Assembly: GCF_002019765.1 (NCBI RefSeq)
Contig: NZ_KV917380.1
Span: 2,700,667-2,764,666 of the forward strand
Length of the DNA stretch: 64,000 bases
Direction of reading: 5' to 3'
Source: Shouchella oshimensis
GTDB taxonomy: Bacteria; Bacillota; Bacilli; Bacillales; Bacillaceae_D
The first letter of the stretch is position 1. Every line of letters starts with the position of its first letter. The notes under the pieces were generated by a model. It worked only from the letters and a program-made list of their open reading frames with translations, made no database searches and was not told the DNA's origin. Shown here one piece after another: positions 1 through 64,000 of this stretch. The position numbers and the translations under genes were made by a program.

Positions 1-1151
1 TGCTCAAGTAATGTTTCAGACTGCTCACTGTTAAAAAACTTGGCAATTGGTCCTTTAAGGCCATCTTCTTCTACCTTTAGCCATGCCAGTCCTTTTGCTC
101 CAAAAGGCTTGACGAAGTCTGTTAAAGCATCAATCTCTTTACGAGAAAGCTTGCTTGCCCCGCCAACAAGATTCAATCCTTTGATAATGCCTTTTGATTC
201 TATTGCCTGTTTGAACACTTTAAACTCAGTATCTTGAAGGACCGTTGTAAGATCCACAAGCTCCATACCAAAGCGAGTATCTGGTTTATCCGACCCGTAG
301 CGATTCATGGCATCTTCATATGTCATTCGTTCAAAAGAACCTTCTAATTCTAACCCATGGGTATCAAGCATTAACTTCTTCATAAGCTTCTCTGTCATAG
401 CCAGAACATCCTCTGTTTCTAGGAAGCTTGCTTCAATGTCGATTTGGGTGAATTCAGGTTGACGATCAGCACGTAAATCTTCATCTCTAAAACAACGAAC
501 AATTTGAAAGTATTTTTCAAAACCAGACACCATTAATAGTTGCTTAAAAATCTGTGGTGATTGTGGTAAAGCATAAAATTCACCGTGATGAACACGACTC
601 GGAACTAAATAGTCTCTGGCACCTTCTGGTGTACTTTTCGTTAACATTGGCGTTTCAATTTCTAAAAAGCCATCACCATCTAAAAAGTCACGTACTGTTT
701 TTGTAATTCGATGTCTAAGTTTAAACGCCTCCTGCATATCTGGACGACGTAAATCTAAATAACGGTATTTCAAACGCACATCTTCAGAAGCATCTGTATT
801 TGCTTCAATTTGAAACGGAAGTGGCTTTGAAGCGTTTAATAATTCACACTCATGAACATGAATTTCAATTTCTCCAGTTGCAATTTTTGCATTCACAGCT
901 TTTTCATCACGTTCAACAACGATACCTTTGATAGAAATCATGTATTCATTTCGAACTCGATCAGCCTGATGTAAGGCTTGCTCATTTATGTCAGGGCTAC
1001 AAACTACTTGCACAAGACCGGAGCGATCTCGTATATCTAAGAAAATAACCTGTCCTAAATCTCTTCTACGCTGTACCCAACCTACAAGCTTTACTTCTTC
1101 ACCAGCCTGCTGCTTAGTAATTTCTCCACAATGATGTGTTCGTTTACTCAC
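1..1151 (-). CDS. aspS: Aspartyl-tRNA synthetase, N-terminal part (cut by window edge)
   Basis: Class II synthetase that charges tRNA-Asp. The reverse strand from a GTG at 1151 reads [19 protein letters not shown], followed by an OB-fold anticodon-binding segment ([20 protein letters not shown]). About 383 codons are present; the family is usually near 590 residues, so the C-terminal third lies left of base 1. The start is set by an AAAGGAGG ribosome site inside the end of hisS; the GTG overlaps the hisS TGA by 4 bases (GTGA), so the two genes are translationally coupled. It would be transcribed from the hisS T-box leader. Whether this AspRS is discriminating or also charges tRNA-Asn cannot be told from the visible part. 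Identity is very secure. Confidence 0.95.
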
Positions 1152-2434
1152 GCTTCTAATCCTCCTTTAATGCTTTCCCCAAGTTCCGTTACAATTGCTT
1201 CGTAAGCAACGGTTTTTTGTTCGCCAGAACCCATATGGCGAATAACGGCTTGTTCGTTTGCTAGCTCATCTTCACCAATAATAATTGTGCACGTTGCCCC
1301 GTTTCGATCTGCGGCTTTAAACTGTGCTTTCATTTTTTTGTCCATATAGTCTTTATCTACACGAAAGCCTTGTTTTCTTAATTCATTTAGCAAGACTGCC
1401 CCTCGCTGATTTGCTTCATCGCCTAAAGCCACAATATATGCATCTAACTTAGGGCGTTCAGGTAACGTAACACCTTCTGCTTTCATTGCAAGAATAAACC
1501 GTTCAATGCTGAATGCGAACCCAATTCCAGGTGTTTCTGGTCCGCCGAATTCTTGTACAAGACCATTGTAACGACCGCCTCCACACAAGGTTGTAATAGC
1601 ACCAAATCCAGGTGCTGTGCTCATTAATTCAAACGCGGTATGATTGTAATAATCTAAACCTCTAACCAGAGTAGCATCTACTTCATAGGCTATATCTAGC
1701 TGATCAAGCGTTTGTTTTACCTGTTCGAAATAATGACGTGATTCATCATTTAGAAAATCTAAGATCGCTGGTGCTGTTTTCATTAACGGATGATCTCTGT
1801 CTTTCTTACAATCGAGAATACGTAATGGGTTTTTCGTTAGACGCGATTGACAGTCTGAACAAAATTCTTCAATTGAGGGTTCAAAATGATGAATAAGTGC
1901 TTGACGGTGAGAGTCACGACTGTCTTTATCGCCTAATGAATTAATCACAAGCTTTAAATTGACTAACCCAAGTCGATTGCAAATTTCAATTAGTAAAGCT
2001 AATACTTCCGCATCCAAGTGTGGGTTTGCACTACCTAATGCTTCGACCCCAAACTGCACAAATTGACGCATTCTCCCAGCTTGCGGCCGCTCGTAACGAA
2101 ACATCGGCCCTGTATAGAACAGCTTTGTTAAAGCATTCGCTTCTCCATATAACTTGTTCTCTACATAGGATCGTACAACAGATGCTGTACCTTCTGGGCG
2201 AAGCGTTAAGCTTCGATCGCCGCGATCCTTAAACGTGTACATTTCTTTCTGCACAATATCCGTTGTATCTCCTACTCCACGGGTAAATACTTCTGTGTGC
2301 TCGAATATTGGTGTACGAATTTCCTCAAAATGATACCCTTGACACACTTCTCTAGCTATTTTTTCAATATGTTGCCAAACGACAGCATCTTCAGGCAAAA
2401 TATCTTGCGTTCCTCTTGGCAAACGAATAGACAT
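1148..2434 (-). CDS. hisS: Histidyl-tRNA synthetase
   Basis: Class II aminoacyl-tRNA synthetase of 428 residues, usual length. It begins [20 protein letters not shown]. Visible are motif 2 ([20 protein letters not shown]), the histidine-specific segments [14 protein letters not shown] and [14 protein letters not shown], and the C-terminal anticodon-binding domain ([13 protein letters not shown] onwards). An upstream in-frame codon at 2461 would add nine residues, but AAAGGAGAG seven bases before the ATG at 2434 decides the start. It is first in a hisS-aspS operon behind a T-box leader, as in B. subtilis. Confidence 0.97.
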
Positions 2435-2461
2435 ATACTTTCTCTCCTTTTTAAAAAACAA

Positions 2462-2724
2462 AAAAAACTCTCATCCCAGATGATTACTCATCTGGGACGA
2501 GAGTTGAACCCGTGGTGCCACCCAAATTTGAGACTGCGTCTCCTCTTAATCTGTTAACGCCAGCTACGTTTTTCCCTACTAGTGTTTCAGGAAAAAATCC
2601 TCAAAGGTGTTCATTCATATCGGTAGATGGAGCTACTTCCAGCCTATGGCAACTCTCTCTAAGCATCTAGAATCCGCTATTACTATTCCTCGTCAATGGT
2701 TCATTTTGCCGTTTTTAATTAGTT
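2462..2724 (-). ncRNA. T-box leader RNA of hisS-aspS
   Basis: Reading the reverse strand, the leader holds AGAGAG and the stem I elements, the T-box sequence TGGGTGGCACCACGGG (about 2522-2507) and then an intrinsic terminator: AACTCTCGTCCCAGATGA paired with TCATCTGGGATGAGAGTT and a U-run ending at about 2462. Uncharged tRNA should pair with both the specifier and the T-box and favour the antiterminator. The specifier loop reads GAATGAACACC (2615-2605). By position, the triplet before the conserved ACC is AAC (2610-2608), overlapping CAC (2608-2606). See the finding on the specifier. The class call is secure; the specifier reading is less so. Confidence 0.93.
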
Positions 2725-2730
2725 GCTTAT

Positions 2731-2759
2731 AACTATACGAAATGAAAGCACGCTCGTCA
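2731..2759 (-). promoter_or_regulatory. Sigma-A promoter of hisS-aspS
   Basis: Reverse strand TTGACG (2759-2754), 17-base spacer, TATAGT (2736-2731). Transcription would start near 2724, at the beginning of the T-box leader. It sits immediately after the stop of the small gene at 2764-2919. Confidence 0.75.
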
Positions 2760-2763
2760 ATAG

Positions 2764-2919
2764 CTAATTTCTCATCAGAGCTTTCTTCATAAAAATAATT
2801 TCATTTGGGGTTACGCCACATTCTAACCTAGCATAAGCAGTATTGGCTTCATGCTGTTGGATTTGATCCATTGAGTCCTGAATGGCTTTTCGCACTTCTT
2901 GCTTTCCATGGACACGCAT
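2764..2919 (-). CDS. Small hypothetical protein, 51 aa
   Basis: The reading frame is MRVHGKQEVRKAIQDSMDQI followed by QQHEANTAYARLECG and a C-terminal VTPNEIIFMKKALMRN. It follows a TTAGGAG ribosome site seven bases before the ATG. It is hydrophilic, probably helical, with one Cys and no signal or membrane segment. I do not recognise the family. It ends five bases before the hisS promoter -35 box. The good ribosome site and codon pattern support a real gene; no function is proposed. Confidence 0.6.
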   Translation of the reverse strand: MRVHGKQEVRKAIQDSMDQIQQHEANTAYARLECGVTPNEIIFMKKALMRN

Positions 2920-2999
2920 TGACAACCGCTCCTAATCATGACTTCTCTATAGGATAGCCATTGCCTGACGTTTTAAAACCCCTAATTCGAAAAAAAGAA

Positions 3000-4007
3000 C
3001 TATTTTTTACTCGCCTCATAAATTTGTTCAATAATTGATGTTACTTGCTGTGCCTCGTTCGGCTTAACAAGTGACTCTTCACGACCAAGACAAGCATTGA
3101 CAAAGTTACGAGCTTGAGCGATTCCCTCATTGCTCTCTCCAGCAATCCAGTCAGCGTTCATCGTCGACATCATGCCTGAAGACGCTTTATTCATTGCTAA
3201 CGGAAACACATTCAAACCGCCTGTAGTGCCAGAAATACTGATGGTTTCCTTATCACTAGGAACATTGGCTGCCCAGGAGGTTTCGAAAAGCATGGTAGCA
3301 CCATTTTTAAATGTAATGTATGCTGTAGCATGATCTTCTACATCAATTTTTGTTGCATCATAAGCGCCCCACTCATTTACCTGATCTTCATGACGGCTAA
3401 CAAGTTCATACGTTTGCCCGTGTACACTTTCAATTTCCGGGTAGTCTACGAGCCATAGCGCCAAGTCTAAAAGGTGACAACCATAGTCCATTAAACAACC
3501 GCCGCCTTGAAGGTCTTTATTAATAAACACACCCCAGCCAGGTACTTTTCTACGCCTCATCCCTTCTACTCGAATAACAAGTGGATCACCGATTTCTCCG
3601 GTTTGAATGAGTTTCTTTGCAGCAAGTGCTTCTTTTTTAAAACGATAGTGGTACCCAATTTGTAAAACGTTCTTACCTTCACTTGCCGCTTTCTCCATTT
3701 CAACGGCTTCGGCATTTGTAATAGCCATTGGTTTCTCACAAAATACGTGCTTACCGGCTTGAAGCGCTTGAAGAACAGATTGATGATGAAATTTATTTGG
3801 TGTACAAATGACTACCGCATCGACTTGGGCAAAAAGCTCGCTTTCAGAATTAGCAATGAATGGAATAGCAAATGATGCAGCTACTTCTGTTGCTCTCACT
3901 TGATTAACATCATAAACACCATATACTTCAACGTCTTCTATTGTCTGTAAAGCTGGAATGTGACGATTTGTCGCAATCCCACCTACACCTATAATACCAA
4001 CTTTCAT
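3000..4007 (-). CDS. Gfo/Idh/MocA family NAD(P)-dependent oxidoreductase
   Basis: Probable sugar or cyclitol dehydrogenase, cytosolic, 335 residues (family norm). The N-terminal Rossmann fold has GIIGVGGIATNRHIPAL (residues 4-20). The conserved catalytic-region motif CEKPMAITNAEA lies near residue 90, and GGCLMDYGCHLLDLALWL carries the usual Asp/His pair near 170-185. The start follows TCGGAGTG. It is the last gene of a lacI-thuA-gfo unit, four bases after thuA, so it probably acts with ThuA on the same carbohydrate. The substrate cannot be deduced. Confidence 0.88.
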   Translation of the reverse strand: MKVGIIGVGGIATNRHIPALQTIEDVEVYGVYDVNQVRATEVAASFAIPFIANSESELFAQVDAVVICTPNKFHHQSVLQALQAGKHVFCEKPMAITNAEAVEMEKAASEGKNVLQIGYHYRFKKEALAAKKLIQTGEIGDPLVIRVEGMRRRKVPGWGVFINKDLQGGGCLMDYGCHLLDLALWLVDYPEIESVHGQTYELVSRHEDQVNEWGAYDATKIDVEDHATAYITFKNGATMLFETSWAANVPSDKETISISGTTGGLNVFPLAMNKASSGMMSTMNADWIAGESNEGIAQARNFVNACLGREESLVKPNEAQQVTSIIEQIYEASKK

Positions 4008-4011
4008 CTGA

Positions 4012-4737
4012 TCACTCCGACTGCCCTGGTACAGGTTCTAATGGCTGGGCATTTCCATAAGTAGGATAGGCTCTTTTTGTTGGTGTCGCCCATTTAACTG
4101 CGTTTTTAATCACTGTTTGCACGTTTTGATCTTTGTAAGTTGGAAACGTTTCGTGTCCCGGTCGGAAATAGAAAATTTTCCCATTACCCCGATGGAATGT
4201 GCATCCACTTCTAAAAACTTCTCCTCCTTGAAACCAGCTCATAAAGACAATTTCATCAGGATTAGGAATATCAAAGTGTTCGCCGTACATTTCTTCTTTT
4301 TCCAATTCAAAGTACTCATCAATGCCATCAGCAATCGGGTGGCTTGGGCTCACAACCCACAGCCGCTCTTTCTCATCTGCTTCACGCCATTTTAGATCGC
4401 AGCTCGTTCCCATTAATGTTTTAAAAATCTTTGAAAAGTGACCAGAATGGAGAATAATTAACCCCATACCTTCTAAAACTCGTTTTTGAACCCGGGCCAC
4501 AATCTCATCTTTTACTTCATGGTGCGCAATATGTCCCCACCAAATTAAGACATCTGTCTTATTCAGAACCGCTTCTGTTAGTCCATGCTCTTCTTCATCT
4601 AAGGTAGCTGTCTTAACAGTATGTTCTTCATTTAAAAACGATGCAATCGCTCCATGGATGCCTTCAGGATATACGCTTGCTACCTTCTCGCTTCGTTGTT
4701 CATGACGATATTCATTCCAAATTGTGACGTTTGTCAT
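4012..4737 (-). CDS. ThuA-like family protein (trehalose-utilisation type)
   Basis: 241 residues with a class I glutamine-amidotransferase-like fold. Segments typical of ThuA are visible: [50 protein letters not shown] and [18 protein letters not shown]. ThuA proteins work in sugar catabolism, often with Gfo/Idh/MocA dehydrogenases; trehalose or sucrose oxidation (3-keto sugars) is the known case in rhizobia. It lies between lacI and the dehydrogenase with short gaps and a good SD (AAAAGGGG). Enzymatic activity is not certain for this branch. Confidence 0.85.
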
Positions 4738-4755
4738 CGATTTAACCCCTTTTCG

Positions 4756-5769
4756 TTATGTTGAATGTCGAATTTGTATTGGTGCTTCTAAAAAAGTCAC
4801 AGACTCGTATTGTTCATTTTGGTTTGCTAGTAAGGTTAACAGCATCTCCATTGCTTGCTTGCCCATCTCAAAAGTAGGCTGATGAATGGTTGTGAGTTGC
4901 GGTTCTAACAGTGTCGCAGTGGGCTGGTTATCAAAGCCTACAACCGCTAAATCTTCTGGAATACGCACCTTTTTAACTTTAGCTTCCGCAATAATGCCAG
5001 CTGCAATTTCATCACTGCCGGTAATAATGGCATTTGGTCGATTCGATAAACCCAATATTGTGCGAAGAATGTCTCGACCGTCATCAACAGAGTGACCGGA
5101 AAAACGCCAGCTCGATTGAATGACTTTTCCTTCGCTCTTCATTGTTTGAACAAATCCCTCATACCGATCCTCTGCTAGTGGAGAGCGCACTCCTTCTGGT
5201 AAGTGATTCACGTCATAGACATTGCAGTATGCAATTGAATCGTAGCCTTTGTGTAGCAAATGTTTCGTAATAGTGGTCATCGCCTTTTTCTGATCAATGG
5301 TTATAACCGGCGCCCCATGTAAATCTCTTGGGTATTCATTACACAAAACAATGGGACCATATTGTAAATACGGATAAATCGTCTCCCAATCATTTACAAT
5401 CGAAGCTAAAATAACACCGTCCACTTGCTTTGTCCGAAGGAGCTCAAGGAAATGAAGCTCTTGGTCTGCTCTTCCTCGCGTGTTACAAAGAATCATCCGA
5501 TACGAGTGCATGGTGGCTACTTCACCCATCGCATCTACTACTGCACTAAAAAACGGGTTGACAATTCGGGAAACAAGAACGGCAATTGTTTTGGTCTCCG
5601 TACCTCTTAATCGTTGAGCAGAAGAGTTAGGTGTATAACCTAATTCTTTAATCGCTTCTTGAACTGCTTTACGTTTTTTTTCGTCAACGTAAGGGTGATG
5701 ATTCAATACTCTTGATACGGTTGACCTGGATACACCTGCTTTTGTCGCCACGTCTTTAATAGTTGACAT
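4756..5769 (-). CDS. LacI-family transcriptional repressor
   Basis: 337 residues. The N-terminal helix-turn-helix reads TIKDVATKAGVSRSTVSRVL (residues 3-22), followed by a hinge with NSSAQRLRG and a periplasmic-binding-protein-like sugar domain (FFSAVVDAMGE; GSDEIAAGIIAEA; VVGFDNQPTATLLEPQLTTI). It is the first gene of the unit with thuA and the Gfo/Idh/MocA oxidoreductase, and two LacI-type operators flank its own promoter, so autoregulation by an unknown sugar ligand is likely. Confidence 0.93.
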   Translation of the reverse strand: MSTIKDVATKAGVSRSTVSRVLNHHPYVDEKKRKAVQEAIKELGYTPNSSAQRLRGTETKTIAVLVSRIVNPFFSAVVDAMGEVATMHSYRMILCNTRGRADQELHFLELLRTKQVDGVILASIVNDWETIYPYLQYGPIVLCNEYPRDLHGAPVITIDQKKAMTTITKHLLHKGYDSIAYCNVYDVNHLPEGVRSPLAEDRYEGFVQTMKSEGKVIQSSWRFSGHSVDDGRDILRTILGLSNRPNAIITGSDEIAAGIIAEAKVKKVRIPEDLAVVGFDNQPTATLLEPQLTTIHQPTFEMGKQAMEMLLTLLANQNEQYESVTFLEAPIQIRHST

Positions 5770-5787
5770 AATAAAAACGCCCTTTTT

Positions 5788-5865
5788 ATGAAATCGATTT
5801 CATATTGTACACTTTCATTTTACCGAAAATCACTTGAAAGTCAACCAAAAAATAAACCGGTTTCA
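5788..5865 (-). promoter_or_regulatory. Promoter of lacI-thuA-gfo bracketed by two LacI-type operators
   Basis: Operator 1 is a perfect palindrome, ATGAAATCGATTTCAT (5788-5803). Operator 2 is TGAAACCGGTTTA on the reverse strand (5865-5853, core AAACCGGTTT). A sigma-A promoter lies between: TTGACT (5844-5839), 16 bases, TAAAAT (5822-5817). Operator centres are about 63 bp apart, close to six helical turns. Confidence 0.8.
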
Positions 5866-5885
5866 TTTAAGGGAATACACAAGTA

Positions 5886-5912
5886 AAAACCTCATCCCTA
5901 GAATGAGGTTTT
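5886..5912 (-). terminator. Rho-independent terminator after dtd
   Basis: Reverse strand AACCTCAT ... ATGAGGTT with a seven-base loop, then T-rich sequence, seven bases after the dtd stop. Confidence 0.75.
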
Positions 5913-5918
5913 GTACAC

Positions 5919-6368
5919 TTATGACGTCTCTTTGCTGTCCAAAATAATCGTTACCGGTCCATCATTGAGTAAGCTAACGTCCATGTGCTCACCAAAACGG
6001 CCTGTTTCTACTCGTAATCCTATATCACGTAATTGATCATTAAATGCCTCATACATCGCTAGAGCATGCTCCGGCTTTGCAGCTGCCATAAAATTAGGGC
6101 GCCGGCCTTTTTTTGTTTCCCCGTATAAGGTAAATTGGGATATTGACAAAATTGAACCCTCTATATCACGAACAGACAAATTCATTTTCCCTTCGCTATC
6201 ACTAAAAATCCTTAAATTAGCGATTTTATCAACAAGATAACGACTATCCTTTTGTTCATCTTCATGAGTCACACCTACAAGCAAAAGAAGACCATGGTCA
6301 ATGGAGCCCACCACGTCTTCTTCTACCTTTACGGAGGCATGTTTGACGCGCTGTAAAACAATTCGCAT
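5919..6368 (-). CDS. dtd: D-aminoacyl-tRNA deacylase
   Basis: 149-residue homodimeric enzyme that hydrolyses D-aminoacyl (for example D-Tyr) tRNA. Hallmarks are [17 protein letters not shown] at the N-terminus, the SQFTLYG catalytic-site motif near residue 77, RGRRPNF-like [10 protein letters not shown], and the C-terminal [11 protein letters not shown] containing the Gly-cisPro element. It lies 22 bases after rel, the usual Bacillus order, and ends at a clear terminator. Confidence 0.97.
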
Positions 6369-6390
6369 GTCTCATCCACCTCTGATTTTA

Positions 6391-8583
6391 TTAATGTGTT
6401 ACTCTTCGTACCGAATAAATATCCTTTAATTGTTTTATTCGATCAACAATTTTCTGTAAATGTTGCTTATCTGTAATAGAAATACTCATTTCAACTGTGG
6501 CAATCTTATGCTTGTGATCAGACCTTCCAGAAACTGAATTAATTTGTGTACGCGTTTCTGTCATCGTGTGTAAAACTTCATTTAAGAAACCATTTCGGTC
6601 AAAAGCCGTGATCTCAATATCAACATTGTACGATTTAGAAGAATGACGATTCCCTTCCCATTCAACATCTAGTAATCGCGAACTTGATTGTTCTTCACTC
6701 ACTACGTTTGGACAATCTGTTCGATGAATGGACACACCACGACCTTTTGTAATATAGCCGACTATATCATCACCAGGTACAGGCGTACAGCATCTAGCAA
6801 GGCGAATCAGCAAATTATCGACACCTTTTACATAAACGCCAATTGAATTTGATTTTTTCTTAGTCGTAAATGATTGAATATCATTTAAAGCTTCATCTAA
6901 TGATTGGTTATCTTGTTCTTGTTCTTTTGCTTTACGCTGCTTTTCCGTCATCCGGTTCACAATTTGCTTTGGACTAATGCCCCCATAGCCAATTGCTGCA
7001 TACATATCTTCATCGCCTGCAAAACTGAATTTTGTCGTGGCTTCAAGTAAATTTTCTTGAGTAAGAATTTCTTTCGGATCAAAATCAAGAGCCTTAATTT
7101 CTTTCTCGATTAATTCTTTTCCTTTTGCCACATTTTCTTCTCGTTTTTCTTTCTTAAACCACTGCTTAATTTTATTTTTCGCATGAGACGATTTTGTGAG
7201 CTTTAACCAATCTTGACTAGGTCCATATGAGTGTTTAGACGTCATCACTTCAACGATATCGCCTGTTTTTAACTCATGATCAAGGGGTACCATTTTGCTA
7301 TTTACTTTTGCCCCAATACAACGGTTGCCGATTTCACTATGAATGCGGTACGCAAAATCAAGTGGCACTGAACCTCTTGGAAGCTCAATAACATCCCCTT
7401 TTGGTGTAAAGACAAACACCATGTCTGAAAAAAGGTCCATTTTCATGGATTCCATGAATTCCTGTGCATCGTTTGTATCCGTTTGTGATTCAATGACATC
7501 TCTCAGCCAGCTAAGCTTGTCTTCGAACGAATAGCGCTTGCTTGATAATGTTTTTCCTTCCTTATAAGCCCAATGCGCGGCAACACCATATTCTGCAACA
7601 CGATGCATATCTTCTGTCCGAATTTGGACTTCAAGAGGATCACCGTTCGGTCCTACAACAGTTGTATGGAGCGATTGATACATATTCGCTTTCGGCATCG
7701 CAATATAATCTTTAAACCGACCTGGCATTGGACGCCAGCACGTATGAATAACCCCTAATACTGCGTAACAGTCTTTTATATTTTTAACAATAATTCGAAC
7801 TGCCAACAAATCGTATATTTCGTTAAATTGTTTCTTCTGTATGACCATTTTCCGATAAATACTGTAAATATGCTTTGGTCGCCCAGAGAGTTCTGCTGTA
7901 ACATGCACATCTTCTAGCTGTTCATTAATTGTATCAATTACGTCAGAAAGGTAATCCTCTCGCTCTGCACGCTTACGCTTCATCAGATTTACAATTCGAT
8001 AATATTGCTGCGGATCTAAATAACGCAAAGCCGTATCTTCTAGCTCCCACTTAATAGTAGAAATCCCTAGGCGATGCGCTAATGGAGCAAAAATTTCCAA
8101 TGTCTCGTTAGACGTAACTCGTTGTTTATGTGGCGGCATAAATTTAAGTGTACGCATATTGTGTAAACGATCGGCAAGCTTAATAAGCAACACACGAATA
8201 TCTTTTGCCATAGCCATTAGCATTTTTCGGTGATTCTCAGCTTGCTGCTCTTCTTTCGATTTGTACTTAAACTTCTTTAGCTTCGTCACGCCATCAACAA
8301 GCATAGCTACTTCTTTATTAAAATGTTGTTGCAAATCTTCCACTGTTGCATCTGTATCTTCAACAACGTCATGTAAAAACGCCGCTGCAATCGTATTCGG
8401 ATCAAGCTCTAGACCTACAATAATACCTGCTACTTGCACAGGATGGAGGATATAGGGCTCACCAGACTTGCGATACTGTCCGCTATGAGCTTCTTCAGCA
8501 AACGTATAAGCTTTTGTTAAGAATTCAATATCATCTGGCTGCAAATAGGCGCTTGCTTTTTCGAGCACCTGATCAATCGTCAT
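6391..8583 (-). CDS. relA: Bifunctional (p)ppGpp synthetase/hydrolase Rel
   Basis: Makes and degrades (p)ppGpp in the stringent response; 730 residues, full length. The domains in order are the HD hydrolase (HPVQVAGI and [11 protein letters not shown] near residues 47-78, [11 protein letters not shown] near 150), the synthetase domain ([14 protein letters not shown]-like [16 protein letters not shown] near 300), TGS ([20 protein letters not shown] near 390), the zinc-finger-like region ([16 protein letters not shown]) and a C-terminal ACT domain. The intact HD motif indicates that hydrolase activity is kept. The SD is AAGGTG. It forms a unit with dtd. Confidence 0.97.
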
Positions 8584-8668
8584 GGAATCACCTTACTCAT
8601 TCGACAAGTTTTCTTTCTATTATCCTTTACTCGTTCATTCTTGTAAAGAGGGTACGCTTTTTCGTTTA

Positions 8669-8700
8669 AAAAAACGACTGTTTCGAGAACAGTCGTTTTT
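8669..8700 (-). terminator. Terminator after apt
   Basis: AAAACGACTGTTCTCG...CAGTCGTTTT on the reverse strand: a ten-base stem with a T-run, nine bases after the apt stop. A-rich/T-rich flanks on both sides could make it bidirectional. Confidence 0.85.
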
Positions 8701-8709
8701 CCTCTTTTT

Positions 8710-9225
8710 TTATTCGTACGTTGTAAGTGAGAAGATATCATATTGCTCAAGCTTCTTACGCCCGTCAATATAAGCTAGTTCAATAAGGAATGCCAGGCCG
8801 ACCACTTCTCCACCGAGCTGCTCAACAAGTTTAGTCGTTGCTTCAATCGTACCACCTGTTGCAAGAAGATCATCGGTAATGACCACACGCTGCCCTGGTT
8901 GAATGCTATCCTTATGAATGGTTAAGCAATCTTTTCCGTATTCAAGACCATAATCGCACTCAATAACCTCTCTTGGTAGTTTTCCTTTTTTCCTTACTGG
9001 AACAAAACCAAGCTCTAGCTCTGTTGCAATGGGACAACCAACAACGAATCCTCTTGCTTCTGGTCCAACAATAACGTCAGCTTGTTGTTTTTTTGCATAC
9101 GCAGTAAGCTCCATTATTGCCTTCTTATAAGCTGGTCCGTTTTGCATTAACGTTGTGATATCCTTAAATCGAATGCCCTCTTGTGGCCAATCCTCTACAA
9201 TTGTAATATGTTTTTTATAATCCAT
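8710..9225 (-). CDS. apt: Adenine phosphoribosyltransferase
   Basis: Salvages adenine to AMP using PRPP; 171 residues, usual length. It starts [20 protein letters not shown]. The PRPP-binding loop is [20 protein letters not shown] (about residues 119-138), and PEARGFVVG is the conserved mid-segment. A longer frame extends to 9366, but the ATG at 9225, preceded by AAGGAG, matches the family start. The gene overlaps the recJ end by 11 bases, so its SD lies inside recJ and translation is likely coupled. Confidence 0.96.
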
Positions 9226-11569
9226 GTGTGATCGTCTCCTTCTTCTGTGAATCCTTGCTTCCAATTCGTTCTGAAAATAACTCTCTAAGTTGCCCATAAG
9301 AAGCATAAACGAGTTCATTTTCAAGCCATGTTTGTTCTTGTTTCGCTTGATACGTTTTTGAATCACTTAAGTCTTTTTTGGCTGGTGCCTCGACGATAGT
9401 CAAATACTGATCATCCATTTGAATAAAACCTAAATCATTAAATACTTCGTTCATAAATGAAGTGGTTTCAGAGGACCATCCTTTATATACTTCCAGCTTT
9501 TTAAGGTCAGCTACCTTAAATGACTGTCGTTTCTTTAAAAATGCGTAATACCATTTAAACTGGTCCCGATTTGGATTCGTTTTAAAAAACGATTCTTCTT
9601 CTTCGGAAAAAACAACATAGATTCGACTAGGTGGACTCCCCTCTTCAAATAAACGATAAAGTTCTTCCCGATGTGATGGAACATCTAGTAGGATAATATA
9701 GTTATTCGCAAAAGACGGCAGTGGATCACTTGAGCGATAGACGACAATGCCACGTTCTTGACATGCTTCAAAGGTTTTTTCCTGAAAAGCAATGACAATG
9801 GACTTCTCAGAAGGTAGATCTACTAAACGTGTGCCTACTCGATTCAATTGTAAACTCCGCCAATCAAATAGCTGCCATTGCTTTACAGCAAGATCATCTA
9901 CTATTAACTGCGGCTTGATCCGACCGTTCCACTCATTAATGGAGAGCGTCCCAACTGCAGACACGCTTGCTTGCGGCGTAATATGTTCAAATAAATCACC
10001 TTTACGAAACGCGATCCCATCCAGCGTCTTCGCTTCACCAGCAAACTGAAATTTCAAATGACTTGAATCACTGCCAATTCGTTTTATATCAGCAAGCTTT
10101 ACATCATCAATTAATACTCTTGGCTTTGCATTCTCTACACCGAACGGAGATAACTCTTCTATTTCTTTTAACACCTCAATGGTGACATCATCAACTGCTA
10201 CCGTTAAATCAATTGTCGTTATTGGCGTAAACGCTTCTGGCGCAAGGCCGTTCTTCGCTTGCTCAATCAGTCGTTCACGCAACATACCAACGTGTTCGCT
10301 TTGTAACGTCATGCCTGCCGCCATTGGATGCCCACCAAAGTGAGGAAGAATGTCTCGACTTTTCGATAGTTCTGCAAACATATCAAACCCTTCAATGCTT
10401 CGAGCAGATCCTTTAGCTAAACCTGTTTCTGGGTCAATCGTTAGTACAATGGTTGGGCGATAAAATTTCTCCACTAATCGAGATGCCACAATTCCGATAA
10501 CACCTGCATTCCAACCTTCTTTTGCCACAACAAGTGCTTCTGGAATTCCGTCCATTTCCTGAACAACAGCTATTGCATCTTTCGATATATCGTTAACAAC
10601 TTTTTGGCGTTCTTTATTTAAACGATCAATTTCCGAGGCTAACTCATTCGCTTCTTCTCGATTTTCAGCAAGTAGCAGTTCAACTGCTGGAATGGCTGAA
10701 TCCAATCGACCAGCGGCATTTAACCTTGGTCCAATCGCAAAGCCAATATGATCGGCTTCCACTTCTCCAGCAGTCATTCCACATGCATCTTTTAACGCTT
10801 GAATGCCTATTTTATCTGAAGTTTGAAATGCACGAAGGCCCTTTTTCGCAAGCAAACGATTTTCTCCGACCAAAGGTACAAGGTCGGCAATCGTTCCAAT
10901 AACGGCATAGTCAAGCAACTCGTTTGGAACACGCCCTAATAGTCCATGCGCCACTTTAAATGCGACACCCACACCTGCTAATTCCTTAAAAGGATACGAG
11001 CAGCCAGGTTGTTTCGGATTAATCGTTGTATAACTATTTGGAAGTGTTGGCGGTGGCTCGTGATGATCAGTAACAATAAAATCTAATCCAATTTCTTTGG
11101 CATAATCGGCTTGTGTTACAGCAGAAATTCCTGTATCCACTGTAATGACAAGAGAGTAGCCTTCATCTTTTGCCCACTGAAGGGCTGGATTATTCGGTCC
11201 GTATCCTTCAGTAAAGCGGTTTGGAATATAATAGTCACAATCCGCTCCAATCATCTTTAGAGCGGTAACGAGAACAGCAGTTGAACTTACACCATCCGCA
11301 TCATAATCTCCGAATACTAGAATTTGTTCATTTTTCTCAACGGCAGATTGGATTCGATCAACAGCTTCCGCCATTCCCTTTAATAGAAATGGATCAAGAA
11401 ACGCTGGTTCATCTTTCATTAGAAATTCACTTGCCGTTTCAGGATCAGTAAAGCCTCTATTAACCAATAGCCTCGCGGCGACTTGGGAGAGATTTAATTC
11501 ATTTACTAAGTTCGTTACTTTCGTTGTTTCTTGCTCTAAAATGCGCCACCTTGCGTTTGGTTGCAACAT
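9215..11569 (-). CDS. recJ: Single-stranded-DNA-specific exonuclease RecJ
   Basis: 5'-to-3' ssDNA exonuclease of recombination and mismatch repair; 784 residues, the long Bacillus form. The DHH phosphoesterase motifs are visible: [17 protein letters not shown] (near 85), ITVDTGISA and [13 protein letters not shown] (near 165). DHHA1 has [12 protein letters not shown], followed by the OB-type domain. The C-terminal extension of about 200 residues is poorly conserved. The start at 11569 ([14 protein letters not shown]) is chosen by family match and a GAGGGGT SD; the open frame runs further upstream to 11692. Confidence 0.94.
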
Positions 11570-11576
11570 ACGTAAA

Positions 11577-11623
11577 ACACCCCTCGACCCTCCTATTATA
11601 CAGGAGTTAACGAGGGGTATCAA
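11577..11623 (-). promoter_or_regulatory. recJ promoter lying inside an inverted repeat that includes the recJ SD
   Basis: Reverse strand TTGATA (11623-11618), 17-base spacer, TATAAT (11600-11595). The same stretch forms an imperfect inverted repeat: ACCCCTCG (11618-11611) pairs with CGAGGGGT (about 11585-11578), which is also the recJ ribosome site; an inner CTCCT/AGGAG pair surrounds the -10 box. Transcripts starting here lack the 5' arm; read-through transcripts from lapA would contain both arms. Confidence 0.65.
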
Positions 11624-11633
11624 TGATCGAAAA

Positions 11634-11951
11634 TTAGTCTTTTGTATGATCTTTTTCCTTACGCAAACGACTTTTTGTCTCAGTAGATTCATTCTCTAAA
11701 GGTGCTGTCGTCTGTTCTTTTAATCGTTTAATCTCTAATTTCTGCTGATGTAGCTTAAGACCGGAAAGGGCAAAGGCAACAATAGCACCGAGTAAAACGG
11801 AAAAAAGAATAATAAGAATGAGCGGCCAATCTGTTTGCACAAAAAGCAAATTAACCGGTACACTTTCCACATTTAATACCGAAAAGACGGCAATTAAGAT
11901 GGCTGCAATGACGCCAATGATAAAATACGTTTGCCCTTTCATTCCGTTCAC
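11634..11951 (-). CDS. LapA/DUF1049-family inner membrane protein
   Basis: 105 residues with two membrane segments (about 5-24, IGVIAAILIAVFSVLNVESV, and about 41-63, PLILIILFSVLLGAIVAFAL), then a basic, coiled C-terminus (LHQQKLEIKRLKEQ). The NVESVPVNLLF motif between the helices is typical of the family (YrvD in B. subtilis). It lies between secF and recJ, as in related genomes. The E. coli homologues (LapA/LapB) are involved in LPS control; the role in Gram-positives is unknown. Confidence 0.85.
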   Translation of the reverse strand: MNGMKGQTYFIIGVIAAILIAVFSVLNVESVPVNLLFVQTDWPLILIILFSVLLGAIVAFALSGLKLHQQKLEIKRLKEQTTAPLENESTETKSRLRKEKDHTKD

Positions 11952-11963
11952 CGACCTATTCTT

Positions 11964-12905
11964 TTATACATAATCTTCTTCTACTTTTTTTGGTTTGTTT
12001 TTTAGTTTGACCAATCGCTTCCATTCCCATACAAGCCACATTTGTGCACATAGGAACATGGAAGAGTACGTACCTGCTGCTAGTCCAACCACAAGGGCTA
12101 ACGCGAATGAACGAATGGCTTCTCCACCAAAAAGAAAAAGTGCAACCGCTGCAAACATAACAGTAAGTACCGTGTTAATAGAGCGTGTCACAACCTGCAG
12201 CAAACTCTTGTTCACGATTTGCGCTAGCTGTTGAAAACTCTCAATGTCTTTTTCTTTCTTCACATTTTCCCTCATTCGATCAAATGTTACAATAGTGTCA
12301 TTTATGGAATACCCGACAACCGTTAAAATGGCAGCAATAAAGGGTACATTAATTTCCACTTGTAACAAGCTGAACAACGCAATAACGATAAACGCATCAT
12401 GTAAAAGCCCGATAATAGCAGAAACACCATAAAGGAATTGAAATCGAACTGCTATATAAAGAACAATACCGACTGAAGCGATGAGAACAGAAATAATGGC
12501 ATTGCGCGCTAACTCTTCTCCAACTAGTGGTGAGACGGTGCTTATATTAGGCGAACTACCATATGTCTCATTGAAATAAGACTGAATAACAGCAATCTCC
12601 TGTTGTGAAAATTCATCAACGAACCGTGCCGTTGCATTTTGGCTTTGGTCTCCACCAAGAGTGATGTTCGGCACATATGAATTATCAATTTCAATGGCTT
12701 CGAAATCAGCCAAAATTTGTTCTTCGGTCAGTGTTTCATTTGTCTGAATCTCAACATTTGAACCACTTTCAAAATCAACACCTAAATTAAGGCCCATTGT
12801 GAGTAAAAGAATAATACCTATGACAATGGTCAATCCTGAACCAATAAAAAATTTATTTCGATGTCTTGTTAAATCAACGTTCCAGTTTTCCGGACTAAAC
12901 CTCAT
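11964..12905 (-). CDS. secF: Protein translocase subunit SecF
   Basis: 313 residues. It has an N-terminal membrane helix, an extracytoplasmic loop (GVDFESGSNVEIQTNETLTE) and five further helices with the SecF signature SINDTIVTFDRMREN and the C-terminal ALALVVGLAAGTYSSMFLC. It works with SecD in proton-motive-force-driven export. The start at 12905 is set by AGGTGAG. It overlaps secD by 11 bases in another frame. In B. subtilis the two are one SecDF polypeptide; here they are separate. Confidence 0.95.
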   Translation of the reverse strand: MRFSPENWNVDLTRHRNKFFIGSGLTIVIGIILLLTMGLNLGVDFESGSNVEIQTNETLTEEQILADFEAIEIDNSYVPNITLGGDQSQNATARFVDEFSQQEIAVIQSYFNETYGSSPNISTVSPLVGEELARNAIISVLIASVGIVLYIAVRFQFLYGVSAIIGLLHDAFIVIALFSLLQVEINVPFIAAILTVVGYSINDTIVTFDRMRENVKKEKDIESFQQLAQIVNKSLLQVVTRSINTVLTVMFAAVALFLFGGEAIRSFALALVVGLAAGTYSSMFLCAQMWLVWEWKRLVKLKNKPKKVEEDYV

Positions 12906-14199
12906 CAATCTCACCTCGCTTAACTCCAAACCAACCTGGGCGTTTGTTTAAAAATTTACTATTGACCCACAAACCTAGCAATAAACGAGAGCCCCATACG
13001 GCAGTCAAGAAACTAACGAGGATGCTAATTATAAGCATAACGGCAAAACCTTGAACCGAACTTGTACCAAAATAGAACATAACGCCTGCAGCAATGAGGG
13101 TTGTAATATTCGCATCAAAAATTGTTGCAAATGAACGCCTTCCACCAACCCTAAAGGCAGACATAATCGATTTTCCTGTCTTAATTTCTTCTCGAACCCG
13201 TTCATACGTAATAATATTTGCATCAACAGCCATCCCAATCCCTAAGATTAAAGCTGCAATACCAGGTAAGGTTAACACTGCATTTAGCGCATTAAACACA
13301 ACTAATACGAGGAATGTATAGACACTTAATGTAATAATCGCAATAATACCTGGAAAGCGATAATACAATGCCATATAAATAAAAATAAGCGCTACACCAA
13401 TTAAGCCTGCATTAATGGTTTGTTTCATTGCCTGTTCACCAAGAGATGCACCAACAGACGTTGAATAAATTTCATTCAATTCAACAGGAAGCGCTCCTGC
13501 ATTCAATATTTCAGCTAAAAAACGCGTCTCTTCTGTTGTGAATTGACCTTCTATCTGTACGTTACGAGTTTGGAGCGTTTGTCTAACAGAAGCTGCAGAA
13601 AGGAATTTCGGATCTGCCTTCATCGCTTCTTCCTCGTAACTATCACCTTCTTCAAAGTCAAGCCACATAACGAGTAGGTTCTCACCCTGTGGTTGTTGAG
13701 ACAGTTCTCTTGTAATGGCTCCAAATTTGTCGGCATCTTCCAACGTAAGTGTTACAATTGGTTGATTTGTATCCCCATTAAGAGTAGCATTCGCACCATT
13801 TTGCGTTAAATCACTACCGTCTAAAAGAATGTTATCGTCCACATCACGAATGGTTAACTCGCCACCAGTTGATAGAATGTCACGAGCAGACTCTTGATCC
13901 TCTACCCCTGCTAGCTGAACCCGTATACGATTATCTCCTTCAATTTGAATCGTTGGTTCTGACACACCAATGGTATTAACGCGCTCATTTAAGGCCGTTG
14001 TAGTCGCCAATAAAGCCTGCTCGTCAATGACATCTCCTTCATGCATTGCCTCTACTTCATAGAGAACTTCAAACCCACCTTGTAAATCAAGACCTAAATT
14101 CACATCTTGAAGAACAGGTCGCGCCAAATAGCTGACACCTGCGGCCAGTATCGCCACAATGACAAAAAAGAGCGCAATTTGGCCTTTTTTAATTTTCAT
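12895..14199 (-). CDS. secD: Protein translocase subunit SecD
   Basis: 434 residues. The N-terminal helix is followed by the D1 motif VNLGLDLQGGFEVLYEVE (about 33-50), a large extracytoplasmic P1 domain, and six-helix D4-D6 motifs (GMAVDANIITYERVREE near 335 and the C-terminal helices). The extracytoplasmic domain is acidic and rich in Gln and Asn, which would fit function at an alkaline or saline face (inference). It is followed by overlapping secF; comN lies just upstream. Confidence 0.96.
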   Translation of the reverse strand: MKIKKGQIALFFVIVAILAAGVSYLARPVLQDVNLGLDLQGGFEVLYEVEAMHEGDVIDEQALLATTTALNERVNTIGVSEPTIQIEGDNRIRVQLAGVEDQESARDILSTGGELTIRDVDDNILLDGSDLTQNGANATLNGDTNQPIVTLTLEDADKFGAITRELSQQPQGENLLVMWLDFEEGDSYEEEAMKADPKFLSAASVRQTLQTRNVQIEGQFTTEETRFLAEILNAGALPVELNEIYSTSVGASLGEQAMKQTINAGLIGVALIFIYMALYYRFPGIIAIITLSVYTFLVLVVFNALNAVLTLPGIAALILGIGMAVDANIITYERVREEIKTGKSIMSAFRVGGRRSFATIFDANITTLIAAGVMFYFGTSSVQGFAVMLIISILVSFLTAVWGSRLLLGLWVNSKFLNKRPGWFGVKRGEIDEV

Positions 14200-14216
14200 T
14201 CAATGAATCCTCCATT

Positions 14217-14519
14217 CTAGCTGTCTATCCCTTTTGTTTCAGTCGCTGCTTCAAACTCTTTAAACCAATCAATCGGTTCTTTATATGTATTTACAGTAAG
14301 CCAAGTCATATAATCTTGGGGTTTAATAGACAACAATTCATCGACAAACGCATAGAAAGGCATAAATGTTTTTCGCTTTTTCTGCTTATCAACGATATAC
14401 AACCATAGATCAGCTGTTGATACACGATCATAGCCTAGCTCGTGGAATTCGTCTTTCTTAATTGACAGGATAGGCGCAACGTCTTCCTGCCATACTTCAA
14501 ACTGCTGCTTTTCACCCAT
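14217..14519 (-). CDS. comN: ComN-type post-transcriptional regulator
   Basis: 100-residue cytosolic protein of the family named after B. subtilis ComN (YrzD), which acts on comE mRNA. Visible family features are the DLWLYIVDKQKKRKTFMPFY core and the C-terminal SIKPQDYMTWLTVN. The location beside secD/secF and divergent from spoVB matches B. subtilis. A GAGGGTG SD precedes the ATG. It may be co-transcribed with secD, 17 bases downstream. Confidence 0.85.
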   Translation of the reverse strand: MGEKQQFEVWQEDVAPILSIKKDEFHELGYDRVSTADLWLYIVDKQKKRKTFMPFYAFVDELLSIKPQDYMTWLTVNTYKEPIDWFKEFEAATETKGIDS

Positions 14520-14626
14520 GCTTCACCCTCATCTCCTGAAAAAAAACTGTCATCATACATATACTAACAAAATTACTCAAATCCTGCTATCACTTTAAAC
14601 GATATAAGAATCTGTTTTATAAGCTT

Positions 14627-14656
14627 GTCATGTCCTGTCCCTAACCGCATAAGCAT
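14627..14656 (+). promoter_or_regulatory. Possible sigma-E promoter of spoVB
   Basis: GTCATGT (14627-14633) and CATAAGCAT (14648-14656) resemble sigma-E -35 and -10 elements with about 14-base spacing. spoVB is sigma-E controlled in B. subtilis. The match is imperfect. Confidence 0.35.
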
Positions 14657-14691
14657 AGTAATAGGAGACGTATAGAAAAGGCAGGATTCCA

Positions 14692-16233
14692 ATGAGTAAA
14701 CAATCATTCCTTAAAGGTACATTAATCTTAATAATTGCTGGCTTTTTTACCAAACTACTTGGATTCATTAATCGTATGGTCATGGCGCGTATTCTCGGTC
14801 CTGAAGGTGTTGGGCTCTATATGATGGCCATTCCGACGATGTTACTTCTTTTAACGTTAACACAAATGGGACTGCCTGTCGCAATTGCTAAACTTGTTGC
14901 AGAGGCTGAAGCACGAAATGAATCGTTCAGAATCAAAAAAATACTCGTTGTATCTCTTGGGATAACAGGCGTGCTCTCAATTGTCTTTACGGTTTCACTT
15001 TTGTTACTCGCTCCTATTATCGCCACAACCTTGCTAACGGATACTCGAGCCATTTATCCACTATATGCGATTATACCAATTGTTCCTATTATCGCCCTCT
15101 CCTCTGTTCTAAGAGGATACTTTCAAGGCTTACAGAATATGAAGCCAACTGCATACGGGCAAGTCATTGAACAAATTGTTCGAATTACATTAGTTGCTGT
15201 ATTAAGCCTTGCTTTCTTACCTCTAGGTATTGAATACGCAGCCGCCGGAGCAATGCTTTCAGCCATATGTGGTGAACTAGCCTCTCTACTCTATATGGTT
15301 TATTTATTTAAAGCTAAAAAGCCCTTTCGGTTTCGTAAACAGTTCTTTTCGAGCATGAAAGGGGAAAAGAAAACATTCTCTGATTTACTCACAATCGCAC
15401 TACCAACAACTGGTAGTCGTTTAATTGGTACAACCGCTTTATTTTTTGAACCAATTGTTGTTGCCCAAAGTTTAGCGCTGGCAGGAACGGCTACAATTAT
15501 CGCGACCCAGCAATACGGTTTACTAGTTGGTTATGTAGTCCCTTTACTTACTTTGCCAACGTTTATTACGTACTCACTGTCTGTGTCTTTACTCCCGAAC
15601 TTAAGTGAAGCCGTAGCTCAGCAAAAGCATATGCTTGTTCATCATCGGCTTGAGCAAGCTATAAGGATTAGCCTGCTGTCAGGTGGCATTTGTGTTGTTA
15701 TTTTATATGTGTTTGCTAGTGAACTAATGACGATTATGTATCATGCTCCTGAAGCTGCTAGCCTACTAAAAATTATGGCTCCTTTTGCGCTATTTTTATA
15801 TTTGCAAGGACCTTTGCAAGCAGCCCTTCAAGCATTAAACTATGCGAAAGTTTCTATGATGAACAGTTTAATCGGTGCCATTATTAAAACAAGTGCCATT
15901 TTTGCACTCGCCTCTAACCCGAGTTTTGGGATCATGGGTGCCGCATTAGCCATTGTTGTTGGCTTTGTTCTCGTGACATTGTTACACTTTGCTTCAATTG
16001 CCAAAACAACGGGTTTTTTCTTCCATATTATCCCTATTATAAAATTGACGTTACTCATTGTTGCAACCGGTCTTTTAGCTAACTTACTAAACGACACACT
16101 TTTTCTAACCTTCTCTTACACTGTACGAGCGATTCTCAACATTGGCCTAACAACAACCTTTTATCTTCTAGGTATGTTTAGTTTGCAGCTCATTACAAAA
16201 GCAGAACTTCAACTATTCACACGTAAAAGATAG
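14692..16233 (+). CDS. spoVB: Stage V sporulation protein B (MurJ/MATE-like flippase)
   Basis: 513-residue polytopic membrane protein of the MOP flippase superfamily with about 14 hydrophobic segments, needed for spore cortex synthesis and thought to move lipid-linked precursors. N-terminal KGTLILIIAGFFTKLLGFIN and the RILGPEGVGLYMMAIP segment are characteristic. The position beside comN/secD matches B. subtilis. The SD (GCAGGA) is weak. It ends at a strong terminator shared with the next, opposed gene. Confidence 0.93.
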   Translation: MSKQSFLKGTLILIIAGFFTKLLGFINRMVMARILGPEGVGLYMMAIPTMLLLLTLTQMGLPVAIAKLVAEAEARNESFRIKKILVVSLGITGVLSIVFTVSLLLLAPIIATTLLTDTRAIYPLYAIIPIVPIIALSSVLRGYFQGLQNMKPTAYGQVIEQIVRITLVAVLSLAFLPLGIEYAAAGAMLSAICGELASLLYMVYLFKAKKPFRFRKQFFSSMKGEKKTFSDLLTIALPTTGSRLIGTTALFFEPIVVAQSLALAGTATIIATQQYGLLVGYVVPLLTLPTFITYSLSVSLLPNLSEAVAQQKHMLVHHRLEQAIRISLLSGGICVVILYVFASELMTIMYHAPEAASLLKIMAPFALFLYLQGPLQAALQALNYAKVSMMNSLIGAIIKTSAIFALASNPSFGIMGAALAIVVGFVLVTLLHFASIAKTTGFFFHIIPIIKLTLLIVATGLLANLLNDTLFLTFSYTVRAILNIGLTTTFYLLGMFSLQLITKAELQLFTRKR

Positions 16234-16242
16234 TCCACAGTA

Positions 16243-16291
16243 AAAAAGTACTAAGAGGAGCCTTCCTTTCAGGCTCCTCTTAGTACTTTTT
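16243..16291. terminator. Bidirectional terminator between spoVB and the small Gly/Tyr-rich gene
   Basis: Perfect 20-bp inverted repeat (16243-16262 with 16272-16291; core GTACTAAGAGGAGCC) with A-runs and T-runs at the ends and a nine-base loop. It serves both converging genes. Confidence 0.93.
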
Positions 16292-16294
16292 ATC

Positions 16295-16537
16295 CTACCA
16301 GAAAAACAATCCAGCTAATGCAATTCCAGCAATGGCACCTAAGGCAATTGGATACCCGATACCATATCCCCATCCATAGCCATACCCGTAACCAAACCCT
16401 CGGTTTCCTAGAGGCTGTATATAGACGTTATTACGATCGACTTTTGTAATACGACCATAATGTCGCTTCCCACAACGCTCCGTAATATACACGCATTTAC
16501 CCATATGATCTTGACACATTTTAAAGTTATCGCTCAA
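16295..16537 (-). CDS. Gly/Tyr-rich small membrane-associated protein (first of two relatives in the window)
   Basis: 80 residues if started at the TTG at 16537, which follows a near-perfect SD (GGAGGAGGG, six bases upstream); an in-frame ATG lies at 16555 and another at 16519. The N-terminal half resembles a small beta-barrel (CVYITERCGKRHYGRITKVD then RNNVYIQPL). It is followed by a YGYGYGWGYGIGY tract and a C-terminal hydrophobic helix (ALGAIAGIALAGLFF). The layout is shared with the protein at 54167-54487. Function unknown. Confidence 0.75.
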   Translation of the reverse strand: MSDNFKMCQDHMGKCVYITERCGKRHYGRITKVDRNNVYIQPLGNRGFGYGYGYGWGYGIGYPIALGAIAGIALAGLFFW

Positions 16538-16628
16538 CAGTAACCCTCCTCCCATAGTTATACAACCTATACTATGTAAGGAAAGAAGCGATTGTATCGT
16601 CACTTAACCACCGTTTTACACCCAATCT

Positions 16629-16991
16629 TTAATAAGGATCAATAAAAAAGCGGTCTTTTGCTCGAATGGAGCAGTACGAAATTTGTTTAATGTCATTGAA
16701 CCCAAATGCCTTTATATGTTGCCGGAGCCACAATTCAGTGCGTTCCAACTCTGCTAATCCGTTTCGATACACTTTCCCATCCACTATTACCGGAATGGCG
16801 CGTTGGCTCTTTCCCTTATTATCTGTCAGCAGTTCTGGTCTACGCACCGGATAGTTTGGCCTATTGCCTATCTTTCGTATCTTTCTCATCACTAAGAGCG
16901 TTCCGTACAGGAGAGAACCCTTTATCACTTTTATGATCACAAACACGATTTGCGAAGCTTGCACACTCAAACTTAATAAACGACTTACCAT
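16629..16991 (-). CDS. Short DUF421-type (YrbG/YetF-like) membrane protein
   Basis: 120 residues: one N-terminal hydrophobic segment (about 10-34) and a cytosolic domain reading RAIPVIVDGKVYRNGLAELE and then LWLRQHIKAFGFNDIKQISY, which resembles the C-terminal domain of DUF421 proteins. B. subtilis has yrbG in the same place, between spoVB and yrzE, but that protein has about 218 residues and several helices. This version therefore looks shortened at the N-terminus. The SD (AGGGGGG plus AGGA) is adequate, so it is probably expressed. Confidence 0.55.
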   Translation of the reverse strand: MVSRLLSLSVQASQIVFVIIKVIKGSLLYGTLLVMRKIRKIGNRPNYPVRRPELLTDNKGKSQRAIPVIVDGKVYRNGLAELERTELWLRQHIKAFGFNDIKQISYCSIRAKDRFFIDPY

Positions 16992-17117
16992 TCCTATCCC
17001 CCCTATCTTGATGCTACTATGCCCTCTAAAGAAAGTTTTATGCTAGACAGCATGTTCTTGTTGTCCACACATATGTATGTATAGAGAAGAGAAGAAAATA
17101 AGAAAGCAGGTGATAGT

Positions 17118-17495
17118 GTGGTTCATCGGTTTTTTCCGGCTATCTTCATCGGACTAAGCTTTGCCCTTGGCATTGCCATCGTTTCGGCAGCGATTATTGC
17201 AACATTGTTATCACTCACATCATTAACTGAACAATCAATTGGTTGGCTTATGATTGCAATTGCCTTTCTCGCTCTATTTGTCGGAGGTTTTATTGCAGGC
17301 GGGAAAGCGAGAACAAAGGGATGGCTCGCTGGCTGTTTATGCGCTGTATTCTTTTGCTTACTGGCTACTGCTATTAGTTACTTAGGATACAATGAGGCGC
17401 TAACAGCCAAGCAAATGATTTTATTTGCTGCATATTGCGGGGTTGCTGCATTAGGAGGCGTTATTGGCGTTAATCTATCCCCTGACGAATCGTAA
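17118..17495 (+). CDS. YrzE-type four-helix membrane protein (TIGR04086 family)
   Basis: 125 residues from a GTG. Four hydrophobic segments are visible (about 5-31, 40-63, 66-88 and 96-120), with GGFIAGGKARTKGWLAGCL between helices 2 and 3. Position between the yrbG-like gene and yajC matches B. subtilis yrzE. Function unknown. The call rests on topology, size and synteny. Confidence 0.75.
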   Translation: MVHRFFPAIFIGLSFALGIAIVSAAIIATLLSLTSLTEQSIGWLMIAIAFLALFVGGFIAGGKARTKGWLAGCLCAVFFCLLATAISYLGYNEALTAKQMILFAAYCGVAALGGVIGVNLSPDES

Positions 17496-17533
17496 AAAAG
17501 CAAGGTGAGCGGATACGCTACACCTTGCTTTTT
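17495..17533. terminator. Bidirectional terminator between yrzE and yajC
   Basis: AAAAAGCAAGGTG (17495-17507) pairs with CACCTTGCTTTTT (17521-17533); both flanks suit termination of the converging genes. Confidence 0.9.
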
Positions 17534-17537
17534 GTTA

Positions 17538-17813
17538 TTAGTCGGATTGAACGACTTCACGGATCGCTGAACGATCATACGTTAACTTACGATTGTCATT
17601 GACTAAAAGAACAACAACCGTTTCGTCAATTGAGTCAATTACCCCATGTAAACCACCAATTGTGATGATTTTATCTCCACGCTGTAAAGCTGCATGCATT
17701 TCACGAACTTTCTTTTGCTGCTTTTGCTGTGGACGAATTAACAAGAAGTAAAACAAAACGATAATTCCGATAAACGGTAGCATCGTTAGTAATAAACTAG
17801 CGCCCTCATTCAT
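17538..17813 (-). CDS. yajC: Preprotein translocase subunit YajC
   Basis: 91 residues: one N-terminal membrane helix (LLLTMLPFIGIIVLFYFLLI), the RPQQKQQKKV motif, then a cytosolic SH3-like part (LQRGDKIITIGGLHGVID). It is an accessory to SecDF. It sits after tgt, as usual in Bacillaceae. Confidence 0.95.
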   Translation of the reverse strand: MNEGASLLLTMLPFIGIIVLFYFLLIRPQQKQQKKVREMHAALQRGDKIITIGGLHGVIDSIDETVVVLLVNDNRKLTYDRSAIREVVQSD

Positions 17814-17852
17814 TGAAAAACTCCTCCTTCCTTGACTAAAGAGTGATACCGT

Positions 17853-20053
<2,201 letters not shown>

Positions 20054-20129
20054 GCCAATCACCTTTTTACTTATTCTCTAGTCAAAACTTCTACTAGCAT
20101 ACCGTTGAATGCGCAAAACCGCAAGCCTG

Positions 20130-20333
20130 TCATCTCCTGATAAAAGATAGTATAAGCGAGAGGACTATGCTAATAATGATACACGTAACAATTGGGAAGT
20201 AAATGGTTGTGTTTCCGCTTTTAAAAAGGAAGTCTCCTGGTAATTTACCTAGGGGGATAAATCGACCTGCCAATTCCCAAATGAGTCCTATTGCCAGTAT
20301 AATGGCACCAACTATCATAAGAGTTCTACCCAT
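20130..20333 (-). CDS. DUF2905-type small membrane protein
   Basis: 67 residues with two helices flanking the conserved [20 protein letters not shown]. It starts at the ATG at 20333, overlapping the ruvB stop by eight bases, so it is translationally coupled to ruvB. The family is commonly found beside ruvB. Function unknown. The longer open frame from 20507 is a shadow of ruvB. Confidence 0.88.
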
Positions 20334-21330
20334 CTTTACGGTACTCCAATCCAAAATGAGTATAGCTACTTTGGGTCGCCACTCGACCACGAGGGGTACG
20401 TTGGATAAACCCAATTTGAAGAAGATATGGTTCATAAACTTCTTCAATCGTATCGGACTCCTCGCCAATGGAAGCTGCAATCGTTTCAATTCCAACTGGC
20501 CCTCCATTAAAACGATGGATAATGCCTTTGATTAGCTTCTCATCAATATGATCAAGTCCTAGAGGATCAACTTGAAGTCGCTCAAGGGCGTGTTTTGCCA
20601 AATCTAAAGAAATCGAATCGTGCCCATCGACTTGTGCAAAATCTCTGACACGCTTTAATAATCGATTTGCAATTCGCGGTGTTCCTCTTGACCTTCTTGC
20701 AATCTCCACCTCTGCATCCTTTGTTAACTCCACGTCAAACACTTGAGCAGAGCGATGAATAATTTTCGCTAAATCATCCGGTTTGTAATAATCAAGTCTC
20801 GACAATACCCCAAAACGATCTCGCAACGGTGCTGAGATCATTCCCGCCTTTGTTGTCGCACCTACTAAAGTAAACGGCGGTAAGTCAAGACGGACAGACC
20901 TAGCTGTTGGACCTTTGCCAATGACAATATCAATACAAAAGTCTTCCATTGCTGGATAAAGTATTTCTTCTATTACACGGTTCAAACGATGGATTTCATC
21001 AATAAATAAGACGTCGCCAGGCTCAAGGGATGTGAGGATAGCGGCTAAATCACCTGCACGCTCAATAGCAGGACCTGCAGTTGTTTTTATTTGACCGCCC
21101 ATTTCTTGAGCAATAATGGCAGCAAGAGTCGTTTTACCAAGACCTGGGGGTCCATATAGGAGTACATGGTCCAACGCTTCTTGTCTTAGCTTCGCAGCCT
21201 TCATAAAAATAGATAAATTGTCTTTTACTTCGTCTTGACCGATGTACTCCTTTAGTAAAGCCGGGCGAAGCTGTTGTTCCGTAATTTCTTCCGTTTCCGT
21301 TGATTCAGCCGAAACGACTCGCTCATCCAT
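20326..21330 (-). CDS. ruvB: Holliday junction branch migration helicase RuvB
   Basis: 334-residue AAA+ motor. Walker A is [13 protein letters not shown], Walker [10 protein letters not shown], sensor 1 [18 protein letters not shown], and the C-terminal winged helix includes [12 protein letters not shown]. It works with RuvA, encoded 16 bases upstream. Confidence 0.98.
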
Positions 21331-21346
21331 GCCTGTTTACCCCCTT

Positions 21347-21952
21347 CTATGTACGAAGCATAAGCGCAAGTGCACGCTTAATGTACTCATCGGTTTCAAG
21401 ATCTTCCCCAAGTAGCTTTTTCTTCACTCTATTAAGTTCTTTATCAACATATCCCAGTGCTTTTAACGCTTCAAGAGCGTCAGCTAGCTGGTCATTCTCT
21501 TGTTTAGAAGTCGCTAAAGGTGTCTCTTGTAACAATGATGCGGTTGTAAAATCCTCTAGCTTCCCCTTTAAATCTAAAATGATTTGCCTTGCTGTTTTCT
21601 TTCCAATTCCCGGGAATCTCGTGAGCAACGCTTCATCCTCTCGCTCAATCGCTTCCACGATTTGATCTGTTTGACCAGCTGCTAAAACCGCCAAAGCTCC
21701 TTTTGGTCCAATACCTGATACACTTAATAATTTTTCAAATAAGCTACGTTCTTGTTTATGTTTAAACCCATATAAACGCTGAAAATCTTCACGCACATAG
21801 TGATAAGTCACGACCGTTAAAGCCTTATTTTTTTGCCCGGTAAACCTGTACGGATTCGCACATATAATTTGATAGCCGATACCATTTGTTGTTTCAATGA
21901 CAAGATGAGAAGGTTCAACTTCTACTAACACACCTTTTATATAGTCAATCAT
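21347..21952 (-). CDS. ruvA: Holliday junction DNA-binding protein RuvA
   Basis: 201 residues: N-terminal OB fold (MIDYIKGVLVEVEPSHLVIE), helix-hairpin-helix motifs (LLSVSGIGPKGALAVL; LTRFPGIGKKTARQIILDLK) and a C-terminal RuvB-binding three-helix domain (ALEALKALGYVDKELNRVKK). The start at 21952 follows GGAGGAG; a longer frame to 22048 lacks an SD. Confidence 0.97.
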   Translation of the reverse strand: MIDYIKGVLVEVEPSHLVIETTNGIGYQIICANPYRFTGQKNKALTVVTYHYVREDFQRLYGFKHKQERSLFEKLLSVSGIGPKGALAVLAAGQTDQIVEAIEREDEALLTRFPGIGKKTARQIILDLKGKLEDFTTASLLQETPLATSKQENDQLADALEALKALGYVDKELNRVKKKLLGEDLETDEYIKRALALMLRT

Positions 21953-22053
21953 CTTTTCTCCTCCAAAAAACCGAACATTTATTTCTATAGTAGCACACTC
22001 TTCGTTTCTTTTTAAGCCATAATAGTGGGTCAAGACGAAAGTGCCCACAGCTC

Positions 22054-22084
22054 AAAAAAGCTTATCGGTTTTCGACAAGCTCTT
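22054..22084 (-). terminator. Terminator after bofC
   Basis: Reverse strand AGCTTGTCG / CGATAAGCT (one G-U pair) with a five-base loop, followed by a T-run. Confidence 0.75.
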
Positions 22085-22115
22085 TATAAAAATGGTTGTA
22101 TCTTAGTTCTATTTA

Positions 22116-22646
22116 CTACCCCTTCTTGTCAACAATCGCATTTAATTCATCAACAGAAGATACTTTCATTCCTTTTGTAAGCGCGAGCTTTACGGAGGAA
22201 GCCAATGAATACTCGCTCAAATGGTCATAGGTTTGAATAATGTGCTTCGCTTCAGGTTGACCCGTATATAAAATTAAATGTTGATCATCAGACAAACCCA
22301 AATAGCCCTCTTGCTTAACCTCAGGTGATAGGTCAAGGAGTTCTTGCCTAAAATGAACAAACCCTTTTTTTTGATCCACCACTTGCCAATTACTATACTC
22401 ATACCAAAAATCCTGTAATGAATTAATCGCTTCTTTTCTCGTTTCTTCTTGACTTATACCATCGGCAAAAACGGTTTCAAACAAGAGCTCTACTTCATTG
22501 TCAGCCTGTTCTTTCACTGCCTCAGGACGACTTATTTCCGTTGGTTCACCCTCATTCCAAATAATAAATGTACTATAAAAAAGAATAACAGAAAACGCCC
22601 CAAGTACGAAGGGTAGCCAATGCTTATGAATGATTTTTTTGTACAT
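22116..22646 (-). CDS. bofC: BofC, forespore regulator of the sigma-K checkpoint
   Basis: 176 residues with an N-terminal membrane/signal segment (LPFVLGAFSVILFYSTFII) and the BofC C-terminal domain (DFWYEYSNWQVVDQKKGFVH, EGYLGLSDDQHLILYTG). In B. subtilis BofC inhibits SpoIVB, the forespore protease that triggers pro-sigma-K processing, and the gene lies next to ruvA, as here. It is intact, which bears on whether this lineage still sporulates. Confidence 0.9.
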   Translation of the reverse strand: MYKKIIHKHWLPFVLGAFSVILFYSTFIIWNEGEPTEISRPEAVKEQADNEVELLFETVFADGISQEETRKEAINSLQDFWYEYSNWQVVDQKKGFVHFRQELLDLSPEVKQEGYLGLSDDQHLILYTGQPEAKHIIQTYDHLSEYSLASSVKLALTKGMKVSSVDELNAIVDKKG

Positions 22647-22797
22647 ACGTATACGCGCTCCTTCTATGTGCAGATGCTACCCATTCTTTCCATGTTCACT
22701 TTCTTCTATTCTTTAAAAAGACACAGGATTTTCATATCTCCACCTTTAGTAAAAAGAAAACCATGCCATAATAGAGTGTAGAAAAAGGAGTGATCGC

Positions 22798-23169
22798 ATG
22801 AAAAGAATTGTTTTACAAATACTGGGTTTATTTTTTGTTGTGGCGCTAGCAGCATGTGGCGGTAATGAGTCAGATGATGCGCAGAGTGAACAAGTGGAAA
22901 CGGATGAAACCGTAACCATTAAAGCGCTTAACTGGCATTTTGATGAGGAAGAGTATATTGTTCCATCTGGTGAAACCACAATTGAACTGATTAACGAAAG
23001 TGGTAACCATGGAATTATTATTCGTGAAGTTAACAGCGGCGAAGATGTCGTTCTTAACAAGCAAGGCTCTACAGTCGCTACTTTAGCACCTGGAGAATAT
23101 GAGATCATTTGTTCAATTCCTTGTGGGAGCGGTCATACAGATATGACGGCAACCTTAGTGGTTACATAA
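22798..23169 (+). CDS. Single-domain cupredoxin lipoprotein with a CuA-type metal site
   Basis: 123 residues: a lipoprotein signal peptide with lipobox LAAC (residues 17-20), an acidic linker, then a cupredoxin fold. The C-terminal loop CSIPCGSGHTDM has the exact spacing C-x3-C-x3-H-x2-M of the binuclear CuA centre of cytochrome oxidase subunit II, and an upstream His (GNHGIII) can supply the other ligand. No transmembrane subunit-II helices and no oxidase genes are nearby. It may pass electrons or copper at the membrane surface (inference). SD AAAGGAGTG. Confidence 0.82.
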   Translation: MKRIVLQILGLFFVVALAACGGNESDDAQSEQVETDETVTIKALNWHFDEEEYIVPSGETTIELINESGNHGIIIREVNSGEDVVLNKQGSTVATLAPGEYEIICSIPCGSGHTDMTATLVVT

Positions 23170-23197
23170 AAAAAGAAGGCAGCTGCCTTCTTTTTTT
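23168..23197. terminator. Bidirectional terminator between the cupredoxin gene and coxA-like gene
   Basis: AAAAAAAGAAGGCAG directly followed by its complement CTGCCTTCTTTTTTT: a 30-bp perfect palindrome. Confidence 0.88.
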
Positions 23198-23963
23198 AAC
23201 GACTTTTTTCAAATGGACGTTTTGCTGCACGACCTAAGTCTTTCATCATGTCTTGGAACGTATTTTCTACTTCTTTAAAAGCAGCGCCTGTCCGTAAACG
23301 GTCATCCATTTTACTCATCGAAGAGTAAGCATCCCTATCAGTAGTGACGGTGACATGCTTGCCTTCTCCCATAATACGTTGAACGTGTTTATGCATATCA
23401 CGATCTACATGATGCTGGTTGCCTTTACTTTTATAACCAATGACAACATCATTGTCATGAACCATTACACGTGGATCTTGAACGCCATCCATTTTTTTCA
23501 GTTCACTTGTTAAGCTGCTGATATGCTTTCCATCATACTCTTTATGATAGTGTGCTTCCGTTGTTTTTTTGTGCATGGAAGAACGTTTGAACTGCATACC
23601 TCTACCGCTTATTGTGTCATGTTTGCGATTAAGAACCCCATTTTCGTCAACCATACCAGGTCGATCATTTCCAGTTATTCCGCGTCCATGAGCCATTTTG
23701 CGATTTTGGTTGTAGTAGGCTTTCGGATTATTTAAACGGTCATTCTTTTGTGAGAAACGATTGTTTTGATAATACTCTTTCCCACCAACACCATTTCCAT
23801 AATACGGGTAATTCGCATTATAGTCATTTCCACCGTAATCATACCCCATTTGTGCTTCACTACCACGATACATATTCCCTTGTGTTTGATTTCCACCGTT
23901 ACAAGCTGTAAGACCAGTCGTAATAACTGCTGCACATAAGAAAGAAGCTACTGTTTTTTTCAT
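23196..23963 (-). CDS. YhcN/YlaJ-family sporulation lipoprotein (CoxA-like)
   Basis: 255 residues from an ATG behind AAGGGGGA. The signal peptide ends in the lipobox TTGLTAC (Cys 21 in MKKTVASFLCAAVITTGLTAC numbering), followed by a Gly/Asn/Tyr-rich stretch and a C-terminal YhcN/YlaJ domain (HISSLTSELKKMDGVQDPRV; NDVVIGYKSKG; VQRIMGEGKHVTVTTDRDAY). It lies directly downstream of safA, as B. subtilis coxA (yrbB) does; that protein is a spore cortex/coat component. Probable mother-cell expression (inference). Confidence 0.85.
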   Translation of the reverse strand: MKKTVASFLCAAVITTGLTACNGGNQTQGNMYRGSEAQMGYDYGGNDYNANYPYYGNGVGGKEYYQNNRFSQKNDRLNNPKAYYNQNRKMAHGRGITGNDRPGMVDENGVLNRKHDTISGRGMQFKRSSMHKKTTEAHYHKEYDGKHISSLTSELKKMDGVQDPRVMVHDNDVVIGYKSKGNQHHVDRDMHKHVQRIMGEGKHVTVTTDRDAYSSMSKMDDRLRTGAAFKEVENTFQDMMKDLGRAAKRPFEKSR

Positions 23964-24035
23964 ATTTGAAATCCCCCTTTCAGTGATATTGTCCACCAAA
24001 AGAGGGATTTTAATCTGTTAGTTGTTGGGTTTTAA

Positions 24036-25445
24036 TTAATCTTCATGCGTGTCTTTTTCATCATAATTATTCACTTGTTCTTTCGGTCCATAAGGAGCGT
24101 ACGATGCTTGCATTCCATGCATTGTCTCCCATTGGGGCGCCTGATTATGTGCAGACGCTTCTCGATATCCATACTCATTTTGTGTGTGCCCGTATTGCTC
24201 TATTTGAGGAGCATATGAGTCCATTTGTGGATAGAACCAACTTTGATTTGCACTGTTCCACTGACCATCTTTTTTTACAAACGTAGGAGATGGTTGTTGA
24301 TTTCCCATCCCTTGTTGCATTGGGGCGTGGTGGTTTCCTCCCATCCCTTGTTGCATTGGGGCGTGGTGGTTTCCTCCCATCCCTTGTTGCATTGAGGCGT
24401 GGTGGTTTCCTCCCATCCCTTGTTGCATTGGGGCTTGATGGTTTCCTCCCATTCCTTGTTGCATTGGGGCATGGTGGTTTCCTCCCATCCCTTGTTGCAT
24501 TGGGGCTTGATGGTTTCCTCCCATTCCTTGTTGCATTGGGGCATGGTGGTTTCCTCCCATCCCTTGTTGCATTGAGGCGTGGTGGTTTCCTCCCATCCCT
24601 TGTTGCATTGGCGCATGGTGGTTTCCTCCCATTCCTTGTTGCATTGAGGCGTGGTGGTTTCCTCCCATTCCTTGTTGCATGGGCGCATGGTGGTTTCCTC
24701 CCATCCCTTGTTGCATTGGGGCGTGGTGGTTTCCTCCCATCCCTTGTTGCATTGGGGCGTGGTGGTTTCCTCCCATCCCTTGTTGCATTGGGGCGTGGTG
24801 GTTTCCTCCCATCCCTTGTTGCATGGGCGCGTGGTGGTTTCCTCCCATCCCTTGTTGCATTGGGGCATGGTGGTTTCCATTGGTCGAATTCATCATTGAT
24901 TCAACAGGTGAAGATTCATTTGTTGTAGACCACTGATTCATTAAAGACGGAGAATTTCCAGTCATTTCTTGCATGTAATGAGTTTCATTCATCGATTGCG
25001 GACTGATTGACTGATTTGTTGCACTGACTTGCTGATTTGGGACATGTGGAGGTGTCTTAGGGTATGTTCCACATGACGAACAAGCTTGCTTTGGTGGCAA
25101 AGGCTTCGGTTCAGAGCTATATGATGCACTCTTTGGTGGCTGCGCCAATGTTTTCAAAGCACTTATAGAATCTAATTCGGTCGTGTTTGTAGCTGGTTTT
25201 TTTAATGGTTCAAGTTTTTCTTTTTTATTTAATAACGGTTTTTTTGGTTCTTTATTTGGTTCTTTAACAGATGTTTCTTTTCGAACAGCAACTGTTGGAG
25301 AAGGGATTTTCACCTTCATTCCTGGCATTAATACATCTGGATTCGTTATCGTCGAATTTGCTTGTTTAATTTGATTTAATGATAAATCATACTTATCCGC
25401 CAGTTTTCCTACAGTGTCCCCTTTTTGTACAATATGAATTCTCAT
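24036..25445 (-). CDS. safA: SafA-like spore-coat morphogenetic protein with LysM domain and long repeat tract
   Basis: 469 residues. The N-terminal LysM domain (MRIHIVQKGDTVGKLADKYD, residues 1-46) should bind cortex peptidoglycan, as in SafA. A Lys/Pro-rich linker follows, then 16 tandem 12-residue units of the form GNHHAPMQQGMG (with P/S and H/Q variants), and a Gln/Tyr-rich C-terminus. Synteny with coxA below and nadA above matches B. subtilis safA. The start at 25445 follows AGGGGGGAC. The His/Met/Gln repeat tract has no counterpart I recall in B. subtilis SafA and could bind metal or act as a cross-linking substrate (inference). Confidence 0.88.
   Translation of the reverse strand: MRIHIVQKGDTVGKLADKYDLSLNQIKQANSTITNPDVLMPGMKVKIPSPTVAVRKETSVKEPNKEPKKPLLNKKEKLEPLKKPATNTTELDSISALKTLAQPPKSASYSSEPKPLPPKQACSSCGTYPKTPPHVPNQQVSATNQSISPQSMNETHYMQEMTGNSPSLMNQWSTTNESSPVESMMNSTNGNHHAPMQQGMGGNHHAPMQQGMGGNHHAPMQQGMGGNHHAPMQQGMGGNHHAPMQQGMGGNHHAPMQQGMGGNHHASMQQGMGGNHHAPMQQGMGGNHHASMQQGMGGNHHAPMQQGMGGNHQAPMQQGMGGNHHAPMQQGMGGNHQAPMQQGMGGNHHASMQQGMGGNHHAPMQQGMGGNHHAPMQQGMGNQQPSPTFVKKDGQWNSANQSWFYPQMDSYAPQIEQYGHTQNEYGYREASAHNQAPQWETMHGMQASYAPYGPKEQVNNYDEKDTHED
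24303..24879 (-). repeat. 16 tandem 36-bp units inside safA
   Basis: In-frame 36-bp repeats, each encoding 12 residues. Units differ at a few positions giving Pro/Ser and His/Gln changes. A 72-bp double unit is duplicated exactly (about 24431-24502 and 24503-24574), pointing to recent slippage or unequal crossover. The absence of stops in several frames produces long shadow ORFs here. Confidence 0.95.
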
Positions 25446-25561
25446 TGGGTCGTCCCCCCTGTTATAGGCATTCGTACACACTATGCGCACTGATTCCATA
25501 ATGTTCCTCTTTAAAAATGATTATGAGAATAGTTTCAAGCATATGACGAGGACAACTTAAT

Positions 25562-26659
25562 TTATTTTACTGATAAAAGCATGCGATCTAAAGCCATTTT
25601 GGCATAATCGGTAATGGTTTTTGGTACGTTAATTTCAAATTGATAAACACCCTCACGTAGTAAATCAAGCGTCCAACACAAATGCTCAGGGTCAATTCGA
25701 TTCATAGTTAAGCAAGGGCACATATAAGGGTTCAAAGACTCAATCTGTTTGTCAGGATGTTGTCTCGCTAACCGATTAACCAAATTCATTTCTGTACCAA
25801 CTGCCCATTTTGTTCCTGATTCAGCTTCTTGGATCACCTGAATAATGTGACTGGTACTACCTGCATCATCAGCGGCTTGAACAACTTCATAGCTACATTC
25901 TGGATGCACAATAATGTTCATATCAGGAAATTGCGCTCGTTTTTCATTTATTTGGGAAACAGTAAATTTTTCATGAACCGAGCAATGACCTTTCCATAAA
26001 ATGATTCTAATTTCGTCTAAGTTGATACCATCCGCTCGTTCTAACTCATTTTTATGCGGACACCAAACAGCCATTTGTTCAAGTGGAATCCCAAGTTCAG
26101 CAGCTGTATTCCGACCAAGATGTTGATCGGGCAAAAACAAGAGTCGTTCTTTTTGATGCAACGCCCAGCTAACCATTTCTTTCGCATTAGACGAAGTCAA
26201 GCATGCTCCACCATGTTCGCCACAAAAAGCCTTGATAGCCGCAGTTGAATTGACATAGGTTAGGGGAACAAGGGTATTTCCGTACATCTCTGTTAAGCTT
26301 TTCCAAGCTCTTTTCGTTTGTGCATGCGTTGCCATATCTGCCATAGAACAGCCAGCTGCAAGGTCAGGTAAAAGAACAGTTTGACTTGGACTCGTTAACA
26401 TGTCTGCGGTTTCCGCCATGAAATGAACACCACAGAACACAATAAAGGCAGCATCACTTTTTGCACATAATTGAGCAAGCTGTAAGGAATCACCTGTCAC
26501 ATCAGCAAACTGAATCACGTCTTCTCGTTGATAGTGATGCCCCGGTATGAGTAATTCGTTACCAAAAAAGGCTTTAGCTTGATGGATCCGGCTTACTTTC
26601 TCTTCTGTTGACATCGTACGGTAATGCTCTGGAAGAATCGTTGGTTTTACTAGTTCCAC
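25562..26659 (-). CDS. nadA: Quinolinate synthase A
   Basis: 365 residues; condenses iminoaspartate with dihydroxyacetone phosphate, using a 4Fe-4S cluster. Segments visible are [42 protein letters not shown] and [13 protein letters not shown], carrying cluster cysteines. The start is a GTG at 26659 (SD AGAGG). It is last in nadB-nadC-nadA; six bases separate it from nadC. Confidence 0.97.
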
Positions 26660-26665
26660 TTTCCG

Positions 26666-27505
26666 TCATCCTCTCTTAAGTAACATGCTTAAATCAAGTG
26701 CTTTAACTGAATGGGTAATAAACCCTAAAGATAGAAAGTCTACTCCTGTGCCTGCATAAAGGTGTATCGTAGACAGATCAATCCCTCCAGAAGCTTCAGT
26801 TCGGATGGAAGGTGGCACAAGTTTTTGGTACGTGCGTATCTCGTCCGGTGAAGCATTATCAAACATAATGACATCTGCAGCCGCCGCCACAGCCTCTTTT
26901 ACTTCCTCGGCATTTGTTGTTTCTACTTCAATTTTCATCATCGGTCCCGCTATCGCTTTTACACGACGAACAGCCTTTGAAATGGAACCACATGCTGCAA
27001 TATGATTTTCCTTTAACATAACAGCATCATGTAAGCCATTACGGTGATTGTAACCACCACCAGCGCGACAGGCTGCTTTATCAAACATTCTAAGACCTGG
27101 TGCCGTTTTTCTTGTATCACACAAGCGGATTGAAGGGTCATTTAAACGCTCTTTTGCTAAATGAACCGTTGAAGCAATGCCACACATACGTTGCAATACA
27201 TTTAATAAAACACGCTCCCCTTGAAGGAGTGTATACACATTTCCTTCTAACGTTGCAAGAACATCCCCTTTTTCAATAAACTGTCCTTCTGTTTTAGAAC
27301 TAGTGATATTAATCTCATGATCAAAAAGCGTAAAATACGTATGCAGCACTTGTTCTCCTGAAAATACACCTGCATCTTTAGCCACTATTTCAGCAGTTAC
27401 GCTCCCCGCGGATTTAGAAAAAATACTTTCAGATGTTTCGTCCCTATCGCCAATATCTTCTAAAATGAACTGCTTTAGCGCTTCTCTTACTTTAATGGTG
27501 TTCAC
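26666..27505 (-). CDS. nadC: Nicotinate-nucleotide pyrophosphorylase (carboxylating)
   Basis: 279 residues; turns quinolinate plus PRPP into nicotinate mononucleotide. The signature RLCDTRKTAPGLR, the CRAGGGYNHRNGL loop and the C-terminal TEASGGIDLSTIHLYAGTGV are intact. GTG start five bases after AAGGAGG. It overlaps nadB by 14 bases. Confidence 0.97.
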   Translation of the reverse strand: MNTIKVREALKQFILEDIGDRDETSESIFSKSAGSVTAEIVAKDAGVFSGEQVLHTYFTLFDHEINITSSKTEGQFIEKGDVLATLEGNVYTLLQGERVLLNVLQRMCGIASTVHLAKERLNDPSIRLCDTRKTAPGLRMFDKAACRAGGGYNHRNGLHDAVMLKENHIAACGSISKAVRRVKAIAGPMMKIEVETTNAEEVKEAVAAAADVIMFDNASPDEIRTYQKLVPPSIRTEASGGIDLSTIHLYAGTGVDFLSLGFITHSVKALDLSMLLKRG

Positions 27506-29012
27506 AGAAACCTCCTTGGTTTACTACTGACATTTTCCCACTGCAAAAACGAATGGTTCGCTCTTTCCAAAAAGAGGATGTAGCGAAAAAGTCACTTCGT
27601 TGGTGAGTTCCTCTTGTTTCTTCCCTCGTTAGCGCCGCCCGGGTAATGAAGGTCGCTACTTCAAACATACCCTTATCTTCAGTAGACTGCTTACAGGATG
27701 CAGGCTGCCTTCGATAGACATCAAACCACTCTAGCATCTCGTGCAATTCTTGTTGAGAGCGCTTTATTCCTACTTGATGCATCATCCGCTGTTGTAGTTC
27801 CTCCCGCTTAGGTAATAAATGTTCTTGAGGGTCTATACGCACTAAGGAAGAGGTATCATCTAATTGAACGATAGGTGCTTTTTTAGATTCCGATACTAGA
27901 TGATCTGCACATGCTGTTGCAAAATAAATGGCTTCCAGTAAAGAATTGCTTGCAAGTCGGTTTGCACCATGAGCACCAGAACAAGCAACTTCCCCAATCG
28001 CATATAATTGTTCAACTGCCGTCCTTCCGACTTGATCGACTTCCACTCCTCCACAAATAAAATGGGCTCCTGGTGCAACAGGAATTGGTTTCATTGCCGG
28101 ATCGATTCCCTCTCGTATACATGCTTGATAAAGAAATGGGAACCGAGTTGAAAAATAATCGAGATGCCTCACATCTAAATAAATGGCTTCACCTTGCAAC
28201 ATTGCTTCATGCAGCACAGCTGAAACAAGATCTCTTCCTTCTAAATCGCCTTGTGGGTATCGACCTAACAGACGCTCTTGTTTACCATTTACTAAATAGC
28301 CTCCTTCGCCGCGAACAGCTTCACTCATTAAGATTGAATGTTTCCCCTTTAATATCGTTGGATGAAATTGTATGTACTCTAAATCTTTTAATACTGCACC
28401 TGCTTGATAAGCGAGAAACATTCCTTCTCCTGTAGCCGTTGGTGAATTTGAATTTACTTCGAACAGTTGGCCAACTCCGCCTGTCGCCATTACAACAAAA
28501 TCAGCTTGCCACTCTCCTTCTAACGTGCAGATTCCCGTAACGACACTCCCTTTTTTAATTAATCCCGTTACCTCTGCATGTTCATATACCGTTACGCGAG
28601 GAGCGACACGTTCCCATAACGTTTCTACAATGGTCTTACCTGTTTGATCTTTCACATGAACGATTCGACTTTTTTGATGTGCTCCCTCACGTCCAAGGGC
28701 ATAATAGCCATCCTGCTTATCAAACGAAACACCCATCTCTTCAAGCTCATGAATGAGGTAACTTGCCTTTTCCGTAATCGATTTGACTAGCCATTCGTCG
28801 TTTACTCCTTTCCCGGCATGTAACGTGTCTTGAAAATGATAAATGGGATGGTCCTCCTTATCTAGGGCTGCTGCTATACCTCCTTGGGCAGAGGCTGAGT
28901 TGCTTTCTATATAAGCAGACTTTGTGAAAATAATCACATTCAATTGGTCAGCAAGCTTATGAGCTGCAACCAAACTAGCGATTCCAGATCCTATAATAAT
29001 AACTGTTTTCAA
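27492..29012 (-). CDS. nadB: L-aspartate oxidase
   Basis: 506-residue flavoenzyme oxidising aspartate to iminoaspartate. The FAD-binding GSGIASLVAAHKLA is at the N-terminus, SASAQGGIAAAL near residue 45, and the catalytic segment EYIQFHPT and GEVACSGAHGANRLASNSLL further on. The TTG start at 29012, behind AGGAGG, is preferred over the longer frame to 29084, which would run through the operator region. First gene of the NAD operon, divergent from nadS. Confidence 0.96.
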   Translation of the reverse strand: MKTVIIIGSGIASLVAAHKLADQLNVIIFTKSAYIESNSASAQGGIAAALDKEDHPIYHFQDTLHAGKGVNDEWLVKSITEKASYLIHELEEMGVSFDKQDGYYALGREGAHQKSRIVHVKDQTGKTIVETLWERVAPRVTVYEHAEVTGLIKKGSVVTGICTLEGEWQADFVVMATGGVGQLFEVNSNSPTATGEGMFLAYQAGAVLKDLEYIQFHPTILKGKHSILMSEAVRGEGGYLVNGKQERLLGRYPQGDLEGRDLVSAVLHEAMLQGEAIYLDVRHLDYFSTRFPFLYQACIREGIDPAMKPIPVAPGAHFICGGVEVDQVGRTAVEQLYAIGEVACSGAHGANRLASNSLLEAIYFATACADHLVSESKKAPIVQLDDTSSLVRIDPQEHLLPKREELQQRMMHQVGIKRSQQELHEMLEWFDVYRRQPASCKQSTEDKGMFEVATFITRAALTREETRGTHQRSDFFATSSFWKERTIRFCSGKMSVVNQGGFCEHH

Positions 29013-29028
29013 ATGAACCTCCTGTCTG

Positions 29029-29070
29029 TGTAAATATACACTTGTCTTGTCACCTATATTTACATAGAAT
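29029..29070. promoter_or_regulatory. Divergent nadB/nadS regulatory region with probable NiaR operator
   Basis: A 10-bp inverted repeat, TGTAAATATA (29029-29038) and TATATTTACA (29055-29064), encloses CACTTGTCTTGTCACC. The centre resembles my recollection of the NiaR (YrxA) motif around TGTCTTGACA. A rightward promoter for nadS fits TTGTCT (29042-29047), 17 bases, TAGAAT (29065-29070), overlapping the operator. NiaR is encoded just downstream of nadS. Confidence 0.65.
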
Positions 29071-29106
29071 AAAAGAAAACACAACTACAATTTTTAAGGA
29101 GCGATT

Positions 29107-30219
29107 ATGCATTATTTTGACTATAGTTCTACAACACCAATGTCGGAAAGGGCGCTTAAAGCTTACCAAGAATGTGCAATAAAGCAGTTTGCTAACCCTA
29201 TGAGCCCTCATACACTTGGCGTTCACGCTGAATGGCATTTGCTTCATTATCGAGAACGAATTGCAAAGCAATTAAACGTGGAGCACAATGCCATTTACTT
29301 TACAGGATCTGGGTCTGAAGCGAATTTTTTAGCCATTGTTTCATTAGTTCGTTCATTGGGTCATAAAGGAAAGCACATACTTACAACAAAGACAGAGCAT
29401 CCATCCATATTATCGACTTTTTTGTACTTACAAACACAAGGATATGACGTTGATTATGTGGACGTTCTGCCGACTGGTGAGGTGTCAATCCCATCCTTAC
29501 TAGCAACTATTCGCGAAGACACTGTGTTTTGTTCAGTTGCAATTGCCGCAAGTGAAATAGGCACCATACAGAATGTACACATCCTTAGTGAGATTTTACG
29601 AAGTCATGATATACTATTTCATAGTGATTGTGTTCAAGGTTTAGGAAAGATCGACATCGACCTTTCATTAGTCGATGCAGCCAGTTTTTCTGCTCATAAG
29701 TTGTACGCTCCAAAAGGTTTAGGTATCATTTATTTAGCACCTGAGCATTATTTCAAACCTTTTCTACATGCTGTTACTCATGAGTATGGAATGAGACCAG
29801 GTACTGTGGATTTGCCGGCTATTGCTGCTTTTACAGTTGAACTTGAACACGCATTTTCTATTAGGAAGACACTCTCAGATCGGCACATTCGTTGGCAGCG
29901 TTTCATTCTTTCACAACTAGCTCAAGACGTTTCAATTGTTGGCACTACGGTTCCTAAGCGTTTACCTTTTCATCTAGGATTGATGGTACACGGATGGAGC
30001 GGCCAACAATTTATGCTTGAATGTAGTCGTGCTGGATTATGTATTGGAATTGGTTCAGCTTGTCAAGTTGGACAAACCAAGCCCTCTAAAGCTTTACTCG
30101 CTCTTGGATACACAGCTGAGTATGTTCAACAATACATTCGTGTTACGTTCGGAGAGCCAACAACATCAGAAGATATCTCTTTCTTAATTCAGACGTTTAA
30201 GACAATATTAACAAGGTGA
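29107..30219 (+). CDS. nadS: NifS/IscS-like cysteine desulfurase linked to NAD synthesis
   Basis: 370-residue PLP enzyme. It starts MHYFDYSSTTPMSERALKAY; the PLP lysine lies in SFSAHKLYAPKGLG; the catalytic cysteine is in GIGSACQVG near residue 320. In B. subtilis the gene at this place (nadS/nifS) supplies sulfur for the NadA cluster. Divergent from nadB, with niaR overlapping its end. Confidence 0.93.
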   Translation: MHYFDYSSTTPMSERALKAYQECAIKQFANPMSPHTLGVHAEWHLLHYRERIAKQLNVEHNAIYFTGSGSEANFLAIVSLVRSLGHKGKHILTTKTEHPSILSTFLYLQTQGYDVDYVDVLPTGEVSIPSLLATIREDTVFCSVAIAASEIGTIQNVHILSEILRSHDILFHSDCVQGLGKIDIDLSLVDAASFSAHKLYAPKGLGIIYLAPEHYFKPFLHAVTHEYGMRPGTVDLPAIAAFTVELEHAFSIRKTLSDRHIRWQRFILSQLAQDVSIVGTTVPKRLPFHLGLMVHGWSGQQFMLECSRAGLCIGIGSACQVGQTKPSKALLALGYTAEYVQQYIRVTFGEPTTSEDISFLIQTFKTILTR

Positions 30220-30224
30220 TTACA

Positions 30225-30764
30225 ATGAAAAACCAACCAAAAAAATTAGTATCCTCAGAAAGACGTTCTGCCATTCTTCAGTGGTTGCTTGAAGAAGGAC
30301 AGCCGATAACAGGAAGTGATTTAGCTAGACGTTCAGGCGTTAGTCGTCAAGTTATTGTCCAAGACATGTCGCTGTTAAAAGCAAAAGGTGAGCCCATTTT
30401 CTCTACAGCTCAAGGCTATTTGTATTTACAACAGCAAAAAGAACAGCGAATTCAGCGCCTTATCGCTGTTCAACACCCTCCAGAAGACACAATGGACGAG
30501 CTGTATACATTTGTCGATAGTGGTTTAACCGTAATAGACGTTATCATTGAACATCCTATTTATGGTGAAATTACAGGAACATTACGCTTATCCAATCGTC
30601 AAGATGTGAATGCCTTCTGCGATCGTTTGCAGCAAGAAGGTGCTTATTTATTATCTCAACTAACGAACGGCATTCACCTGCATTCTGTTGAAGCAGATAC
30701 TGAGCAACAAATCGAGCGAGCACTTCAACATCTTAGGGAGAAAGGCTATTTAGTAGAGGAATAA
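30225..30764 (+). CDS. niaR: NiaR (YrxA) niacin-responsive repressor of NAD genes
   Basis: 179 residues: N-terminal HTH (SDLARRSGVSRQVIVQDMSL) and a C-terminal 3H domain with the conserved histidines (IIEHPIYGEITG, NGIHLHSVEA). It represses NAD synthesis genes when niacin is plentiful. The ATG at 30225 follows AAGGTG, which overlaps the nadS stop. It ends before a strong terminator. Confidence 0.93.
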   Translation: MKNQPKKLVSSERRSAILQWLLEEGQPITGSDLARRSGVSRQVIVQDMSLLKAKGEPIFSTAQGYLYLQQQKEQRIQRLIAVQHPPEDTMDELYTFVDSGLTVIDVIIEHPIYGEITGTLRLSNRQDVNAFCDRLQQEGAYLLSQLTNGIHLHSVEADTEQQIERALQHLREKGYLVEE

Positions 30765-30787
30765 GACGTTAGGCTAACTTCACTGGA

Positions 30788-30848
30788 CAAAAAAACGCTG
30801 ATCCTCGATCAGATTTCTTCTCATCTAATCGAGGTTCAGCGTTTTTTA
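30788..30848. terminator. Bidirectional terminator between niaR and pheA
   Basis: AAAAAACGCTGATCCTCGAT pairs with ATCGAGGTTCAGCGTTTTTT, about 20 bp with one mismatch and an 18-base interior. It serves the converging genes; the last bases of pheA lie in its flank. Confidence 0.9.
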
Positions 30849-31721
30849 TTTTTCTACCCTAGTGAGTTGATCACTATACGTGTAATAACTCCCAAGTACA
30901 TCAACTTTACAGCCTAATGCGTTTAATTCAGCAATTGCTCCAGGTAATAGCACATCGTCCATTAACTGTTGAACATCAATAATAAAGAAATAATTACCTA
31001 ATCCTGTTTTCGTTGGACGGGATTCAATTTTAGATAAATTAAGTTTCCGCCACGCAAAAGCAGATAACACTTGATGAAGCGCTCCTGTGAAATCAGATGG
31101 AAGTGTGATCATTAGTGTCGTTACTTCACCTACATGGGGTTCTTTCGTTACGAATTGTTCCTGTTGATGACCAGATGATACAACTAAAAATCGCGTTTGA
31201 TTTTCACGGTAATCATGAATGTCTTCTGCAACAATAGAAAGACCATATAAGTTAGCTGCTTCACGGTTTGCTATCACACAGACGTCATCGTCCTGGTGCT
31301 TCGCAAGCCAAGCGGCTGCCTGTGCTGTAGAATCAGCATGCTCCACTTTGACATCCGGAAAGTGCTCCTGTATAAAACGATGACATTGAGCCAATGCTTG
31401 CGGGTGAGAAATAATTTTTTTTGGAGCAACAGAGGCGAACTCTTTTCTAGATGCAGATAATAAGTGATGTGCAATACCAATTGAAACCGCCCCAACAATA
31501 GGCATTGGTTTTTGATGAATTAAGTAATCAAGAGTGACGTTAACCGTGCCCTCGATCGCGTTTTCAATTGGTACAACTGCGTAATCTGTTCCCTTATTAA
31601 AAGCTAAATCAATTGTTCTCGGTATGGTTTTCAACGGGATTCTTTCATCTTGAGGAAAAAGAAACTTCGCTGCCATTTCTGTAAATGTTCCTCTTGGTCC
31701 AAGAAAGCCGATTTTCTTCAT
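30846..31721 (-). CDS. pheA: Prephenate dehydratase
   Basis: 291 residues; makes phenylpyruvate in phenylalanine synthesis. N-terminal KKIGFLGPRGTFTEMAA, catalytic TRF motif in ENQTRFLVV, and a C-terminal regulatory ACT domain with ESRPTKTGLGNYFFIID (the ESRP phenylalanine-binding motif). It is downstream of pheB and obg, as in B. subtilis. Confidence 0.96.
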   Translation of the reverse strand: MKKIGFLGPRGTFTEMAAKFLFPQDERIPLKTIPRTIDLAFNKGTDYAVVPIENAIEGTVNVTLDYLIHQKPMPIVGAVSIGIAHHLLSASRKEFASVAPKKIISHPQALAQCHRFIQEHFPDVKVEHADSTAQAAAWLAKHQDDDVCVIANREAANLYGLSIVAEDIHDYRENQTRFLVVSSGHQQEQFVTKEPHVGEVTTLMITLPSDFTGALHQVLSAFAWRKLNLSKIESRPTKTGLGNYFFIIDVQQLMDDVLLPGAIAELNALGCKVDVLGSYYTYSDQLTRVEK

Positions 31722-31743
31722 TTACTCTCCACTCCCTCTTTAT

Positions 31744-32187
31744 CTATGAGCCAGAGCCAACCATTTCTACTCGCTCGACTGCTTCAAGTGATTTCATTTT
31801 TGCAAATAAATCATGGAGCCCAATTTGAATTGGGGCGGTATCCACGGATAAGGTAATGCTCGCTCGACCTTGAAGTGGAATCGTTTGATTGATTGTTAAT
31901 ATATTCGCTCCGGTACTGGCAACAATTTGAAGTAATTCTGATAACGTCCCGGATCGATCTTCTAAATTAATCATTAACGTAATAATACGTTCTTTATTCA
32001 CAGAATGAAAAGGGAAGATACCATCCTTATATTTATAGAATGCACTTCGACTGATGCCCACAAGCTGAACGGCTTCATTAATTTTCGCTGCTTTTCCAGT
32101 TGCAAGTAATGCCTTTGCTTCTAATGTTCGTTGCATTGCATCGGTTAACATATCTTCTCTTACTAGAAAAAACTGATTTTCACTCAC
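31744..32187 (-). CDS. pheB: ACT-domain protein PheB
   Basis: 147 residues from a GTG at 32187, the same length as B. subtilis PheB; an upstream ATG at 32214 would add nine residues. It holds FFLVREDMLTDAMQRTLEAK, a predicted HTH-like stretch (INEAVQLVGISRSAFYKYKD) and a C-terminal ACT domain (LIMINLEDRSG-like ITLMINLEDRSGTLSELLQI). Its biochemical role is unresolved; it is co-transcribed with obg and pheA. Confidence 0.9.
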   Translation of the reverse strand: MSENQFFLVREDMLTDAMQRTLEAKALLATGKAAKINEAVQLVGISRSAFYKYKDGIFPFHSVNKERIITLMINLEDRSGTLSELLQIVASTGANILTINQTIPLQGRASITLSVDTAPIQIGLHDLFAKMKSLEAVERVEMVGSGS

Positions 32188-32223
32188 CCTTCGTATCCCC
32201 CCAATCGTATTCATTCGTCTAGC

Positions 32224-33510
32224 CTATTCAATAAACTCAAATTCAAATTTCATAATTCGAACCATGTCACCGTCTTTAGCGCCTTTTTCACGTAAAGCCG
32301 CATCAACACCCATTCGTCTTAGCTTTCGAGCAAATCGTCGGACTGATTCGTCCCTTGCGAAATCCGTCATCTTAAATACACGCTCAAGCTCAGCACCACT
32401 CACTTCATAGACACCGTCATCTGCACGTGTAATGATGAATGGATCAACCGGTGTTTCATGACGATATACTACTCGTGCTTCTTCATCTGTCTCTTTATCA
32501 TGTAACGGAAACTCTGGCGCATGCTCTAATTCATCCGCTATCGCCAAAAGAAGCTCTCTTACACCCTCTCGCGTAATCGCAGACATCGGATGAATATGAA
32601 CATCTTCATCCATTTCTTGTTTAAATCTCTCTAGATTCTCAGCTGCATCTGGCATGTCCATTTTGTTGGCTACAATGATTTGCGGCCGCTCTGTTAAACG
32701 ATAATTATACTGTTCAAGTTCTGCTGTAATCTTTTTATAGTCGTCAACGGGATCGCGTCCTTCCATCGCCGACATATCAATTAAGTGAACGATAACACGT
32801 GTACGTTCAATATGACGCAAGAATTGGTGTCCAAGACCTACCCCCTCATGGGCGCCTTCAATTAATCCAGGTAAATCAGCCATAACAAAACTACGATTAT
32901 CCTGTGTGTCAACAACACCTAAATTCGGTGTAATCGTTGTAAAATGGTAATCAGCAATTTTCGGCTTTGCTGCTGAGACAATTGAAAGCAACGTTGACTT
33001 CCCAACAGATGGAAAACCAACTAGTCCAACATCAGCTAATACTTTAAGTTCAAGAACTAAATTTCGTTCAATTCCTGGCTCCCCATTTTCAGCATGGTCT
33101 GGGGCTGGGTTTGCTGGTGTAGCAAATCGAACGTTTCCACGTCCACCTCGACCACCCTTTGCCACAATAGCTGATTGGCCATGTTCTGTTAAATCAGCAA
33201 TAAGTGCTCCGGTCGTTTCATCGGTTACTGTGGTTCCAGGTGGGACTGAAACCACTAAATCTTTGGCGTTTTTCCCATGCATGTTTTTTGACATCCCATG
33301 TTCTCCACGTTTTGCTTTAAAATGACGGTTGTAACGAAAATCCATCAAGGTACGCAATCCCTCATCTACTTGTAACACGACATTGGCGCCACGGCCACCA
33401 TCTCCACCAGCTGGACCACCATCAGGGACATATTTTTCACGACGATAAGCAACCATACCGTTTCCTCCGTCGCCACCTTTTGCATATACCTTAACTTTAT
33501 CTATAAACAT
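32224..33510 (-). CDS. obg: GTPase Obg
   Basis: 428 residues: Gly-rich Obg domain ([20 protein letters not shown]), G domain (G1 [11 protein letters not shown]3 [13 protein letters not shown]4 NKMD) and C-terminal OCT domain. An essential ribosome-associated GTPase that in B. subtilis also affects Spo0A activation. The start overlaps the end of the decayed spo0B reading frame (ATGTTTATAG), retaining what was probably translational coupling. SD AGAGGTGG. Confidence 0.97.
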
Positions 33511-34055
33511 TTAGATTCCACCTCTATATAACCCACGGTGCTTTCATAAGCTACTCGTAGCGTTGTAATTGCGTTCGTTTGTTCCTTAATTACTGTATCT
33601 CATCTAATGATACTGGGCTATTATCCATTGTCTCCCTATAACATTTGATCAAAACTGATTAATCAAACTAGAAGAATTAAAAAAGTGAAGAAAATATGCA
33701 ATTGCCTCGTATCATTTTCTATGATCGTGACATAAGCTAAAAAGAATGCCTTAGCGAACAAATCAAATGCTTGTTCCGTTTGCTAAACAGAATGGTTTTC
33801 CATTTCTTTCAGCGTTCGTAAGGGATTCGTATATTACTTTTGCATTTAAATGGTTATAAAGGCTTGTGGTAAGTCCAAGCTACTCAACCGTCACTTGCAG
33901 TTTGACAGACCGTATGATTGATAATCGTTCTAACCTGTTCGAGGTTCCTCAATGCACGATTTCCCTAAATCCGCTGCATCACGTTCACCCAATCGTTACA
34001 GATTAAAGCAAAAACTTGATTATCTCTTTACTGTGTCTTTCGTCGTCAACACTCC
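33501..34055 (-). pseudogene. spo0B: Decayed spo0B (sporulation phosphotransferase)
   Basis: No open gene occupies the place of spo0B, but its codons can be followed on the reverse strand. From 34024 it reads DNQVFALICNDWVNVMQRI, then a TAG (33967-33965), then GNRALRNLEQVRTIIN. This matches the Spo0B four-helix region around RHDW-N---Q-I-GN; the phosphorylated His codon has become AAC (Asn, 33997-33995). After shifts of frame come SLDLPQAFITI, TEQAFDLFAKAFFLAY, VTIIENDTRQLHIFF, SPVSLDEIQ and the C-terminal [20 protein letters not shown], in Spo0B order. There are several stops and at least two frameshifts. An SD-like AAAAGGAG remains at about 34060. Family assignment is from memory of the B. 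subtilis sequence and from synteny with obg. Confidence 0.85.
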
Positions 34056-34086
34056 TTTTAATAAGGAAATCCAGCACATCTTTCCT

Positions 34087-34112
34087 ATTATAGCACAAAC
34101 AAATTCAGACAA
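34087..34112 (-). promoter_or_regulatory. Probable promoter still driving the spo0B remnant-obg-pheB-pheA unit
   Basis: Reverse strand extended -10 box TGCTATAAT (TATAAT at 34092-34087). The -35 match is weak: CTGTTT about 18 bases upstream. It lies just before the SD of the spo0B remnant and could supply the essential obg. Confidence 0.5.
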
Positions 34113-34171
34113 ACAGGGATGAAATCTACACACGTCACCAAAAAAAAATTCACTTTTTTCCCAAAAAAATA

Positions 34172-34200
34172 TTTACAAATTTGTGAACATCCGTTATGAT
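34172..34200 (+). promoter_or_regulatory. Sigma-A promoter of the yrzI-like locus
   Basis: TTTACA (34172-34177), 17-base spacer, TATGAT (34195-34200); start expected near 34207, about 25 bases before the first short ORF. Confidence 0.65.
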
Positions 34201-34232
34201 TTACAATAGTTAATGAAAAGGAGATGAGCAAA

Positions 34233-34301
34233 ATGTTAATGACAATGAAAAAAATACATTCAATTTCATATGTTTCGTTTTGTTCACACACCATTCGTTA
34301 A
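34233..34301 (+). CDS. Short leader peptide ORF 1 (22 aa)
   Basis: ATG nine bases after AAAAGGAG; the peptide is MLMTMKKIHSISYVSFCSHT followed by IR and stop. An alternative ATG at 34224 touches the SD. Its stop TAA overlaps another ATG (34301), which begins an eight-codon ORF ending at 34327. Short basic N-terminus, no recognised domain. Confidence 0.5.
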   Translation: MLMTMKKIHSISYVSFCSHTIR

Positions 34302-34337
34302 TGCACATTCTTTTAAATATGGCTTAGCATACAGTGA

Positions 34338-34387
34338 ACAGGTAAACGAAGGGCTTTTATTGCCTTTTAAGAGAACCTGTATTTTTT
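34338..34387 (+). terminator. Terminator-like hairpin between leader ORFs 1 and 2
   Basis: ACAGGT (34338-34343) pairs with ACCTGT (34375-34380), and an inner AAGGGC pairs with GCCTTT; the outer arm is followed by ATTTTTTATG. It looks like an attenuator in the middle of the locus. Confidence 0.55.
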
Positions 34388-34425
34388 ATGCCTATTTACT
34401 GGAAAATTTTAGAAAAGGAGTGTCT

Positions 34426-34500
34426 ATGATGACAATTATGCAATGCCAACTGCAAGCACATTTATTAATGATGATCGATGAGGTGCCAGGCTTTACCTAA
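34426..34500 (+). CDS. Short leader peptide ORF 2 (24 aa)
   Basis: AAAAGGAG, five bases, ATG. The peptide is MMTIMQCQLQAHLLMMIDEV then PGFT and stop. It resembles ORF 1 only in its Met-rich start. Its last codons (from 34480) form the 5' arm of a hairpin that competes with one covering the next SD. Confidence 0.6.
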   Translation: MMTIMQCQLQAHLLMMIDEVPGFT

Positions 34501-34525
34501 AGTAGCACCTCCTACGAAAGGAGGT
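34480..34525 (+). promoter_or_regulatory. Mutually exclusive hairpins over the YrzI-like SD
   Basis: GAGGTGC (34480-34486) can pair with GCACCTC (34505-34511). The same ACCTCC (34507-34512) can instead pair with GGAGGT (34520-34525), which is the SD of the next gene. Translation of leader ORF 2, whose stop is at 34498-34500, would change which hairpin forms. Confidence 0.6.
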
Positions 34526-34535
34526 CAGTAACACA

Positions 34536-34673
34536 ATGACTTTTTCAATTTTGTTCTTTTCTATTCATATTAAAAAACGAACGTATTCAAAAAAAGAGCT
34601 AGAGACCATTGTCTATAATAATAAAGCAATGGAACGATTAGATGAAATACGCACAACGTATTACATGCATTAA
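34536..34673 (+). CDS. YrzI-family small protein
   Basis: 45 residues: MTFSILFFSIHIKKRTYSKK, then ELETIVYNNKAMERLDEI and RTTYYMH. The hydrophobic N-terminus followed by KK-R-YS-KELE fits the small YrzI family (sometimes listed as a probable sporulation protein). In B. subtilis yrzI sits in an mRNA with several tiny ORFs that is a target of the ribosome-associated RNase Rae1 (from memory). SD GGAGGT. Function unknown. Confidence 0.7.
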   Translation: MTFSILFFSIHIKKRTYSKKELETIVYNNKAMERLDEIRTTYYMH

Positions 34674-34674
34674 A

Positions 34675-34708
34675 AAAAGTGACGTGATATTGCCATCACG
34701 TCACTTTT
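34675..34708. terminator. Bidirectional terminator between the yrzI-like gene and hemY
   Basis: AAAAGTGACGTGAT (34675-34688) pairs with ATCACGTCACTTTT (34695-34708), six-base loop, A- and T-runs at the ends. Confidence 0.9.
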
Positions 34709-36084
34709 ACTGTATCAGCTATTTTTTTCGCTATTTCATTTCCTTGTTTCACACAGTCAGGAACCCCTACACCTTCAAATGCAGCACCGGCAACATGTAA
34801 GCCAGAATGTGTTGCAGTTAAATCATGTACAAGTCGTTGTACCCGTTCAACATGACCAACCTTATATTGTGGCATCGCTTCATACCACCTTGTGATTTGT
34901 ACGTGCTCAGGGTCAGCTTCACAATTCATAATACCTTTTAAATCTGCTAAAACAGCATTTGTTATCGATTCGTCATTTTCATAAACAATCTCAGGCTGAT
35001 TAGGTTTCCCTACATAGGCACGCATTAGCGTTTTACCTGGCTTTCCTGTATGTGGCCATTTTACATCTGTCCACGTGCAAGCTGTTATTGTCTCATCCCC
35101 GTCTCGAGCAACCACAAAACCGGTTCCTTCATAAGGATTATGAATGGCATAGTCTGGAAAGGTTAAAGCAACGGTCGCACAACTTGTAGCTGTCAGAGCT
35201 TGCAATTGTTGTTCGATCTTTTTATCTGGTATTAATTGACTCGCTTTTTGTGGTGGCGTCGTGATGAGTACAGAGTGATATGGTCCTTTTCGCTCACCGT
35301 TTGTTAAACAGACTAAATAACGATTGTCGCCTTCCTTCACAATTTCTTCCACTTGTGTGTTGAAGAAAACACGATCTTCTTTAAGGTTTTTAACAACTGC
35401 CTCAAAGACCGACTGTAGACCCGTTTTAACGGTTAAAAACATACCTTGTTTTTTTACGTTTTCTTCAGGCTGTTGCTTTTTTTCAAGTGCTTTGAGCAGA
35501 CTACCTTCTTCCTCCATCTTTAAGAAATGAGGGAAAGTCGCTTTCATACTTAACTCGTAAATATTTCCACCATAAATTCCACCTAACAAAGGTTCAATTA
35601 ATGAAGAAACCATTTCTTTTCCTAATCGATGTTCAAAGAAATCGCCTAACGAGATATCCCCATTCACTCTAGGAGCCATTGGCTTATCATATTCCTTTAA
35701 AAGTTCTTTCTTGCCGTCAGTAGAAAGTAAATCCGTTTTCATGAATTCATCTAAATCAGTAGGAATACCTAAAACCGTTCGCTTTGGATTCGGATATAGC
35801 ACACCATCTTTTAAAATGTATGCTTGTCCTACTTCGTTACGAACCAGCTCATCATACAAACCCACTCTCTTAATTAAGTCAGTCATGGCTACTTTACGCT
35901 CTAAATAAGAATCTGCACCACCTTCAATGATAAACCCGTCATCCATCATTGTTACAACCTTACCACCAGCACGATCTTGTTGCTCAAACACATGGTACTC
36001 TAAGGATGTATGATCTTCTAACCATAGTGCAGCAGCTAATCCAGTAGCTCCTGCACCGATTATTGCTACTTGGTTATCACTCAT
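34696..36084 (-). CDS. hemY: Coproporphyrinogen/protoporphyrinogen oxidase HemY
   Basis: 462-residue FAD enzyme of late haem synthesis (CgoX type in Gram-positives). N-terminal [28 protein letters not shown], and C-terminal [18 protein letters not shown] mark the family. It overlaps hemH by eight bases and is third in hemE-hemH-hemY. Confidence 0.96.
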
Positions 36085-37015
36085 ACGTATCTACAGCAGC
36101 GAACTGCTTTTCAATGGCATCTGCCATCGCTTCTAAAAATAGCGGATGATCATTTGGCATTGGTGGTCTTAAATAGGTAGCACCAATTTCATCGGTTACA
36201 ACTTTACATTCGTAATCATTGTCATATAAAACTTCTAGGTGTTCTGCTACAAAACCAACTGGACAATACATAAAAGCTTTATAGCCTTTGTCAGCGTATA
36301 ATGCTCTTGTCAAATCTTGCACATCAGGACCAAGCCAAGGATCAGGTGTATTCCCTTCGCTCTGCCAACCGATTTCATAATGCATGACATCAGCCTTCTC
36401 AGCTAGCAACTGTGCCGTCTCTTTTAATTGCGCTGGATACGGATCACCTGCCGCAATAATCTTCTCAGGTAAGCTGTGTGCAGAAAAAATTACGCAAAGA
36501 TCGTCTTTTGACGAAACCTTCTTCATTTCATTTTGAATCATTTCCGACCAATAGGCTAAAAATTTTGGCTCAGTGTACCAGCTTTCTACTGATTTAATCG
36601 TAAGCCCGCCTAATCGATCGGCTTCTGTTTTTGCACGTCCATTATACGACTTTACGCTAAACGTGGAAAAATGTGGTGCAAGTACAATGGATACAGCCTC
36701 ATCCAAGCCATCTTCATGCATTTGCTGAACCGCATCTTCTATAAATGGTGAGATATGCTTTAACCCTAGATAGGGAATAAATTCATATTGCTCAAACCGT
36801 TTATTAAGCACTTCGGCAAGTCCATCTGCTTGTTGTTCGGTAATACGAGCTAACGGACTAATTCCACCAATTGCCTCATACCGATCTGTTAAGTCTTGTA
36901 ACGCTTCTTGGGAAGGCGGGCGTCCATATCGAATATGCGTGTAGTAGGGTTCAATCTCTTCTTTTTTTCGAGGGGTACCATACGCCATCACAAGTAACCC
37001 AATTTTTTTCTTCAT
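36077..37015 (-). CDS. hemH: Ferrochelatase (coproporphyrin type)
   Basis: 312 residues, inserts iron into coproporphyrin III in Bacillus. Seen: [29 protein letters not shown]-like [17 protein letters not shown], the conserved metal-site region [10 protein letters not shown], and [17 protein letters not shown]. Follows hemE by four bases. Confidence 0.97.
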
Positions 37016-37019
37016 TTCC

Positions 37020-38066
37020 TTACCCCTTTCGCTTCACTTCAGCTGAGTATTCATGAATAAAGGTCGTTAACCGTCTTAATGTATCTGGTGATACTTCTGG
37101 GAAAACCCCTTGGCCCAAGTTAAAAATAAAGTGATTACTCTTTAGTCCCTGGTCTAAAATGGCCTTTGTCTCTTGCTCAATAACATCCCACGGTGCAAGT
37201 AAAATGGACGGATCTAAATTCCCTTGAACCGTTTTTTGAATTCCTATCGCCCTCGCTTCATCAACTGTTGTTCTCCAGTCAAGCCCAATAACATCAGCCG
37301 GCATATCTTTCCACGTCTTCATTAAATGAGGCGTGCCCACTCCATGTAAAATAAGTGGAATCCCTTCCGAACGAACTTCTGTCAAGATTCGATCCATTAC
37401 TGGTTGAATAAACCGTTTATAATCACTCACACTCAAAGCTCCGACCCACGAATCAAACAACTGTATAGCTTGGGAGCCAGCCGTGACTTGTGCACGAACA
37501 TACGCAATCGTCATCGTCCCAAGCTTATCCATTAACATGTGCCATGCTTTAGAGTTAGAGTGCATGAACGCTTTTGTTTTATGATAATTTTTTGACGGAC
37601 CGCCTTCAATCATGTAACTCGCCAATGTGAATGGAGCTCCAGCAAAACTAATGAGTGGTACATGGAGCTGACCACGTAGAATCTTAATCGTTTCCAATAC
37701 ATGAGCAACATCTTTTTCAGGTTCCAGCTCGCCTAATTGCTCAACATCTTTTTCTGACGTAATAGGGTTATAAATGACCGGACCAATTCCTGACTTAATT
37801 TCTACATCAACACCAATAAAAGGGAGCGGTGTCATTATATCTTTATATAAAATAGCAGCGTCATTGTTATATTGATCAACCGGTAGCTTCGTTACATATG
37901 CACAAAGTTCAGGATCGTGTGTAATGTCAAACAAGCTACGTGTTTCCTTAATTTTACGATATTCAGGTTGAGAACGTCCTGCTTGTCTCATGTACCACAC
38001 AGGTACATGGTCATGAGCCTCTCCCCTACATGCTTTCAAAAATGTGTCGTTAAACGCCATACTCAC
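37020..38066 (-). CDS. hemE: Uroporphyrinogen decarboxylase
   Basis: 348 residues; removes four carboxylates from uroporphyrinogen III. The N-terminal signature [16 protein letters not shown] and the mid motif [20 protein letters not shown] are intact. A GTG at 38066 lies six bases after GAGAGGTGG and is preferred; the next ATG is at 38060. First gene of hemEHY. Confidence 0.97.
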
Positions 38067-38427
38067 TATTATCCACCTCTCCAAACGAACAAATCTCACA
38101 AAGTCTATCTTACTTCAAACAAAACAGAAAATCGACGTTTCTGCTTATTTATCGTTCTTTTTATCTCTTTAACTATAATAACCTACTGAACCGTTGTACA
38201 CACACTATGATAAATTGTCATGATTTTGATGGATTTTGTCAAAAATTTTGATGTAAGCGCGTTCTAGTTTAACCACACGTCTTAGTATCTCCAAGTTAAG
38301 AAATATTCAAAAGTGATTTTCCTTCTTTTGAACCTACGCGATACCTCTATTTTATCCACTTTTACGTCTCTATTTTAAAAAAAGAACCTAAAAAAACGTA
38401 GCGTCAACGCACTACGTTTCAAAACAA
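38067..38427. other. Intergenic region between hemE and pbpF
   Basis: About 360 bases without a gene. It holds the pbpF terminator (38394-38419) and A+T-rich sequence with repeated ATTTTGATG-like words (38220-38252). A possible catabolite-responsive site, TGTAAGCGCGTTCT (38252-38265), has one mismatch to the consensus I recall; this is weak. The reverse-strand hemE promoter is probably in 38180-38240 (TATAGT-like -10). Confidence 0.4.
38394..38419 (-). terminator. Terminator after pbpF
   Basis: Reverse strand AAACGTAG / CTACGTTT with a ten-base loop, then a run of seven T. Confidence 0.85.
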
Positions 38428-40632
38428 TTAAGGATTAAGAGAAAAGGAAAACTCAAAACTCGGTTTTACAATCTCACTCTCAGAACCTTCCACTTCTGTT
38501 ACAGGATCATACGCAACGATTTGATAACTTGGAATAGAAAATGGATTGTAACGTCCTTCTGAGTAACGAGGTTCTGTTAAGTTCGTAGCTACTCTTTTTC
38601 GTTCATCGTCGTGAACTTCATAAACATTAAATTCCATTCGATCATCTTCAAATGCCTCCCACTCTAATTGGACACTTAGAAAGCCATTTCCTCCAAGAGA
38701 ATAACTCGCTTCAAAATTGGTTATCTCTTCCATCGCAATAGGTGGCTCTAGATCTTTTACTCCTTCTGGCTTTACAAACGCTGTCCCTTGATTTGATGCA
38801 GGCAGTTTATTAACCATCGCTTGGAATAAACGTGTCGGGTGTTGACTCCCACCTGTAAAATATTGTTCATCGGTTGTTGTATCATATCCCATCCACACAC
38901 TTCCAACGACTTCAGGCGTGTAACCGACGAACCAAGCATCTCGAACAGCTCCAGCTACATTAGGATAGCCCTGAGTTCCGGTTTTTCCAGCGATAGGCGA
39001 CGTTGTTTGCACACCAGTGGCGCCAGTACCTTCTTTCATTACTTGTTCCAGCATTCGCGTCATCGACCAGGCCGTTTGCTCAGACATAACCTCTGTTTCA
39101 ACTAAATTAGCTCCTCCTACTCGCTTGCCGTTAGAATCATAAATATCTTTTATAAAGTGAGGTTCAATCAACTGACCTTCATGAGCAAAAGAGCGATAAG
39201 ATTTGGTCATTTCGTATGGAGTTACGCCTTCATACAGACCACCTAACGCCAGTGATAATTGTCGATCTGGCACTTGTAAACCAAATTTCTTTAATTGGCG
39301 AACCGAATCACTGAGTCCCATCTCGTTTAATAACCAAACGGCTGGTGCGTTAGCCGATTGAACGAGAGAATCATATAAAGTCATTTCCCCACTATATACT
39401 CCTGAGGCATTTCGAGGCGTATAACCATCTTCTGTTTCATCCTCATAAAGGAGCAATTCATCCTTTAACGTTGAATAAGGGTGATACATGCCGCTTTCTA
39501 AAGCCGGTGCGTATACAGCAAGGGGTTTAAATGTTGATGCCGGGGATCGGTTAACATTCAGTCGATTTAACCCTCTTCGAACATAATCTTTTCCACCTTG
39601 TGCCGCTAGCACTCCGCCGGTGTTCACATCCATGAACATCATGGTTCCTTGAGCATCTTTACTTCCTTCAGGGTAAAAACGTTCATCATGTAATGCTTGA
39701 TATGTTTCATGCTGAAATGCCAAATTAATTGGACTGACAATTCGATACCCACCTGTAAGTAATTCATTATTACTCATGTTGTAGCGTTCGCTAGCTTCAT
39801 CCATCACCATATCAATGTACGTAAACAAAGCTTCATCTAACACATATTCTTGATGATCCGTTTCTACCGGGGCATCCTGATAAGAGGAAGCTTCTTCGTT
39901 TGATAAGTACCCCTGTTGCGCCATAACTGTTAGCACTAGGTCACGGCGTTCTTTATTTCGATCAGCTTCATTTAATGGCGAGAACGTACTAGGCGCATTA
40001 ACTACAGCCACTAAGGAAGCACCTTCATAAACGGTTAACTCTTTTGCAGGTTTATTAAAGTATAATTGGGAGGCCGCTTCGATCCCGTAAGCACCGTGAC
40101 CAAAATAGATTTGATTTAAGTACATCTCTAAAATTTCTTCTTTACTGTACCGTCTCTCCAAATTCATTGCTATTAGTACTTCATTCGTCTTACGGAGCCA
40201 TGCTTTTTCATTGGATAAAAACAAGTTTTTTGCAAGTTGCTGAGTAATCGTACTACCCCCTTCAACTTTTGCTCCTGCTAAAATATCTCGATAAAGCGCC
40301 CGACCAATCGCTCTAAAATCGATGCCTTGGTGCTCATAAAAGCGTGAATCTTCCATTGCAACAAATCCCTGTTGTACGTACTCAGGGATTTCTATAATGC
40401 TAACAAACTCTCGATTTTCCATATATAAATTCGTAATTACATTGCCTTCTGTATCAACGAGCACGCTGGATCGATTCATCATTAATTTCTCTTCATCTAG
40501 CTGATATGAACCAGCTAACATGAAGATTACGAATATAATGAAAGACAGTGCTATCATACCAACGACCGCACTCGCAACCAAACTCCATTTTTTTAGCAGA
40601 TCAATGACCCCCCTATAGGTCTTATAACACAT
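38428..40632 (-). CDS. pbpF: Class A penicillin-binding protein (PbpF-like)
   Basis: About 734 residues, bifunctional peptidoglycan synthase. There is one N-terminal membrane anchor. The GT51 glycosyltransferase domain has EDSRFYEHQGIDFRAIGRAL, EGGSTITQQLAKN and KEEILEMYLNQIYFGHGAYG; the transpeptidase has the SPASTFKPL active Ser-x-x-Lys, SAN and KTGTQGYPN. A fibronectin-like C-terminal tail follows. In B. subtilis pbpF (sporulation-linked, sigma-F) also lies upstream of hemEHY. The start is uncertain: ATG at 40632 lacks an SD, whereas AGGGGGG lies further in, eight bases before a CTG at 40599. Confidence 0.92.
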   Translation of the reverse strand: MCYKTYRGVIDLLKKWSLVASAVVGMIALSFIIFVIFMLAGSYQLDEEKLMMNRSSVLVDTEGNVITNLYMENREFVSIIEIPEYVQQGFVAMEDSRFYEHQGIDFRAIGRALYRDILAGAKVEGGSTITQQLAKNLFLSNEKAWLRKTNEVLIAMNLERRYSKEEILEMYLNQIYFGHGAYGIEAASQLYFNKPAKELTVYEGASLVAVVNAPSTFSPLNEADRNKERRDLVLTVMAQQGYLSNEEASSYQDAPVETDHQEYVLDEALFTYIDMVMDEASERYNMSNNELLTGGYRIVSPINLAFQHETYQALHDERFYPEGSKDAQGTMMFMDVNTGGVLAAQGGKDYVRRGLNRLNVNRSPASTFKPLAVYAPALESGMYHPYSTLKDELLLYEDETEDGYTPRNASGVYSGEMTLYDSLVQSANAPAVWLLNEMGLSDSVRQLKKFGLQVPDRQLSLALGGLYEGVTPYEMTKSYRSFAHEGQLIEPHFIKDIYDSNGKRVGGANLVETEVMSEQTAWSMTRMLEQVMKEGTGATGVQTTSPIAGKTGTQGYPNVAGAVRDAWFVGYTPEVVGSVWMGYDTTTDEQYFTGGSQHPTRLFQAMVNKLPASNQGTAFVKPEGVKDLEPPIAMEEITNFEASYSLGGNGFLSVQLEWEAFEDDRMEFNVYEVHDDERKRVATNLTEPRYSEGRYNPFSIPSYQIVAYDPVTEVEGSESEIVKPSFEFSFSLNP

Positions 40633-40864
40633 TGAAAACAAACTACCATCCAGTCTATCGTACTTATCATATAAAAAAAAGACAGGATTCGGTGGGATTT
40701 TCGCTTAATTTACAAGGTATTTAGGGGTTCTTTGACATTTATCACGTAATGTTCAAAATTGCACACGAAACGTATTCGCTTTCATTTGTTTAAACATGTT
40801 ACACTTGGAAAGGTCATAGACTAGTACAACATGAACTATTTTTTGTTTTAAGGGGCTGAGCTAA

Positions 40865-41581
40865 ATGGAAGTAACCTTTAGCATTGCGTTTTTCGCAGGC
40901 TTAGTTTCTTTCTTTTCACCGTGCATCTTTCCTTTAATGCCTGCTTATTTATCTCAACTAACAGGCACTACTGTCACAAATGGAGCGATTGCTGCACCTA
41001 GAAGAATAATCTTGTCCAGAAGTTTTGGTTTTATCGCTGGTTTCACACTTGTCTTTATGCTGTTCGGTTTAGCTAGCACGATGCTTGGGCAGCTTTTTGT
41101 TAGCAATCAAGCATTACTAGAGCGTCTTGGCGGAATTGTTATTATTTTATTCGGTCTACAAATGACTGGACTGATTTCTATTCGTGCTCTGTTTTCAGAC
41201 AAGAGATTAGAGCCGTCCTCTAATACTGCGGCAAGTTTTTCAAAATCGCTATTGTTCGGCTTTCTATTTGCAGCAGGTTGGACTCCTTGTATTGGGCTTG
41301 TATTAGCAAGTATTCTCACTTTAGCAAGTACATCTACTACTATATGGAACGGAGTTTTTTTACTCTTTATTTATTCTGTTGGACTCGGTATTCCGTTTTT
41401 ACTTATTGCCATGCTCTGGGCGCGTTCATTGCACAAAATGAGACGTTTAAATCGTTACTTGCCAATCATTCAAAAAATAAGTGGCGTTATGATGATTATA
41501 TTAGGCGTTCTTCTATTCACTGGCTATTTTTCAACACTTGCGGCAATGATGGCCCAATATACGCCTAGCTGGATGAAATAA
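40865..41581 (+). CDS. ccdA: Cytochrome c biogenesis protein CcdA
   Basis: 238 residues, six membrane helices; passes reducing equivalents from thioredoxin to extracytoplasmic thiol proteins. The two redox cysteines lie in SFFSPCIFPLMPAYL (helix 1) and AAGWTPCIGLVLAS (helix 4). SD AAGGGG. Confidence 0.93.
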   Translation: MEVTFSIAFFAGLVSFFSPCIFPLMPAYLSQLTGTTVTNGAIAAPRRIILSRSFGFIAGFTLVFMLFGLASTMLGQLFVSNQALLERLGGIVIILFGLQMTGLISIRALFSDKRLEPSSNTAASFSKSLLFGFLFAAGWTPCIGLVLASILTLASTSTTIWNGVFLLFIYSVGLGIPFLLIAMLWARSLHKMRRLNRYLPIIQKISGVMMIILGVLLFTGYFSTLAAMMAQYTPSWMK

Positions 41582-41601
41582 CCAGGTTCCCCTTTCAGTA
41601 T

Positions 41602-41633
41602 GAGTAGCGCGGCTTCGCTGTGCTGCTCCTTTT
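41602..41633 (+). terminator. Terminator after ccdA
   Basis: GAGTAGCGCGGCTTCG folds back on CTGTGCTGCTC with small mismatches, then CTTTT. Moderate quality. The following 41634-41762 holds nothing I can identify. Confidence 0.6.
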
Positions 41634-41764
41634 GGCGTTACGTAACCGTATTCACTAAGCAACTACTTTTTACATCTAATCTGGATCTCATTGACCATTA
41701 AACAACTTCATCCTCTCTAAACAGACTATTACGACCGGAATTCAAACAGGTTATTTAAACGAAA

Positions 41765-41797
41765 AAAGGATCGTAACCATCTGCGGAACGACCCTTT
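41765..41797 (-). terminator. Terminator after ecsC
   Basis: Reverse strand AAAGGGTCGT / ACGATCCTTT with one G-U pair and a 13-base loop, followed by a T-run. Confidence 0.75.
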
Positions 41798-41809
41798 GCA
41801 CTCATTCTT

Positions 41810-42544
41810 CTACTCATTTTCCAGCGTTACCCGTTTAAATTCTGCAAGCCAACGCATTCGACAGAGCTGAATGGTGTTCTCTTCAAGTTTTGTGAATAAA
41901 TAGTAGTTTGCTGTTCCTCCAAATACCGCGCCCACAACTGGAAGGAGTTGCAAGGTCTTCGGAATATCAATAGTATCTCGATATTGAAGTTGCAATTGTT
42001 CCCAATTTGTTTCATTAATTGTCCCATGCTCAATATAGGCCTCAACCTCTTTTAATACATCTAATCGATGTGTTCGATTCCCATAGCTAAACTGAAACAA
42101 TAGCAAAATAAAAAAACGATCTTGCAGTGTTTCGGTTGAAAACCCATAAAGATGAGCAACCTCAAACAAAGCCTTTAACTTTAGGGATAAAAAAAGAGGG
42201 AAATCCATTGCTCCTGCAACAAATCCCCCTGCTCCCGTTCCAATCCCTTCCGCTAACGCCATACGACGATACCGTCGAAACAGATCCACCGCTTTTTGAT
42301 CAGCTTCTTCAAGGGAAAAAGAACGTATTTCTTTCACAATCAATTGATTAGACTTGTCAATGCCGTACATAATTGTTTCCGCTGTTCTCTTCACACATTG
42401 TGTAGCAACAGTATGATAGAGTTTAGGCATCTTATCTTGAATCGTTTCTTGCAAATATCCAACCTTTTTCTTCAAATGTGACTCTGGTCGTTGTTGCTGC
42501 CGTTTCCAAATTGCAAGCTCTTCCTCTATACCCTTCACATTCAT
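41810..42544 (-). CDS. ecsC: EcsC family protein
   Basis: 244 residues. Family motifs are TGAGGFVAGAMDFPLFLSLK near the middle and LLPVVGAVFGGTANYYLFTK near the C-terminus. It is third in ecsABC, as in B. subtilis; its biochemical function is not known. Confidence 0.9.
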   Translation of the reverse strand: MNVKGIEEELAIWKRQQQRPESHLKKKVGYLQETIQDKMPKLYHTVATQCVKRTAETIMYGIDKSNQLIVKEIRSFSLEEADQKAVDLFRRYRRMALAEGIGTGAGGFVAGAMDFPLFLSLKLKALFEVAHLYGFSTETLQDRFFILLLFQFSYGNRTHRLDVLKEVEAYIEHGTINETNWEQLQLQYRDTIDIPKTLQLLPVVGAVFGGTANYYLFTKLEENTIQLCRMRWLAEFKRVTLENE

Positions 42545-42571
42545 TACGAGAGCCCCCTTCGCTACATCTTA

Positions 42572-43798
42572 TTAGCGGACTCTGCGATACTTTCCTTTTT
42601 TTCGATGAACGAGTGTTTGACTTCCATATAAACCGAGTAACGCACTGGCAACTAAAACAAGCACGCCATATAAAAGATCACTCGTCACTACTGCAACGAC
42701 TCCGTATACAATGGCAAGCAAGAAGAGCAACCGGGCAGTTATATACGTTAATGCTTGCTTCTTTTCTTCAGGCTTTATTGGATATAGGTCAATCCAAATA
42801 CTAGCAGAGTGGTGGAATGAGAGAGTTGATAACTGCATCATTGTAATATGAGTAAACAACAATGCCATTGCTAATTTCATCCAGCCTAATGGAAGCACAT
42901 AAATGAAGAGTCCCCCCACAATAGTTAGTCGAAGATACGTACCTAGATAGTCATTCGCTCGAACAAAAGTCCGCGCATATAAGTAGTGGTACACCGCATC
43001 TTTTTTTCCACCTAACAATTGAACAGCCCATTGTAAGTAAGTACGCTCACGCACTTTATTACGTAGCTGTGGTACATCCGTAAAAGCATTTGCAATTCGG
43101 TAAAAGAACATAACCATCTGATTTTCCACTTCAATTAATCGTTCCCATTTTAAGCTATGCTTTTTTTCAAGCGGTTGCCAATACCCTTTGTACAGGATCG
43201 CCATAAGCACAACAATTGCTACGATTAACCACACAGGTGCTTGTGCAAATAGTAAATAGGCAGCCACAGCATTAATCAGCATGCGAAGAGCCATATTTGA
43301 ATATCGCTCTCCTTTTGCCACGAGACGTTGCTCCTGCCAAACACATAAGAGATTCCATATTTTTATTAACAAAAGAAACAGTAGCGCTAGCCAAAACGTA
43401 GCCCCCGTACCAATACGCTCTGTGAACATTGGACCAACCGCCATAAATAATAAGACGATGTAGCTGGCTTGCCACATACTTGAGTATCTTAATGCTTGAT
43501 TGAAATAAACCGACATTTTTGTTTCGTAAGGTAATAAGAAAACAACATCGGCTGGTTTAACAAAAGTCCGAATAGAACCCGCAGTTAAGCGCCACGTAAA
43601 CAGAACAGTTAATAACGGTACTAGCGGGAAGTCCACAGGCATTTGCTCTACGAATTGCTGATAATATACGGTAAGAAAGATAAACAAGAAATAAACCGAA
43701 ATAACAAAACCACTGTTTAAGATTAATTTCAGATATCCTCTCGCCTCAGACCAGTATTGATGACGTCTAGATTCCCAAAGCTCTTGTGCCTGTCTCAT
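42572..43798 (-). CDS. ecsB: ABC transporter permease EcsB
   Basis: 408 residues, the same length as B. subtilis EcsB, with about ten hydrophobic segments arranged in pairs. Overlaps ecsA by four bases. The Ecs transporter affects secretion, competence and regulated intramembrane proteolysis in B. subtilis; its substrate is thought to be peptide-like. Confidence 0.93.
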   Translation of the reverse strand: MRQAQELWESRRHQYWSEARGYLKLILNSGFVISVYFLFIFLTVYYQQFVEQMPVDFPLVPLLTVLFTWRLTAGSIRTFVKPADVVFLLPYETKMSVYFNQALRYSSMWQASYIVLLFMAVGPMFTERIGTGATFWLALLFLLLIKIWNLLCVWQEQRLVAKGERYSNMALRMLINAVAAYLLFAQAPVWLIVAIVVLMAILYKGYWQPLEKKHSLKWERLIEVENQMVMFFYRIANAFTDVPQLRNKVRERTYLQWAVQLLGGKKDAVYHYLYARTFVRANDYLGTYLRLTIVGGLFIYVLPLGWMKLAMALLFTHITMMQLSTLSFHHSASIWIDLYPIKPEEKKQALTYITARLLFLLAIVYGVVAVVTSDLLYGVLVLVASALLGLYGSQTLVHRKKGKYRRVR

Positions 43799-44538
43799 TC
43801 CTGAACGTCCTTCGTCATTTCTATATAAATATCGTCTAGAGTCGCATCGCTTTTCCCGATGGCTAGCCTCATCTCATCAAGGGTCCCTGTTAGCACCACT
43901 TTTCCCTGATGTAAAATAACAAAGCGATCACAGTAACGCTCAGCCGTTGCCAAAATATGGGTGGACATTAATATGCCTGCACCTTTTTTCTTCATTTCCG
44001 AAATCCAGTTTAAAAAAGACTGTATTCCTACTGGGTCTAGTCCAACAATGGGTTCGTCTACTACGTATAGCTCTGGTTCCGCCAGAAAAGCACTCATAAT
44101 CATTACTTTTTGACGCATTCCTTTTGAAAAATGATTAGGGTACCACTTTTTCATCTTTGTCATATTAAATTCTTTTAAGAGTGTTTCTGCACGCTGTTCA
44201 AAGTCTGATTTATCAATTCCATAGGCAACACTTGTTAACTCTAAATGCTCCCATAATGTCAATTCATCATACAAAAGTGGTGTTTCTGGAATATAGGCGA
44301 ATGATCTTCGATACTGATCTGCATTATCAGCAAAACGCAATCCGTTAATTTTCACTTCACCAGATTGTGGGTCCATTAACCCTAATACATGCTTAATGGT
44401 AGTACTCTTCCCAGCACCATTTAACCCAATTAAACCGACGATTTCTTGCTTCTGAACACCAAATGAAACGTTATGTAAAACAGGCTTTTTTGGTGTATAT
44501 CCACCTGATAATTCATTAATCTCTAACATATTAGCCAT
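43795..44538 (-). CDS. ecsA: ABC transporter ATP-binding protein EcsA
   Basis: 247 residues. Walker A GLNGAGKSTTIKHV, signature FSKGMRQKVMIMSA, Walker B LYVVDEPIVGLDP, H-loop MSTHILATAE. SD GGGGGAG. Divergent from hit, the B. subtilis arrangement. Confidence 0.96.
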   Translation of the reverse strand: MANMLEINELSGGYTPKKPVLHNVSFGVQKQEIVGLIGLNGAGKSTTIKHVLGLMDPQSGEVKINGLRFADNADQYRRSFAYIPETPLLYDELTLWEHLELTSVAYGIDKSDFEQRAETLLKEFNMTKMKKWYPNHFSKGMRQKVMIMSAFLAEPELYVVDEPIVGLDPVGIQSFLNWISEMKKKGAGILMSTHILATAERYCDRFVILHQGKVVLTGTLDEMRLAIGKSDATLDDIYIEMTKDVQE

Positions 44539-44648
44539 TTATGTCATCACTCCCCCTTGTAGTTTAGCAAAAAAAAAGTAGAAAAGCACTTTCAGAACTC
44601 TTTCACTCTATTCACCATCATGCTTTTAAAATCCTTTCACCATCTTGA

Positions 44649-44677
44649 TTGCTTCTTTTCATAAATATGCGTACAAT
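44649..44677 (+). promoter_or_regulatory. Sigma-A promoter of hit
   Basis: TTGCTT (44649-44654), 17-base spacer, TACAAT (44672-44677), 33 bases before the hit ATG. Confidence 0.6.
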
Positions 44678-44710
44678 TTTAGCTAAGATTGATTCAAAGG
44701 AGGATTCTCT

Positions 44711-45142
44711 ATGTCAGACTGCATTTTCTGTGCTATAAGAGATGGACAGCTACCAGCCACAAAATTGTACGAGGATGAGCATGTTTTAGCATTTTATAAC
44801 ATCCAACAAATAACAAAAGGGCACACACTGGTCATTCCGAAACAGCATCATGAAGCAATTTTCGACCTTCCCCCGGAAACAGCTTCACACCTATTTTCAG
44901 TTGTTCCGAAACTCGCTACAGCTTTAAAAGAGAGTTATTCGTGTAAAGGGTTGAATATCGTTAATAATAACGGACGAATTGCAGGTCAAACTGTGTTTCA
45001 CTACCACCTTCACCTTGTGCCTCGATATGGAGAAGAAGGGATTTACAGCAATATTTGGAATAAAGAAGCTAGCCCCGATCATTTAAACGGGTTAGAACCT
45101 TATACAGAACGTTTCAAAGCCACACTAAACAGTTCTATTTAA
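44711..45142 (+). CDS. hit: HIT-family nucleotide-binding protein
   Basis: 143 residues. The histidine triad is HYHLHLVPR; N-terminal CIFCAIRDGQLPATKLYED is typical. Probably hydrolyses nucleoside phosphoramidates or dinucleoside polyphosphates. SD AAAGGAGG. Divergent from ecsA. Confidence 0.96.
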   Translation: MSDCIFCAIRDGQLPATKLYEDEHVLAFYNIQQITKGHTLVIPKQHHEAIFDLPPETASHLFSVVPKLATALKESYSCKGLNIVNNNGRIAGQTVFHYHLHLVPRYGEEGIYSNIWNKEASPDHLNGLEPYTERFKATLNSSI

Positions 45143-45143
45143 G

Positions 45144-45171
45144 AAAAAGTCACTTTGCAGTGACTTTTTTT
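45144..45171 (+). terminator. Terminator after hit
   Basis: AAAAAGTCACT / AGTGACTTTTT with a four-base loop and T-run, directly after the hit stop. Confidence 0.9.
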
Positions 45172-45280
45172 GCATTATTATTCTCAAATAAAAATAATTT
45201 GCGATTTTATCGCCCAAAAAGTCAAAATTATGATATCATTTCTAAAAACACACGTTAAAGGGATAAAGGGAGTCAAAAAA

Positions 45281-46357
45281 ATGAAAAATGTTCATAACTT
45301 TAGCGCTGGTCCTGCTGCTTTACCTCGCCAAGCACTCGAAAAAGCACAATCAAGTTTACTTAATTATGAAGAATCGCAAGTCTCTATCATGGAGATGAGT
45401 CACCGATCTAAAACCTATGAAAACGTTCACTTTCAAGCAATTTCTCGACTAAAATCGTTAATGAAATTAGATGAAGATACTCATATTCTTTTTTTTCAAG
45501 GTGGAGCAAATCTTCAATTTTCGATGGTTCCAATGAATTTTCTAAATAATCAATCCAGTTATGTGTTGACAGGTGTTTGGTCAGAAAAAGCTGCCAATGA
45601 AGCGAAACGATTTGGGACTATTGACGTACAAACACATGCGAAAGAAAATGGGTATTCAACCATCCCATCGCCGGATGACCTTTCTTATGATGACCGAAAT
45701 TCCTATTTACATATAACATCAAACAACACAATTTATGGAACTCAATGGAAAAAATTCCCTTATTCAAAACTACCGTTAGTTTGTGACATGTCCAGTGATA
45801 TTTTATCAAGAGACATTGATTATAATGCATTTGATCTTATTTACGCAGGTGCTCAAAAGAATCTTGGTCCTGCTGGTGTGACCATCGTTGCAGTTAAAGA
45901 TTCATTTCTTAAAAACGCTCATTCCGACGTAGCACCAATGCTTTCCTATCAAACCTTTTCTAAAAGTCAGTCCATGTATAACACACCACCTGTCTTTTCG
46001 ATCTACATGTTGAACTTAGTATTAGAATGGATTGAAAGCGAAGGTGGTGTTTCATCAATTGAAGCTCGAAATGAAAAGAAAGCTTCTCTACTCTACGATG
46101 CCATTGATCGCAGTGAAGGCTTTTATCGAGGTCACGCCGAAAAAGAAGCTCGCTCTACAATGAACGTGACCTTTAATTTACAACATGACGATTTGGAGAA
46201 ACTGTTTTTACAAGAAGCTGAAGAAGCTGGACTTATCGGATTACCTGGACATCGTTTAGTTGGTGGTATCCGGGCAAGTATTTACAACGCAGTTCCACTA
46301 GAATCTTGCGAAGTACTTGCTGCTTTCATGGATTCCTTTAAAAGAAAACATACGTAA
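45281..46357 (+). CDS. serC: Phosphoserine aminotransferase
   Basis: 358 residues; PLP enzyme of serine synthesis. N-terminal NFSAGPAALPRQALEKAQ; PLP lysine in IYAGAQKNLGPAGVTIV; C-terminal GLPGHRLVGGIRASIYNAV. The ATG at 45281 after AAGGGAG is used; the frame is open upstream to 45170 but lacks other signals. Just upstream is a small palindrome ATGATATCAT (45228-45237) that may belong to its promoter. Confidence 0.96.
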   Translation: MKNVHNFSAGPAALPRQALEKAQSSLLNYEESQVSIMEMSHRSKTYENVHFQAISRLKSLMKLDEDTHILFFQGGANLQFSMVPMNFLNNQSSYVLTGVWSEKAANEAKRFGTIDVQTHAKENGYSTIPSPDDLSYDDRNSYLHITSNNTIYGTQWKKFPYSKLPLVCDMSSDILSRDIDYNAFDLIYAGAQKNLGPAGVTIVAVKDSFLKNAHSDVAPMLSYQTFSKSQSMYNTPPVFSIYMLNLVLEWIESEGGVSSIEARNEKKASLLYDAIDRSEGFYRGHAEKEARSTMNVTFNLQHDDLEKLFLQEAEEAGLIGLPGHRLVGGIRASIYNAVPLESCEVLAAFMDSFKRKHT

Positions 46358-46405
46358 CATACAAAAGTCATCCTATACAAATAGAATATAGATGGAGGAA
46401 TGGTT

Positions 46406-46939
46406 ATGGAGCCAATGGCAAAGCACTCAATGTTATATAGTTACAAGCTAGCTGTATTAAGTAAAGCGATGTGGAAATCCGTCGAGAAAGATTGGCAAAA
46501 CTGGATTAAGCCGTTTAACTTAAACTTGAATGAGCATCATATTTTGTGGATTGCTGATCAGTTCAATGGCGCTTCCATTTCTGACATTGCCTCATACGGT
46601 GCCATGCATGTGTCAACTGCCTTTAACTTTTCCAAAAAGCTAGAAAAGCGAGGGTTATTAACATTCTCGAAAAAACAAGAAGATAAGAGAAATACGTACG
46701 TTTGCCTAACAGAAGAAGGAAAGATCCTGTTACACGAGACGTTACGTGTCTTTAACGAACAAACCTTCAATGTCTACCAAGGCTCTTTGCCAATTAAAGA
46801 GATTTACGGAAGGTTCCCGGAATTCTCAGAATTAGTGTCGATTGTACGCCACTTATATGATGATGATTTTATTCGACAGTTTCATGATGATTCCTTTATC
46901 TCTTCTAAGCCATCATCAAAGCAAAGAAGTTATTTATAA
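46406..46939 (+). CDS. hpr: Hpr/ScoC MarR-type transition-state regulator
   Basis: 177 residues; winged-helix repressor of protease and sporulation genes in B. subtilis. Seen: [40 protein letters not shown] and the recognition region [17 protein letters not shown]. Start at 46406, seven bases after GGAGG (another ATG at 46400 touches the SD). Shorter than the 203 residues of B. subtilis ScoC, at the C-terminus. Near serC and prsA, as usual. Confidence 0.92.
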
Positions 46940-46969
46940 TATCGTTACTTACTAAAGGTAAGGGCATGT

Positions 46970-47002
46970 AAAAAGGGCGCACATTCGTTTGTGCCTTTTT
47001 TT
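46970..47002 (+). terminator. Terminator after hpr
   Basis: AAAAGGGCGCAC / GTGCCTTTTT with a short loop and T-run. Confidence 0.75.
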
Positions 47003-47141
47003 ATTTTACCGTTCTATCCACCTATTCCGTTCACATAATCACTCGCCTTTTTCATGGTGGTAATGAGTGGTGTTTCAAAAATAGGATGTTTGACAACATT
47101 TACACGCCAATTTGGAAAATAAGTTCTGTTATAAACAAACG

Positions 47142-47422
47142 AAAGAGGCTGGGACATAACTAAAAATAGTATTTGAAAAGACGAATAGTTTAAACTATGC
47201 TGAGTAGCACCGCTACAGGAGAATCCTTCGCTTTCCGAGGACACGGCCTCAGCCTCCTCCGTGGAAAACCGCCACTCCAGAGTCTTCAGACACGTGCTGA
47301 ACCCCCAGGAGTCTTCGGATTCCCCTTCCGCTCATTTTCATATAAAACAAACGACGAACGTTCCTATTTTCAGGAATGTTCGTCATTTTGGTCTGTCTAT
47401 CTACTTTTGTCCCAGCCTCTTT
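47142..47422. repeat. 281-bp non-coding element with perfect 15-bp terminal inverted repeats
   Basis: Ends are AAAGAGGCTGGGACA (47142-47156) and TGTCCCAGCCTCTTT (47408-47422), perfect complements. Inside are a G+C-rich stretch with CGCTTTCCGAGGACAC and CAGGAGTCTTCGGATTCC and a strong hairpin (GACGAACGTTCC / GGAATGTTCGTC, about 47350-47382). I recall similar CGCTTTCC...CAGGAGTC blocks scattered between genes in many Bacillaceae, so this is probably a copy of a MITE-like or RNA-forming repeat. No protein is convincing here. The flank 47003-47141 holds nothing recognisable. Confidence 0.8.
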
Positions 47423-47429
47423 AAAAACA

Positions 47430-48014
47430 TTATTGTATAAGAGATATGTCTAAGACATCTTCACTTAAATTGACGTCATTAAAGCGTAAGCCAAAAGGCT
47501 CTAACTCTTCAATCATTCGTAAATCAATTACTACATGTTCTTCACTTGGATAGAGATAAATCCATTCTGGCAATTCAGCTATTTGATTAAACATGCGAAG
47601 CGCTGTTTCTGGTGAGATCGATAAAAATCCTGCTGACAGATTGTCTGCTTCTAGTAATAAGCTGCCATCTTCTTGTACGGTCGGCTCGAAACGCATGGCT
47701 ACATCAATTGAAGACAGAACAGCATCTACTTCACCTTCTAAATAAACACCATCCTCAGCCAAGTAGAAGTAGAATGGTATATCTTCTTCTAATAAATTGT
47801 CCAATAAAAGATTTGACTGATCTAGCGTCATTTGAAAGCTCAATAATTCTTCGTTCTCACTATTTGTAGTTGGACGCTCCCTTGGATCAGAATCAACGTT
47901 CCCGAAGAGCCGTATTGCTGCAATTAGCAATATAGAAAGAATGATCATTAAAATTGTAAGAACAATAAAAAAGCCTGTTTTATAAAAACGGTTGGTTTGT
48001 TGTCTCCTATTCAT
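47430..48014 (-). CDS. YpmS-like (DUF2140) membrane-anchored protein
   Basis: 194 residues: one N-terminal helix (GFFIVLTILMIILSILLIAA) and an extracytoplasmic domain with QMTLDQSNLLLDNLLEE and the C-terminal LPEWIYLYPSEEHVVIDLRM and PFGLRFNDVNLSEDVLDISL. The layout and motifs fit DUF2140 (YpmS in B. subtilis); function unknown. The start at 48014 follows AGGAGTG. It begins eight bases after the repeat element ends on the left, so the element lies in its 3' flank. Confidence 0.8.
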   Translation of the reverse strand: MNRRQQTNRFYKTGFFIVLTILMIILSILLIAAIRLFGNVDSDPRERPTTNSENEELLSFQMTLDQSNLLLDNLLEEDIPFYFYLAEDGVYLEGEVDAVLSSIDVAMRFEPTVQEDGSLLLEADNLSAGFLSISPETALRMFNQIAELPEWIYLYPSEEHVVIDLRMIEELEPFGLRFNDVNLSEDVLDISLIQ

Positions 48015-48123
48015 TCTCGCCACTCCTATGTATAAATGTTTTCTACTGCCTTTATACCCTTTTCTACACTCTTTCAACAATAGTTCCACCTATTTTTTGA
48101 TAATTTTTGTTCTAACTAGAGAA

Positions 48124-48151
48124 AGCGCTCATGAATCTATCCATGAGCGCT
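48124..48151 (-). terminator. Hairpin terminator after the YjcZ-like gene
   Basis: AGCGCTCATG / CATGAGCGCT with an eight-base loop; the reverse strand continues TTTCTC, so the T-run is short. Confidence 0.6.
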
Positions 48152-48159
48152 AGACGTTA

Positions 48160-48255
48160 CTAGCAAATCCAAGAAGCCCCGATAATCACTAATAAAATGA
48201 ATAAAACTACGATTAATGCAAACCCACTGTTGTATCCTCCGCCTGCGTAACTCAT
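48160..48255 (-). CDS. YjcZ-family sporulation miniprotein
   Basis: 31 residues: MSYAGGGYNSGFALIVVLFI then LLVIIGASWIC. The Gly-rich start followed by one membrane helix and IIGA-W is the YjcZ family pattern. Strong SD AAAGGAGG. Such proteins are abundant in spores or sporulating cells; function unknown. Confidence 0.85.
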   Translation of the reverse strand: MSYAGGGYNSGFALIVVLFILLVIIGASWIC

Positions 48256-48295
48256 GTACATTTCCTCCTTTGAAAATTTCACATTTTTTTTGATA

Positions 48296-48393
48296 GAAAG
48301 CACATTAAGCATGTTGATGTGAAGCATGAAAAGCGCTTCAAAACACGCTTAACCCTTGCCACCCGAAGGTTTTAGAGCTTTCTTTGTGCTTTG
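48296..48393. ncRNA. Possible multi-branched structured RNA upstream of prsA / the YjcZ-like gene
   Basis: Complementary segments suggest a closed junction: AAAGCAC (48297-48303) with GTGCTTT (48386-48392); TTAAGC (48305-48310) with GCTTAA (48347-48352), enclosing TGAAGC (48320-48325) with GCTTCA (48335-48340); and CCCTT with AAGG (about 48353-48369). Either strand could form it. It does not match a riboswitch class I recognise. Confidence 0.35.
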
Positions 48394-48463
48394 TTACCTT
48401 ATCCTATGCAAAAAGTAAATATGGGTACTAGGCGAATGACCTAATTTCCCAATAATACAGCAA

Positions 48464-48492
48464 TTGTTGTAGGTTTTTATTTATGATATAGT
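48464..48492 (+). promoter_or_regulatory. Sigma-A promoter of prsA
   Basis: TTGTTG (48464-48469), 17-base spacer, TATAGT (48487-48492), about 95 bases before the ATG. Confidence 0.6.
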
Positions 48493-48586
48493 AGGTTTTG
48501 TGCAAGAAAAAACTGGGTAATTTATCTGGTTGACCTTGTGTACGAGTTATGCTGATGATAATAGATCTCTTCAAGGAGTGTTACAA

Positions 48587-49621
48587 ATGAAAAAGTACTT
48601 ACTCGCTGGGTTCGGTGCTGTTGCGCTTACAACTTTAGCAGCATGTAATAATGATGAAGGAAACGGATCTACCATTGCTACAATCGAGGGTGGAGAAACC
48701 ATTACACAAGAAGCGCTATTTGAAGATTTAAAAAACAATCAACAAGCAGCAGGCGCTTTGCAAAACGCCTTTTTTACAGACTTAACTGAACAGCTATTGG
48801 CGCTTGCTGGTGAAGATATGGATTTTTCTGAAGAGCAAATTAACGCAATGGTTGCAACACTTCAAGATGAATTTGGTGTTAACTCAGAAGAAGAGCTCGT
48901 TGACATCGTAGTTGAAAGACTTGGATTAGAAGACCGTGACGATATGATTGATAATTTAATCATTCCAGAACTAACTTTAATTGAACTTCAAGCCCAAGAC
49001 TTAGACTACACGGATGAAGACATTGCTGCTTATTTTGAAGACAATCGTGAGCAATATGAGCAAGTGGAAGCTCGTCATATTCTCGTTGAGGAAGAAGACG
49101 TTGCCAATGACATTATCGAACAATTAAATGATGGCAGTGATTTCGCTGATCTTGCTGAAGAATACGGCACAGATGGCACAGCAACTAACGGCGGCGATCT
49201 CGGATTCTTTACACGCGCTGAGATGGACGAAGCGTTTGCAGAAGCTGCCTTTGATTTAGAAGTTGGAGAGGTAACGAGTGAACCTGTTGAATCTGCATTC
49301 GGATTCCATGTAATTGAAAAGACAGACGAGGCACTCGAATATGACACAATGCCTGACTCAGCTCAAATGGCTGTTAAACGCGCTTATATTGAAGAAAACG
49401 GCCGTGACTTCTTTGCGGTAGTTGTGGACTTGCTTGAGCAATATGACGTAACTGTAGAAGACGAGTTCTTCCAAGGTGTTATTGATCAAGTCCAAGCGAG
49501 CACAAACCAACCTGAGACAGAGGAAGAACAGCCAGCTGAAGATGATGCAACAGATTCTGATGAAGATACAACTGATGAAGACACAACCGATGAAGACACA
49601 ACTGATGAAGAGAACGAATAA
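48587..49621 (+). CDS. prsA: PrsA foldase lipoprotein (parvulin-type peptidyl-prolyl isomerase)
   Basis: 344 residues. Lipoprotein signal with lipobox LAAC (residues 16-19); N-terminal chaperone part; parvulin domain (ARHILVEEEDVANDIIEQL, GGDLGFFTRAEMDEAFAEAA, SAFGFHVIEKTD); and an acidic tail of repeated DEDTT units. It folds exported proteins at the membrane outer face. The high Asp/Glu content is unusual against B. subtilis PrsA, which is Lys-rich, and suits a saline or alkaline exterior (inference). SD AAGGAGTG. Confidence 0.96.
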   Translation: MKKYLLAGFGAVALTTLAACNNDEGNGSTIATIEGGETITQEALFEDLKNNQQAAGALQNAFFTDLTEQLLALAGEDMDFSEEQINAMVATLQDEFGVNSEEELVDIVVERLGLEDRDDMIDNLIIPELTLIELQAQDLDYTDEDIAAYFEDNREQYEQVEARHILVEEEDVANDIIEQLNDGSDFADLAEEYGTDGTATNGGDLGFFTRAEMDEAFAEAAFDLEVGEVTSEPVESAFGFHVIEKTDEALEYDTMPDSAQMAVKRAYIEENGRDFFAVVVDLLEQYDVTVEDEFFQGVIDQVQASTNQPETEEEQPAEDDATDSDEDTTDEDTTDEDTTDEENE

Positions 49622-49634
49622 ATAAAACAAGTGG

Positions 49635-49680
49635 AGTCTGTTGAACGTATCCCAGTCGGATACGATTAGCAGACTTTTTT
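49635..49680 (+). terminator. Terminator after prsA
   Basis: AGTCTG (49635-49640) pairs with CAGACT (49670-49675), enclosing GTATCC / GGATAC, then TTTTTT. Confidence 0.8.
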
Positions 49681-49694
49681 AGTGTAACGCATAA

Positions 49695-50099
49695 CTAAAT
49701 AAAAGACCTCCAGATTTGTTTAATATAATGCCCTACCTCTTTAGGTCTTACATCTATCGAGGGTAATTGATTTAAAGGTATCCACATTGGTTCGTACGTG
49801 CCTCGTTTTCTCTCTTTACCTCTATACTCGTTCCCCTTCCCTATAGCAATATCACCTTCGAGAATAGAAGCAAGAAAAAAATACTGTGTACCATGATAAA
49901 AAATAGTTATGAGCAATCGTTCTATACGAATGTCGACATTGAGTTCCTCTAGTGCTTCTCGAATGGTTGCTTCCTCTAACGTTTCACCCTTTTCTACTCC
50001 TCCACCAGGAAAGACATAGTAGGTATGGTTGCTATAAACTCTTTTAACTAACGCGACACTTTGATTTTTAATAAGTACAGCCGACCCTCTACTTCTCAT
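49695..50099 (-). CDS. Nudix hydrolase
   Basis: 134 residues. The Nudix box is intact: GGGVEKGETLEEATIREALE followed by ELNV (G-x5-E-x7-RE-x2-EE-type spacing). Substrate unknown, probably a nucleotide derivative. The start at 50099 follows AAAGGAG. Confidence 0.88.
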   Translation of the reverse strand: MRSRGSAVLIKNQSVALVKRVYSNHTYYVFPGGGVEKGETLEEATIREALEELNVDIRIERLLITIFYHGTQYFFLASILEGDIAIGKGNEYRGKERKRGTYEPMWIPLNQLPSIDVRPKEVGHYIKQIWRSFI

Positions 50100-50411
50100 A
50101 CAACACTCCTTTAAAAATGGTTGCAAAAAACAGTATAGTAAGTCCTATCCTTCTGAAACGCTTTATTGGATCCGTGATATCATCTCCCTTTGGCTAGCCC
50201 CTTTACCTACCCTTCATGAATAGATTATTGCGCTACAATAACTGCCAGTTGTCCCTTTGTTTTTGGCTTGGCATTCAACATCAATCTGGCAAACCATTAC
50301 GCAAACGGTAATCGAGGTACAGTATCCCCTTCCTTTTTTCCTTTAAACGATGGCTGATCGTTAAAGCAGTGGTTGCTCTCTTCTTTCTTACGTTTTCAGT
50401 ACAAACAAAAT
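50100..50411. other. Intergenic region without a recognised gene
   Basis: About 310 bases between the Nudix gene and the yhaL terminator. Both strands are broken by stops; I see only a small inverted repeat, ATTAC-GCAAACG-GTAAT (near 50296-50312), and no convincing remnant. Confidence 0.5.
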
Positions 50412-50444
50412 GCCTTCAGGATGAGATCGTTCTATCCTGAAGGC
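50412..50444 (-). terminator. Terminator after yhaL
   Basis: GCCTTCAGGAT / ATCCTGAAGGC, 11-bp stem, 11-base loop, modest T-run on the reverse strand. Confidence 0.8.
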
Positions 50445-50471
50445 CATTCTTTTATAATCAAAATATAAGAG

Positions 50472-50750
50472 TTAAAGCTCTTGCTGTTCTTTTAATTTCT
50501 TCGCTTCTTGAATACGTTCCATATAGACATTTCCTTCTTGCTCAATAAAATCCTCATCGATTTCTTTTTCTTCTTTCAGTGCTCGAATCCACTGATAGCC
50601 ACTAAAGAGAATACCGAGGATTAGTAAATACGTCCACCAAGGACTGGCAAGAACGAATTGACCAACAGATGTTTGTGTTAACAGAAAGGCTACAACTAAT
50701 ACCACTACAGCTCCAAGTGCAAGAAATTGGCTTGTCTCTTTTGATTTCAT
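50472..50750 (-). CDS. yhaL: Sporulation protein YhaL family
   Basis: 92 residues with two hydrophobic segments (about 9-25 and 36-53) and a charged tail EEKEIDEDFIEQEGNVYMER. The SPWWTYLLILGILFSGYQWI to EKEIDEDFIEQEG region is the YhaL signature. B. subtilis YhaL has about 70 residues with one helix; the extra N-terminal helix here is a difference. It lies between prsA and yhaM as in B. subtilis. Confidence 0.85.
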   Translation of the reverse strand: MKSKETSQFLALGAVVVLVVAFLLTQTSVGQFVLASPWWTYLLILGILFSGYQWIRALKEEKEIDEDFIEQEGNVYMERIQEAKKLKEQQEL

Positions 50751-50830
50751 TAGAATTATTCACCCTTTCTACTTTCTAGTAAGCGTTCCTATCTAATGAT
50801 ATGGTTGAACAAGCCTAAGTAGAACTTCTT

Positions 50831-51790
50831 TTATAAATCGAGTGGTTTTTTATGAAAGCTCGGTTTATAAAAGCTTCGATTTTCTAATGCCATAATTCGT
50901 TCAGAAAATTCTCCTGGTTCTACTCGCTCTAGCGCACGATCCATCATATTAATTTTTGCATCAACGTTATCAATCATATGTAACACCTCTGCCTCACGAA
51001 TATATGGTGGTTTAGGGCTTCCCCATTCCCCTTTTCCATGATGACTGAGCATAAGATGCTGAAGTATCAATAGCTCTTCACCCTCAATTTTCAATTCTTG
51101 TGCCGCTTCGTGAATTTCCATTGCACCAATGGAAATATGTCCAAGCAGCTTTCCTTCAAGGGTGTAGGTTGTATCAATGGCACCAGAGAGTTCTTTCACT
51201 TTACCAATATCATGGAGAATGACGCCTGCATAAAGTAGATCTGTATCTAAATTTTCATACTGTGCGGCGATATTTTTGGCAAGACGGAGCATAGAAACAA
51301 CGTGAAAAGCTAAACCACCCATAAATTCATGATGATTTTTTGTCGCTGCTGGGGATTCTACAAACGCGGTTTGATGCTTCTTCACAATATAACGAGTTAT
51401 ACGCTGGATATTTGGGTTTTGGATATCAAAAATAAATTGGTTAACTTCATCAAGCATGTCTTCAGCTGACAATGGAGCTGATCGCACAAAATCGTTAATC
51501 TCAACACCGTCCATTGGACTAGTAGGACGAATGCTAGCAATTTTCAATTGAGTCCGTCCTCTATAATCAATGACATCTCCTTGTATATGTACAATTGTTC
51601 TATTTACAAATGTGCCTTCATCTTCTGGCGAGACACCCCATAATTTCGCTTCAATTTCACCTGTATGATCCCCTAAAATTAAGGTTAAGAACGGCTTAGA
51701 ATTACTCGCTATTTGTTTCGTTGCCGTTTTTATTAACAAGTACCGATTAACCGCTTCCCCTACTTGATGGTGTTTTATTCCTTTTTCCAT
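50831..51790 (-). CDS. yhaM: 3'-5' exoribonuclease YhaM
   Basis: 319 residues: N-terminal OB-type domain ([20 protein letters not shown]) and HD domain ([53 protein letters not shown]). Degrades RNA and ssDNA 3'-to-5'. The start at 51790 follows AAGAGGTG; the longer frame to 51898 runs over a terminator. Confidence 0.95.
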
Positions 51791-51883
51791 AACGGTCACC
51801 TCTTTTACATTATAATCTTCCATTAGTATAGCATACACCACTCTCTTCGTAGGAACGCTTCTACTTAAAGAATAAAAAAAAGC

Positions 51884-51922
51884 TTGATCCTGCCACACAG
51901 TGACGATGACAAGATCAACCCT
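51884..51922 (-). terminator. Terminator after the sensor kinase gene
   Basis: Reverse strand TTGATCTTG ... CAGGATCAA with an interrupted interior, then a run of eight T. Confidence 0.7.
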
Positions 51923-53338
51923 TTACGAACGTTTCTTTTCTTTTTTCTTCTGTTTCACATCTTGTGCTTGATAAGGTTTTGGCAATCCAATCGTAAATCG
52001 AACGCCTTCCTCCATATTGTCTACCTTCGCAAATCCGTGATGCAATTCGGCAATTTGTTTAACAATAGCTAAACCCAAACCGAATTTCCCTTTATTTCCT
52101 TTGTAAAAAGGACTAAACAATTTGCTTAGATCTGCATCAATAGGGTCTCCCTCATTTTCAACAATTACGTAAGAATAGCGCTCATCTTCTTCCGCACGAA
52201 TCGTTAATTGACGTTTAGCATAGCGCAATCCATTCTCGACTAGATTTTCTAGGAGCACTTCACATTGTTCAATATCCGCCTTTAGTATTTTATCTGCACC
52301 TTGTACATCAATGGTTACATCATCTCTTTGATAACGGAATCGCTCTTCAATCTGATACGCCAGTTTTCCAAACGGAAATTCTTCTACTTTAAGTTGATCT
52401 TTTTGCATTTGGTCAAGCTTTGTATAATAAAGCATGTCAATGACACGACGCTCCATCCGGTTCGCTTCTTCTGTAATGACATCCATTGTCTTTCCAAGAT
52501 CTTCCTTTGGTAGAATGCCATCTTTTACTGATTGGGCATAGCTTTTAATGACCATAATCGGTGTTTTCAATTCATGTGAAGCATGCTGAATAAACGTTTT
52601 TTGCGCACGATCATAGCTATTTAAATTTTGCCGCATTCGTTCAAATTGATACGAAAGACGCTCAAAATCTTCGTCCCCTTGCCACTTTAACGGCTCTTGC
52701 CAGTTTCGATTGGCAATTTGTTCAAGATGATTTTCTAAAATGGCTAACGGTTGTCGCAAATAATGCTTTAACCAAATAGCAGGAAGTAAGCTTAGTGCAC
52801 TTGTGAGCAATAATAAATAAAGCAGTCGCTCCCAAAGGTTCTGAACCATTTCATCACGATATGTGTCCCACATATAGGTGATAAGATATAAATCAGACCC
52901 TTCAATTGGACTAACTAAATCGTTCACCGTATAGAAAAGAGTTTGTCCACCAAACGTCGTTTCATATCGACCTGTTTGGGTATTTTGCTCAACTGCATTT
53001 TGGCGCATCTCTTCATGAACCGGTGGGTCAGGCACAACATCAATTGGTGTATTATAGATGGCATACGTCGATCCGGTAATTTCAATTAAAAACGAAACCG
53101 TCGCTCGTTGCTCCTGCCTAGATTGGTAAAACCCTGGCTGCTGGCTCAGGAACGTCTCCCAGTTTGCATCTTCCTGCATTAATTGGTCCCTTACACTATT
53201 ATCAATAATTTGGTAGGTTTCTTCTGTCAGCGCCCCACGGATTGAAATGGGGTAAACAATAATGATGGAGAGTGCAACAAGCACAATTAACGAAACGAAT
53301 GCAAGCCATATTCGTCTCGTTAAGTTAATTTTTATCAT
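51923..53338 (-). CDS. Sensor histidine kinase
   Basis: 471 residues: membrane helix near 9-30, extracytoplasmic sensor of about 140 residues, second helix near 170-190, HAMP-like linker, HisKA with HASHELKTPIMVIKSYAQSV (phospho-His in SHELKTP) and HATPase (LLENLVENGLRYAK, GKFGLGLAIVKQIAELHHGF). Overlaps the regulator gene by four bases. The stimulus is unknown. Confidence 0.94.
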   Translation of the reverse strand: MIKINLTRRIWLAFVSLIVLVALSIIIVYPISIRGALTEETYQIIDNSVRDQLMQEDANWETFLSQQPGFYQSRQEQRATVSFLIEITGSTYAIYNTPIDVVPDPPVHEEMRQNAVEQNTQTGRYETTFGGQTLFYTVNDLVSPIEGSDLYLITYMWDTYRDEMVQNLWERLLYLLLLTSALSLLPAIWLKHYLRQPLAILENHLEQIANRNWQEPLKWQGDEDFERLSYQFERMRQNLNSYDRAQKTFIQHASHELKTPIMVIKSYAQSVKDGILPKEDLGKTMDVITEEANRMERRVIDMLYYTKLDQMQKDQLKVEEFPFGKLAYQIEERFRYQRDDVTIDVQGADKILKADIEQCEVLLENLVENGLRYAKRQLTIRAEEDERYSYVIVENEGDPIDADLSKLFSPFYKGNKGKFGLGLAIVKQIAELHHGFAKVDNMEEGVRFTIGLPKPYQAQDVKQKKKEKKRS

Positions 53339-54015
53339 GAGGATAAGATCCGGTATCCGTATCCATAAAGCGTTTCTAAATGAATACGCGGCATTTTCTT
53401 ACGAACTCGACGGACAACATCGTCAACAGCTCTCTCTGATCCAAAGTAATTATCGCCCCAAACATGCTCGATAATTTTTTCTCTTGAGAAGGCTTTACCA
53501 ATTTCAGCTGATAACAATAACATTAGATCCATTTCTTTTGTTGTTAAATCAACCGCTTCGTTATTCTCTTCGGTGTCAATGATCGTACGTCCTATAGGAT
53601 CAATGGTATATGCGTTTAGTTCGACTTTTTGTACATCTGATGTACTTGACCCATAGACCCGATTTAAAATTTTCTTTACACGAATAATGAGCTCTTGTGG
53701 CAAGAATGGTTTTGACAAATAATCATCACTCCCCATCTCAAGACCTAACACACGATCTAAGTCTTGATCTCTTGCAGAAATAAAGATAACTGGCGTATCT
53801 TCTTCATTTTTTATTGCTTTTAACACTTGATACCCATCTGTGCCAGGAAGCATAATATCTAACACCCACAAGTGAGGCTTGTTCGACACTGCATCAACTG
53901 CAGCATCGCCATTATCAAAAACCGTAACGTTCCAACCTTCTTTTTGCATATATGCTTTTAAAACTTCTGATAAGTTCTCTTCATCTTCAACTAAGTAAAT
54001 ATCATACTTCTCCAT
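53335..54015 (-). CDS. OmpR/PhoB-family response regulator
   Basis: 226 residues: receiver (IYLVEDEENLSEVLKAYM; phosphoacceptor Asp in LWVLDIMLPGTDGYQ; VIFISARDQD; LSKPFLPQELI) and winged-helix output (TKEMDLMLLLSAEIGKAFSR; VRRVRKKMPRIHLETLYGYG). Partner of the kinase downstream. Start at 54015 chosen by SD spacing (AGAGG nine bases upstream). Confidence 0.95.
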   Translation of the reverse strand: MEKYDIYLVEDEENLSEVLKAYMQKEGWNVTVFDNGDAAVDAVSNKPHLWVLDIMLPGTDGYQVLKAIKNEEDTPVIFISARDQDLDRVLGLEMGSDDYLSKPFLPQELIIRVKKILNRVYGSSTSDVQKVELNAYTIDPIGRTIIDTEENNEAVDLTTKEMDLMLLLSAEIGKAFSREKIIEHVWGDNYFGSERAVDDVVRRVRKKMPRIHLETLYGYGYRILSS

Positions 54016-54145
54016 TTTCAGCATCCTCTCTATGTTTCACTTGTAATTCATTTTACATAATTTTAACGGTAAACGCCATTTAAGTATGTAAATTACGTAA
54101 TCTCACGTATTTATTTGACTATTACTCCGCGATTATGTAATAAAA

Positions 54146-54167
54146 GGACAACTCGTGTGAGTTGCCC
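54146..54167 (-). terminator. Terminator after the second Gly/Tyr-rich gene
   Basis: Reverse strand GGGCAACTC / GAGTTGTCC with a four-base loop, then TTTTATTA; overlaps the last base of the stop codon. Confidence 0.8.
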
Positions 54168-54487
54168 TATAGTAAAGAAATCGCTGCTAGCGCTGTTAAA
54201 GGCAGTACCCATCTTCTCCACCCGTATGGACGAAATCCTCCATAGGCATACGGAGGTGGATAGCCATAGCCGTACCCATAGCGATGAGGCTCGTTGGCAG
54301 AATGAAAGCCTTCAAGTTGAGTGATTTGCATTGGATATTCATTCTGATCAACTGGATAAAGTACATAGACATTTTCTTGATCCACATATTCGATAACCGA
54401 TTCGAACTCCTCACCATTCGCTAAAGAAACTTTAACAGGGTAGTTTGTATAGCGTTGACATAGCGACATCATTTCTTCGTTCCTCAT
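54167..54487 (-). CDS. Gly/Tyr-rich small membrane-associated protein (second relative)
   Basis: 106 residues: small beta-type N-terminus (CQRYTNYPVKVSLANGEEFE then SVIEYVDQENVYVLYPVDQ), a YGYGYGYPPPYAYGGFRPYG tract and a C-terminal hydrophobic segment (VLPLTALAAISLL). It shares the plan Cys...KV-x-G-x-I-x-VD-x-NVY-x-P, aromatic Gly tract, hydrophobic end with 16295-16537. SD AAGGGGG. Possibly spore- or envelope-associated (inference). Confidence 0.8.
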   Translation of the reverse strand: MRNEEMMSLCQRYTNYPVKVSLANGEEFESVIEYVDQENVYVLYPVDQNEYPMQITQLEGFHSANEPHRYGYGYGYPPPYAYGGFRPYGWRRWVLPLTALAAISLL

Positions 54488-54590
54488 GTTGTATTCCCCC
54501 TTTTTCTTTACTCTATTCATTAAGCTGAAAATAGGTGAATACACACTTTATTCATGATACACTTAATGAAAACGCTATCAGGAGGTTGCT

Positions 54591-54770
54591 ATGACGTATT
54601 TTTTAACGGCCTACAACAAAGACAGTACTGTAGTTTTAAATGAGCGTATTGAAGCAGAATCTGAAGAATCCGCAATTCAAGAAGCAAAAGCAAAGCTACA
54701 AGAAGCAAACGCACAAACCTTAACCCATCGTTTGACTCACAACGGCAAGATGATCTTGTTTTCACGTTAA
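54591..54770 (+). CDS. YhzD-like small protein
   Basis: 59 residues: MTYFLTAYNKDSTVVLNERI, a helix rich in Glu/Ala (EAESEESAIQEAKAKLQEAN) and a C-terminal THRLTHNGKMILFSR. The FEAE-EEA...LTHR...GK-ILF pattern fits YhzD. SD AGGAGG. Function unknown. Confidence 0.8.
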   Translation: MTYFLTAYNKDSTVVLNERIEAESEESAIQEAKAKLQEANAQTLTHRLTHNGKMILFSR

Positions 54771-54774
54771 TAGA

Positions 54775-54804
54775 AGCCCTAGCGAATGAGACGCTAGGGC
54801 TTTA
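54775..54804. terminator. Bidirectional terminator between yhzD-like and HAD genes
   Basis: AGCCCTAGCG / CGCTAGGGCT with a seven-base loop and T-run. Confidence 0.85.
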
Positions 54805-54807
54805 GGT

Positions 54808-55662
54808 TTACTCTTTTAATTGCATATTTAACTGCTTACGGAACACTTCATGTACCATGTATGCTAGCCCACCTTGATTCATCGTGCGTGTCACCCAATT
54901 CGCTTTTTCTTTTACCGAGTCTGTTGCGTCGCCCATCGCTACACCTAGACCTGCCATTGAAATCATCTCTATGTCTTCCTCACCAACTCCTACAACAATA
55001 ACCTGATCTAAAGAGAGCTGATTTCGCTTCACAAGCCATTGTAGCGCTCGCTCCTTTTCAGCACCAGCTCCAACCAAAAAGCATTCGCCTCTATTCGTTT
55101 TCACAAGGTTTAATTCAGGAATCTCTTGTTTAACAATCTCACAAATATAGTCTAAGTCTTTTTGTTCATCACATTTTAAGCTCACGTTTAACGGTCCTTT
55201 TCCTTCTTTCAAAACATGTTCATACAAGGAGTCCACATAGGTTAACGGGTATAAAATTTGCTCGCCAGGAGCATTGAATGACATTCTTGCTAAAAGCGTT
55301 TGTTTATGTTGTGGACGAATAGACGCGCAATAATCTCCATATTGGAGCTTTACCTCACAATCAAATCGTTCCATCACGTGACATAAGTCTAGTGTCGTTT
55401 CAAGACTCAACGGTCGATTATACCATTCATTTTGATCTGTATCAGATATAAAGGACCCTCCGTGAGCAATAATGGTTGCGTCGCATTTTAAATTTCGGGC
55501 AATTTTTTTTGCATACGAAAAGGAGTGATTCGTTACCAGGACAACGGAAACCTGCTTTTTTTCTAAGTATGCCATCGCCATTTTTGTCTTTTTCGTTGCC
55601 TTCGCATCCCCTTCTAAAAACAGTTTATCAATGTTCATGACTAACAAATTATAGGTTTTCAA
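54808..55662 (-). CDS. HAD-superfamily (Cof-type) protein lacking catalytic aspartates
   Basis: 284 residues with the Cof-type layout. Motif I, normally DxDGT, reads NIDKL (residues 10-14), so the nucleophilic Asp is Asn. Motif IV, normally GDGxND, reads GVGEED near residue 225. Motif II keeps VLVTNHS. The fold therefore seems preserved while phosphatase chemistry is probably lost. B. subtilis YhaX is a possible relative, but I am not sure. Single gene with its own SD and opposed to yhzD. Confidence 0.85.
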   Translation of the reverse strand: MKTYNLLVMNIDKLFLEGDAKATKKTKMAMAYLEKKQVSVVLVTNHSFSYAKKIARNLKCDATIIAHGGSFISDTDQNEWYNRPLSLETTLDLCHVMERFDCEVKLQYGDYCASIRPQHKQTLLARMSFNAPGEQILYPLTYVDSLYEHVLKEGKGPLNVSLKCDEQKDLDYICEIVKQEIPELNLVKTNRGECFLVGAGAEKERALQWLVKRNQLSLDQVIVVGVGEEDIEMISMAGLGVAMGDATDSVKEKANWVTRTMNQGGLAYMVHEVFRKQLNMQLKE

Positions 55663-55757
55663 ACGTGTTCCTCCTTCATGAAGTTCATGTTGTAAAGCTG
55701 GACCTATCCTTGTTTAAGTTTTATGCATTTTTAGATGAAGTAGAACAAGGATCCATT

Positions 55758-55795
55758 AAAAAAAGCTTGCCACTTTTAACAAGTGGCAAGCTTTT
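55758..55795 (-). terminator. Terminator after yheA
   Basis: AAAAGCTTGCCACTT / AAGTGGCAAGCTTTT, 15-bp perfect stem, five-base loop. Confidence 0.93.
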
Positions 55796-55800
55796 GTTTA

Positions 55801-56157
55801 TTACTGTTCTTGAGAAGGATCGCCGTAGATCTTCTCCAATGGCTCAGTAATGATCTTGTTTAATTCTGTAATAATCACACTAAGTTGTTGTTCTGCTTCC
55901 ATTAGCTTTGAAATCAACTCATGCTGCTGAACAAGTTCAAATTGCTGCTGCGCTTGTTGCGCTTCTTCTTCAGAAATTTGGATCCCTTGCATTTGCTTTT
56001 GTTGAAGGTCTAACTGAAGCTTACGAAAGTTTTCCAGCATTTTTTTTGCAATTTCATCTGCTTCGATTTGTGCATGTAGCTCATGAAGCGCCTTAAACTC
56101 CTCACTTTGTTCAAGTGCGTCTTTTAATTCATGTGCCTTATCATATGTCATACTCAT
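55801..56157 (-). CDS. yheA: YlbF/YmcA-family protein YheA
   Basis: 118 residues, all-helical, Gln/Glu-rich (KAHELKDALEQSEEFKALHE; LQLDLQQKQMQGIQISEEEA). Matches UPF0342 YheA in size and motif. Relatives YlbF and YmcA act with RNase Y; YheA's own role is unclear. Start at 56157 (SD GGGAG). Followed downstream by a terminator; yheB is upstream. Confidence 0.9.
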   Translation of the reverse strand: MSMTYDKAHELKDALEQSEEFKALHELHAQIEADEIAKKMLENFRKLQLDLQQKQMQGIQISEEEAQQAQQQFELVQQHELISKLMEAEQQLSVIITELNKIITEPLEKIYGDPSQEQ

Positions 56158-56223
56158 GTTTATCACTCCCTACCCACCGACTATAACACGTCAGTCGACA
56201 GAATTCACGTCATACGACCATTC

Positions 56224-57363
56224 CTAATAAAAAAAATGAACAATTAAAGCTTGAATAAGACCAACGGTACCTCCAATTACGCCTCCTAATAGGGTAATGA
56301 GCCGCAGTTCCTTTTTTGTAATCTTCATAATAAGCTCTTCTAAATTCGCCATAGAAAACGATGCTACTTGCTGTTCGATCACTTCATTTAAGCGCAGGCT
56401 CTTCATAATAGATGTTAAATGCACCTCAATATAGCCTGTTGTTACACGGACAAGTTGCGGAGCCCATTTATCGACAATATGATCAATATAGGGGGTTGTC
56501 CATGTTTGAAGCGGTGCATCGTACCAATTTAATAGCGGGATAGTCTTTTCTAAGCCGACCGTTGCTTTATCAATGACAATGTCAATGTACTTCTCTGCTT
56601 CAAAAGAGGATACTGGTTTATCAAGTAATTGCTCCCATTCACGAGCAAGTAAACCGTGAAGCATTTCTGTTGTTTTTTCATCATCTAAAAATTTAACAAT
56701 TTCGGGATAGACCATCTCCACAACTTTTTCACTGGAAAGAAACATAGAAACCATTCCACCAAACTTGCCTTTAGAAGACAAAAAGTTAGCTGCCATAGCA
56801 GCCATTTTCTCTTGCCCTTCTGCACTCTCTACGTATGCTCTCGCTTTTGACACCATCGTTTCTGAAAGACCTGGCAAATAGCTAACGATGGAAGCCTGAA
56901 TTTCCTGTGGAACCAATTGTTTAGCAGCTGTACCTTTGTTCTCGTGCACATATCGCATCAGCCGTTCTTTTAACCATGTTTGTGATTTAATAACAAGCTG
57001 CTCTTTACCATTGTCAATAGATAGAATCGGTTTAAGCATTGACTCAATTGTATTGTCACTTGTTAACCACTGTTTGACTCGTCCACTTACCCAATCCGTA
57101 AGTTCTTTTGAAAATAACTCACTCGATAACTTCTTGCTTAACCCTTCGGCTGTTAACAAATGATTAGCTACTAAATTTCCCATCTGCGTTGCAAGCTCTC
57201 GCTGTCTTCTCGGTAATAGTCCCGGTGTTAACGGCAGTTGCCACTTCCCTATATAGTACGCTCGATGTGGTCGAAACAACATTCTAATCGCTAGTGCGTT
57301 CGTCGCAGCACCGACAATTGCACCTACTACAGCGAGAAGAAAAACTAACAAAATCCATTGCAC
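56224..57363 (-). CDS. yheB: DUF445 membrane protein YheB
   Basis: 379 residues: N-terminal helix with VGAIVGAATNALAIRMLFRP, long amphipathic helical middle, C-terminal helix GVIGGTVGLIQALIVHFFY. This is the UPF0754/DUF445 plan; paired with yheA as in B. subtilis. The GTG start at 57363 has no nearby SD; an AAGGAGG lies about 35 bases upstream, before a TTG-initiated 15-codon ORF overlapping the start in another frame, perhaps a coupling device. Confidence 0.9.
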   Translation of the reverse strand: MQWILLVFLLAVVGAIVGAATNALAIRMLFRPHRAYYIGKWQLPLTPGLLPRRQRELATQMGNLVANHLLTAEGLSKKLSSELFSKELTDWVSGRVKQWLTSDNTIESMLKPILSIDNGKEQLVIKSQTWLKERLMRYVHENKGTAAKQLVPQEIQASIVSYLPGLSETMVSKARAYVESAEGQEKMAAMAANFLSSKGKFGGMVSMFLSSEKVVEMVYPEIVKFLDDEKTTEMLHGLLAREWEQLLDKPVSSFEAEKYIDIVIDKATVGLEKTIPLLNWYDAPLQTWTTPYIDHIVDKWAPQLVRVTTGYIEVHLTSIMKSLRLNEVIEQQVASFSMANLEELIMKITKKELRLITLLGGVIGGTVGLIQALIVHFFY

Positions 57364-57521
57364 ATTAAACGCTTACTGCTTTTTAGCAGCAAACTGCCTC
57401 CTTCAGAAAAAGAATTTAAATACGTTGTTCTTAGTATAGCTTATTTTTGTTCCCACAGAAAACGAACACTATGATAGACTAAAAATGTAACCCTTTACAA
57501 CTTGATAAAGGAGGGATTTTC

Positions 57522-57761
57522 ATGCTTGTTCATTTTCAATTTAAACCTTTATATCAACGCGCTCAAAAGCAAAGTTGGGCTTTTTCTTTTTACTTTAAAG
57601 GGCAGTTCGTGTCTGGTACTTATCATTTTGACGGCTCCATTACATGGACGGATTCGCAAGTTGACGAGCAAGTAAGGAACGAGCAATTAAAACAAGCTGT
57701 CCATGATTTAATGCTTTATCACGTCTATGAAGAAGAACATCAACCGAAGCATAAAATTTAA
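57522..57761 (+). CDS. YheE-family (DUF5342) small protein
   Basis: 79 residues: HFQFKPLYQRAQKQSWAFSF, then YHFDGSITWT and AVHDLMLYHVYEEE. Conserved HFQ-KPL...HDLML-HVY fits YheE. SD AAAGGAGGG. Function unknown; same neighbourhood (yheB, SASP) in B. subtilis. Confidence 0.85.
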   Translation: MLVHFQFKPLYQRAQKQSWAFSFYFKGQFVSGTYHFDGSITWTDSQVDEQVRNEQLKQAVHDLMLYHVYEEEHQPKHKI

Positions 57762-57797
57762 TCCATTTGCCATTCTATTAAGAGGAGGGATGGTCAA

Positions 57798-57950
57798 ATG
57801 AAGGAACGAAAAGATTTGGATAGTCGTAAAGAGTACGAACTAGATATTGACCGCTACGTTAACGAAGGTTTACATGGCGGGCGTGTTGATCCACATTCTG
57901 GCGGAAAGATTGAAGAAGACATGCCGATTACAAAGGAAAAACAGGATTAA
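57798..57950 (+). CDS. Small hydrophilic protein, 50 aa
   Basis: MKERKDLDSRKEYELDIDRY, then VNEGLHGGRVDPHSGGKIEE and DMPITKEKQD. A pattern of acidic helix, INEGL-GG-V, and a disordered tail is seen in small Bacillus proteins of unknown function. SD AGGAGGG, 36 bases after yheE, ending at a terminator, so probably a two-gene unit with it. Confidence 0.75.
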   Translation: MKERKDLDSRKEYELDIDRYVNEGLHGGRVDPHSGGKIEEDMPITKEKQD

Positions 57951-57976
57951 AAAGCTCAATCTTGAGCTTTTTTTTT
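57949..57976 (+). terminator. Terminator after the 50-aa gene
   Basis: AAAGCTCAA / TTGAGCTTT with a two- to four-base loop and nine T. Confidence 0.88.
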
Positions 57977-58019
57977 GTTATACTACACACAAGCGACCAA
58001 CAGAAAGGTATGTACTCGA

Positions 58020-58883
58020 ATGAATGACATTATAAACCAAACATTTTCACATGCATTTTGGCAGCCTACTGATCACGTAATAGACCGTATTGCTTTTCAA
58101 AATAAACAACATGTTTTTTATTTTCACCGGTTAAAGATTACAGAACGTGAACGAACGCTCTTATCCTTACTACTAACGGAATTAGATGACACACCGCGTC
58201 CAGCTACAATGGAGGAACAAGAATGGTCAAATTATTTATACGCTGTTGGTAAAGAACCACAACATGCTGAAACGTTCATCGCTTTACACTTTTTTATTGA
58301 ACGACCTATCGATGATCCTGACTCGTTTCGAGAAGCGCTTTTATCATTTTTTCCAATTTCTACACTCATGATTTGGGAAAGCCATACAAACGGCTTGCTC
58401 TTATTTCCAGCCAATTATCGTGAATATGATTTAGATGCTTTAACGGAATTAATTGAATCCGATTTCTATACAGTACTTTATACGTTTTTAGGCACTCCTA
58501 TTCAATTGACCCCATCTAAATCAAGGCTGTTATTTGAGAAAAAGCTGTTTTTAAAACAAATGGATACGAAACGTTCAACTCATATTTTCAGTGCCGCTGA
58601 ATCCAGTTTAGCTGAATTGAAGCAACAATTACATAACGACGAATTTAAACAATTGCGAAGTCACTTCCTTTCAGATGAGCTACTTCGTGATGAAGAACTG
58701 TTACATACAATACATGTCTTCTTCCAAAATAATTTAAATACATCACAAACAGCTAAAGCACTTCATTTACATCGAAATAGTCTTCAATACCGTCTTGATA
58801 AATTCAATGCTCAAACGGGCCTTGATTTGCGGGTATTTTCTCATGCAGCGCTAACGTATTTGTTTATGCACCAGCCAATTTAG
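58020..58883 (+). CDS. PucR/CdaR-type regulator with C-terminal HTH
   Basis: 287 residues. The N-terminal 220 are not recognised. The C-terminus has HVFFQNNLNTSQTAKALHLH then RNSLQYRLDKFNAQTGLDLR, the PucR-type helix-turn-helix (HTH_30). It lies immediately before the sugar-importer ATPase gene, with large inverted repeats between them, so it may control that gene (inference). Confidence 0.82.
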   Translation: MNDIINQTFSHAFWQPTDHVIDRIAFQNKQHVFYFHRLKITERERTLLSLLLTELDDTPRPATMEEQEWSNYLYAVGKEPQHAETFIALHFFIERPIDDPDSFREALLSFFPISTLMIWESHTNGLLLFPANYREYDLDALTELIESDFYTVLYTFLGTPIQLTPSKSRLLFEKKLFLKQMDTKRSTHIFSAAESSLAELKQQLHNDEFKQLRSHFLSDELLRDEELLHTIHVFFQNNLNTSQTAKALHLHRNSLQYRLDKFNAQTGLDLRVFSHAALTYLFMHQPI

Positions 58884-58886
58884 TCC

Positions 58887-58956
58887 ATGTACAGTTTGCA
58901 CAAAGTCATATTGTCATTCTTTGTGCAAGCTGTACATAGCTTTCATCTTATGAAAG
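58887..58956. promoter_or_regulatory. Two inverted repeats in the msmX upstream region
   Basis: First: ATGTACAGTTTGCACAAAG (58887-58905) against CTTTGTGCAAGCTGTACAT (58919-58937), 19 pairs with one T-G, 13-base loop and no T-run. Second: CTTTCAT-CTT-ATGAAAG (58940-58956). A -10-like TACAAT follows at about 58961-58966. The first may end the regulator transcript or be an operator. Confidence 0.6.
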
Positions 58957-58996
58957 GGTTTACAATAAAGATAGTTAAAAACGAGGGGGAAGAAAA

Positions 58997-60094
58997 ATGG
59001 CTTCAATTCAATTAAATAACGTCTACAAAGTATACGATGGTGATGTAACGGCTGTTTCTGATTTTAATCTTGACATCGAAGACAAAGAGTTTATCGTATT
59101 CGTCGGTCCATCAGGTTGTGGTAAATCAACTACACTTCGAATGATCGCTGGACTTGAAGAAATATCAAAAGGCGATTTGATTATTGGTGATAAGCGCATG
59201 AATGACGTAGCGCCAAAAGATCGCGATATTGCCATGGTATTCCAAAACTATGCATTGTATCCACACATGAATGTTTACGACAACATGGCATTCGGTTTGA
59301 AATTAAGAAAGTTTAAAAAAGAAGAAATCAAAAAACGGGTAGATAACGCAGCAAAAATTTTAGGATTAGAAGAAATGCTAGATCGTAAGCCAAAAGCAAT
59401 GTCAGGTGGTCAGCGTCAACGTGTTGCACTAGGTCGTGCCATTGTACGTGACCCACAAGTATTCTTGATGGATGAACCACTTTCAAACTTAGATGCAAAA
59501 CTCCGTGTACAAATGCGTGCAGAAATTACAAAACTTCATAAACGTTTACAGACAACAACGATTTATGTAACTCACGACCAAACAGAAGCGATGACAATGG
59601 CGACTCGGATCGTTATTATGAAAGACGGTCTTATTCAACAAATTGGAACACCTAAAGATGTGTATGATAATCCAGAGAACGTATTTGTTGGTGGCTTTAT
59701 TGGGTCCCCTTCTATGAACTTCTTAAGCGGAAAATTAGATGGAAAAGATTTTGTGATTAATAACCAGCGTATTGAAGTTCCCGAAGGAAAACTTTCTGTT
59801 TTACGTGAACAAGGGTTTACAGATAAAGAACTTATTCTTGGTATTCGCCCTGAAGATATTCACGATGAACCTATTTTCATCTCTTCATCAGAAGGAACTA
59901 AAATTGATGCGTTAATTGATGTGGCTGAATTAACTGGTGCTGAAACCGTCCTTTATTCTTCAATTGAAGGCCAGGAATTTGTAGCACGTGTTGATTCTAG
60001 AACGACTGCACAAAGTGGAGATACAATTGAACTTGCATTAAACATGAATAAAGCCCATTTCTTTAATCCAGATAACGAACAACGTATTCGCTAA
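58997..60094 (+). CDS. msmX: Multi-sugar ABC importer ATPase (MsmX/UgpC type)
   Basis: 365 residues. Walker A GPSGCGKSTTLRM, Q-loop VFQNYALYPHM, signature MSGGQRQRVALGRAIVR, Walker B VFLMDEPLSNLDAKL, H-loop VTHDQTEAMTMA, and a C-terminal TOBE/MalK regulatory domain (LILGIRPEDIHDE). Orphan ATPases of this type energise several carbohydrate importers. No permease genes are adjacent, consistent with a shared ATPase. SD AGGGGGAAG. Confidence 0.94.
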   Translation: MASIQLNNVYKVYDGDVTAVSDFNLDIEDKEFIVFVGPSGCGKSTTLRMIAGLEEISKGDLIIGDKRMNDVAPKDRDIAMVFQNYALYPHMNVYDNMAFGLKLRKFKKEEIKKRVDNAAKILGLEEMLDRKPKAMSGGQRQRVALGRAIVRDPQVFLMDEPLSNLDAKLRVQMRAEITKLHKRLQTTTIYVTHDQTEAMTMATRIVIMKDGLIQQIGTPKDVYDNPENVFVGGFIGSPSMNFLSGKLDGKDFVINNQRIEVPEGKLSVLREQGFTDKELILGIRPEDIHDEPIFISSSEGTKIDALIDVAELTGAETVLYSSIEGQEFVARVDSRTTAQSGDTIELALNMNKAHFFNPDNEQRIR

Positions 60095-60096
60095 TA

Positions 60097-60125
60097 AAAA
60101 AAGAGACGAGGTAATCGTCTCTTTT
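60097..60125. terminator. Bidirectional terminator between msmX and the SASP gene
   Basis: AAAAGAGACGA / TCGTCTCTTTT with a short loop; A- and T-runs on both sides. Confidence 0.9.
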
Positions 60126-60144
60126 CTTGTTCCATTGTATTTAA

Positions 60145-60351
60145 TTATTTTTGGTAACCGCCACTCATTTGTTGTTCAGCCATTTTAACTAAACGTTTAG
60201 TGATTTCCCCACCAACTGAACCGTTAGCACGTGCAGTTGTATCAGGACCAAGGTTAACACCAAATTCTGAAGCGATTTCGTACTTCATTTGGTCAATTGC
60301 TTGTTGTACACCAGGTACAACTAGGTTGTTTGAACTTCTGTTATCTGCCAT
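60145..60351 (-). CDS. Alpha/beta-type small acid-soluble spore protein
   Basis: 68 residues: [20 protein letters not shown], the GPR protease site (YEIASEFGV) and [19 protein letters not shown]. Coats spore DNA. SD GGAGGTG. B. subtilis sspB lies near yheE in the same way. It supports a spore-forming ancestry. Confidence 0.97.
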
Positions 60352-60492
60352 TATGTTTCACCTCCCTGTGTAACTATAGAATGTCACGGTGTCTCGTTTT
60401 CTATGTATGCTTAGTTAAAAAATTTTTTAAGGAAATAAAAGGAAATAAATTTTGATTAAAAAAGACAGTTACACAGGGTCATAATGACAAAT

Positions 60493-60520
60493 AAAAAGAC
60501 TTAATTTCTTAAGTCTTTTT
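60493..60520 (-). terminator. Terminator after the carboxylase cluster
   Basis: AAAAAGACTTA / TAAGTCTTTTT with a six-base loop. Confidence 0.88.
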
Positions 60521-60533
60521 ATTCGTTCGTGCT

Positions 60534-62063
60534 CTATACAGGGTAAACAGGGTGTTTGCGGTCTGTAAAAACTACTTCTTTGGTTTCATATAAAGCGAAC
60601 CTTCGTGTTAACTCTTCTCGCAAATCGTTTCCATTAACGACTCCATCAATGACTAATTCTGAAGCAAGTCGATACACATCAATATTTTCTTTGTATTCTT
60701 CTCTTTTTTCTGCAATAAATGCGGCTCTATCTTCCGGAGCTAATGCCGCAATTTTATTTGCATATACTGCATTTACTGCTGCTTCTGGTCCCATAACAGC
60801 AATTTGTGCTTGCGGTAGAGCTAAACAACAGTCTGGATCAAATGCAGGTCCTGCCATCGCATAAAGACCAGCACCATAAGCTTTACGAACAACTACAGAG
60901 ATCTTCGGAACGGTTGCCTCGGCCATTGCTGAAATCATTTTTGCACCGTGACGAATAATACCTGCACGTTCTACTTTTGTCCCAATCATAAAACCAGGAA
61001 TATCAGCTAGAAACAGCAATGGGATATGGTACGCATCGCATAAAGTAATAAATCTTGCTGCCTTATCTGCAGAATCGTGAAATAATACGCCACCTTTTGC
61101 TTTAGGCTGATTCGCTATAATGCCAATTGTTCTCCCGTTTAAACGAGCAAATCCCGTAATTAGTTCAGGTGCAAATAGCTTTTTAATTTCAAAGAAACTG
61201 TTATCGTCTACTAGCCGATCTAATAGATCGTACATATTAAAAGGCGCATTTTGATTTTCTGGAATGATTTCTTCAATTGACTTAGGTAAATCTTTAGGCG
61301 GAATGGCTTCTGATACAGCTACTCGATCTTTATAACTTTGCGGGACATAACCAATGTATTCTCTTGCTAAATCGATCGCTTCTAACTCATCTTTTGCAAG
61401 CATATCGCCACAGCCAGACACACGGCAATGCATAGACGCACCACCCATTTCCTCAAGAGAAACATCTTCACCAATAACCATCTGAGCCATTCGAGGCGAG
61501 CCAAGATACATGGAAGCATTCCCATCAACCATAATGACAACATCACAAAAGGCTGGAATATAGGCGCCACCAGCGGCAGATGGTCCAAAAAGAATACACA
61601 CTTGTGGAATTTTCCCAGATAGTTTTACCTGATTATGAAAGATTCTGCCTGCTCCTCTTCGACCTGGAAACATGTCAACTTGATCGGTAATACGCGCTCC
61701 AGCTGAATCAACTAAATAAAGCATTGGTACTGCTAATTTCTCAGCCATCTCTTGAATGCGGATAATTTTTTCAACTGTTCGTGCACCCCATGAGCCTGCT
61801 TTTACCGTCGAGTCATTTGCCATAACACAAACGGTTTTACCGTTAATTTTACCGGTTCCGCAAACAACTCCATCAGCAGGTAATCCTTCTGCTTCTGAAT
61901 TCGCAAACATACCGTCTTCGGTTTCTAGGCCATCATCCAATAAAAGCGCTAGTCGCTGTCGAACAAAACGCTTTCCTTTCGCTTCATTTTGCTGATGGTA
62001 TTTTTCTTGTCCGCCTTGGTGAATCGTCTCTACTTTTTCCTTGTATCGCTCTTCAATACTCAT
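60534..62063 (-). CDS. yngE: Acyl-CoA carboxylase carboxyltransferase subunit (YngE-like, methylcrotonyl-CoA type)
   Basis: 509 residues. Carboxyltransferase N and C domains: VMANDSTVKAGSWGARTVEK, LVDSAGARITDQVDMFPGRR, FGPSAAGGAYIPAF, then GFMIGTKVERAGIIRHGAKM and RKAYGAGLYAMAGPAFDPD. Transfers CO2 from biotin to a branched or short acyl-CoA. Methylcrotonyl-CoA is likely from the gene neighbours; propionyl-CoA is an alternative. Start at 62063 behind AGAGGTG. Last in the operon. Confidence 0.92.
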   Translation of the reverse strand: MSIEERYKEKVETIHQGGQEKYHQQNEAKGKRFVRQRLALLLDDGLETEDGMFANSEAEGLPADGVVCGTGKINGKTVCVMANDSTVKAGSWGARTVEKIIRIQEMAEKLAVPMLYLVDSAGARITDQVDMFPGRRGAGRIFHNQVKLSGKIPQVCILFGPSAAGGAYIPAFCDVVIMVDGNASMYLGSPRMAQMVIGEDVSLEEMGGASMHCRVSGCGDMLAKDELEAIDLAREYIGYVPQSYKDRVAVSEAIPPKDLPKSIEEIIPENQNAPFNMYDLLDRLVDDNSFFEIKKLFAPELITGFARLNGRTIGIIANQPKAKGGVLFHDSADKAARFITLCDAYHIPLLFLADIPGFMIGTKVERAGIIRHGAKMISAMAEATVPKISVVVRKAYGAGLYAMAGPAFDPDCCLALPQAQIAVMGPEAAVNAVYANKIAALAPEDRAAFIAEKREEYKENIDVYRLASELVIDGVVNGNDLREELTRRFALYETKEVVFTDRKHPVYPV

Positions 62064-62074
62064 CGCTCTCACCT

Positions 62075-62860
62075 CTAACACCCTTGATAGCGGGGTTTTC
62101 TTTTTTCTTTAAACGCATTTAATCCTTCCATTCGATCTTCTGTATTAATCGTTTGCTGATACGCATTGTTTTCGACCTTTAATCCATCCTCCATTGCGCA
62201 GTCTAGACCTCTGTCTATCGCTTGTTTTGCAGCGCGAATCGCAACAGGTCCATTTTGTGCGATAACGGTCGCCAGTTCGACTGCTTTTTCATACACTTGA
62301 GAAGAAGGAACAGCATATTCACATAGCCCGATATATTCAGCCTCTTTACCACTGATACGTTTAGCTGTATAAATTAACTCTTTTGCTTTACCGACACCAA
62401 CAATACGTGGTAAACGCTGTGTTCCTCCTGCACCTGGAATGATCGCTAGTGAGGTTTCCGTTAAACCGTACTGCGCTTTCTCTGAAAATACTCTCAAATC
62501 TGCCGCAAGAGCCAATTCCAAGCCACCTCCTAAAGCTAGACCATTTGCGGCAACAATAACGGGCTGAGGAAGTGTGGATATTCCTTGAATGGTGTTCCCA
62601 ATTAACTTAACGGCTTCACGAACATCTTCTTCCGTCATAGCCATACGTTCTTTTAAATCTGCTCCGGCGCAAAACGCTTTTTCTCCAGCCGAACGAATAA
62701 TGATGACCCTTGCTTGAGAATCTTCTCGTAATGCCTCTACGTGAACATGTAGCTCTTTTAACAGCTGCGTTGATAAGGCATTTGCAGCGTTTGGTCGATC
62801 GAGAGTTAACGTAACAACCTCTTTTCCTTCTTTTTTCAAAAATTGGTTAGTCAAGTTCAA
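62075..62860 (-). CDS. yngF: Enoyl-CoA hydratase/isomerase (YngF-like, methylglutaconyl-CoA hydratase type)
   Basis: 261 residues, crotonase fold: TLDRPNAANALSTQLLKEL, oxyanion-hole segment AFCAGADLKERMAM, GGGLELALAADLRVFSEKA with catalytic Glu region and ETSLAIIPGAGGTQRLPRIV. With the carboxylase this fits the leucine pathway. TTG start at 62860 (SD GGAG), overlapping the BCCP gene by 14 bases. Confidence 0.9.
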   Translation of the reverse strand: MNLTNQFLKKEGKEVVTLTLDRPNAANALSTQLLKELHVHVEALREDSQARVIIIRSAGEKAFCAGADLKERMAMTEEDVREAVKLIGNTIQGISTLPQPVIVAANGLALGGGLELALAADLRVFSEKAQYGLTETSLAIIPGAGGTQRLPRIVGVGKAKELIYTAKRISGKEAEYIGLCEYAVPSSQVYEKAVELATVIAQNGPVAIRAAKQAIDRGLDCAMEDGLKVENNAYQQTINTEDRMEGLNAFKEKRKPRYQGC

Positions 62861-63059
62861 TTAAATGATCTCCTTCGTTAACAAACTCTCCTTCTGGTTT
62901 AAGAATAGCTTTTACCGTCCCTGCCACCTCTGATTCAATGGGAATCTCCATTTTCATTGATTCTAGAATCGCTACTTCTTGTCCTTGTTCGACTTGATCA
63001 CCAACTGACACAACTACTTTCCACACATTACCAGCCATAGATGCTTGTATATAACTCAT
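62847..63059 (-). CDS. yngHB: Biotin/lipoyl attachment (BCCP-like) protein
   Basis: 70 residues, a free-standing biotinyl domain: SMAGNVWKVVVSVGDQVEQG and biotinylation site ILESMKMEIPIESEVAGTVK (Lys in MKM). It carries biotin between the biotin carboxylase and the carboxyltransferase. Overlaps the carboxylase gene by four bases. Confidence 0.93.
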   Translation of the reverse strand: MSYIQASMAGNVWKVVVSVGDQVEQGQEVAILESMKMEIPIESEVAGTVKAILKPEGEFVNEGDHLIELD

Positions 63060-64000
63060 TGGTTAACCTCCTGAATTCGTTTTATTAGTTCGTCTCTATA
63101 CGTATCCATAAAAGCAGTTGTTGCTCCCCCTTGTTGGAAAACAGGGTGATGGACAATAGCCTTTAATGCCGGAATATTTGTTTTAATACCAGTCACTGTG
63201 TAATGATTTAGTGCGTTTTCAAGCTTTGCTATCGCATCATCACGATTCGTTCCATGAACAATAAGCTTTGCAATCATCGGATCATAAAAATGACTAATGA
63301 CGCTCCCTGCTTTTATTGGACACTCGTGACGAATGTGCGGCGCTTCGGGCAATTCAATTTTTTCCACAGTACCAGGCGACGGAAAAAAGCGAATCGGGTC
63401 TTCTGCATAAATTCTAGCTTCAATGGCATGACCTGTTGGCGTTAATTCTTCTTGCTTCCACGGCAACGTATCACCAGATGCAATTCGAATTTGCCATTCT
63501 ACTAAATCAAGCTTATAAATCTCTTCTGTTACTGGGTGCTCTACTTGAAGTCTCGTGTTCATTTCTAAAAAATAGAACATTCCGTCTTCATCTACTAAAC
63601 ACTCTATGGTCCCTGCATTTTGATAGTGAATGGCTTGTGCTGCTTTTAATGCCATATTAATCATTTCTTGTCGACCTACATCTTTTAAAAAAGGCGACGG
63701 TGCTTCCTCAATTATCTTCTGATGTCTTCTTTGAACAGAACATTCTCGCTCACCAAAAACAAGTGTACGCCCTTTTCCATCTGCTAATACTTGTAACTCG
63801 ATATGTCTTGGGTTTTCTATATACTTTTCGATATAGAGGGCTCCATCTCCAAAAAATAGTGCAGCTTGTTTCTTATTTTTTTCAAACGCTTTTTGGCAAT
63901 CATCGTCACTACGGCAAATTGTAATTCCAATTCCGCCTCCACCTGATGCTGCCTTTAACATAACCGGATAACCAATGTTATTTGCTTCAAACAATGTATC
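63056..64000 (-). CDS. yngH: Biotin carboxylase subunit, C-terminal part (cut by window edge)
   Basis: About 314 codons are inside the window; the frame continues beyond base 64000 (first complete codons read DTLFEANNIGYPVMLKAA). ATP-grasp loop KAASGGGGIGI, then FGERECSVQRRHQKIIEEAP, FLEMNTRLQVEHPVTEEIY and HAIEARIYAEDP. The family usually has about 445 residues, so about 130 N-terminal residues are missing. First visible gene of the carboxylase operon. Confidence 0.95.
   Translation of the reverse strand, partial: DTLFEANNIGYPVMLKAASGGGGIGITICRSDDDCQKAFEKNKKQAALFFGDGALYIEKYIENPRHIELQVLADGKGRTLVFGERECSVQRRHQKIIEEAPSPFLKDVGRQEMINMALKAAQAIHYQNAGTIECLVDEDGMFYFLEMNTRLQVEHPVTEEIYKLDLVEWQIRIASGDTLPWKQEELTPTGHAIEARIYAEDPIRFFPSPGTVEKIELPEAPHIRHECPIKAGSVISHFYDPMIAKLIVHGTNRDDAIAKLENALNHYTVTGIKTNIPALKAIVHHPVFQQGGATTAFMDTYRDELIKRIQEVNQ

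Follow-up and report, generated by a model that had tools for sequence, protein, structure and literature searches.

The slot upstream of obg in the Shouchella genome studied here holds a pseudogene of spo0B (33544-34043, minus strand), dead in this lineage, while the kinases, Spo0F and Spo0A of the same phosphorelay are still under selection. Since the gene has long been dead and its partners are still selected, neither a recent loss of sporulation nor general decay explains its state. The best explanation overall, to which we give a probability of about 0.5, joins a dead spo0B and constrained partners to Spo0B-free sporulation, with direct transfer of phosphate from a kinase to Spo0A.

The genome (G000) is a single contig of 4,058,377 bases and is 99.98% complete. 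The window is the whole stretch of 64,000 nucleotides that was analysed (G000:C1:2700667-2764666), and short coordinates refer to it. The nearest relatives used were S. miscanthi AK13 (G002) and G003, which a tree built from the codons of obg and pheB joins to G000 with support 100 (its G005 row sits on an odd long branch); a more distant genome, G009, served as outgroup. The obg gene (32224-33510, minus) is intact, and its protein is 99% identical to that of G003. On its 3′ side lies an ACT-type gene (31744-32214, minus) that we take to be pheB and that was the anchor for locating the slot in relatives, and upstream of the slot lies a hemY-type gene (34696-36084, minus), presumably hemY itself. 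Between the spo0B remnant and this gene are two small plus-strand open reading frames, 34270-34500 (76 aa) and 34536-34673 (45 aa).

Pfam PF14682 was rejected as a presence test because it misses the divergent intact Spo0B proteins of G002, G003 and G009, and a profile of 40 Bacillaceae Spo0B sequences (A1) was used instead. Run against the whole genome, A1 matches the remnant at E 1.1e-6, with one TAG inside the match. In the slot, two collinear frames reach 28.7 and 9.4 bits, against a peak of 5.2 bits in 200 shuffled slots, and the slot DNA aligns with the spo0B genes at the same place in G002, G003 and G009, all intact and with the motif SIRHDWLN. These three results together argue that the match is not due to chance. 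The initial annotation, which had proposed a decayed spo0B beside an intact obg, staked the proposal on a significant Spo0B alignment, and the alignment is significant; with its adjacency to obg and its intact aligned orthologs, the slot shows its descent from spo0B.

Compared with the intact G003 gene, the start codon has changed from ATG to ACG (34041-34043, minus), the codon of the phospho-accepting His from CAT to AAC, or Asn (33995-33997, minus), so that RHDW reads CNDW, and an AAG ten codons further on has become an in-frame TAG (33965-33967, minus); more stops follow. The remnant reading ...CNDWVNVMQRI*GNRALRNLEQVRTIINHTVCQTA... tracks the active-site helix of Spo0B, with Asn at the His site and the TAG ten codons on. 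The best-kept piece, 33896-33994 on the minus strand (G000:C1:2734562-2734660), matches the Pfam family SPOB_a (PF14689) at E 0.00129, below the cut-off. In the alignment with G003, on which the count depends, the remnant differs by 12 indels, all but one of a length not divisible by three, against a single in-frame indel between the intact genes of G009 and G003. The slot thus has neither an open frame of about 180-190 codons with a start codon nor the His of the RHD/RHE motif, which is invariant in A1, although the rows of A1 had been picked by that motif. The Asn codon, the early TAG, the further stops and the frameshifts (at least two had been claimed) were all read correctly at the outset. 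The tail of the gene was not: 30 C-terminal codons had been described as retained, and there is a 10-bp deletion near position 461 and a 2-bp insertion near position 520 of the 522-bp coding sequence, whose former stop lies near 33547-33544 (minus). Nor is there a preserved overlap with the ATG of obg, since spo0B of G003 ends 32 bp ahead of it and there was no overlap to keep.

The conserved genes compared show no general decay. G003 and G009 have 97 conserved genes in common. In G000, 93 of these are intact, spo0B is broken, and three are cut by, or lie past, the ends of the window; none of 92 is broken in G003, and spo0B was the sole conserved gene found broken in G000 within the stretches compared. 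The neighbouring sporulation genes had been called intact. This holds for spoVB (14692-16233, plus; TIGR02900, 551 bits against a cut-off of 372.3), for bofC (22116-22646, minus; PF08955 and PF08977 above cut-off, with no NCBIfam match) and for an alpha/beta SASP gene (60145-60351, minus; PF00269, 80 bits against a cut-off of 22), and falls short for the safA-type coat gene (24036-25499, minus), whose TIGR02899 score of 62.1 bits is just under the cut-off of 67.85. A five-gene run at 24036-30219, made up of safA and nad-type genes (some of whose names are our assumption), has 82-90% protein identity to G003, below most genes of the window.

To date the loss, substitutions were placed on the G000 or the G003 branch with G009 as outgroup. 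At codon positions 1/2/3, spo0B has 26/24/12 changes on the G000 branch (166/167/163 sites) and 5/3/9 on the G003 branch, which for positions 1 and 2 together is 50 against 8 (binomial p 1.6e-8); position 3 is undercounted because G009 is distant. The remaining genes that exceed 100 codons and have an outgroup, 26,959 codons in all, give 441/209/2179 and 401/188/2084, and outside spo0B the two branches are alike. The fourfold sites of 154 genes served as a neutral clock. Held fixed, this clock gives spo0B an unconstrained share of the G000 branch of 1.08 (0.70-1.46); resampling it by gene gives 1.07 (0.71-1.48), and a local clock drawn from genes at 28-40 kb gives 0.97. Neutral evolution of the gene thus covers about 70% or more of the branch that leads from the S. 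miscanthi split to G000, and a share near 1 places its death at, or soon after, that split, across which the median synonymous divergence is 0.43. The suggestion of a recent loss has to be dropped, as the sporulation genes stayed constrained over the same time.

Local hypermutation at the slot was considered and is not supported: the flanking genes diverge to an ordinary degree, and the upstream intergenic DNA aligns closely by eye. One of the 154 genes, a 120-aa gene at 16629-16991 (minus), equals the dead spo0B in position-2 divergence from G003 (0.183 against 0.180 for spo0B), yet it is open in both genomes and its changes are even across the branches (2/5/9 and 4/6/7).

At the spo0B rate, 35 changes at positions 1 and 2 would be expected in Spo0F on the G000 branch, 79 in Spo0A and 129 in spoIVB; the counts are 2, 1 and 4. 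The dN/dS values to G003 are 0.016 for Spo0F and 0.006 for Spo0A, against a median of 0.043 for genes over 100 aa. Thirteen sporulation genes with an outgroup (eight spoIIIA genes, which we named by order and length, with spoIVB, spoVB, bofC, safA and SASP) together changed 84 times at positions 1 and 2 on the way to G000 and 79 times on the way to G003. Spo0F, Spo0A and the compared sporulation genes are thus shown to have been under purifying selection on the G000 branch. The safA gene goes against the trend, with 12 position-2 changes towards G000 against 2 towards G003, and we count this excess against the main reading. Open frames are present in G000 for SpoIVA, SigE, SigF, SigG, SpoVT, CotE and SpoIIID, the presence of SigG being taken from second matches of the SigF query, and SigE, SigF, SigG, SpoIIAB, SpoIVB and SpoIIID score above the NCBIfam cut-offs. 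From this pattern the lineage probably continued to sporulate, and to use Spo0F and the kinases, without Spo0B. The constraint on Spo0F could also come from a job outside sporulation.

At the start of spo0F, the ATG of G002 and G003 is ACG in G000 (L046, near 1486). Decay of spo0F by this route was rejected: a GTG is the next codon, an AGGAGG stands ahead and the frame is constrained. Spo0A of G000 is unchanged at N12, E14, P60, Q90 and D92, which we take to be the bypass positions, so a bypass change there is rejected as well; a search for literature on N12K, D92Y or sof found none among the matches listed. About 26 kb before the window are two SigE-like pieces (G000:C1:2616413-2616712 and 2673948-2674307), about 57 kb apart here and about 52 kb apart in G003, which we read as halves of sigK, as if parted by a skin-type element that needs excision in sporulation.

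The initial annotation also called for spo0F, spo0A and kin genes to be sought in the rest of the genome, and besides the constrained Spo0F and Spo0A the search found four orphan kinases. HisKA has 18 matches in G000 and 22 in G003; every one of the 18 has its best match at 85-99% identity in the stretches fetched from G003, so that by HisKA no kinase was gained in G000. Four of the G000 kinases (419, 374, 549 and 573 aa) have an HE[VLI]RNPL box and no response-regulator-like neighbour, and by their sequences are shown to be conserved kinases of the sporulation type. The 419-aa kinase carries a 5TM-5TMR_LYT domain, in which it presumably resembles KinB. The four are identical to their G003 counterparts over the stretch that starts at the H-box and takes in the six specificity residues; just behind it, two of them differ by one or two residues. 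The specificity residues are TVGFQL, SVGFQL, TSGFQL and TTGFQL, all of relay type; residues of the clostridial NxSAQx type occur in none of the four (the mapping of the letters in Table 1 of Davidson 2018, as far as that source was available, onto kinase positions is inferred). Since these residues are the same in G003, which has Spo0B, nothing has visibly been retargeted in G000.

The SVGFQL kinase, of 374 aa (G000:2543103-2544227), is the slowest of the four, with a dN/dS of 0.036 against 0.10-0.12 for the other three, and compared with S. shacheensis in three of the four kinases the G000 branch has not gathered extra changes (7 against 8, 1 against 1 and 12 against 8). Its ortholog is retained in S. 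shacheensis, which is without Spo0B, and its specificity residues are one letter off SVGLQL (of a "C." species). On these three grounds it is the best putative direct donor to Spo0A; with an SVGFQL kinase also in the Spo0B-bearing G003, it is a candidate and no more.

Loss of Spo0B is repeated elsewhere. Among 39 genomes at least 95% complete, 36 give a Spo0B match over the full length, interrupted by one TGA in three cases; the exceptions, all of them Shouchella, are G000 (its one match being to a kinase), G004 and G007 (S. shacheensis). G004 has no pheB match, and the absence of its Spo0B rests on the profile search and the family survey. We also collected 91 obg slots (80 loci less L121, which is without obg, plus 11 and the window), in which seven genomes occur twice, leaving 84 distinct genomes. 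A 90-codon open frame bearing RH[DE][WYLVMH] is found in 84 of the 91 slots, and L118 also scores as intact. An intact spo0B is missing from two slots of S. shacheensis (L064 and L071), from L094 (Salipaludibacillus neizhouensis), L098 (Bacillus piscicola) and L105 (Alteribacillus persepolensis), and from the window, or from 5 of the 84 genomes.

In the obg slots of B. piscicola and S. shacheensis no remnant of spo0B was found. The A. persepolensis slot contains weak collinear pieces of 10.7, 7.5, 2.1 and 1.4 bits, while none of 200 shuffled slots exceeds 5.2. Spread over several frames, the pieces form a second, independent, though weak, decayed spo0B remnant. In S. neizhouensis, spo0B is split by an IS110-family insertion (L284:2521-4909), which looks recent, as both parts of the gene still match the profile. 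A group II intron was rejected there, the insert having no Rfam match and carrying an IS110-family transposase. Directly upstream of this spo0B is an orphan-type histidine kinase (L284:5000-6124) with HEIRNPL and TSGFQL.

Spo0F is matched in all five other genomes in which Spo0B is absent or broken (G004, G007, G014, G015 and G016), the match of B. piscicola, at 49% identity, being the least sure. S. shacheensis, G004, B. piscicola and A. persepolensis, all without Spo0B, have SpoIVA, SigE, SigF, SigG, SpoVT, CotE and SpoIIID; G014-G016 come without a completeness figure. In a tree of Spo0A and Spo0F, G004 joins G007 (support 68) well away from G000, which implies at least two losses within Shouchella. 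Spo0A of S. shacheensis (L040, G007), alone of 13 Shouchella, has Asn at the equivalent of B. subtilis D92, a site at which changes can bypass Spo0B.

The Shouchella genus description gives the genus as endospore-forming (PMC8543038, in the part available). Table 4 of Galperin 2012, as available, lists spo0B in all bacilli. The accessible parts of Davidson 2018 report both Spo0F and Spo0B in every spore-forming member of the Bacilli sampled there, two Erysipelatoclostridium strains excepted, nearly all species with both proteins or neither, and for the two no role beyond the sporulation relay, and they argue that relay-to-direct remodelling happened repeatedly. Neither paper, in those parts, describes Spo0F without Spo0B in Bacillaceae, and the titles and abstract starts among the open-access matches listed do not name a loss of spo0B in that family. 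For Paenibacillus, Lin 2025, also available in part, found that of 1,460 genomes only one lacks Spo0B.

Seen against these systems, G000 is like the Bacillus phosphorelay (kinase - Spo0F - Spo0B - Spo0A) in its four orphan HE[VLI]RNPL kinases, assigned to the relay type from their residues, in its open and constrained Spo0F and in a constrained Spo0A with the specificity residues of B. subtilis; it is unlike that relay in its dead spo0B. With direct phosphorylation in clostridia it shares the absence of Spo0B and the presence of Spo0A and orphan kinases, but a genome of that kind encodes neither Spo0F nor Spo0B, whereas G000 keeps a constrained Spo0F and relay-type kinase residues. The Spo0B-TM of Paenibacillus is similar in showing Spo0B to vary more than any other relay member, and different in that Spo0B is retained there and gone in G000 (Lin 2025, same parts).

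Three ways out had been offered at the start: a recent loss, a Spo0B elsewhere, or phosphorylation of Spo0A by another route. By elimination the last is the one we favour, though the strain may well be unable to sporulate today. In one form of it, we propose tentatively that after the loss of spo0B an orphan kinase, with the 374-aa protein as best candidate, would pass phosphate straight to Spo0A, and that Spo0F would be retained as a competing or buffering receiver, loaded by kinases and drained by phosphatases. The recurrence of Spo0B-less genomes with Spo0F counts for direct transfer, as does the Asn of S. shacheensis Spo0A. Against it count the relay-type kinase residues, the same in G003, and the unchanged Spo0A of G000, and also the result, in the available part of Davidson 2018, that B. 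subtilis KinA phosphorylates Spo0A of D. acetoxidans only with both Spo0F and Spo0B.

A less likely course is that another protein does the Spo0B step as a non-orthologous third member, either an unrelated phosphotransferase or the His domain of a kinase that relays phosphate from Spo0F~P to Spo0A. A working relay of this kind predicts what is seen in Spo0F, the kinases and Spo0A, namely retained relay specificity residues and constraint, and up to E 1 the only other A1 matches in G000 are two CitA/DcuS-type kinases (E 9.7e-9 and 0.006). These two have close counterparts in G003, carry their own sensor domains and have a neighbour that looks like a response regulator, and G000 has no HisKA gene without a G003 counterpart. 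An Hpt search gave one match in G000, in an open frame of 675 aa, and one in G003, in a frame of similar length (660 aa), each judged by size to be probably CheA, so that no Hpt protein was gained; a phosphotransferase without a recognisable domain would escape these searches.

That the lineage no longer sporulates, its other genes being kept for other reasons or having had too little time to decay, is somewhat less probable again. B. subtilis requires both Spo0F and Spo0B for sporulation (Davidson 2018, available part), and the insertion in S. neizhouensis spo0B is what a strain losing sporulation might show. Time was not short, however, with spo0B neutral for most of the branch, and over that time the 13 sporulation genes changed no faster than in G003 to any marked degree (84 against 79), while the seven sporulation proteins searched for have kept open frames. 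A working spo0B on a plasmid or in a stretch absent from the assembly is very improbable: a lost or unassembled plasmid would leave no trace in a one-contig assembly, but the assembly is nearly complete, A1 finds no second spo0B in the whole genome up to E 1, and tblastn with S. miscanthi Spo0B gives one weak partial Paenibacillus match and no Shouchella copy in 72,556 plasmid records and no match in 50,697 phage records (records of close kin possibly excluded from both).

Sporulation without Spo0B, by direct transfer to Spo0A, remains the reading we prefer. In G000, Spo0F has been strongly selected while its partner was dead for most of a species split, in contrast to the both-or-neither rule in the available text of Davidson 2018; either Spo0F acts without Spo0B, or Spo0B is replaceable. 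These genomes may, tentatively, represent a third Spo0 architecture, in which Bacilli sporulate with Spo0F and without Spo0B; it would have arisen several times in Bacillaceae and been kept by selection, with kinases reaching Spo0A directly and Spo0F acting as a regulator, a living intermediate between relay and direct phosphorylation. With G000 and the S. miscanthi lineage as a pair, culturable bacteria are at hand in which to test how a relay passes into direct phosphorylation.
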